A program made the translations under genes and the position numbers. DNA of 36,579 bases from Pseudomonadota bacterium (GTDB taxonomy: Bacteria; Pseudomonadota; Gammaproteobacteria; JAKAQQ01): NCBI GenBank assembly GCA_021828045.1, contig JAKATI010000010.1, forward strand, positions 1-36,579, written 5' to 3'. How positions within the stretch are numbered: the stretch's first letter is position 1; every line of letters begins with the position of its first letter. The notes under the pieces were generated by a model that was given only the letters and a program-made list of their open reading frames with translations, was not told the DNA's origin and ran no database searches. This document shows, in pieces, positions 1 to 36,579 of this stretch.

Positions 1-957
1 CAGCCCGGCACCGACCCAGGGCTGGATCCGGTCGACTCTCATATTCAGGCGACCGGAAAGTGAGCGGAGCGTGCTCGGATCCAGTCTTCCTTTCGCAGTT
101 AAAAATCCTGAAAATCCATTACCTTGAAGATTGATCTTGCGAATCGAGATGAATTCTTTGGAAAGGCTCACACCGAGCTTTTCGGCCTCTCCACGGAGGA
201 CCAGGTGACGGGGTTTCGTCACCGTCAGGCGGAAGGAGGTCTTTTGGAGATTGAGCCCATCCTTGGGCTGGTAGAGGACCTCGCTTTTGAGTTCCAGCCG
301 GGCCGAGACGCTCTGGGGGTGGCGGGCCGAAAAACCTGCCTTGAGGAGGAAGGGGAAACGCCGTCCCGGCTCGATGGGTCCTGCCTCGAGTTCGCGGAGA
401 TGGAGGTGGTCGACGGCTCCCGTCTTCTGGTTGATCTCGCTGATCGTGACATGCTGGAGACGGATCCGGCCGAGCGCCGCGAATGGAAGGCCCGGAGTTT
501 GGCTTCGGTGCCCGCGGGTCCTTGGGGCTGGCTTGGACGAGGCCGCCATCCGGAGGAGGGGGGCATAGTTGGTTTTGCCACCCGGGTTCGTCAGGAGCGT
601 GAGCCCGATGTGATTCAAGCGGAGTTCGGTCACCTCGATATGACCGCTGATGAGGGGGAAAAGACCGACCCCGACCGCTGCCTGGCCGACAGAAAGGAGC
701 GGCGGTCCCCGGAACCCCGGCGGGTTATCCAAAGTGGTTCGGCTTAGGGTGAGCCCAAGCGTCGGAAAAACCGAAAGCCGGACCGATCCTTTGATCCGGA
801 GCGTGAGCCCGGTTTCCCGGTGGACGACTTTCGTGATCTCCCGGCGGATGAATCCGGTCGGAACGAGCAGGGGGGCGATGAAAACCACAAGGAGGAGCAG
901 CAACAGTATGCTCCCGGCGATCCAGATTCCGCGGGGGCGCCTCTTTGCAGGGTTCAT
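1..957 (-). CDS. AsmA family protein (N-terminal part; runs off the left window edge)
   Basis: My reverse-strand translation from ATG at 957: MNPAKRRPRGIWIAGSILLLLLVVFIAPLLVPTGFIRREITKVVHRETGLTLRIKGSVRLSVFPTLGLTLSRTTLDNPPGFRGPPLLSVGQAAVGVGLFPLISGHIEVTELRLNHIGLTLLTNPGGKTNY..., open to base 1. The N-terminal TM and 'GSVRLSVFPTLGLTL...' pattern are typical of AsmA. ORFs at 124-985 on other frames are shadows. Confidence 0.85.
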   Translation of the reverse strand, partial: MNPAKRRPRGIWIAGSILLLLLLVVFIAPLLVPTGFIRREITKVVHRETGLTLRIKGSVRLSVFPTLGLTLSRTTLDNPPGFRGPPLLSVGQAAVGVGLFPLISGHIEVTELRLNHIGLTLLTNPGGKTNYAPLLRMAASSKPAPRTRGHRSQTPGLPFAALGRIRLQHVTISEINQKTGAVDHLHLRELEAGPIEPGRRFPFLLKAGFSARHPQSVSARLELKSEVLYQPKDGLNLQKTSFRLTVTKPRHLVLRGEAEKLGVSLSKEFISIRKINLQGNGFSGFLTAKGRLDPSTLRSLSGRLNMRVDRIQPWVGAGL

Positions 958-995
958 GGTGAACTCCTTCCGGGGCTCGGCGTGATTTCAGGCGA

Positions 996-1069
996 TGGAG
1001 CGGGTGATGGGAATCGAACCCACGTCACCAGGTTGGGAACCTGGAACTCTACCATTGAGCTACACCCGC
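996..1069 (-). tRNA. tRNA-Gly (anticodon CCC), 3' CCA encoded
   Basis: Reverse complement GCGGGTGTAGCTCAATGGTAGAGTTCCAGGTTCCCAACCTGGTGACGTGGGTTCGATTCCCATCACCCGCTCCA: 7-bp acceptor stem, CCAGG/CCTGG anticodon stem with loop TTCCCAA, GGTTCGATTCC T arm, discriminator U, CCA. Confidence 0.95.
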
Positions 1070-1184
1070 GGATGCGAGCCGGGTTACAGCTTACGGGCTT
1101 GCAGGCGCTCTGGCAAGCGGGGGGCTCGGCGCGGGGGACGAAACTCCTCTATAGTGTGCAGAGGAGAGATGCTTTTTCAACCCG

Positions 1185-2852
1185 ATGACCGAAACCCGTA
1201 GCCGAAAACTGGGGATGGGAATGTCCCTTGCGGCCCTCCTGATGGGTGGTGGAGCCGTTTCCGGAAGGCTCCCGGCGCGGACCCTGGCCCCCGCACCGCC
1301 GCTCGCGGGCATGCCGCACTCCCAGCGCCAGGCGGCCAAGGATCTCCTGCAGGCTGCAGAGCTCCAGTCCGATACCGTACTCGCGGCACGTGCTGCCTGG
1401 CTGGCCTACGAGCGGGCCCATTTCCGCCTGGCTCGCCGGGCCCTCCTCTACTGGCAGACCCTGGATCCCCGGGATCTCCGGATCGACAATCTCCTGGTCC
1501 TGACCGATCTCGAGACGGGTCACTTGGGACAGTCGCTCACCGTCCTGACCGGGCTGGTCCGCCATTCGATGCATCCCCACCAGGCCATCGAAGCCCTCCT
1601 CCAGGTGCTCGCCCGGGCTTCGGAACGGGCCCCCCGCCTCCTTCTGTTCCAGAACTGGGTGCGGGAGGCCCCGACCGACCCGCTCGCCCACTGGTCCCTT
1701 GCCCGCGTGGCGGAAGCCGAGGGTTTGACCGGGTTGGCTGCCCACGAGTACGAGGAGTTGTTTCGCAAGAAACCCGAGGACCCCATGCTGGGACTCGCGC
1801 TGGCCAAATCCTGGATCCTCCTGGGAAGGACCCGGCGCGGGCTGGCCTTGGTCGGGAAGCTCGAAAGGAAAAACCTCCTGGGCACGGTTCCGGCCCGCGT
1901 CAAGACGGCGGATCTCTGGGTGCTGGCCGGGCATCCGAAGAAGGCGATCGGCCTGATCGATCGCCTCCCGGTCACAGCCGCCCCCTTTGTCCCACTCACC
2001 CGGATCTGGATCGAGATCCGTCAAAAACATGATCACCAGGCCGAAAGGATGCTCACCCGGCTGCTTGAGGAGAACACTTCGAATCGCACGGCGGGCTATT
2101 TTCTGGGTTATGTCGAGGCCGATCTCAAGCATTTCCGTCGGGCCCGGGCCTGGTTCCGCTATGCCCGGGTCGGTGCCCATTTCGTCAACTCGACGCGGGA
2201 AATTGCCCGGATCGAGATGGAGGCTCGGCCGCCCCACTTCCAGAAGGCGCTTTTGACCCTCGAGAAAATGTCCGGACTGGTTCCGGTCTGGGGACCCAGG
2301 CTCGTGACCGGTGGCGTCAACCTGTTTGTGCGGGCCGATCAGTCCTCGCGGGCGGTCTCGATCTTGGCCTGGGGACTCAAGCGCTGGCCGAAGAACACCG
2401 ACCTAGAGTACGCCCACGCCCTGCTCGAGATTCACCTGGGCCATTTTGCGAAGGCGATCCGGCTGCTCAAGGCGCTCATCCGGCGCTATCCGTCCGATCC
2501 CCTGTTCCTCAATGCACTGGGATATACCTGGACGATCCGTGGCCGGCATCTGCTGCAGGCAGCGATCCTGATCCACCACGCCCTCCTGCTTGATCCCTCG
2601 GATCCGGCGCTCCTGGACAGCCTGGGCTGGGTCGACTTCAAACTGCACCACTGGCAATCGGCCTATCGTCGCCTGGCCCTCGCGCATACGCTCAGGCCCG
2701 AGGAACCCACGATCGCATTCCATTGGGGCCGGGTCCTCTGGCAATCGGGTCATCCACAGGCGGCACGCCGCGTCTGGCAGGAGGCCCTGGAGCGGGCCCC
2801 CGAGGATGCGCGACTCAAGCGTGCCCTGAACCAGCCTTTGCCGCACCCTTGA
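1185..2852 (+). CDS. Tetratricopeptide-repeat protein, probably exported
   Basis: 555-aa ORF with hydrophobic N-terminus and repeated TPR-like helices (e.g. 'LDSLGWVDFKLHHWQSAYRRLALAHTLRPEEPTIAFHWGRVLWQSGHPQAARRVWQEALERAPED'). Upstream of lolB. Confidence 0.85.
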   Translation: MTETRSRKLGMGMSLAALLMGGGAVSGRLPARTLAPAPPLAGMPHSQRQAAKDLLQAAELQSDTVLAARAAWLAYERAHFRLARRALLYWQTLDPRDLRIDNLLVLTDLETGHLGQSLTVLTGLVRHSMHPHQAIEALLQVLARASERAPRLLLFQNWVREAPTDPLAHWSLARVAEAEGLTGLAAHEYEELFRKKPEDPMLGLALAKSWILLGRTRRGLALVGKLERKNLLGTVPARVKTADLWVLAGHPKKAIGLIDRLPVTAAPFVPLTRIWIEIRQKHDHQAERMLTRLLEENTSNRTAGYFLGYVEADLKHFRRARAWFRYARVGAHFVNSTREIARIEMEARPPHFQKALLTLEKMSGLVPVWGPRLVTGGVNLFVRADQSSRAVSILAWGLKRWPKNTDLEYAHALLEIHLGHFAKAIRLLKALIRRYPSDPLFLNALGYTWTIRGRHLLQAAILIHHALLLDPSDPALLDSLGWVDFKLHHWQSAYRRLALAHTLRPEEPTIAFHWGRVLWQSGHPQAARRVWQEALERAPEDARLKRALNQPLPHP

Positions 2853-2937
2853 CCAAATTTGCCGCGCAAGCCCTTGGCTTTAGCCATGGGGTGAGCGGGA
2901 TTCGCTGGCAAATTCGGAATACAAAGTCAGGTACAAG

Positions 2938-3317
2938 TTGAGCCACAACGTGGTATTCTCTTGCAAATACAAGGTGGTATAGTGTCCAAAGTATCGCCGC
3001 GATGTATTGGTAAACGGCGCGGATACTCGGCTCAAGGCTGTTATACAGCAGGTGTGCGATGAGACGCGGAGCGAGATACTGGAAATGGAGGTGATGCCGG
3101 ACCATGTGCATCTGCTGGTCGAGGTGGACCCGCAGTTCGGCGTCCATCATCTGGTGAAACGGATCAAAGGGCGATCCTCGCGCCTGCTGCGTCAGGAATT
3201 TCGCTGGTGTCGCACCGGTTCCCGAGCCTCTGGACCAACAGTTACTTCGTTTCTGCCGTTGGCGGTGCTCCGTTGGAGATCGTCGAACAGTACATTGAGC
3301 AGCAGAAGCATGTCTAA
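2938..3317 (+). pseudogene. tnpA: Disrupted IS200-type Y1 (HUH) transposase tnpA
   Basis: Frame reads ...LSHNVVFSCKYKVV*CPKYRRDVLVNGADTRLKAVIQQVCDETRSEILEMEVMPDHVHLLVEVDPQFGVHHLVKRIKGRSSRLLRQEF..., with TAG at 2980-2982 where the family has Trp in 'VWCPKYRR'. The C-terminus (RFPSLWTNSYFVSAVGGAPLEIVEQYIEQQKHV*) is in another frame, ending at TAA 3315-3317. Confidence 0.85.
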
Positions 3318-4893
3318 AGCGTCTGGCCCATCCTTCGTCCTGGAACTCCCGCTCGTGGTGAATCCCCACGAGAACCGGGTGTTGTCCGCGCGCTTCGAGG
3401 CGGGACGGCAACTCTATAACGCCGTGCTGGGAGAGGCTTTGCGACGGCTGGACCTCATGAAGCAGTCCAGGATTTGGGCCGCGGCACGCAAGATGCCCAA
3501 AGGCCCGCCGAAGTCCGCCGTACAGAAAGCGCGTGCCGCCGAATTTTCGCGGATTGCAAGGACGGTTGGTTTCACGGACTACGATCTGCAACGCTACGCC
3601 ACCCAATGCAAGAACGCCTGCTGGATGGGTGACCATCTGGACGCGCACGCGACGCAAAAAATCGGCACCCGGGCATTCCGGTCCGCACAACGCTATCAGT
3701 TCCGCACAGGCGGTCGTCCGCGATTCAAGCCCAGGTGGAAGGCGCTGGAATCCATGGAAGGCAAGAGCAATGCTACCGGGTTGCGCTGGCGGGAGGACCA
3801 TCTGGAATGGGGAAAGCTCCATCTCCAGGCATTCTTCGACCACAAGGACAAGTACGGCGTCCAGACCTTCGCTTTGCAATGCCCGGTGAAGTATTGCCGC
3901 CTGCTTCGGCGGACCATTCGCGGAAAAACTGTGTGGCATGTGCAGCTAATTATGGCCGGGGTTCCGAAATGGAAAGACAAAAACCCGATCCGCGCAGGCA
4001 AAACCAGCATCGACATTGGCCCGTCCACGATTGCCGTAGTCTCGGAAACCGATGCCTTTCTGGAGAAATTCTGCGCCAAGGTGCCCGACTTGCAGAAGGC
4101 AATTCGCCGGATGCAGCGGGCCATGGACCGCTCCCGGCGCGCATCCAACCCCGACAACTACAACCGAGACGGGACGATCAGGAAACCGGAGAAAGGCGAG
4201 AGGCTGCAATGGGTGTTCACCCAAGGGTACTTGCGTCTGCGCTCCCGTCTGAAGGAATTACATCGTCGGTTGGCGGCCTATCGCAGAGCAGAACACGGTC
4301 ACCTGGCGAACCGGGTCATCACCACCGGCGATACGGTGATGGCTGAGAAATTGAGTTACGAGGCTTTTCAGCGGATGTTTGGCAGAAGCATCCGCGACCG
4401 GGCTCCTGGGGGATTCATGAATCATCTGCGTCGCAAGGCTGCCAGTGCCGGTGGCGAGGTGGTGGAGTTCCCGACCCGGACCACCCAGCTCTCGCAAAGC
4501 TGTCAGTGCGGAGAGGTGGTGAAAAAGCCGTTGTCGCTACGCTGGCACGATTGCTCGTGTGGCGTACATGCGCAACGGGATTTGTATAGTGCGTATCTTG
4601 GCCTCCATGTTCAGAAAGAGTGTGGGGGCTGGAGACTGGACACCGAATCGGCCCGCGAGGGTTGGTGTGCTGCGGAATCGCTGCTGGAGAAAGCGGTGTC
4701 TGGTACCGTACAAGCTGCGAATGGCAGGCCGTTGCCTGCCAGCTTGGGCATTCGTGCCCGAGACAGAGCGGTTCTTTCTCGAAGGTGTAACGGTGCAGAG
4801 GAAGATCCCGGATGTTGTAGCCATGCTGCCGTAATGGGCATGGCGAGAGCCGGGAAGACCTCTGCATCCACCACTAAAACCCCCCGGCTTTAG
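3310..4893 (+). CDS. tnpB: TnpB (RuvC-like RNA-guided nuclease of the IS200/IS605 group)
   Basis: ATG at 3310 overlaps the tnpA stop (ATGTCTAA). RuvC-like motifs: 'SIDIGPSTIAVVSE', 'VMAEKLSYEAF', 'QRDLYSAYLG'; zinc ribbon 'SCQCGEVVKKPLSLRWHDCSCG'. The track's ORF 3007-4893 joins a tnpA remnant to it. Confidence 0.9.
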   Translation: MSKASGPSFVLELPLVVNPHENRVLSARFEAGRQLYNAVLGEALRRLDLMKQSRIWAAARKMPKGPPKSAVQKARAAEFSRIARTVGFTDYDLQRYATQCKNACWMGDHLDAHATQKIGTRAFRSAQRYQFRTGGRPRFKPRWKALESMEGKSNATGLRWREDHLEWGKLHLQAFFDHKDKYGVQTFALQCPVKYCRLLRRTIRGKTVWHVQLIMAGVPKWKDKNPIRAGKTSIDIGPSTIAVVSETDAFLEKFCAKVPDLQKAIRRMQRAMDRSRRASNPDNYNRDGTIRKPEKGERLQWVFTQGYLRLRSRLKELHRRLAAYRRAEHGHLANRVITTGDTVMAEKLSYEAFQRMFGRSIRDRAPGGFMNHLRRKAASAGGEVVEFPTRTTQLSQSCQCGEVVKKPLSLRWHDCSCGVHAQRDLYSAYLGLHVQKECGGWRLDTESAREGWCAAESLLEKAVSGTVQAANGRPLPASLGIRARDRAVLSRRCNGAEEDPGCCSHAAVMGMARAGKTSASTTKTPRL

Positions 4894-4895
4894 CC

Positions 4896-5573
4896 GTGGG
4901 GAGATTCAGACCGGGTCGTCCCATTCCGGTCCTTCTTGCGACCGGAACCCTTTTCCTGACCGGCTGCACCCTCCCTCCACGAGGTCCGGGTCCGTCTCCC
5001 GCGCACAGCTTTCGCCGGCTGGAGGCGATTCGCGGATTCGAAATCTCGGGCGAGCTCGGCGTGGTCGACCGGCACCGGGGCTTTTCCGGCTCCTTCTACT
5101 GGCGCGATCAGCGGGGACGGAACCTTCTCGTTGTGACAGCACCGCTCGGCAGCGGCGGCTTCCGCCTGTCCGGCCACCCCGGCCACTGGCGGCTCGTGAC
5201 CTCGCGCGGACGGACCCTTTCGGTACGGCACTGCCTGCGTTGCGTGCTCGCGCACTGGTTCGCGGTCCCCGTTCCCATCCAGAGCCTGGGCTATTGGGTG
5301 CGGGGATTGCCGGACCCGGGGATCCCGGCCCGCGAGATCCGGGATTCCCACGGCCGGCTTCGGCACCTGGCCCAGGAGGATTGGCATCTCCTGTTCGAGC
5401 ACTATGGCCAGGTCGCGGGCCTGCCGGTCCCCACCAGTCTCATCCTGAGATACCGCTCGGCGAGAATTCACCTGCTCGTGGATCGCTGGACGGTCTGGAG
5501 GCCGGCCCGGAAAGACGGCCACAGGTCTCAAGACCGGCCTCGTGCGTTTGCACGCAGGGCAGCCGAGCGCTAG
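4896..5573 (+). CDS. lolB: Outer-membrane lipoprotein LolB
   Basis: Lipobox 'LFLTGC', then 'LEAIRGFEISGELGVVDRHRGFSGSFYWRDQRGRNLLVVTAPLGSGGFRLSG...LGYWVRGLPDPG', characteristic of LolB. Start codon uncertain: the only in-frame start before the lipobox is GTG 4896, inside the IS right-end hairpin. Confidence 0.85.
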   Translation: MGRFRPGRPIPVLLATGTLFLTGCTLPPRGPGPSPAHSFRRLEAIRGFEISGELGVVDRHRGFSGSFYWRDQRGRNLLVVTAPLGSGGFRLSGHPGHWRLVTSRGRTLSVRHCLRCVLAHWFAVPVPIQSLGYWVRGLPDPGIPAREIRDSHGRLRHLAQEDWHLLFEHYGQVAGLPVPTSLILRYRSARIHLLVDRWTVWRPARKDGHRSQDRPRAFARRAAER

Positions 5574-5576
5574 ACT
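5548..5576 (+). promoter_or_regulatory. Candidate sigma70-type promoter for the P460 gene (TTGCAC-17-TAGACT)
   Basis: TTGCAC 5548-5553, 17-bp spacer, TAGACT 5571-5576, 30 bp upstream of the 5607 start. Confidence 0.5.
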
Positions 5577-5606
5577 CGCAAAAAGGGCCGGGACGAGGGC
5601 TTTTTT

Positions 5607-6212
5607 ATGACCAAACGCGGAACAGTCCTTTTGACCGGTAGCGGTCTCCTTCTTGCGGTTGCCGTGGCCCTGGCGGCGACTCCGCTCCCGACCCGGGCGC
5701 CCTCACCCCAGGCACTCTGGAGGCAAATCCGTTTTCTCGCCCGGACGCATGCCGTCATGCCGGGAAGTCACCCGTTCCAGCCTGGTTCCCGCACGGTCGA
5801 TCTCTTTACCGTAGATCTGGCCAATGGCACCGCGCGGGCGGCGATCCTCCGGGCCGGGGGCATCCGGCGCGTCCTCCGTTATCCCGTGGGGAGCCTCCTC
5901 ATCAAGGAAAACTACGACCCGAACCGGAAACTGGATGGGGTGACCGCCATGCTCAAGCTTGCCGGCTACGATCCCACCGACCGGAACTGGGTCATGGCCG
6001 CCTATCGCCCCCAGGGTCGGGTCGTTGCCTATGGGCGGGTGGCCTCCTGCATTGGCTGTCATGCCCTGGCAAGCCGCTCCGATTTTGTCTTTGCACCTCC
6101 TCCTCGCGTGCTGCTCTCGGTTGCGGTCTGGCGGGCCTTTTTCCCGGAGCAGAAGATTTCCCCCCTCTACCGCAGGCTTCTGGCACTGCACCCCCGTGCG
6201 ATCGTGAGGTAG
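5607..6212 (+). CDS. Cytochrome P460-like c-type haem protein, exported
   Basis: Signal peptide, 'PVGSLLIKENYDPNRKLDGVTAMLKLAGYDPTDRNWVMAAYRPQGRVVAYGRVASCIGCHALASRSDFVF', with CxxCH (CIGCH) near the C-terminus in cytochrome P460-like context. Confidence 0.8.
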   Translation: MTKRGTVLLTGSGLLLAVAVALAATPLPTRAPSPQALWRQIRFLARTHAVMPGSHPFQPGSRTVDLFTVDLANGTARAAILRAGGIRRVLRYPVGSLLIKENYDPNRKLDGVTAMLKLAGYDPTDRNWVMAAYRPQGRVVAYGRVASCIGCHALASRSDFVFAPPPRVLLSVAVWRAFFPEQKISPLYRRLLALHPRAIVR

Positions 6213-6213
6213 C

Positions 6214-6236
6214 GTCAAGCCCCGGGGGGGCTTGAC
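6214..6236 (+). terminator. Perfect 10-bp inverted repeat after the P460 gene (terminator-like, no immediate U tract)
   Basis: GTCAAGCCCC-GGG-GGGGCTTGAC, starting 2 bp after the stop codon; followed by agctgttttctttt. Confidence 0.5.
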
Positions 6237-6260
6237 AGCTGTTTTCTTTTCTGATATCCA
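6232..6260 (+). promoter_or_regulatory. Candidate sigma70 promoter TTGACA-17-TATCCA
   Basis: TTGACA 6232-6237, 17-bp spacer, TATCCA 6255-6260. Confidence 0.55.
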
Positions 6261-6269
6261 ATAGGTCCA

Positions 6270-6392
6270 ATGAACAGCAACTCCAAGTACGGAGGAAGAC
6301 CACGGGGAGGGGAGCGATCCCCGGTCGTGGCTTCGCTGCTTTTCAGAAACGGACTTCGTGATGAACCGGCCAAACCCGAACCCGACCTTTGA
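6270..6392 (+). CDS. Candidate 40-aa microprotein (or part of a small RNA)
   Basis: ATG 6270 to TGA 6390-6392: MNSNSKYGGRPRGGERSPVVASLLFRNGLRDEPAKPEPDL. Lies between a promoter and a terminator of its own; not in the supplied ORF track. Confidence 0.35.
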   Translation: MNSNSKYGGRPRGGERSPVVASLLFRNGLRDEPAKPEPDL

Positions 6393-6394
6393 CT

Positions 6395-6427
6395 GAGCCG
6401 TCTCCATCCGGAGAGGGCGGGTTTTTG
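6395..6427 (+). terminator. Rho-independent terminator candidate
   Basis: TCTCCATCCGGAGA hairpin embedded in AACCCG...CGGGTT pairing, followed by TTTTTGTCCTTT. Confidence 0.55.
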
Positions 6428-6516
6428 TCCTTTCATCACGGGGCTTGGAAACTCGGCCTGACGTCGGTCATGAAAAAAACCGGAGCGGGCCGTTCAACTT
6501 AGCTTAGGAGTCATCC

Positions 6517-9261
6517 ATGAGAAAACGCATCATGTCGGCATGGGCCGTGCCCATGGCGGTGCTCTTCGCCTTGGCGGGAGCCCCCCCGGTCCTTGCCCAA
6601 TCCCTTCCCGGCGGCAGTGTCATGCAAATGCATGGCATGGTGCCGCAAGTCGTGAAACAGGCGGTCTACCTGGGGGCGCACAGTCCCTCTGCACCGATGA
6701 CCGTGACGGTGGGCCTCAAACTGTCCCATCCCAATGCCTTGAACCGCTTTCTCGGCGAACTTCAGGATCCCGCGAGTCCGATGTACCGTCATTTCCTGAC
6801 GCCCGCCGAGTTTACCGAGAAGTACGGTCCCACGAGCGCCGAAGTCACCACCGTCACCGGCTTCCTCCAGAGCCGGGGCATCCGCGTGACCGGAGTGTCG
6901 TCGAACCGTCTCCTCATCCATACCGAGGGCACGGCCGGAACCTATGAAGCAGCCTTGGGTGTGGTGCTCGAGGACTATGCCTACCATGGGCGAACGTTCT
7001 TTGCTCCCTCTCACGCGCCGGTATTGCCCGTCTCGATTGCAGGCGACGTCGAGTCGCTGATCGGTCTTTCGGATGCGGCCGTGATGCGCCCCATGTGGAT
7101 CCGGGGGCCTGTCACTACCCTCCCGAAAAGCGAAAGCACGGCGGCGGCCACTCCCTCGGGTTACTCCCCCCAGCAGATTGCGACCGTCTATGACTGGCCA
7201 TCGATCACCAATACCGCTGACGGGTCCGGGGTGACCATTGCCAATGCCACGGCCGAGAGCACGAACCTCTCGATGAGTGACCTCGATACCTTCTGGAACC
7301 AGTACGGCTTGCCCACCCATACCGTCAATGTCATTCCCGTCGATGGCACGACGCGCTCCACCGGGGGCACGATCGAGACCACGATCGACGAGGAACGGAG
7401 CGGGGCCATGGCTCCCGGCGCCACCCTCGACGTCTACGACGCGGACAGCGCGACCGACCAGGACTTCACGGACACCTACAACACGATCGTCACCAACAAC
7501 ACCGCCCAGGTGATGACCACGAGCTGGGGAGAACCGGAGTCGGATGCCTCCTCCACGACCCTGTCGACCGATGACAGCATCTTCAAGCAGGCGGCGGCCC
7601 AGGGAATCTCGGTCTTCGCGGCGGCCGGCGACAACGGCTCCTCCGACGGGACAAGCAACCCGGATACGGCGGATTTTCCGTCCTCGGATCCGTATGTGCT
7701 GGCAGCCGGAGGGACGACCCTGACCCTGACCAGCAGCAATACGCGCTCGAGCGAGATTGCCTGGTCGAGCGGGGGAGGGGCGGAGAGTGCGGTATTCAGC
7801 GAACCCTCCTGGCAGGTCGGAACCGGCGTGCCCCAGAACGGCTACCGCAATACCTCGGACCTCGCGATGGATGCCGATCCCAACACGGGGTACTCGGTCT
7901 ACGAGGCCGGAAGCTGGAGCGTCTACGGCGGGACCAGTTTCGTGGCACCGCAGCTCGCGGGACTCTGGGCGGATGGGGTTGCGGACAATGGCGGAACCCG
8001 GCTCGGCCAGGCCAACCAGGCCGAATACGGGGTTGCCAACTCGGCCAACTACGCCAATGACTTCTACGATGTGACCTCGGGCAGCAACGGCGCCTTCAGC
8101 GCGGGCGTCGGCTGGGATCACCCGACCGGCTGGGGCACCCCCGTGGCGACGAACCTGATCGCCAACATCGTGACTCCCTCCTCGGGCGGCGGTGGCGTGG
8201 CGGCGCCCACGGCCTCGAACGGCTCGGTCACGACGACCGAGAACACGGCGGTTTCAGGGACGCTTTCGGCCACCGGGCCGAGCGGTGCGGCGCTCACCTT
8301 CGCGATCGTGGCCCAGCCCGCGAACGGGTCGGTGACCCTGACCAACAGCTCGACCGGGGCCTTCACCTACACGCCCGCCAGCGGGTTCTCGGGAACGGAT
8401 TCCTTCACCTTCAACGCCTCGGACAGCGGCGGGACCTCGAATACCGCGACCGAGACCGTGACGGTCCAGGCTCCGACCGTGGCCGCGCCGACCGCGAGCA
8501 ACGGTTCGGTGACCACCAACGAGAACACGGCGGTTTCGGGGACGCTTTCGGCCACCGGACCGAGCGGTGCGGCGCTCACCTTCGCGATCGTGGCTCAGCC
8601 CGCGAACGGGTCGGTGACCCTGACCAACAGCTCGACCGGGGCCTTCACCTACACGCCCGCTAGCGGGTTCTCGGGAACGGATTCCTTCACCTTCAACGCC
8701 TCGGACAGCGGTGGGACCTCGAATACCGCGACCGAGACCGTGACGGTGAAAGCGGCCTCCACCGGACCATGTCCCACGGGCTATGCCACCTATACCGGGA
8801 GGCTTTCCGGCAGTGGGGACTATGCCTACCAGCCCAACGACAACTACTACTACGCGAGCCGCGGAAACGAGGCTGGGCTGCTCTACGGACCCGGCGGAAC
8901 CAACTTCCAGCTCTATCTCTACCAGTGGAACCCCTGGTTCGGGTGGGTCAACGTGGCCGCCGGAACCGGTGGGGGAACGGACCAGAGCGTGAGCTACGAC
9001 GGCAGTTCCGGTTACTACGTCTGGCTCGTCTACTCGAACTACGGGGCCGGAGCCTATACCTTCTGCCTGAGCTATCCGGGCGAGACCGGTGCAGTGAGCT
9101 CCGTCCATTCGCATCCGGCTGGCATGCCAAGGACCCCTCCGCAGTCGGTCCGGAGCAGCACTCCGGCCAGTGGGGGATCCGGCTCGATGGGACTCCTCGG
9201 CCTTCTGGCCCTGGCCTCGATCCTGATCGTGCGGGGATTGCGCGAACCCCGTAAATCCTGA
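6517..9261 (+). CDS. Secreted S53 (sedolisin/kumamolisin-type) serine-carboxyl peptidase with two Ig/cadherin-like repeats and C-terminal anchor
   Basis: Signal peptide; pro-kumamolisin prodomain ('PASPMYRHFLTPAEFTEKYGPT'); catalytic-region motifs 'TIETTIDEERSGAMAPGATLDVYDAD' and 'YGGTSFVAPQLAGLWA'; calcium-site region 'GVGWDHPTGWGTP'; two 94-aa repeats; C-terminal 'GGSGSMGLLGLLALASILIVRGLREPRKS'. Confidence 0.9.
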   Translation: MRKRIMSAWAVPMAVLFALAGAPPVLAQSLPGGSVMQMHGMVPQVVKQAVYLGAHSPSAPMTVTVGLKLSHPNALNRFLGELQDPASPMYRHFLTPAEFTEKYGPTSAEVTTVTGFLQSRGIRVTGVSSNRLLIHTEGTAGTYEAALGVVLEDYAYHGRTFFAPSHAPVLPVSIAGDVESLIGLSDAAVMRPMWIRGPVTTLPKSESTAAATPSGYSPQQIATVYDWPSITNTADGSGVTIANATAESTNLSMSDLDTFWNQYGLPTHTVNVIPVDGTTRSTGGTIETTIDEERSGAMAPGATLDVYDADSATDQDFTDTYNTIVTNNTAQVMTTSWGEPESDASSTTLSTDDSIFKQAAAQGISVFAAAGDNGSSDGTSNPDTADFPSSDPYVLAAGGTTLTLTSSNTRSSEIAWSSGGGAESAVFSEPSWQVGTGVPQNGYRNTSDLAMDADPNTGYSVYEAGSWSVYGGTSFVAPQLAGLWADGVADNGGTRLGQANQAEYGVANSANYANDFYDVTSGSNGAFSAGVGWDHPTGWGTPVATNLIANIVTPSSGGGGVAAPTASNGSVTTTENTAVSGTLSATGPSGAALTFAIVAQPANGSVTLTNSSTGAFTYTPASGFSGTDSFTFNASDSGGTSNTATETVTVQAPTVAAPTASNGSVTTNENTAVSGTLSATGPSGAALTFAIVAQPANGSVTLTNSSTGAFTYTPASGFSGTDSFTFNASDSGGTSNTATETVTVKAASTGPCPTGYATYTGRLSGSGDYAYQPNDNYYYASRGNEAGLLYGPGGTNFQLYLYQWNPWFGWVNVAAGTGGGTDQSVSYDGSSGYYVWLVYSNYGAGAYTFCLSYPGETGAVSSVHSHPAGMPRTPPQSVRSSTPASGGSGSMGLLGLLALASILIVRGLREPRKS
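8197..8757 (+). repeat. Two tandem 282-bp (94-aa) repeats inside the S53 peptidase gene
   Basis: 8197-8478 and 8479-8757: VAAPTASNGSVTT(T/N)ENTAVSGTLSATGPSGAALTFAIVAQPANGSVTLTNSSTGAFTYTPASGFSGTDSFTFNASDSGGTSNTATETVTV, nearly identical also at DNA level. Confidence 0.95.
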
Positions 9262-9280
9262 TCACCGCTGTTTGACACTG

Positions 9281-9313
9281 ATCGGGCAGGCAGGAAGCCT
9301 GCCCGATTTTTTT
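9281..9313 (+). terminator. Rho-independent terminator
   Basis: ATCGGGCAGGC-AGGAA-GCCTGCCCGAT followed by TTTTTT, just after the S53 stop. Confidence 0.9.
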
Positions 9314-9429
9314 GGGAAGGAGCCGGGGATGGTTGGGCGCAAGCCGGATCTTGCAGCCGCATCCGGGAGGATGCGGGTTGGGGACGGTTCGATCCGTTAG
9401 ACTAGGAGGGGACGAACGGGGAGGCGACC

Positions 9430-9696
9430 ATGGCGGGAGGTTGGACCCAAGACGGTGCCGTCCAGCAGCAGATCGATGCCAGCCTGGACGATGCCTTGAA
9501 GCGTGTGCGGAGACACATCCCGGCCGGGGAAAGCCTCCGCGATTGCGAACGATGCGAGGCAGAAATCCCCGAAGGCCGGCGTCTCGCACTTCCCGGGGTT
9601 CGCCTGTGTGTGGCCTGCCAAAGCGAGATCGACCGGCAAGAGATCCTCTCATCCCCCTACAACCGCCGGGGCAACAAGGACAGCCAGCTCCGCTGA
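9430..9696 (+). CDS. DksA/TraR-family C4 zinc-finger protein
   Basis: 88 aa: 'CERCEAEIPEGRRLALPGVRLCVACQSEID', the CxxC-17-CxxC DksA/TraR signature. Confidence 0.9.
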   Translation: MAGGWTQDGAVQQQIDASLDDALKRVRRHIPAGESLRDCERCEAEIPEGRRLALPGVRLCVACQSEIDRQEILSSPYNRRGNKDSQLR

Positions 9697-9770
9697 GAGG
9701 TCCGCTGCGGTAGAATCCGGTATCGAGAGCGGGCAAGTCCCGCGTTTCCGGATCCTGGTCCTCCCGCGAG

Positions 9771-9847
9771 GCCCCGGTAGCTCAGTCGGATAGAGCATCC
9801 CCCTCCTAAGGGGAAGGTCGGCGGTTCAAATCCGCCCCGGGGCGCCA
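9771..9847 (+). tRNA. tRNA-Arg (anticodon CCT), 3' CCA encoded
   Basis: GCCCCGGTAGCTCAGTCGGATAGAGCATCCCCCTCCTAAGGGGAAGGTCGGCGGTTCAAATCCGCCCCGGGGCGCCA; anticodon loop CTCCTAA; acceptor stem GCCCCGG/CCGGGGC. Confidence 0.95.
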
Positions 9848-10006
9848 TCCTGGAGTTTCGCGATCCCGGGGGATCCTCGAGTCGGCGGATGTCCGGATCC
9901 GGGCCTGGCTCCTGTCCCGGAACGGGCCGGACCGCTTCCCCCCGCCAGTGCGGGTTGTCCCTGGAGTGGCTAGACTGGGCGGGTTTTGTCGACATCCGGG
10001 GTTGTC

Positions 10007-10816
10007 ATGTTCGTTTCGGTCGTCCTTGTGCTCCTGGCTGGTGCGCTCGCGGGATTCCTCGGAGGTCTCCTCGGCATCGGAGGGGGACTCCCGGTGGTGG
10101 CGGCCCTGAGCGTGGTCCTTCCGACCCTGGGTGTGCCGGGATCGGCGGTCCTGCACGTCGCGGTTGCGACCTCGCTGGCTGCGATGGTGCTGACCTTCGT
10201 GTCCTCGGCCACAGCCCACATCCGGCGCGGAAGCGTGCTCTGGGCCACCTGGAAGCGGATCGCCCCGGGCATGGTGATCGGAGCACTCGTCGGAACCCGC
10301 CTTGCGGCCCGGCTTCCCGAAGAGGCGCTCCGCGGGGTCATTGCCGTGTTTTGCCTGGTCATGGCCGGACAGATGGGATTCAGGGGGGAACGGGTGCGGC
10401 CGGTCACCGATGGAGAGCAGGTTCCCCGGTCGCCCTGGCTCATCGGAGCCGGGGTCGGGATCGGAGCGCTTTCCTCGGCGGTCGGAATTGGCGGCGGATC
10501 CATGACGGTGCCGCTCCTCGTGTCGCTCTCGGCGAAACCCGTCCGGGCAGTCGGAACGAGTGCGCTCTGCGGATTGATGCTGGCCCTCGTCAGTACCCTG
10601 AGCTATGCCCTTGCGGCTTCTGTGCCGTCGCGCTCGCTGCCTTGGGGGACGGTTGGGTACGTGAGTCTCCCGGTGGCGGCACTCATCGCGGTGGGGTCGA
10701 TGTCAATGGCGCCGGTTGGGGTCCGGGTGGCACACCGGCTCTCGGGTACTGCGCTGAAGCGGGTGTTTGCGCTGTTCTTGATCGTCATGGGGGCGCTGAT
10801 CGCGCTGGGTGGCTAG
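10007..10816 (+). CDS. TauE/SafE-family (sulfite exporter-like) membrane permease
   Basis: Multi-TM protein with the glycine-rich repeats 'GFLGGLLGIGGGLPVV' and 'GALSSAVGIGGGSMTVPLL' of the family. Confidence 0.9.
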   Translation: MFVSVVLVLLAGALAGFLGGLLGIGGGLPVVAALSVVLPTLGVPGSAVLHVAVATSLAAMVLTFVSSATAHIRRGSVLWATWKRIAPGMVIGALVGTRLAARLPEEALRGVIAVFCLVMAGQMGFRGERVRPVTDGEQVPRSPWLIGAGVGIGALSSAVGIGGGSMTVPLLVSLSAKPVRAVGTSALCGLMLALVSTLSYALAASVPSRSLPWGTVGYVSLPVAALIAVGSMSMAPVGVRVAHRLSGTALKRVFALFLIVMGALIALGG

Positions 10817-11348
10817 GGGGAGGTCGTGGCGTTCCTCCGGTGAGGTGCCTGCAGTTCGGGGGAAGCGCGACTCCGGTCGGGGATTTCCCTTGCGGGTGGG
10901 TCGGCACATAGGCTGCGTATCCCTTGTAGGTGACCATCCGCTGGATCTGCGACGGGGCCGTTTGGTCGCCAAAATCCGGGTTGTTCCCCGCCATCCCGGT
11001 GTTCATGTTCCCGTTCCCCATGCCAGGGGATCCGCCCCCGCTCGGTGGCGGGTCTGCCAGCAGGACCGCGTTGGCACCCATCCGTGCCGCCTGCTGCCGC
11101 AGCTTTTCCAGAATCCGGCAGTTGAGCCCGGGGGAGTTGTCCCACCCGAGAAGGCTCGTATCCAGTTTCGCGAGAAGCACAAAACGGTGGGGCCAGGCGG
11201 GTTTGACCCAGAACGAGACCTCGTGGGGAGGCAAGGGTGTCCTCGGTGGGGCAAGAGCGGTCGGCGGGCCGACCAGGCTGCAGCCGGAAAGCGCGACGAG
11301 AGCGCCCATCACAGCGAAACACCAGGATCGCGATGGAAACGTACGCAC
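10785..11348 (-). CDS. Putative lipoprotein (DUF4156-like N-terminal part, Gly/Asn/Met-rich tail)
   Basis: GTG at 11348 gives VRTFPSRSWCFAVMGALVALSGC (lipobox LSGC), then 'RILEKLRQQAARMGANAVLLADPPPSGGGSPGMGNGNMNTGMAGNNPDFG'. The long upstream extension in the track (to 12077) is antisense shadow of arsC/arsB. Confidence 0.65.
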   Translation of the reverse strand: MRTFPSRSWCFAVMGALVALSGCSLVGPPTALAPPRTPLPPHEVSFWVKPAWPHRFVLLAKLDTSLLGWDNSPGLNCRILEKLRQQAARMGANAVLLADPPPSGGGSPGMGNGNMNTGMAGNNPDFGDQTAPSQIQRMVTYKGYAAYVPTHPQGKSPTGVALPPNCRHLTGGTPRPPPSHPARSAPP

Positions 11349-11434
11349 GCGGCACCTCCCATTCCCCTGCGGTTGGAACCGACTTCTTAGACTACCACGA
11401 TTTTCCGTCCCCCCCTGGCCGGGACGGAATCGCA

Positions 11435-11872
11435 TCAGCCGAGTCGGCCCAAAAGTTCGCGGACCCTCCGCTCGATTTCGTCCCGGACCGTCCGGAAAAC
11501 CTCGAGAACCTCCTCCCCGGATCCACCGGCCCGGGCCGGGTCGGCGAGCGGCCAGTGTTCGCGGATGACCCGTCCGGGAACGACGGGGCAATGCTCGTCG
11601 GCGTGTCCGCACAAGGTGATGATCCAATCCGCGGCCTCGAGCAGGGAATCCGTGAGGCACTTGGAATGCTGCGTGCAAAGATTGATCCCGCGCTCCGCCA
11701 TGACCTGAATGGCCAGGGGATGGATCCCATGAGCCTCGATGCCGCCGGAGGCGGCCTGGACTTTTCCGCCGCCCAGGGTGCGCAACCACCCTTCGGCCAT
11801 CTGGCTCCGGCAGCTGTTGCCGGTGCAGAGGAACAGGATGACCGGACGGCGGCCGGGTTCGCGGATGTTCAT
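11435..11872 (-). CDS. arsC: Arsenate reductase, low-molecular-weight phosphatase fold (thioredoxin-type ArsC)
   Basis: MNIREPGRRPVILFLCTGNSCRSQMAEGWLRTLGGGKVQAASGGIEAHGIHPLAIQVMAERGIN...; CTGNSCRSQMAE P-loop. Start overlaps the arsB stop. Confidence 0.92.
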   Translation of the reverse strand: MNIREPGRRPVILFLCTGNSCRSQMAEGWLRTLGGGKVQAASGGIEAHGIHPLAIQVMAERGINLCTQHSKCLTDSLLEAADWIITLCGHADEHCPVVPGRVIREHWPLADPARAGGSGEEVLEVFRTVRDEIERRVRELLGRLG

Positions 11873-13188
11873 CCGGCTCCCAGCCAGCGGATCCAGAGTC
11901 CCAGGGCGAGGAGGGTTGCGAGGAGCACGGGCGGTGTGATGACGAGACCGACGCGCATATAGGTGCGCCAGGTGATGGTTTCGCCCTTCCGGGCAAGGAC
12001 ATGGAGCCAGAGAAGCGTGGCCAGGCTGCCCAAGGGGGTGAACTTGGGCCCGAGGTCGCAACCGACCACATTGGCATAGACCATGGCGGTTTTGACCGTT
12101 GGGGGGAGGGGGCCCGCCTGGTGGATGCCGAGTGCCCCGATCAGGACGGTGGGCATGTTGTTCATGACCGCCGAGAGGGCCGCCGAGAGAAGACCCGTGC
12201 CCACGCTCGCCACGAGGATTCCTTGACGGGCAAGGGGGGCAAGCAGTTTCGCGAGGAGCGCCGTGAGACCCGCGTTCCGGAGCCCGAAGACGACGAGATA
12301 CATGCCGAGGCTGAACCAGACGATCTGCCAGGGGGCCTCGCGGAGCACCTTCCGGCACCGGATCGTGGCGCCCCGGCCGAGTTGCCACCAGCGACCGGCG
12401 ATGGCGAGGAGCAAAAGGGCTCCACTTCCTGTCACGGCAAAAATCGGAAGATGCCAGGGGGCGGTTGCGAAGTAGGCAAAAAGGAGCAGGGCCAGGATGG
12501 GGAAACTCCACCGGAACACGAGTGGGTCGCGGATCGCGGTACGCGGAGCGGGAAGCGTCTCCTGCCCGTAGCGTGGAGGGACCTTCCGGCCGAAATAGAG
12601 CCAGAGCACCCCGAGGGTCGCGAGCAGGGCGACCAAATCGACCGGCACCATGATTCCCGCGTAATGGTCGAAGGACAGGCGGAAATAGCCGGCACTCACG
12701 ATGTTGACCAGGTTTGAGGTCACGAAGGGCAGTGAGGTCGTGTCGGCCACGAAGCCCGTGGCCATGACGAAGGCAAAGGCGGCGGCCGGGCTGTAACCCA
12801 GGGCGAAGAGCATGGCCAGGACGATCGGGGTCAGGATGAGCGCTGCCCCGTCATTGGCAAAGAGGGCCGAGACCCCTGCTCCAAGCAGGATCACTAGGAG
12901 AAACAGCCGGTATCCGTTCCCGCCTCCCCAGTGGGCCACATGGAGGGCAGCCCAGTGAAAAAATCCTGCCTCGTCGAGGAGGAGCGAAATCAGGATCAGG
13001 GCCACGAAGGTCAGGGTCGCATCCCACACGATTCCCCAGACGGTCGCGAGGTTGGACCAGTGGATGACTCCGACTGCAAGCGCGATCGCCGCGCCCGCCA
13101 TCGCACCCCAGCCGATGCCGAGTCCCCAGGGTCGGATGATCACCAGGAGGAGCGTCAATGCAAAGACGGAAAGCGCGAGAATCGTCAC
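11869..13188 (-). CDS. arsB: Arsenite efflux permease ArsB
   Basis: Multi-TM protein with 'ALFANDGAALILTPIVLAML', 'MATGFVADTTSLPFVTSNLVNIVSA', 'VMNNMPTVLIGALGI', 'VVGCDLGPKFTPLGSLATLLWL', classical ArsB motifs. Confidence 0.95.
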   Translation of the reverse strand: MTILALSVFALTLLLVIIRPWGLGIGWGAMAGAAIALAVGVIHWSNLATVWGIVWDATLTFVALILISLLLDEAGFFHWAALHVAHWGGGNGYRLFLLVILLGAGVSALFANDGAALILTPIVLAMLFALGYSPAAAFAFVMATGFVADTTSLPFVTSNLVNIVSAGYFRLSFDHYAGIMVPVDLVALLATLGVLWLYFGRKVPPRYGQETLPAPRTAIRDPLVFRWSFPILALLLFAYFATAPWHLPIFAVTGSGALLLLAIAGRWWQLGRGATIRCRKVLREAPWQIVWFSLGMYLVVFGLRNAGLTALLAKLLAPLARQGILVASVGTGLLSAALSAVMNNMPTVLIGALGIHQAGPLPPTVKTAMVYANVVGCDLGPKFTPLGSLATLLWLHVLARKGETITWRTYMRVGLVITPPVLLATLLALGLWIRWLGAG

Positions 13189-13611
13189 GAGGGGCGACGA
13201 CCGTCACAGGGATGGGATCCCGGTGCATTCTTGAGCCCCGCACCCAGGAAGGCCTGGAGCCGGGCTTGGGCCGTCTTCCGGAAGAGGAGGTTTTCAGGCT
13301 CCTGGGCGAGGATCCGGAGGATCCTCCTCTGGCGCGGGGAGAGGGAGGGGGCCAGCCGATAGTAGATCCAGGTCCCCCTGCGCCGGTCGGCCACGAGCCC
13401 GGCCCGCCGGAGCCAGGCCAGATGGCGGGAGACCTTGGGCTGGGTGGATCCGAGTGCCGCCACGAGCTCGCAGACGCAGAGCTCGCCCTGGCTTCCCAGG
13501 AAGTCGAGGATGTAAAGCCGGGTTGGATCGGCGAGGGATTCCAGGAAACGGACCGTTCCATTCGTCAAGCCGTCTTCCGACCGATGACGGGACTGTGGGA
13601 TGGGTCGCATG
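13185..13611 (-). CDS. arsR: ArsR-family metalloregulator
   Basis: MRPIPQSRHRSEDGLTNGTVRFLESLADPTRLYILDFLGSQGELCVCELVAALGSTQPKVSRHLAWLRRAGLVADRRRGTWIYYRL; 'ELCVCEL' metal-binding CxC plus wHTH. Confidence 0.92.
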
Positions 13612-13621
13612 CGATCGGTTA

Positions 13622-13645
13622 ATATATATGGATGAACAAATATAT
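13622..13645. promoter_or_regulatory. Candidate ArsR operator (9-6-9 imperfect inverted repeat)
   Basis: ATATATATG-GATGAA-CAAATATAT; half-sites differ at one position; 10 bp from the arsR start and between divergent genes. Confidence 0.55.
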
Positions 13646-13663
13646 CATGAAACCCGGTCCGGA

Positions 13664-13692
13664 TTGACGTTCGGGTGCGAGCGGGGTACCTT
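13664..13692 (+). promoter_or_regulatory. Candidate promoter TTGACG-17-TACCTT for the tricorn-like gene
   Basis: TTGACG 13664-13669, 17-bp spacer, TACCTT 13687-13692; ATG at 13721. Confidence 0.45.
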
Positions 13693-13720
13693 GACTCGTG
13701 CCCGAAACCGGACGGCCCCC

Positions 13721-16700
13721 ATGCGTCATGCTGGTCTTTGCGCCCTTGCCCTTTTTTCCCTCCCGATCCTGTCCCAGGCCTCAGCCGCTCCCCTGCTCCT
13801 CCGGGATCCCACGCTTTCCGCACATCACATCGTTTTCTCCTACGGCGGAATTCTCTGGCGGGTCGGACGGCACGGGGGAACCGCCCACCCATTGATCACC
13901 GGCCACGGGAACCTCGCCCGGCCACTCTACTCCCCGAATGGGCGCTGGATCGCGTTCACGGCCACCTACCAGGGCAATACCGACGTCTATGTGGCGCGTG
14001 CCGATGGCCAGGGCGTCCACCGTCTCACCTTCTATCCCGGCCGGAACATTGCCGTCGGTTGGACCCCGGACAGCCGGGAGATCCTGTTCCGATCCACCCG
14101 TTACAGTTCAAACTACGTTCCTTCGCTCTACCTCGTGCCAGTCACCGGGGGATTTCCCGTGGCGCTTCCCCTGCCAACCGGGCAGGCCGGGTCCTTCTCC
14201 CCGGACGGGCGGGAGCTGGCCTATGTGCCGGAGCTCCAGTGGGAACGCTTCTGGCAGCACTATCAGGGTGGACAGGAGACCACGATCCGCATCGCCCGGC
14301 TCCGGAACTCCTCCGTGGTCCGGATCCCTCACGGAACGGCGGAGGACCGGGACCCGCTCTGGATCGGCCATGAGGTCTACTTCCTTTCCAACGCGCCCGG
14401 TAATTTCACCCTCTTTTCCTACAACGTGAAGAGCGGCCACATCCGCGAGCGGCTGCCGGCTCAGAGGATGGATGTGAGTTCGATCTCGGCTGGTCCGGAT
14501 GGGATCGTGCTGGACCGGTTCGGCCAGATCGGGGTCTATGACCTGGCCACGGGTCGCGAACATCCGGTCCGGATCCGGCTCCGGGGCAACGTGCCGGATC
14601 TGCGGACCCGCTATATCCAGGCCGCACCCTACATCCAGGATGCCGGGATCGCGCCCGATGGCGTGCGTGCCGTCTTCACCGCCTTCGGGAAGGTCCTGAC
14701 GGTCCCAGCCCACCACGGCAGCATCGAAAACCTGACCCTTCGACCCGGCACCATGGACCGCGATCCGGCCTGGTCCCCGAACGGGCGCTGGATCGCCTAT
14801 TTTTCGGACCGGACCGGTTCCTATGACCTCTACATCCGGCCCGATGACGGCATCGGACCGGTCCGGCGGATCGCCCTCGGCGAACCCAATGCCTTCTTCG
14901 GGCATCTCCATTGGGCGCCCGACAGCCACCGTCTCGTGTTCAGCGACCAGCGGCTCAATCTCTGGGAGGTCAATCTCGGCCGGAGCCACCCCACCCCGAT
15001 CCGGATCGCGACCGACCGCTATGCCTCGCCGCTGCATGATTTCCACGCCCGCTGGTCGCCGGACAGCCGCTGGATCGTCTACACGCGGCTTTTGCCCAAC
15101 TACCTCCATGCAGTCATGGTCTATTCGGTGAAAAACCACAAGACCCATGCCATCACGCATGGCGCGAGCGATTGTCTCGATCCGGTGTTCGGCGCGGGCG
15201 GACGGGACCTCTACTTCACGGAGAGTACTGATACGGCGCTGACCCAGGGCTGGCTGGACATGACGAGCCTCGACCACCCCATTCGCCGGAGTGTCTACGC
15301 GGTTGTCCTGCGCCACAAGGGCGTCTCGCCGCTGCCCTTGCGAAGCGGCTTTCCAGTGCTGGCCAAGCCCCGGAAACCGGCACCCAAGGCCCATCCGCTG
15401 CGGGTGCGGATCGACTTTGCGGGACTGTCCGAACGGCGGGTGGTCCTGCCCATCCCGCCGGCCAACTATACGGGTCTTTCCGCTGGCCGTCCGGGCGAGC
15501 TTTTCCTGGAGCGGGCGCCTCTCGTCCCCATCTCCCAGAACCTTGGGGGACCACCTGCCTTTTCCGTCCTCGAGTTCCACTTCGCGAACCGCCATCTGCA
15601 GACGCTCGTGGCCAAGACCCAGGTCTTTGATCTCGCGGCCGATGGCCGTTTCATGCTGACCCGGCTCGGATCCAACTGGCAGATCACCTCGATCGGGCCG
15701 CATCCCGTCCACCACAGGCTCGATACGGCTGCCATGCGGGTCCGGGTCGATCCCCAGGCCTCCTGGGACGAGATGTACCGGGATGTCTGGCGCATCGAGC
15801 ATGCCTATTTCTACAGCCCGGTTTTCGACGGCACCCCGATCGTCACCGAGGAGAGGCGTTTTGCCCGTTATCTCCCAGGCGTGGGCAGCCGCAGCGGACT
15901 CAACGATCTCTTCCGCGAGATGCTGAGCTATATCGCAGTGGGCCACATGTTCGTCTCGGGTGGACTCCACCCGAAAACGCTGAAAGTCGGGGTGGGTCTG
16001 CTCGGTGCCAACTACCGCATCCGGCACGGCCGCTACCAGATCACTCGGATCCTCCGGGGGGGAGCCTGGAACCCCACCCTCTATGCCCCCCTCGCCCAGC
16101 CCGGGCTCGGCGTTCGCGTGGGAGACTATCTTCTCGCGGTCAACGGCCATCCCCTGCGTTCCTCCGAGAACCTCTACCAGGCCTTTGAAAATCTTGCAGG
16201 GGATCGGGTTCTCCTCACCGTGGGCCCTCATCCGGATGCCCAAGGCGCACACACCATCACGGTCAAGACCCTGGCCAGCGAGCATGCCTTGCGCGTCGCG
16301 GCCTGGGTGGACCACAACCTGCGGGTGGTCGACCGGCTGAGCCATGGGCGGCTTGGATACATCTACCTCCCGAACACCGGACTCCAGGGGTTCCAGAATT
16401 TCAACCGGTACTTCTTCTCGCAGGTCAACAAGGAGGGCCTCATCATCGACGAGCGTTTCAATACCGGGGGATTTCTCTCGGACTACATCATCCAGTACCT
16501 GAAGCGGGGACCGATGAGCCTCGTCGTGACCCGTTACGGGAAACCCTACATCGAGCCACCGGAAGCCAGCTTCGGGCCCCGTGTCATGATCATCAACCGC
16601 TACTCGGGATCCGGTGGGGACGCCCTGCCCTGGTATTTCAAGATGGATCACCTGGGACCGCTGGTCGGAACCCGGACCTGGGGCGGACTCGTCGGGATCG

Positions 16701-16981
16701 GCGGCTACCCGGAACTCATGGATGACGGACACGTCACCGCGCCCCGCTGGGCGGTCGAGGGACTGGACGGACACTTCCCGGTCGAGAACCACGGCATCAA
16801 GCCCACGGTTACGGTCTGGCAGAACCCGGCCCTCGTGCGGCGGGGCGAGGATCCCCAGCTCGACCGGGCGATCGCGATCGCGTTGCGCCTGATCCGCGAG
16901 CATCCCTTGCCCCATCCCCACCGGGCACCCTACCGGAACTATCATCTGCACCTGCCGCGGATTCCGGCGTCCCCTCACTGA
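13721..16981 (+). CDS. Tricorn protease homologue (S41-type) with signal peptide
   Basis: Beta-propeller repeats ('YSPNGRWIAFTATYQGNTDVYVARADG', 'WSPNGRWIAYFSDRTGSYDLYI'), PDZ-like segment, catalytic region 'GLIIDERFNTGG...NRYSGSGGDALPWYFK...GTRTWGGLVGIGGYPELMDDG'. N-terminal MRHAGLCALALFSLPILSQASAA looks like an export signal. Confidence 0.9.
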   Translation: MRHAGLCALALFSLPILSQASAAPLLLRDPTLSAHHIVFSYGGILWRVGRHGGTAHPLITGHGNLARPLYSPNGRWIAFTATYQGNTDVYVARADGQGVHRLTFYPGRNIAVGWTPDSREILFRSTRYSSNYVPSLYLVPVTGGFPVALPLPTGQAGSFSPDGRELAYVPELQWERFWQHYQGGQETTIRIARLRNSSVVRIPHGTAEDRDPLWIGHEVYFLSNAPGNFTLFSYNVKSGHIRERLPAQRMDVSSISAGPDGIVLDRFGQIGVYDLATGREHPVRIRLRGNVPDLRTRYIQAAPYIQDAGIAPDGVRAVFTAFGKVLTVPAHHGSIENLTLRPGTMDRDPAWSPNGRWIAYFSDRTGSYDLYIRPDDGIGPVRRIALGEPNAFFGHLHWAPDSHRLVFSDQRLNLWEVNLGRSHPTPIRIATDRYASPLHDFHARWSPDSRWIVYTRLLPNYLHAVMVYSVKNHKTHAITHGASDCLDPVFGAGGRDLYFTESTDTALTQGWLDMTSLDHPIRRSVYAVVLRHKGVSPLPLRSGFPVLAKPRKPAPKAHPLRVRIDFAGLSERRVVLPIPPANYTGLSAGRPGELFLERAPLVPISQNLGGPPAFSVLEFHFANRHLQTLVAKTQVFDLAADGRFMLTRLGSNWQITSIGPHPVHHRLDTAAMRVRVDPQASWDEMYRDVWRIEHAYFYSPVFDGTPIVTEERRFARYLPGVGSRSGLNDLFREMLSYIAVGHMFVSGGLHPKTLKVGVGLLGANYRIRHGRYQITRILRGGAWNPTLYAPLAQPGLGVRVGDYLLAVNGHPLRSSENLYQAFENLAGDRVLLTVGPHPDAQGAHTITVKTLASEHALRVAAWVDHNLRVVDRLSHGRLGYIYLPNTGLQGFQNFNRYFFSQVNKEGLIIDERFNTGGFLSDYIIQYLKRGPMSLVVTRYGKPYIEPPEASFGPRVMIINRYSGSGGDALPWYFKMDHLGPLVGTRTWGGLVGIGGYPELMDDGHVTAPRWAVEGLDGHFPVENHGIKPTVTVWQNPALVRRGEDPQLDRAIAIALRLIREHPLPHPHRAPYRNYHLHLPRIPASPH

Positions 16982-17019
16982 CGGATTGCAAACGGTCGAC
17001 CTGTTGTCGGTGGGTGGAT

Positions 17020-17598
17020 ATGGGCAAAAATCGCCTGGAAGCATTCAGCGATGGCGTGATCGCTATCATCATCACCATTATGGTCATCGAGATGAAGGTT
17101 CCCCGGGGAGAAACCCTGAAGGCCTTGCTGCCGGTCCTTCCGGTTTTCCTGAGTTATGTGATGAGTTTCCTCTACGTCGGCATCTACTGGAATAACCACC
17201 ACAATCTGCTCAAAGCCAGCGGCCCCGTCACTGGAAGCGTGCTCTGGGCCAACCTGCACCTGCTGTTCTGGCTTTCCCTCTTTCCCTTTGTGACCGGCTG
17301 GATGGGGGAAAACCACATCGCCGTCGCGCCTACGGAGCTGTACGGGATTGTGCTGCTCATGGCGGCCCTCGCCTATTTCCTTCTCCAGCAACGCATCCTC
17401 GCGGCCGGCGCACCCCTCTTGCGGCGTGCCCTCGGTCACGACTGGAAAGGGAAGATATCGCCGTTTCTTTATTTGTCGGGGATCCTTGCTGCCGTGTGGT
17501 CCCCATGGGCGGCCAAATGCATCTATCTCGGTGTGGCGCTGTTGTGGCTGATCCCGGACCGCCGCATCGAAAACCTGCTGGTCGGCAACCCGGAGTGA
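17020..17598 (+). CDS. TMEM175-family (DUF1211) potassium-channel-like membrane protein
   Basis: 'NRLEAFSDGVIAIIITIMVIEMKVP' (RxxxFSDG signature), multi-TM. Confidence 0.88.
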   Translation: MGKNRLEAFSDGVIAIIITIMVIEMKVPRGETLKALLPVLPVFLSYVMSFLYVGIYWNNHHNLLKASGPVTGSVLWANLHLLFWLSLFPFVTGWMGENHIAVAPTELYGIVLLMAALAYFLLQQRILAAGAPLLRRALGHDWKGKISPFLYLSGILAAVWSPWAAKCIYLGVALLWLIPDRRIENLLVGNPE

Positions 17599-17644
17599 GC
17601 GGGCGGAGGAGAGAGCCAGAAGGGTGGCGATCTGCCTGGAGCGG

Positions 17645-19789
17645 TCAGGGCATTCCCGGATCGAGAAGAAGGACTGCCAAGGGCGGAATATCGATCATGC
17701 CAGTTCCACCGGACAAACCCGTCCGAAAAGCAGGTGCTTCGGCCGGGCTCCGTCCGCCGTAGCAGGTCCAGTCGCTGTTGAGAAGCAGCCGGGGAAGGGC
17801 TTTTCCGGAAAAGCGGACCGGGTAGTCACATACTGCCTGGCGGCCGAAGTTGAAAATCCCAATGAGGGAGTCGCCCGTCCGGTCCCGGCGGGCGAAGGAC
17901 AGGACGGCTGAACCGGAAGCGGGACAGTCGATCCACTCGAAGCCCCGCTCATCGAAATCGAGGTCATGGAGTGGCGGATGGGTCGCATAGAGCCGGCCCA
18001 GGTCCTGGTTCAGCCGGAGGATCCCGGATCCGGGGGGACGCCCGGCCTCCTTCCAGTCGAGCCCGCCCGAAAGCGTCCACTCGCGTGAGGCGCCAAACTC
18101 GTTGCCCATGAAACTGAGCTTCTTGCCCGGGGTCAGCATCTGGTAGACCAAGAAAAGGCGCAGGTTGGCCCGGGCTTCTTCCGGAGTGCCCGACATCTTG
18201 TCGATGAGCGGACCCTTGCCCTGGGTCACCTCGTCATGGGAGAGGGGGAGGAGAAAGCGTTCGGTGTAGGCGTACATCCGGTTGAAGGTGAGGAGTTGGG
18301 GCTGGGCACTGCGTGCGGGTGCGGGGAGCTGCAGGTAGTTCACGGTATCGTGGAACCAGCCCAGGTTCCATTTGAGTGAAAAGCCGAGTCCGCCTTCCCG
18401 GGCCGGATGGGTGACCCTGGGCCAGGCCGACGACTCTTCGGCAATCAGGAGGATGCCCGTCTTCCGTCTTTCGGCCCAGCCGGTAAGCGTTTGAAGGAGC
18501 GAGACGGCCTCGAGATTCTCATGCGTCCCCAACCGGTTCGGGATCCACTCGCCGGGACCACGCGAATAGTCCCGATAAAGCATCGAACTCACCGCATCGA
18601 CCCGAAGCCCGTCCAGGTGAAATTCCTCAAGCCAGAAGACGGCACTCGAAAGCAGGAAACTCCGGACTTCAGGGCGGCCGAAATTGAAGATCAGGGTCCC
18701 CCAGTCGGGATGCCGGCCTTCCCGCGGATCCGGATACTCGTAGAGGGGCTCTCCGTCGAAGCGGCTGAGCGACCCCTCGTTGCCGGGGAAATGGGCCGGT
18801 ACCCAGTCGAGAAGGACGCCCACTCCCGCCTCGTGACAAATCTCCACCAGGGCCCGGAGGTCGTCCGGGGTCCCGTAGCGTGAGGTCGGGGCGAAGTAGC
18901 CCGTGGCCTGGTATCCCCAGGATTCGTCCAGAGGATGCTCGAGGATGGGCAAGAGCTCGACATGGGTGCAACCCAGAAGGCGGCAGTGTCGGACAAGAGC
19001 CTGTGCCAGGTCCCGGTAGTTGGGCTCGCCCGGAATCGAACCGCGTCTCCAGGAACCGAGATGCACCTCGTAGATATGCAGGGGTTGGTGTTGCCAATCC
19101 CATCCCTTGCGGTGCTCCAGCCACTCTGCATCCTGCCAGACGTGCCGCGGTTTCGGAATCCGGGCCTTGAGTCCCGGGCGCATCTCGAATGCCCGGCCGT
19201 AGGGATCGGCACGCAGGAGGATTTTCCCCTCCCGGGTCTTGAGCGCAAACTGGTAGCTGGGATCGGCCTCTTCGAGTCCGGGAATGAAAAGCTCCCAGAC
19301 CCCGCTGGTTCCGCGGGGTCGCAGGGGATGAAAATCCGGGTTCCACCTGTTGAAGTCGCCGACCACGCTCGCCCCGACAGCGCGGGGTGCCCAGACGGCG
19401 AAGAAGAGGCCCGGCACCCCCTCATGCACGATGCGATGCCCACCGAAATGGTTGTGGGCATCAAGGAGGGCTCCGCCGTTGAAGCGGGCCAGGACGGTTC
19501 CATCCAGGACCGGCCCGAAAAGATAGGGATCGTAACCTTCCCGGCAGCCGCATCCGTCCTGCCACCGGACCCGGTACGGCGAGGGGAGGAGGGAGCCCTC
19601 GCGCACAAAAAGACCCCGATCCGTGCGGGTGAGCGGGTACCGCCCGGCTTCCGTCAGGATCTCGGCGCTTTCGGCCTGTGGTAGCACCACCCGCTGGATG
19701 GCCTGTGATCCCAATCCTGTCCGGTGCTGGCCCCTCCATTCGAAGGGATCGCGAGCGATCGTGGCGCAAGCCTCCTTTCTTTGGGGCAA
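17645..19789 (-). CDS. glgB: 1,4-alpha-glucan branching enzyme (GH13)
   Basis: 'IYEVHLGSWRR', 'GCTHVELLPILEHPLDESWGYQATGYFAPTSRYGTPDDLRALV', 'LDGLRVDAVSSMLYRDYSRGPGEWIPN', 'LPLSHDEVTQGKGPLIDKM', 'LSFMGNEFGASREW'. Confidence 0.95.
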   Translation of the reverse strand: MPQRKEACATIARDPFEWRGQHRTGLGSQAIQRVVLPQAESAEILTEAGRYPLTRTDRGLFVREGSLLPSPYRVRWQDGCGCREGYDPYLFGPVLDGTVLARFNGGALLDAHNHFGGHRIVHEGVPGLFFAVWAPRAVGASVVGDFNRWNPDFHPLRPRGTSGVWELFIPGLEEADPSYQFALKTREGKILLRADPYGRAFEMRPGLKARIPKPRHVWQDAEWLEHRKGWDWQHQPLHIYEVHLGSWRRGSIPGEPNYRDLAQALVRHCRLLGCTHVELLPILEHPLDESWGYQATGYFAPTSRYGTPDDLRALVEICHEAGVGVLLDWVPAHFPGNEGSLSRFDGEPLYEYPDPREGRHPDWGTLIFNFGRPEVRSFLLSSAVFWLEEFHLDGLRVDAVSSMLYRDYSRGPGEWIPNRLGTHENLEAVSLLQTLTGWAERRKTGILLIAEESSAWPRVTHPAREGGLGFSLKWNLGWFHDTVNYLQLPAPARSAQPQLLTFNRMYAYTERFLLPLSHDEVTQGKGPLIDKMSGTPEEARANLRLFLVYQMLTPGKKLSFMGNEFGASREWTLSGGLDWKEAGRPPGSGILRLNQDLGRLYATHPPLHDLDFDERGFEWIDCPASGSAVLSFARRDRTGDSLIGIFNFGRQAVCDYPVRFSGKALPRLLLNSDWTCYGGRSPAEAPAFRTGLSGGTGMIDIPPLAVLLLDPGMP

Positions 19790-19796
19790 AGAGTAC

Positions 19797-21701
19797 CTAA
19801 CCGGAGACGGAGTGCGCGCCGCCCGGAGCCGTCAATGCCACGCGGACGTGCCGGAGAAACCGGTCCATGCCGGTTTCTCCGATGAGGCGGTCATGAGGGG
19901 CCAGCTGGCCAGCGGCCGTATAGAAAAGGAAGGTCGGGGGTCCCAGGATCTGGAAATGATGGAGAAGCAGGCGGGAGTCCGGCGTGTCGCGGGTGAGATC
20001 GACCCGGATGAACGCCAGTCTCGGGGCCAGGGCGACGAGAGAGCGGTTCCCATCGAGTCGCTGGTCCATCAAGCGACAGGAGATGCACCACTGGGCCCAG
20101 AAGTCCACCACGGCGACCCGGTGGTTTTTGTGCGCTCTCCGGAGGGACTGGTTCAGCTGGCCGAGACTCGTGACCCGGACCCAGCGGACCGGATGACCGG
20201 TGGGCTCCGGGGCGACAGTGGTCGGCGAAGGGGTGAAGACGGACAGGGGTTTGAGGAGGTTCGTGCCGCCGAGGCTGGCTCCCACGATTTCGAGCACGCC
20301 CCAGAGGGTGAAGAGGACACATAGCGTCCAGAGCCAGGGAGAGGCTGCCGGGTTTTTTTCACGGCTCCGCCGTTCCGCCTGGCTCAGGAAGCCTCCGCCG
20401 AGAAGGAGCACGAGCCCGGACAGCGCGAGGATCCATGGCATCGCGAGGATATCGGACAGGTACCAGAGGGCGAGTGCCAGGAGCAAAAAGCCGAGGAGGA
20501 TATTCACGGCCCGGAGCCACGGTCCGCTCTTGGGCCAGAAACGGCCGGCGGTCAGGCCGAAGACCAGAAGGGGGAGGCCCATGCCGATCCCCAGCGAGAA
20601 AAGGAGGATCCCGCCCCGCACCACGGCCCCATGCTGGGCGATCAGGATCAGGATGGCCGCGAGGGGGGGGATCAGACAAGGTCCGACCAGGACCGCCGAG
20701 ATCACGCCCATCACGGCACTGCTCGTGAGACTGCCTGCGGCTCCTCCCCGGGGCTGGTGACGACTCGCCCAATCCTGGACGACACTCGGCAAGCGGAGCT
20801 CGAAGAGGCCGAAGAGGGAAAGCGCCAGCGCGACGAACAGGGCTGCGAGGAGTCCGATGACCCAAGGGGTCTCGAGGAGGGTGCTGAGACTGCGTCCCAG
20901 GGCGCCCGCAATCAGGCCCGCTGCGGTGTAGGAGAGGGCGAGTGCGAGAACGTAGGCCAGGGCCCGTGGCAGAAGCGAACGGATCCGCCGTGAATCCCCA
21001 CGGCTGAGAACCGTCACGACGATCGGGATCATCGGCGCCGAACAGGGAGTGAAAGCGAGGAGGATCCCCATCAGGACGAAGGCCAGGATGGCGATCGCGA
21101 GCGGTGCGTGGAGCGTGAGATGCCCTGCCTTCCGTTCCAGGTTGCCAAAGGATCCGATGAGGGTTGAATGGACCTTCATGTCACGGGAGGACGGCTGGAT
21201 GTCGGAGGCAGGCAGGTTGAGGGTCCGATGGACCGGCGGGTAACACAAGCCGGCGGCCGAACAGCCCTGGTAACGGACTTCGAGTTTGAGAGCCCGGCCA
21301 TCCGTTCCATAGACCGGAAGGGGAAGGGCCAGATGACTGAAAAACACGTGGACGATCCCGAAAGTTCCGTCGTTGCGGAGGGTCGCAGCGGGAAACTCGG
21401 GTGCGCCCAATCGCACGTGGGATGGGGTGAGCACCCGGAAACGGAACTGCCGGCGATAGAGGTAGTAGCCGGGTGCCAGCGTCCAGGTGAGCATCAGGCT
21501 CTCGCGGTCCGGGCGGGAAGCGTTCAGGACGAAAGCCTGGTTCTCGGGGAGAAAACGGTGGGATCCATGGGCCAGGAGCCGGCTCAGGATGGAGGGTTGG
21601 GCACAGGCCTGGGGTCCTGCCAGAAAGAGGGCGGGCAGCCAGAGCGCACAGAGGAGAAAAAAGGATGACCAGCGCGTGGACGATGGATACGGGCGGTCCA
21701 T
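19797..21701 (-). CDS. dsbD: Thiol:disulfide interchange protein DsbD
   Basis: N-terminal DsbDalpha-like ('YQGCSAAGLCYPPV'), TM region with 'FTPCSAPMIPI' and 'GPCLIPPLAAIL', C-terminal thioredoxin-like 'VVDFWAQWCISCRLMD'. True start MDRPYPSSTRW at 21701. Confidence 0.93.
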   Translation of the reverse strand: MDRPYPSSTRWSSFFLLCALWLPALFLAGPQACAQPSILSRLLAHGSHRFLPENQAFVLNASRPDRESLMLTWTLAPGYYLYRRQFRFRVLTPSHVRLGAPEFPAATLRNDGTFGIVHVFFSHLALPLPVYGTDGRALKLEVRYQGCSAAGLCYPPVHRTLNLPASDIQPSSRDMKVHSTLIGSFGNLERKAGHLTLHAPLAIAILAFVLMGILLAFTPCSAPMIPIVVTVLSRGDSRRIRSLLPRALAYVLALALSYTAAGLIAGALGRSLSTLLETPWVIGLLAALFVALALSLFGLFELRLPSVVQDWASRHQPRGGAAGSLTSSAVMGVISAVLVGPCLIPPLAAILILIAQHGAVVRGGILLFSLGIGMGLPLLVFGLTAGRFWPKSGPWLRAVNILLGFLLLALALWYLSDILAMPWILALSGLVLLLGGGFLSQAERRSREKNPAASPWLWTLCVLFTLWGVLEIVGASLGGTNLLKPLSVFTPSPTTVAPEPTGHPVRWVRVTSLGQLNQSLRRAHKNHRVAVVDFWAQWCISCRLMDQRLDGNRSLVALAPRLAFIRVDLTRDTPDSRLLLHHFQILGPPTFLFYTAAGQLAPHDRLIGETGMDRFLRHVRVALTAPGGAHSVSG

Positions 21702-21766
21702 GGGAGGCAACCTCGACTCTTCAGGGCCGGCCCAATGGGGTGGGGGCCGCCCGAACGGGATCCCAC

Positions 21767-21772
21767 AGTCTA
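21767..21772 (-). promoter_or_regulatory. Candidate -10 (TAGACT) for dsbD
   Basis: GTTAGACTGTGGG on the minus strand 66 bp upstream of the dsbD start; same -10-like hexamer recurs in the window. Confidence 0.35.
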
Positions 21773-21944
21773 ACAGAACCGGGATGGGAACGATCACTCC
21801 TGACGGAGGTTTCCCGGATCCGGAAAGGAGGAAAGCGCGAGAGATTGCCCGTAGAACGGTTCCACCCAAAAACCGGTTTGAATGGGGTGGGGATCCCGGA
21901 ACGCAGGGGGTCGGCATGCCGGCGGAAGGTTCGCCTCCCGGGTG

Positions 21945-21982
21945 AAAAACCCGGCCCCGGACACAATCCCGGGACCGGGTTT
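21945..21982 (-). terminator. Rho-independent terminator of the Met/His-rich protein gene
   Basis: Minus strand AAACCCGGTCCCGGG-ATTGTGT-CCGGGGCCGGGTTTTTC, 45-80 bp downstream of the 22027 stop. Confidence 0.8.
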
Positions 21983-22026
21983 GGATACGGGGCAGGACCC
22001 GCCTCGAGGCAAGACCAGCCCTCGAA

Positions 22027-22575
22027 CTAGTGCATTCCGCCCATTCCATGCATCCGTCGCATGGCCTGCATCATGCGCATGCGCATCGTTGCCGCGAGTC
22101 TCTGGTAGATGGCCTGCTGGGCGGGATCAAGCAGGCGGTAGCCCTTGAGATGGAAGGGAATCATCACATAGCCGAGATAGGTCTGTGCCCGACCCACCGC
22201 CATGACATCCCCCACGAGTGCCCGGATGGAGGGGTTCGGAGCGCGGGCCGCCTTCCGGTAGTTCCGGTACGCCATCTTGAGTCGACGGACGCCACGGCCC
22301 GTCTCCATCATCATTCCCATGGCCAGATGCTTTTCCTCTGCCACCTGCTGCGGGGTCAGGTGAAGGGCCGCAGCATGCAGGAGATCCCAGTGGGGACCGG
22401 GGTGGAAGCGGAAAAAGATGAAGGGAAAGCCCAGCGAATGATGCATGAAATACATCCCCCGCTTCGCCATGGTGCCCCGCCGGCCCTGCATGGCCGCATG
22501 GGCCGGATTGAGCCCCCCCGCGAGGGCGGCCAGGGCCATTGCCAAAAAGGCGTTCTTGAGGATTGCTTTGGTCAT
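22027..22575 (-). CDS. Exported Met/His-rich protein of unknown function (Spy/CpxP-like in overall helical, basic composition)
   Basis: Signal peptide ending 'NPAHA'; 'HLAMGMMMETGRGVRRLKMAYRNYRK'; C-terminus 'LAATMRMRMMQAMRRMHGMGGMH'. Confidence 0.7.
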   Translation of the reverse strand: MTKAILKNAFLAMALAALAGGLNPAHAAMQGRRGTMAKRGMYFMHHSLGFPFIFFRFHPGPHWDLLHAAALHLTPQQVAEEKHLAMGMMMETGRGVRRLKMAYRNYRKAARAPNPSIRALVGDVMAVGRAQTYLGYVMIPFHLKGYRLLDPAQQAIYQRLAATMRMRMMQAMRRMHGMGGMH

Positions 22576-22793
22576 CGGGAACCTCCGGAGGATGTGAGTG
22601 CTCCCAGTATGCTCCGTCCTAACCCTACCTTGTCAACCGGCGGAGGACCTGCGTCAGGCCCGAAGGTCCTGATCGGTGCGCCGTTGAGGAATCCTGCCCG
22701 TTTCCGGAACGAGTGTCGGAAACTTGTCAAGAAAACCCGCTCCGGAGTTTGTTAGACTGGACACGGTTCCTTGGTCGCATCCAGGCCTCTCCT

Positions 22794-24095
22794 ATGACGA
22801 GCCCCGCCCCTTCGGGATCCGGTCTTCTGGCTGATCTCCAGGCGCGCCAGTGCATCTTTCAAACCACCGATGAGAAGGGAGTCACTGCTCTCCTGGCTGC
22901 GGGGCCGGCAACGGTGTACGCCGGCTTTGATCCCACCGCGGACAGCCTCCATCTCGGCCATCTCCTGCCATTGCTCACGCTGCGACGGCTCCAACAGGCC
23001 GGGCACCGGCCACTGGTCGTCCTGGGTGGGGCGACCGGACTGGTCGGGGATCCCAGCGGCAAACTGAGCGAGCGGGTCATGCAGAGCGTGGAAACCGTCG
23101 AGGCGCATGCCGAAGCACTCCAAAAACAGCTGGTGTCGTTTTTGGATTTCAGTGACACCCGCACGGGTGGGCGGATTCTCAACAACCGGGAATGGATCGG
23201 TTCCCTGGATCTCATCGGTTTTCTCAGGGATGTCGGGAAACACTTCCCGGTGGGTGCGATGCTCAACAAGGAGACCGTGCGAACCCGGCTCGGCAAGGAA
23301 AACACGGGACTCTCCTACACGGAGTTCAGTTATCTCCTGCTCCAGGCCTACGATTTTGATCACCTGTGCCAAACGGAAGGTTGCCGGCTGCAGATCGGGG
23401 GCAGCGACCAGTGGGGGAACATCACGGCCGGCATCGAACTCATCCGCCGCCGGCGGAACCAGGAAGCCTATGGATGGACCACGCCGCTTGTAACAACGGC
23501 ATCCGGCAACAAGCTCGGGAAGACGGAAACCGGAACCCTCTGGCTGGATGCCCGGAAGACCTCCCCCTACGCGTTCTACCAGTATCTCCTCCAGGTGGAG
23601 GATCAGGATGCCGGGCGGTTTTTGCGCTACTTCAGCGAGCGTGACCTCGAGGCGATCGAGGCGATCGAGGCGGAGCAGGTGCGGGATCCAGGGAAGCGGC
23701 CGGGCCAGAAGGCACTCGCCCGCGAGCTCACGACCCGGATCCACGGAACCGGCGAGACCGAACGCGCGATCCGCCTGAGCGAGACCCTTTTCGGATCGGC
23801 CGATGTCCGGACGCTCGACCCCGAGAGTTTTCGCCAGCTCGAGACGGCGATCCCCGGGACGGTCCTCCCGCGCGAGATCCCCAACCACACGCTGGAAGAG
23901 CTTCTGGTGACGACGGGGCTCGTCACCTCGAAAAGCCGTGCCCGGGAGGAGATCCGGGCCGGAGCGGTCTCGGTCAACCAGAAAAGGGTGGAGGGAACGA
24001 CCCGGATGATCGGGCGCGAGGATTTTCTCTGGGATCGCTATTTGCTTCTGGGGAAAGGGAAACGTCACCATGCCTGGGTCCGGCTGGGTGACTGA
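22794..24095 (+). CDS. tyrS: Tyrosyl-tRNA synthetase
   Basis: 'YAGFDPTADSLHLGHLLPLL', 'GGATGLVGDPSGK', 'QIGGSDQWGNITAGIELIRR', 'GNKLGKTETGTLWLD', C-terminal S4 domain. Confidence 0.97.
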   Translation: MTSPAPSGSGLLADLQARQCIFQTTDEKGVTALLAAGPATVYAGFDPTADSLHLGHLLPLLTLRRLQQAGHRPLVVLGGATGLVGDPSGKLSERVMQSVETVEAHAEALQKQLVSFLDFSDTRTGGRILNNREWIGSLDLIGFLRDVGKHFPVGAMLNKETVRTRLGKENTGLSYTEFSYLLLQAYDFDHLCQTEGCRLQIGGSDQWGNITAGIELIRRRRNQEAYGWTTPLVTTASGNKLGKTETGTLWLDARKTSPYAFYQYLLQVEDQDAGRFLRYFSERDLEAIEAIEAEQVRDPGKRPGQKALARELTTRIHGTGETERAIRLSETLFGSADVRTLDPESFRQLETAIPGTVLPREIPNHTLEELLVTTGLVTSKSRAREEIRAGAVSVNQKRVEGTTRMIGREDFLWDRYLLLGKGKRHHAWVRLGD

Positions 24096-24492
24096 TCGGC
24101 CTCCTTCGGTATTCGCCCGGACACCCGAGCCACCCTACTACGCGGTCATTTTTTCCTCGATCCTCCGGGGCGACGATCCGGCCTATCAACGGATGGCCCG
24201 ACGCATGGAGGAATGGGTCGTCCGACAGCCGGGTTTTCTCGGCTTCGAAACCGCACGCTCCCCGGGAGAGCTCGGAATCACGGTTTCCTTTTGGGATTCG
24301 CTCGAGGCCATTGCGCTCTGGAAGGCAGAAAGCGAGCACCAGATCGCCCAGAGGAGGGGACGGGAACACTGGTATGCGGGCTACGTGATCCGGGTTGCTC
24401 GTGTCGAGCAGGTCCGTGGATTCTCACCGGGGAATGAATCCGGTCCGGCAGGGGGGACGCCTATGCGGCGGGATCCTCCAGGCGGTCGATGA
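24070..24492 (+). CDS. Antibiotic biosynthesis monooxygenase (ABM)-domain protein
   Basis: 'PPYYAVIFSSILRGDDPAYQRMARRMEEWVVRQPGFLGFETARSPGELGITVSFWDSLEAIALWKAESEHQIAQRRGREHWYAGYVIRVARVEQ'. Start may instead be GTG 24088, overlapping the tyrS stop. Confidence 0.88.
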   Translation: MPGSGWVTDRPPSVFARTPEPPYYAVIFSSILRGDDPAYQRMARRMEEWVVRQPGFLGFETARSPGELGITVSFWDSLEAIALWKAESEHQIAQRRGREHWYAGYVIRVARVEQVRGFSPGNESGPAGGTPMRRDPPGGR

Positions 24493-24829
24493 CCGTGAGG
24501 CAGTGTTCGTCGATCCGCCGGCCGATCTCGAGGAGATGCGGATTGGGGTAGGGAGCCAGGCACTCCCGCGCGGTCCGGTACAGGATCTCGGTCCGCGTTC
24601 CGCATCCGGCAAGGTACACCCGGAGAGGGATTTCGAGGACGGCACGGGGATCGGCCTCGTAAACCTCGGAGATCCATTCCGGTCGAGAGAGCAGAAACAG
24701 GATCCCCCCCGGCTCCGTCCCGGGAGGATGCTTGATCTTGGAAACGGGATCGATCCCGGCGGCTTCGAGGACGGCGAGCAGGCGTCGGGCCGTCTCGTCC
24801 AGGGGAAACGGCACGATCCAGCTCTGCAT
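24461..24829 (-). CDS. DUF302-like protein
   Basis: 'DETARRLLAVLEAAGIDPVSKIKHPPG...VYEADPRAVLEIPLRVYLAGCGTRTEILYRTA', matching DUF302 architecture; 3' of aceF. Confidence 0.6.
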   Translation of the reverse strand: MQSWIVPFPLDETARRLLAVLEAAGIDPVSKIKHPPGTEPGGILFLLSRPEWISEVYEADPRAVLEIPLRVYLAGCGTRTEILYRTARECLAPYPNPHLLEIGRRIDEHCLTVIDRLEDPAA

Positions 24830-24832
24830 GCC

Positions 24833-26464
24833 TCAGGCAGGAGGGGAAAGCAGACCGGCCAGGCTTTCGATCGCCCGGGCCAGGGTGCGGGTGAAGTGCA
24901 CCGCCAGGGCCCCGTCGATCACACGGTGGTCATAGGACAGGGACAGCGGAAGCAGGAGGCGGGGTACGAATGCCCCGTCCTTCCAGACCGGCCGGATCTC
25001 GGACCGGGAGATGCCGAGAATGGCGACTTCCGGAGCATTGATAATGGGCGTGAAGGCCGTGCCGCCGATGCCGCCCAGGCTCGAAAGGGAAAAAGTCCCA
25101 CCTTGGAAATCGGAAGCCGCAAGCCGGCCCCCGCGGGCCTTGTCGGCGAGCTCCGCGACTTCCCGGGCCAGGGTCCAGAGGTTTTTCTGGTCGACTTCCC
25201 GGATCACCGGAACCACGAGTCCCTGCGGGGTGTCGACGGCAAAACCCAGGTGATAGTACTTCTTGAGGATGAGGGTTTCGAGGTCAGGGTCGAGCGAGGC
25301 GTTGAGTGCCGGATGCTCCAACAGTGCCTGGACGGCGGCCTTCAGGAGAAAAGGGAGGAGGGTGAGCTTGATGCCGAAACGGCGACCCTCGCTCTCATTG
25401 AGGCGGATCCTCAGCTGCTCGACTTCCGTGATGTCGGCCTGGTCGTGCTGGGTCACGTGGGGGATCGTGTTCCAGCTGGCCCAAAGCCTGGGGCCGGCGA
25501 TTTTCTGGATCCGGGTCAAGGGCTTTTTTTCGACCGGTCCGAAGCGGGAATAGTCGAGGACGGGAACCTCGCGGCCGGCCGCACCCCGGCCGGTCTGGAT
25601 CTGGTTCCGGACAAAGCGCTTGACGTCTTCCGGCCGGATCCGCCCGCGAACACCGCTTCCGGAGACCGCATCCAGGCTCACGCCGAGTTCGCGGGCCAGT
25701 TTGCGGACGAGCGGTCCGGCATAGGGATGGAGGCGGTTCTCTGCGGCCGGAGCTGGGGGTCCGTTCGGAGCATGGGGCGCGGACTCGTGCGCAGGCGGTC
25801 GTTCCGGCTCTGTGGACGGTGCGGATGGCATCCCGGGAGCGGGGGCGTTTTCCGGGGCCGGAGCGGTGGCCGTCTCGAGGGCGAGGATGGGAGAGCCTTG
25901 GGAGACCTTGTCTCCCGTCTTGACCCGGAGTTCCCGGACGAGCCCGCCCTGGGGGGCGGGGACGTCCATGGTGGCCTTGTCGGTCTCGAGGGTGATGAGG
26001 GAGGCGCCAGCCGCGATCCGGTCCCCGGGCTTCACGAGCACTTCGATCACATCGACGTCGTGGAAGTCACCGAGATCCGGCACGGCCACGGTTTCCAACC
26101 GGGGACCATCCACTGGAAGCGGAGCGAGGGGCCGGGGAGGGGCTTTCTGTTCCGGGATGGTCTCTTTCCGTGGAGCCTGGGGGACGGGTTGCGGGCTCGG
26201 GGCCGACTTCTCGCCCGTGTTTTCCAGGGTGAGGATGGGAGAGCCTTGGGAGACCTTGTCTCCCGTCTTGACCCGGAGTTCCCGGACGACCCCGCCCTGG
26301 GGGGCGGGGACGTCCATGGTGGCCTTGTCGGTCTCGAGGGTGATGAGGGAGGCGCCAGCCGCGATCCGGTCCCCGGGCTTCACGAGCACTTCGATCACAT
26401 CGACGTCGTGGAAGTCACCGAGATCGGGGACCGTGATCGTTTCGGGCGTTTGCGATACTGTCAT
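24833..26464 (-). CDS. aceF: Pyruvate dehydrogenase E2 (dihydrolipoamide acetyltransferase), two lipoyl domains
   Basis: Two lipoyl domains with 'ETDKATMDVPAP', E3/E1-binding domain 'AGPLVRKLARELGVSLDAVSGSGVRGRIRPEDVKRFV', catalytic 'LSLSYDHRVIDGALAVHFT'. Confidence 0.96.
   Translation of the reverse strand: MTVSQTPETITVPDLGDFHDVDVIEVLVKPGDRIAAGASLITLETDKATMDVPAPQGGVVRELRVKTGDKVSQGSPILTLENTGEKSAPSPQPVPQAPRKETIPEQKAPPRPLAPLPVDGPRLETVAVPDLGDFHDVDVIEVLVKPGDRIAAGASLITLETDKATMDVPAPQGGLVRELRVKTGDKVSQGSPILALETATAPAPENAPAPGMPSAPSTEPERPPAHESAPHAPNGPPAPAAENRLHPYAGPLVRKLARELGVSLDAVSGSGVRGRIRPEDVKRFVRNQIQTGRGAAGREVPVLDYSRFGPVEKKPLTRIQKIAGPRLWASWNTIPHVTQHDQADITEVEQLRIRLNESEGRRFGIKLTLLPFLLKAAVQALLEHPALNASLDPDLETLILKKYYHLGFAVDTPQGLVVPVIREVDQKNLWTLAREVAELADKARGGRLAASDFQGGTFSLSSLGGIGGTAFTPIINAPEVAILGISRSEIRPVWKDGAFVPRLLLPLSLSYDHRVIDGALAVHFTRTLARAIESLAGLLSPPA
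25871..26443 (-). repeat. Near-identical duplicated lipoyl-domain segments in aceF (period 348 bp)
   Basis: Copies at about 26219-26443 and 25871-26095; 75-aa blocks differ at only a few residues and most DNA positions match. Confidence 0.92.
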
Positions 26465-26465
26465 G

Positions 26466-29168
26466 TCAGGACAGCCAGGGCTCGATCCGTTCGGGATCCA
26501 GGTCGAAGCGTTTCAGGGCACCCTTCACGACCCGCGCCTCGATCTTTCCTTCCTGGACCAGGGCGTGGAGTGCGGCTACCGCAATCGAGGCGGCATCAAC
26601 CTCGAAAAAGCCACGCAGACGCGCACGCGTGTCGCTGCGCCCGAACCCGTCGGTTCCGAGTGATACGAAACGCCTTGTGACGAACGGACGGATCTGGTCG
26701 GCGTACAAGCGGACGTAATCGCTCGCGGCGATCACGGGCCCGGCCTGGTCGGCGAGTACCGTCTCCAGGTAGCTCGTGCGGGGCGGGTGGTCCGGATGCA
26801 GGCGGTTCCAGCGCTCGACCGCCAGTCCCTCGCGCCGCAGTTCGGTGAAACTGGGAGCACTCCATACCCCGGATGAGACGCCAAACTCCTCGGCCAAAAG
26901 CTGGGAGGCCCGTTCTGCCTCGCGGAGGATGGTTCCCGAGCCCATGAGCTGGACGGTGGGGACGGAAGGGCGGGTCTTCCCCTTCCCGCTTCGGGTGGCC
27001 GCATCGACCATGCGAAGACGGTAAAGCCCCTTCAGGATTCCTTCTTCCACTCCTTTGGGCAGCGGCGGGTGGGGGTAGTTCTCGTTCATGGCCGTGAGGT
27101 AGTAAAACACGTTCTCGTCCTTCTCGAACATGCGTTTCAGGCCATCGTGCAGGATGACGGCGAGTTCGTAGGCATAGGTCGGGTCATAGACCCGGCAGTT
27201 CGGGATGTTCGAGGCCAGAATTGTGCTGTGCCCATCGCAGTGCTGGAGTCCTTCCCCTTCGAGCGTGGTCCGGCCGGCCGTACCGCCGATCAGGAATCCG
27301 CGGGCCCGGACATCGCCGGCGGCCCAGGCGAGATCGCCCATGCGCTGGAAGCCGAACATCGAGTAAAACAAAAAGAAGGGGACCATCGTGATCCCGCGGG
27401 TCGAATAGGCGGTGGCCGCCGCGATCCAGGAGGACATGGAACCGGCCTCGGTGATGCCCTCCTCGAGGATCTGGCCTGTGCGGTCCTCCCGATAGAACAT
27501 GAGCTGTCCCGCATCTGGGGGGACATAACGCTGTCCCTCATTCGAGTAGATGGCCAGCTGGCGAAACAGGCCCTCCATGCCGAAGGTCCGGGCCTCATCC
27601 GGTACGATGGGCACGATCCGCGGACCGATCCCGGGGTCCCGGGTGAGTGCGGTGAGCATCCGGACCACGGCCATGGTGGTGGAATATTCCCGCTCCGAGG
27701 AACCTTCGAGCTGGGTCTTGAAAATCTCGATGGGGGGAAGGGTCAGCCGGTCCCCAACGATCCGGCGGCTCGGCAGGTATCCGCCGAGCGCCTTCCGGCG
27801 CTCGTGAAGGTAGCGGAACTCGGGAGAGCCCTCGGGAAAGGTGAGAAAAGGCAGGGCGTCGATCTGCTCGTCGGTGACCGGCAGGTTGAAACGGTCCCGG
27901 AAAGCGCGCAACTCGTCCAGGTCCATCTTTTTTTGCTGGTGGCTCGTGTTCTGCCCTTCACCCGCCCGCCCCATTCCGTAGCCCTTGACCGACTTGGCCA
28001 AAATCAGTGTGGGCTGTCCGACATGCTGGACGGCACGTTCGTAGGCGGCATGGATCTTGACGGCATCATTGCCGCCGCGGTTGAGCTGCCAGATGGCCTC
28101 GTCGCTCAGGTTGGCGACCAAAGCCCGGAGTTCCGGATACTTGCCGAAAAAATGCTCGCGCACATAGGCGCCATCCTTCGACTTGAAGGTCTGGTAATCG
28201 CCGTCGACGCACTCCTCCATCCGTCGGCGCAGGAGTCCCCCGGGGTCGTGGCTGAGGAGCGGATCCCAGCGAGAACCCCAGATCACCTTGATCACATTCC
28301 AGCCCGCCCCCCGGAAGATGGACTCGAGTTCCTGGATGATCTTGCCGTTCCCGCGGACCGGTCCATCCAGTCGCTGCAGGTTGCAGTTGACCACGAAAAT
28401 CAGGTTGTCGAGTTTTTCGCGGGCGGCGAGACTGATGCCGGCGAGCGATTCGGGTTCGTCCATCTCGCCGTCTCCCAGCATGCACCAGACCTTCTGCGGA
28501 GAGGCCGGGACCAGGCCACGGTGCTCGAGGTAACGCAGGAAGCGGGCTTGGTAGACCGCCTGGATGGGGCCGAGTCCCATGGAGACAGTCGGGAACTGCC
28601 AGAAGTCGCGGAAGAGCCACGGATGAGGATAGGAGGGCAGGCCGGACTGGTTGACCTCGCTCCGGAAATTCTCGAGCCGGGCTTCGTCAATGCGGCCCTC
28701 GAGAAAGGCCCGTGCGTAGATCCCGGGCGAGGAGTGTCCCTGGATGTAGAGGAAATCCGGTCCATCTTGCGCTTCCGGTCCATGCCAGAAGTGGTTGAAG
28801 CCGACCTCATAGAGAAGAAGCGAGGAGGCATACGAGGCAATATGGCCGCCGATCCCGCTGTGCGTCCGGTTGGCCCGTACCACCATGGCCATCGCGTTCC
28901 ACCGGAGGTAGGCCTCGATGCGCTTCTCGAGGGCCCGGTCACCGGGATACGGCGGTTCCTGACGGGGAGGGATGGTATTGAGGTAGGGCGTGTTGGTGGA
29001 AATTGGTGCGGTAAGGCCGGACCGGCGGGCTTCGTCGATCAGGGCATCGAGCAGGGAGTGGGCCGAGTCGAGGCCCGAATGGGTGATCAGCCCGCGGAGA
29101 GACTCGATCCATTCGGAGCGTTCTTCCGGATCCAGTGGGGCGCGTGTGGAATCGGGTGAATCAGCCAT
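26466..29168 (-). CDS. aceE: Pyruvate dehydrogenase E1 component (homodimeric)
   Basis: 'NTIPPRQEPPYPGDRALEKRIEAYLRWNAMAMVVRANR', 'WCMLGDGEMDEPES', 'NLIFVVNCNLQRLDGPVRGNGKIIQELE', 'TSHQQKKMDLDELRAFRDRFNLPVTDEQI'. True start MADSPDS at 29168. Confidence 0.97.
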   Translation of the reverse strand: MADSPDSTRAPLDPEERSEWIESLRGLITHSGLDSAHSLLDALIDEARRSGLTAPISTNTPYLNTIPPRQEPPYPGDRALEKRIEAYLRWNAMAMVVRANRTHSGIGGHIASYASSLLLYEVGFNHFWHGPEAQDGPDFLYIQGHSSPGIYARAFLEGRIDEARLENFRSEVNQSGLPSYPHPWLFRDFWQFPTVSMGLGPIQAVYQARFLRYLEHRGLVPASPQKVWCMLGDGEMDEPESLAGISLAAREKLDNLIFVVNCNLQRLDGPVRGNGKIIQELESIFRGAGWNVIKVIWGSRWDPLLSHDPGGLLRRRMEECVDGDYQTFKSKDGAYVREHFFGKYPELRALVANLSDEAIWQLNRGGNDAVKIHAAYERAVQHVGQPTLILAKSVKGYGMGRAGEGQNTSHQQKKMDLDELRAFRDRFNLPVTDEQIDALPFLTFPEGSPEFRYLHERRKALGGYLPSRRIVGDRLTLPPIEIFKTQLEGSSEREYSTTMAVVRMLTALTRDPGIGPRIVPIVPDEARTFGMEGLFRQLAIYSNEGQRYVPPDAGQLMFYREDRTGQILEEGITEAGSMSSWIAAATAYSTRGITMVPFFLFYSMFGFQRMGDLAWAAGDVRARGFLIGGTAGRTTLEGEGLQHCDGHSTILASNIPNCRVYDPTYAYELAVILHDGLKRMFEKDENVFYYLTAMNENYPHPPLPKGVEEGILKGLYRLRMVDAATRSGKGKTRPSVPTVQLMGSGTILREAERASQLLAEEFGVSSGVWSAPSFTELRREGLAVERWNRLHPDHPPRTSYLETVLADQAGPVIAASDYVRLYADQIRPFVTRRFVSLGTDGFGRSDTRARLRGFFEVDAASIAVAALHALVQEGKIEARVVKGALKRFDLDPERIEPWLS

Positions 29169-29374
29169 GGCGGGAGTTCCTGCAAGGGATGCAGTAGAGG
29201 GTGACCAGATGTCGGATCCAGCCGGCACGCGGCTCCCCGATCCTGTCCACCTCTTTGAGGACGGACGCCGCGCTCGTTTGCTGCGATCCCTGATGTACCG
29301 ACGCGGGATATAATCGCCGATGCCCGGGATTGAGTCAAGCCGAGAACGCATGCCCGGTTGGAATGCCGACGCCC

Positions 29375-30427
29375 ATGAACCTCGAAATTCGCGAGCCCGA
29401 TGACATGCATGTGCACCTGCGGGACGGGGCCGTTCTGGCCCTGGTGCTCGGGCATACGGCTGCGCGTTTCCGGCGCGCCGTCGTCATGCCCAACCTGGAT
29501 CCTCCACTCGTGACGGTGTCCCAGGTGCTCACCTACCGCGAACGGATCCGGTCCCTTGCGACCGGACGGCTGGACTTCGAGCCTTGGATGACACTGTACC
29601 TGCATGCCCAAACGACAGTGACCGAGATCGAGGCTGCCGCCCGTGAACCGTCCCTGATCGGAGCCAAGCTTTATCCCCAGGGCGTGACGACCCAGTCGGG
29701 ATCCGGGATCCACGATCCACTCACGCTCCTTCCCGTCTATGAAGCGATGGCCGAACGGGATTTCCCGCTGCTGGTTCACGGTGAGGATCCGGATCCGGCC
29801 ACTGATCCCTTTGATCGGGAGGCACGCTTCATTGATCGCACGCTCGCCCCCTTGTGCCGGAGACTTCCCCGATTGCGGATTGTTTTCGAGCACATCACGA
29901 CGGCAGGTGCGGCGGATTTCGTCCGTTCGGAATCCTCCCGGATGGCGGCCACGATCACGGCCCACCATCTCCTCTATGACCGGCGGGCCCTGTTCCATGG
30001 TGGCTTGCACCCCCATCTCTTCTGCTGGCCGCTCCCCAAGACCACGGGCGACCGGGAAGCCCTTGTGCGGGCCGCGACCGGGGGGGAGCCTTGTTTTTTC
30101 CTTGGTACCGACAGTGCCCCCCATCCCCAAAACCGCAAGGAATCGGATTGCTGCCCGGCTGGGGTCTATTCCGCGCATGCCGCGCTCGAACTCTATGCCG
30201 AGATCTTTGAGGAAGCGGGCTGTCTCGGGCGGCTCGAGGCATTTGCCAGCGAGAACGGAGCCCGTTTCTATCACCGACCGCTCAACCCGGGCCGCCTGGT
30301 CCTCAGGAAAGTTCCCTGGCAGGTGCCGGAAAGTTACCCGGTCGCAGCGGACTATACCCTGGTTCCCCTGCGGGCCGGGGAGACCTTGGCATGGTCGGTT
30401 GCGGGTCGGGAGGCGGTCCAACCATGA
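29375..30427 (+). CDS. pyrC: Dihydroorotase
   Basis: 'REPDDMHVHLRDG', 'AVVMPNLDPP', 'GAKLYPQGVTTQS', 'LLVHGE', 'FEHITT', 'FFLGTDSAPHPQNRKE'. A few upstream alternative starts exist. Confidence 0.96.
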   Translation: MNLEIREPDDMHVHLRDGAVLALVLGHTAARFRRAVVMPNLDPPLVTVSQVLTYRERIRSLATGRLDFEPWMTLYLHAQTTVTEIEAAAREPSLIGAKLYPQGVTTQSGSGIHDPLTLLPVYEAMAERDFPLLVHGEDPDPATDPFDREARFIDRTLAPLCRRLPRLRIVFEHITTAGAADFVRSESSRMAATITAHHLLYDRRALFHGGLHPHLFCWPLPKTTGDREALVRAATGGEPCFFLGTDSAPHPQNRKESDCCPAGVYSAHAALELYAEIFEEAGCLGRLEAFASENGARFYHRPLNPGRLVLRKVPWQVPESYPVAADYTLVPLRAGETLAWSVAGREAVQP

Positions 30428-31086
30428 GGGCCATGGCCGAACGTTTCCGCGGATTCCTCCCTGTCGTGGTCGATCTCGAGACCGGCGGTTTTGAATCCCG
30501 GACGGATGCACTGCTCCAGATCGGCGCGGTAACCCTCACGACCGAAGCGTCGGGTGATCTCGTGCTGGCGGAGTCCCTATCGCTCGAAGTGCTGCCCTTC
30601 GAGGGAGCCCGGATCCAGCCGGAGGCGCTCGCCCTGACCGGCATCGATCCCCATCACCCGCTGCGACCAGCCCTGCCCGAGGGCGAGGCCTTGATCCGCC
30701 TGTTTCGACTGGTCCGCCGCGCGCTCGTGGCCGAGGGCTGCACACGGGCCATCCTGACCGGGCACAACGCATTTTTCGACCTCGGTTTCCTGAATGCGGC
30801 CGTCGCCCGCAGCGGGGTCAAGCGCAATCCCTTTCATCCCTTCAGTACCTTCGACACCGTGACCCTGGCCGGGATCCTGACAGGCCAGACAGTGCTCGCG
30901 AAGGCCGCCCAGTCACTTGGACTCAGCTTCGATGCGTCCCATGCACACCAAGCGCACTACGATGCCCTGCTCACGGCCCGCTTGTTCTGCCTCTTGGTGA
31001 ATCGCTGCGCCGGAATCGTCTTGGAGACCCCGGCGGGCAGGACGACGGACGAGACTCAGGATGCGGAGTGGACTCCTGCGTCCTGA
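30424..31086 (+). CDS. rnt: Ribonuclease T (DEDD exonuclease)
   Basis: 'RFRGFLPVVVDLETGGFESRTDALLQIGAVTL', 'LTGHNAFFDLGFLNAAVAR', 'FHPFSTFDTVTLAG', 'HAHQAHYDALLTARLF'. Confidence 0.94.
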   Translation: MRAMAERFRGFLPVVVDLETGGFESRTDALLQIGAVTLTTEASGDLVLAESLSLEVLPFEGARIQPEALALTGIDPHHPLRPALPEGEALIRLFRLVRRALVAEGCTRAILTGHNAFFDLGFLNAAVARSGVKRNPFHPFSTFDTVTLAGILTGQTVLAKAAQSLGLSFDASHAHQAHYDALLTARLFCLLVNRCAGIVLETPAGRTTDETQDAEWTPAS

Positions 31087-31400
31087 ATCTTGCGGGCCAA
31101 CTCGCCAGTGCCCAACAGTTCCTCCGTGATGTCGGCGCCACCGATCAACTCCCCGCCGATGAAAACCTGCGGGAAGGTGGGCCAGTCGCTGATCTGGGGC
31201 AGACGGGAACGAATGTCGGGTTCCGAGAGGACATCCACCCAAGCGAGATCCCGGGCTCCCGCCTCGCGCAGGGCCTCGACCGCCCGGGCCGAAAACCCGC
31301 AACGCGGGAAGTCCGGCTGTCCCTTCATGAAAATCAAGATCGGGCGGGTGGCAATCAGTTGCCGGATGTGGTTGTCGGTTTCATGAGGAGAACGGGTCAT
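31056..31400 (-). CDS. grxD: Monothiol glutaredoxin (Grx4/GrxD type)
   Basis: 'ILIFMKGQPDFPRCGFSARAVEALREAG...WPTFPQVFIGGELIGGADI'; CGFS active site. Confidence 0.95.
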   Translation of the reverse strand: MTRSPHETDNHIRQLIATRPILIFMKGQPDFPRCGFSARAVEALREAGARDLAWVDVLSEPDIRSRLPQISDWPTFPQVFIGGELIGGADITEELLGTGELARKIQDAGVHSAS

Positions 31401-31606
31401 GGGGAGACCTCCGAGATGGGCAGTCCGGGTTCAGCGCGACCGGGCAATTGTCTCATGATTTCCTCACGTTCTGCATCCGTCAGGCTGGACCAGCGGGCGA
31501 TTTCCCCGAGCGAACGCCGGCAACCGATGCACCATCCCCGTCCTGGATCAAGACGGCAGACCCCGATACAGGGAGTGGGGATCCCCGGACTCCCGAAAGC
31601 CGGCAT
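31397..31606 (-). CDS. DUF1289 family protein
   Basis: MPAFGSPGIPTPCIGVCRLDPGRGWCIGCRRSLGEIARWSSLTDAEREEIMRQLPGR: four-Cys DUF1289 pattern. Confidence 0.88.
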   Translation of the reverse strand: MPAFGSPGIPTPCIGVCRLDPGRGWCIGCRRSLGEIARWSSLTDAEREEIMRQLPGRAEPGLPISEVSP

Positions 31607-31611
31607 GGGCT

Positions 31612-32196
31612 TCAGCGCGAGAACTGCCGGGCCACGAAATCCCAGTTGACGAGCTGCCAGAAGGATTCGAGATATTTGGGCCGTGCGTTCCGGTAATCGA
31701 TATAGTAGGCGTGCTCCCACACGTCACAGGTGAGGAGCGGGCGGGATTGTCCTTCGCGGACCGGGGTTTCCGCATTGCCGGTCTGGAGGAGATCGAACTT
31801 CCCGTTGGGCAGAAGGACGAGCCAGGTCCAGCCCGAGCCAAAGAGCGTGGCGGCCTTTTCGTTGAACGCCTTGCGGAAATCGTCGATCGACCCGAACTGG
31901 CTGGTCAGGGCACGTGCCAGTTCCCCTTTCGGTTCCGTTTTTTTCTCCGGACCGAGCCCCTCGAAGTAGAAGGTATGGTTCCACACCTGGGCCGCATTGT
32001 TGAAAATCGGCCCCTTGGCCTTGGCGATGATCGTCTCAAGCGGGGAGTCCGCAAACTCGGTCCCCGGAATCAGTTTGTTCAGGTTATCGACGTAGGTGCG
32101 ATGGTGTTTGCCATGGTGGTATTCAAGGGTTTCCCGCGAAATACGCGGTTCCAGGGCATTTGCGGGATACGGAAGAGGCGGCAATTCATGAGTCAT
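31612..32196 (-). CDS. sodB: Superoxide dismutase [Fe/Mn]
   Basis: 'FELPPLPY'-type N-terminus (MTHELPPLPYPANALEPRISRETLEYHHGKHHRTYVDNLNKLI), 'FNNAAQVWNHTFYF', 'TCDVWEHAYYIDYRNARPKYLESFW'. Confidence 0.96.
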   Translation of the reverse strand: MTHELPPLPYPANALEPRISRETLEYHHGKHHRTYVDNLNKLIPGTEFADSPLETIIAKAKGPIFNNAAQVWNHTFYFEGLGPEKKTEPKGELARALTSQFGSIDDFRKAFNEKAATLFGSGWTWLVLLPNGKFDLLQTGNAETPVREGQSRPLLTCDVWEHAYYIDYRNARPKYLESFWQLVNWDFVARQFSR

Positions 32197-32232
32197 GGGA
32201 CCCTCCGGGGCAGGGGACGGGCGGATCGTTCT

Positions 32233-32261
32233 AGTCTAGCGGCCACAACCCGCTCCGGCAA
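32233..32261 (-). promoter_or_regulatory. Candidate sodB promoter (TTGCCG-17-TAGACT)
   Basis: On the minus strand TTGCCG, 17-bp spacer, TAGACT (32238-32233), 37 bp from the start. Confidence 0.45.
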
Positions 32262-32328
32262 CCGTGGACAGATCGGCGGTTGGGTCCGTGCTTGGGCAGT
32301 CCGCCTGGCGCTTGCGTAAAATCGGCGC

Positions 32329-33207
32329 ATGCGAGCCGCCCCTCCCTCCGTCTTTGACGTGCCGTTCCCGGCCCCGCCCGTGCCCACGGATCTCGAGGCC
32401 ACGGTGCGGGCTGCGCTCGCGGAAGATCTTGGTTCCGGGGATCTGACCACGGAAACCCTGGTCCCGGCCGGGAAAACGGTGCGGGCCACGCTGTGGCTCC
32501 GGGAGGACGCCGTGATCGCGGGGATCCCCTGGTTCGAGGCGGGTTTCCGCCTCCTCGATTCGAGCCTCCGGATCGGGTGGAAGGTCGGGGAGGGTGACCG
32601 AGTTCGGGCGGACACGCTTCTGGCCGAAATCGAGGGCCCGGCACGGCCGGTTCTCGGCGCTGAGCGGACTGCCCTCAACTTTCTGCAACTCTTGTCGGGG
32701 ACGGCAACAGCAACCCGGCGCTATGTGGAGTCCGTGGCGGGAACGTCGTGCCGGATTCTCGATACCCGGAAAACCCTGCCGGGTCTCCGCTCGGCACAGA
32801 AATACGCCACACGGATCGGCGGGGCCACCAACCACCGTTTTGGTCTTTACGATGCCATCCTCATCAAGGAGAACCATCTGGCGAGCGTGGGAGGTCTCCC
32901 GGCTGCCCTGGAGAAGACCCGGGGGCATGCGGGAGTTCCGGTCATCCTCGAGGTGGAAAGCCTGGTCGAGCTCGAGGAAGCCCTTGCCCTCGGGGCCGCC
33001 TGGATTCTCCTCGACAACTTTCCGCTGGATGACATCCGTGAGGCCGTCCGTCTCACGGCAGGGCGGGCCCGGCTCGAGGCCTCGGGCGGAATGGATCTTG
33101 ACACCGTCCGTGCCGTGGCCGCCTGTGGAGTCGATTTCATCTCGGTCGGTGCCTTGACCAAGCACGTGCGGGCTGTCGACCTGTCGCTCCGGATCCTCGG
33201 CGACTAG
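32329..33207 (+). CDS. nadC: Nicotinate-nucleotide pyrophosphorylase (QPRTase)
   Basis: 'ALAEDLGSGDLTTETLVP', 'ALNFLQLLSGTATATRRYVE', 'ILDTRKTLPGLRSAQKYATRIGGATNHRFGLYDAILIKENHL', 'LEASGGMDLDTVRAVAACGVDFISVGALTK'. Confidence 0.97.
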   Translation: MRAAPPSVFDVPFPAPPVPTDLEATVRAALAEDLGSGDLTTETLVPAGKTVRATLWLREDAVIAGIPWFEAGFRLLDSSLRIGWKVGEGDRVRADTLLAEIEGPARPVLGAERTALNFLQLLSGTATATRRYVESVAGTSCRILDTRKTLPGLRSAQKYATRIGGATNHRFGLYDAILIKENHLASVGGLPAALEKTRGHAGVPVILEVESLVELEEALALGAAWILLDNFPLDDIREAVRLTAGRARLEASGGMDLDTVRAVAACGVDFISVGALTKHVRAVDLSLRILGD

Positions 33208-33889
33208 CCTCGCGTGGGTCTGGCGGAGTCTTATCCTGGAAGCGGCAGAGATCGCGGATCCGGCACTCCGGACAGCGGGGTTTGCGCGCTTGGCAGACAT
33301 AGCGGCCGTGCAGGACGAGCCAGTGATGGGCCCTTGACCGGTAGCGGTCGGGCACACACTCGTCCAGGCGGGTCTCGACCGCACGGGGGGTTGTGCCGGG
33401 TGCGAGGCCGGTCCGGTTGGCCACGCGGAACACATGGGTGTCGACTGCGATCGTTCCTGCAGCTGTGAGGGTGTTCAGGATGACATTGGCGCTTTTTCGG
33501 CCGATGCCGGGCAGCTGCATCAGTGCGGCACGGCTTTGCGGAACCGCGCCGCCGAACCGTTCCAGCAAGAGTCTCGAGGTGGCCATGAGATGGCGGGTTT
33601 TCGTCCGGAAGAGCCCGAGACCGCGCAGGTGGCCGGCCAGGGCCTCAGGACCGAGCGCGAGCAGGGCTTCGGGATCCTGTGCCACCGGGAACAGGGTGGC
33701 GGTGGCCCGGTTCACGGCCTGGTCGGTCGTCTGTGCCGACAAGAGGACCGCGACCAGAAGCTCGAAGGGGGAAGCATAGTGGAGTTCGGTGGTGGGCGCA
33801 GGATTCTCCCGGGCGAGGCGCCGGAACAGGGTGCCCACCTCGCGGGCTGACCAGCGGCCGGCTCTCTCGGACCGGGGCCGGACTTTCAT
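33137..33889 (-). CDS. nth: Endonuclease III
   Basis: 'SPFELLVAVLLSAQTTDQAVNRAT', 'LPGIGRKSANVILNT...VDTHVFRVANRTGLA', Cys cluster 'CQARKPRCPECRIRDLC'. Confidence 0.96.
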   Translation of the reverse strand: MKVRPRSERAGRWSAREVGTLFRRLARENPAPTTELHYASPFELLVAVLLSAQTTDQAVNRATATLFPVAQDPEALLALGPEALAGHLRGLGLFRTKTRHLMATSRLLLERFGGAVPQSRAALMQLPGIGRKSANVILNTLTAAGTIAVDTHVFRVANRTGLAPGTTPRAVETRLDECVPDRYRSRAHHWLVLHGRYVCQARKPRCPECRIRDLCRFQDKTPPDPREASRRGSGATGRQPARAWSRHRPR

Positions 33890-34533
33890 GACTTGGGGTT
33901 CCGGGGAGCCTCCCGGTGCCGGGTCAGGCGACGGGCCCGTCTTTCCTCGACCATCAGGTGGATCTCCGCCAGCAGGGCCTCACGGGAATCGGGTTCCCCC
34001 TCGGCTCCGGGTTTATGTTCCGCACCGAACCGGTCCTGGTGGCGTCCGTGCCGGTATTTGAGCCAGACCGCCTGGTGGTGGCCCGGATCCGCGCACGGAT
34101 CCGGCACGGGCCCGTCGGGTGATCGAGAGCGCAAAGTGCCCGGGTAGTCCACGAGGTGGATGCAGTCGGTCGGGCAGGAAGCGAGGCAGATTCCGCAGCC
34201 CGTGCACTCGCTGAAGAGGATCTCGTGAAGCAGGTGTCGTGCCCCGGCAATGGCATCGACGGGGCAGGCCGGGAGACAGCGGGCACAGCCGATGCAGTGA
34301 CCGGGATCGATGCGGGCCCGTTTCGGCGGGTCGGGAACGGGCGGGGTGAATCCCGTGGGGTCGATGTCGAGGAGCCTGGCCAGGGCCAAAAAGGTGGCCG
34401 TGCCTCCCGGGCGGCAACGATCGATCGCGGCCTCGCCCCGAACGAGCGCTTCCGCGTAGGGACGGCAACCGGGATAACCGCACTGGCGGCATTGCCACTG
34501 GGGCAGGACTTCGTCGAGAGACCCCGGATCCAT
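33886..34533 (-). CDS. rnfB: RnfB-like electron-transport ferredoxin, without an N-terminal membrane anchor
   Basis: 'LPQWQCRQCGYPGCRPYAEALVRGEAAIDRCRPGG' Fe-S domain plus two 4Fe-4S motifs 'CIGCARCLPACPVDAI' and 'CTGCGICLASCPTDCI'. Confidence 0.9.
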   Translation of the reverse strand: MDPGSLDEVLPQWQCRQCGYPGCRPYAEALVRGEAAIDRCRPGGTATFLALARLLDIDPTGFTPPVPDPPKRARIDPGHCIGCARCLPACPVDAIAGARHLLHEILFSECTGCGICLASCPTDCIHLVDYPGTLRSRSPDGPVPDPCADPGHHQAVWLKYRHGRHQDRFGAEHKPGAEGEPDSREALLAEIHLMVEERRARRLTRHREAPRNPKS

Positions 34534-34541
34534 GGTTTCCT

Positions 34542-36566
34542 TCAGCGAACGACCATCCCGGGGGTGGCACCGCTGTCCGGACTCAGGAGAAAGGGACCGG
34601 TAGCTCCATCGCTGGCCGCGAGAACCATGGCTTCGGAGACGCCGAAACGCATCTTTCGGGGTGCCAGGTTGGCGACCACGACCGTAAGCCGGCCCACCAG
34701 CGTTTCCGGTGCATAGGTCTTCTGGATGCCGGCGAAAACCGTTCTTTCCTCGTCGCCGAGCGAGACCCGCAGACGCAGGAGCTTGTCCGAACCTTCAACC
34801 CTTTCGGCTGCCAGGATTCGGGCAACCCGCAGATTCACCTGGTTGAACTGGTGGATGTCGATTGGGGGTATGGGATCAGGAGTCTGGTTCATGGGGGAAT
34901 CCGGAGTGGAAGTGGAGTCAAGGTTCGGAAGAAGGGATCGGGGCGATGCCGGGGGCGGAGATTCGCTCAAGCGGGTGAGCAGCGGGAAGTAAGGCGGGAG
35001 AGCCCGGCCGAGGAGCGGTCGGTCCAGGTCTTCCCAGCATGCAAGGGAGGTCCCGAGCCAGGCCTCGATGCGTCCGGTGAGCTCCGGCAGGACCGGCTTC
35101 AGGCAACCCGCAAGCAGCCGGAAGAGGTTGAGGGTCTCGGTGGCGGTGTCCCGGGCCCGTTCCGGGCTTTCCCGCCGCGTGGTCCAGGGGGCACACGCGG
35201 TGAAATACTGGTTGGCCTGGTCGGCAAGATCCATGATGGTGCGGAGTGCACGGCTGAAGTCGCGCCCCTCGTAGGCGGCACGGATTGTCTCCGCCGATTT
35301 CCGGAACTGGTCATAGAGGTCGGGATCCGGGAGAGAGGAGGAGAGCTGCGACCCGGTACCCGTGTCCAGAAAGGGAGACGATCGGGCTGCCAGGTTGATG
35401 AACTTGCCCACGAGGTCGGCATTGAAGCGTTGCCGGAGGTCCGCCAGGTCAAGATCGAGGTCCTCGATCCCCGCTCCGAGCTTGGTCGCGAAGTAGTAGC
35501 GCAGCGCTTCGGGAGGGTGGGTCTCCGCGAAATCGCGAGCGGTGAGAAAGGTTCCGCGGGACTTCGACATTTTCTGACCGTTCACGGTGAGAAAACCGTG
35601 GACGAAAAGGCCGTTGGGCAGCCGGAAGCCGGCCGCGGAGAGAAGGGCCGGCCAGAACAGTCCGTGAAAGTAGATGATGTCTTTGCCAAGAAAATGGTAC
35701 AGCTCGATCGGGGATCCCTCTTCCAGGGACTCCCCGAAATCCGTTCCGGGATGCGTCTCGGTCCAGGCGCGGAAGCTCGCCAGGTATCCGATCGGGGCAT
35801 CCAGCCAGACATAGAAGAACTGCCGGGTCCGGTCCGGGATCGGGAAACCGAAATACGGCTCGTCCCGGGTGATGTCCCAGTCCCGAAGGTCCCCGCCCAG
35901 CCATTCGTCCAGCTTTTTTGCGACCCCCCGGTCGAGGTTGACTTGTTCGTGGACAAAACACTGGAGCCGTTCACGGAAACCCTCGAGCCGGACGAATACA
36001 TGCTCGGTCTCGCGCAGTTCCGGTATCTTGCCGGACAGGATCGATCGGGGCGAAACCAGTTCACTCGGCGAGTAGCTCGCTCCACACACCTCGCAATTGT
36101 CCCCGTACTGGTCCGTGGCACCGCAACGCGGGCAGGTTCCCCGGATGTAGCGGTCCGGAAGGAACAGTCCCGCTTCCGGGTCATACATCTGGTGGATGCG
36201 CCGGGTGAGCAGGTGATGCCCTTCTTTCAGGGCTTCATAAAATCTGAGGACCAATGCCTGGTTTTCCGGTGAGTGGGTCGAGTGATAGTGGTCAAAAGAG
36301 ATGCCAAAGCGGTTGAAGTCCGCGAGATGCTCGGCCCGTACGGAGGCAATCAGCTGTTCCGGTGGGATCCGGTCCTGGGCGGCCTTGAGCATGATCGGGG
36401 TCCCATGGGCATCATCGGCACAGACGAACACGACGGAGCGTCCGGCCAGGCGCAGGTAGCGGACCCAGATGTCGGCTTGGATTGTCTCCAGCAAGTGCCC
36501 GAGGTGGAGCGGGCCGTTGGCATAGGGGAGAGCGGTGGTGACAAGAAATCGGGATGGGGCGGGCAC
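34542..36566 (-). CDS. metG: Methionyl-tRNA synthetase with C-terminal tRNA-binding domain
   Basis: 'TTALPYANGPLHLGHLLETIQADIWVRYLRL', zinc knuckle 'CPRCGATDQYGDNCEVCGA', 'VNGQKMSKSRGTFLTARDF', C-terminal EMAPII-like 'IDIHQFNQVNLRVARILAAERVEGSDKLLRLRVSLGDEERTVFAGI'. Confidence 0.97.
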   Translation of the reverse strand: MPAPSRFLVTTALPYANGPLHLGHLLETIQADIWVRYLRLAGRSVVFVCADDAHGTPIMLKAAQDRIPPEQLIASVRAEHLADFNRFGISFDHYHSTHSPENQALVLRFYEALKEGHHLLTRRIHQMYDPEAGLFLPDRYIRGTCPRCGATDQYGDNCEVCGASYSPSELVSPRSILSGKIPELRETEHVFVRLEGFRERLQCFVHEQVNLDRGVAKKLDEWLGGDLRDWDITRDEPYFGFPIPDRTRQFFYVWLDAPIGYLASFRAWTETHPGTDFGESLEEGSPIELYHFLGKDIIYFHGLFWPALLSAAGFRLPNGLFVHGFLTVNGQKMSKSRGTFLTARDFAETHPPEALRYYFATKLGAGIEDLDLDLADLRQRFNADLVGKFINLAARSSPFLDTGTGSQLSSSLPDPDLYDQFRKSAETIRAAYEGRDFSRALRTIMDLADQANQYFTACAPWTTRRESPERARDTATETLNLFRLLAGCLKPVLPELTGRIEAWLGTSLACWEDLDRPLLGRALPPYFPLLTRLSESPPPASPRSLLPNLDSTSTPDSPMNQTPDPIPPIDIHQFNQVNLRVARILAAERVEGSDKLLRLRVSLGDEERTVFAGIQKTYAPETLVGRLTVVVANLAPRKMRFGVSEAMVLAASDGATGPFLLSPDSGATPGMVVR

Positions 36567-36579
36567 AAACGGATCCAGA

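Follow-up and report, generated by a model that had tools for sequence, protein, structure and literature searches.

A probable structured leader RNA, with its promoter, ahead of an S53 protease gene in six species of one bacterial family

The 36,579-nucleotide stretch of DNA analyzed here (the window) is contig C3 of an incomplete genome, G000, which comprises 112 contigs. Between a P460-like cytochrome gene (5607 to 6212) and a gene for an S53 protease that starts at 6517, the window contains a 304-bp gap, which most probably holds the promoter and a structured 5′ leader RNA of the protease gene. Comparison of the genome sequences of six species establishes the predicted promoter, the predicted three-domain fold of the leader, and the linkage of both to one gene. 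The leader would be cotranscribed with the protease and would act in cis, setting protease output. The protease gene (6517 to 9261) encodes a secreted protein of the pro-kumamolisin type that contains a pro-kumamolisin activation domain; the solved structures related to it are kumamolisins and sedolisins, and its homology to solved kumamolisins places it in the S53 (sedolisin/kumamolisin) family. The protease gene, the promoter, the leader domains, and the small features described below all lie on the forward strand. At the protease C terminus (window positions about 9160 to 9258), GGSGSMGLLGLLALASILIVRGLREPRKS resembles a glycine-rich motif followed by a membrane segment and a basic tail and, as judged by eye, is a possible C-terminal sorting anchor.

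The preliminary description treated the region after the P460 gene as a compact orphan locus, a view that comparison with related genomes does not support: the same unit is present directly upstream of the orthologous S53 protease gene in six species. Orthologs of the protease are found in eight of the nine genomes of the bacterial family, and in six species belonging to two genera the unit consists of TTGAC(A), TTTCTG, a TATCCA-like −10 element, CAATGA, about 250 nt of leader, and the protease ATG. The gene on the other side of the unit varies (the P460 gene in two species, the LolB gene in three, and, in the remaining one, unrelated sequence), which indicates that the unit travels with the protease rather than with the upstream gene. 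In addition, the leader ATG and the protease ATG are 247 to 266 nt apart in all six species, and this nearly constant spacing marks the unit as a 5′ leader. The conserved element runs beyond position 6427, where the locus had been thought to end, and reaches the start of the protease gene at 6517.

The promoter (6232 to 6260) has a −35 element, TTGACA, at 6232 to 6237, a 17-bp spacer, and a −10 element, TATCCA, at 6255 to 6260, as previously proposed, with an additional TG at 6252 and 6253 before the −10 element. It therefore has the −35 element, extended −10 element, and 16- to 18-bp spacing of a sigma-70-type promoter, and the retention of the −35/TG/−10 arrangement in six species places it beyond a chance match. 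A strict promoter scan did not list it, since TATCCA does not have T as its sixth base. The perfect 10-bp inverted repeat reported earlier, GTCAAGCCCC/GGGGCTTGAC, is present at 6214 to 6223 and 6227 to 6236, and its right arm overlaps the −35 element. With the T-rich tail that follows, this repeat (6214 to 6236) is predicted to form a strong hairpin resembling a terminator (z score of −2.9) and is also matched by a terminator scan; it is a probable intrinsic terminator of the P460 gene and may thus also end the P460 transcript. Similar inverted repeats occur near the −35 element in G002 and G004 and are not evident in G001, G006, and G008, so the repeat is not a constant part of the promoter-leader unit.

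The internal hairpin and the structured RNA suggested in the preliminary description are both borne out, the latter as a three-domain fold with comparative support in six species. In domain 1 (6268 to 6349), helix P1 (UGAA.AGC/GCU.UUCA) closes the hairpins P2 (CUCC/GGAG) and P3. Domain 2 (6350 to 6444) consists of the long stem P4 (5′ arm at 6354 to 6365 and 3′ arm at 6431 to 6443) and an apical hairpin, and it encloses the region at about 6395 to 6427 that had been taken for a terminator. Domain 3 (6445 to 6519) contains the conserved UUGGAAAC, stem P5, the Shine-Dalgarno sequence AGGAG at 6506 to 6510, and the protease start codon at 6517 to 6519. The hairpin core GGGGAGCGATCCCC has no other exact match in the genome. 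When the three domains were folded one sequence at a time, the same architecture was obtained independently in all six species. Consensus folding with RNAalifold gave z scores of −5.0, −8.9, and −4.0 for domains 1, 2, and 3, respectively, against 300 column shuffles, none of which was as good in any domain, and the consensus fold favors the plus strand in each of the three. The full-length leaders also beat nearly all dinucleotide shuffles, with z scores of −3.3 for the window and −3.7 for G002. Taken alone, the helix that closes domain 1 does not reach significance in single-sequence shuffles; its support comes from the comparison.

Base-pair changes on both sides of a helix are seen in P1, P2, P4, and P5. 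Because MAFFT misregisters P2 and P4 between the two clusters into which the sequences fall, P1, P4, and P5 were registered by hand. In this registration, P1 has A-U versus G-C at two pairs; P4 has G-C versus C-G, U-A versus G-C, A-U versus C-G, and U-A versus A-U; and P5 shows further two-sided changes. P4 has 1 unpaired cell in 54. The comparison comprises six sequences in two clusters, with the window and G002 close to each other, so that independent compensatory events are fewer than cells. P2 shows U-A versus C-G in a model-based alignment, with a covariation score unmatched in 500 shuffles.

Only G004, G001, G008, and G006 were used to build covariance models, R1 for domain 1 and R2 for domain 2. 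R1 finds the window leader at 6269 to 6361 (E value of 0.0017) and R2 finds it at 6349 to 6455 (E value of 0.00013), in each case as the best match in the window, and these models, built without the window and G002, likewise recover the G002 leader at the right places. R1 finds a single strong copy in the genome of each of the four training species and no other strong match in the bacterial family. Among 369 genomes of the class, either model matches only G004, which is a loose bound on the distribution, as the strict filters also missed G000. The earlier remark that no known riboswitch or small-RNA family was recognized at the locus stands: in a search of Rfam 15, only two tRNAs in the window reach the gathering threshold, the leader and its homologs fall below it, and relaxed Rfam searches of the leader and its homologs give only chance-level matches. 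The leader thus appears, from these searches, to be a new, narrowly distributed candidate RNA family. A 27-nt match found in L004, a distant genome, falls within a coding gene and was dismissed as chance.

The proposed terminator at about 6395 to 6427 is not an independent one; its stem is separated from the U-run and forms the apical part of the larger, conserved domain 2 stem. This bears on the reading of the locus as an independent small RNA of about 150 to 160 nt, transcribed from its own promoter, ending at the terminator-like site near 6427, and acting in trans. Such an RNA would account for the conserved promoter, the strong fold, and the T-run that follows the hairpin in the window, G002, G006, and G008, but the T-run is absent in G004 and G001, and where it is present in the window and G002 it pairs within P4. 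No conserved 3′ terminator was found in the six species, whereas conservation and structure continue past 6427 through domain 3 to the protease start, and the location is always directly upstream of the same gene, all of which makes a stand-alone small RNA improbable. A conserved expression platform was also sought in the six species, and none is visible. No switch that sequesters the Shine-Dalgarno sequence was found in the six leaders; this sequence is partly paired in all six species with or without the leader, and the leader makes no systematic difference to its accessibility. The 5′ leader does contain a conserved, aptamer-like structured domain, in the sense of a fold upstream of one gene, the aptamer itself being putative.

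The 40-codon ATG-to-TGA frame at 6270 to 6392 is present and encodes the 40 amino acids given previously. Neither its length nor its sequence is conserved: the frame that starts at the same ATG has 40, 30, 14, 9, 12, and 46 codons in the six species, with no common sequence. In the nearest relative (G002, also L025, the MAG DBS1-2.bin8, 79% identical to the window in P460), one inserted base after codon 18 breaks the frame and leaves 30 codons. The length is unremarkable: of first-order Markov sequences with the same composition, 45% have 39 open codons following a fixed ATG. The frame has no Pfam match, and no conserved reading frame with protein-like constraint was found across the six species; as far as codon comparison can tell, the frame is incidental. 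The one feature that speaks for translation from the AUG at 6270, whether of a microprotein or of a leader peptide that regulates the protease, is the motif CAATGA at the start of the frame, which is identical in all six species and puts the AUG only a few nucleotides from the predicted transcription start. The UGA of this motif, however, belongs to helix P1, and that can account for some of the invariance; with the frameshift and the unshared lengths, translation of this near-leaderless frame is very improbable. The case illustrates that a leader RNA can resemble a microgene when viewed in a single genome. That the conserved region is instead a DNA-level regulatory site made of transcription factor operators has next to no probability, since the inverted repeat that overlaps the −35 element in three species is not evident in the other three, and RNA pairing fits both the plus-strand preference and the compensatory changes, which extend over about 170 nt past the start.

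For the preferred reading, a structured 5′ leader of the protease gene, RNA polymerase would start at about 6266 to 6268 from the sigma-70-like promoter with its extended −10 element, and the leader of about 250 nt would fold into three consecutive domains ahead of the Shine-Dalgarno sequence and the ATG of the protease gene at 6517. Most likely, the leader would act through its folding to control translation or mRNA lifetime. We put the probability of a regulated element that responds to a ligand, an ion, pH, or a protein just short of even, and we regard a constitutive stabilizer or insulator of a strongly expressed mRNA for a secreted protein as a serious candidate of similar, slightly lower weight, with the remainder left to other modes of leader action. 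A more specific proposal, offered tentatively and rather unlikely, is a new class of riboswitch or environmental-sensing RNA controlling a secreted acid protease, in which domains 1 and 2 would sense pH, a ligand, a metal, or a peptide; initiation at the invariant AUG close to the 5′ terminus might also take part. The S53 proteases of the kumamolisin and sedolisin types are acid active, and pH is therefore a natural first candidate for the signal, as a suggestion only. If the leader senses pH, a metal, or a peptide, it would reveal a means by which uncultured bacteria adjust the export of a protease to their environment.

Stabilizing 5′ UTRs of the ompA type belong to strongly expressed exported proteins. 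The leader shares with them stable stems close to the 5′ terminus of an mRNA for an exported protein, but it is much longer and has three conserved domains, and its stabilizing role is putative. The pH-responsive element (PRE) of Escherichia coli alx (PMC3874183) is likewise a long structured 5′ leader of a gene tied to the environment; the likeness is one of analogy, and the leader described here, known from comparative sequence and predicted folds, is an analog rather than a relative. Orphan structured 5′ leaders and riboswitch candidates found by comparative genomics (PMC2864571, PMC6429828) were likewise recognized by conserved structure, compensatory changes, one kind of downstream gene, and Rfam-type evidence. 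Compared with these, the present leader is much narrower in distribution (six species of one bacterial family), has no visible expression platform, and is unmatched by the Rfam 15 models, and its ligand is only hypothetical. A limited literature search for leader RNAs of sedolisin or kumamolisin genes found none. The leader is thus a candidate RNA family with comparative support that is tied to a class of acid protease genes.

Genus g2 also has the orthologous protease, and R1 and R2 find no recognizable copy of the leader there. The g2 S53 ortholog is preceded by a different leader of about 290 nt (L038, about 1117 to 1400; L037, reverse strand, about 2850 to 3170), which differs little between two species, is strongly foldable (z score of −2.5 in G003), and is unrelated in sequence to the leader of the other six species. 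A homologous fold in the g2 leaders is not claimed, as forcing a P4-like helix costs 12 to 15 kcal/mol and the two models miss it.

Only the window and G002 have the P460-like gene between LolB and the leader. A homolog is located elsewhere in G003 and G005, and none was found in G001 and G004, so the gene may be a later insertion at this site. Another P460 homolog, in L026, is followed by unrelated sequence. Farther upstream in the window, the ORF at 3007 to 4893 has two joined domains, one of the IS200-type Y1 transposase kind and the other a Cas12f1-like/TnpB zinc finger. It is located between a TPR gene and the LolB gene, which are adjacent in G008 and G006, and it therefore looks like an IS200/IS605-type insertion.
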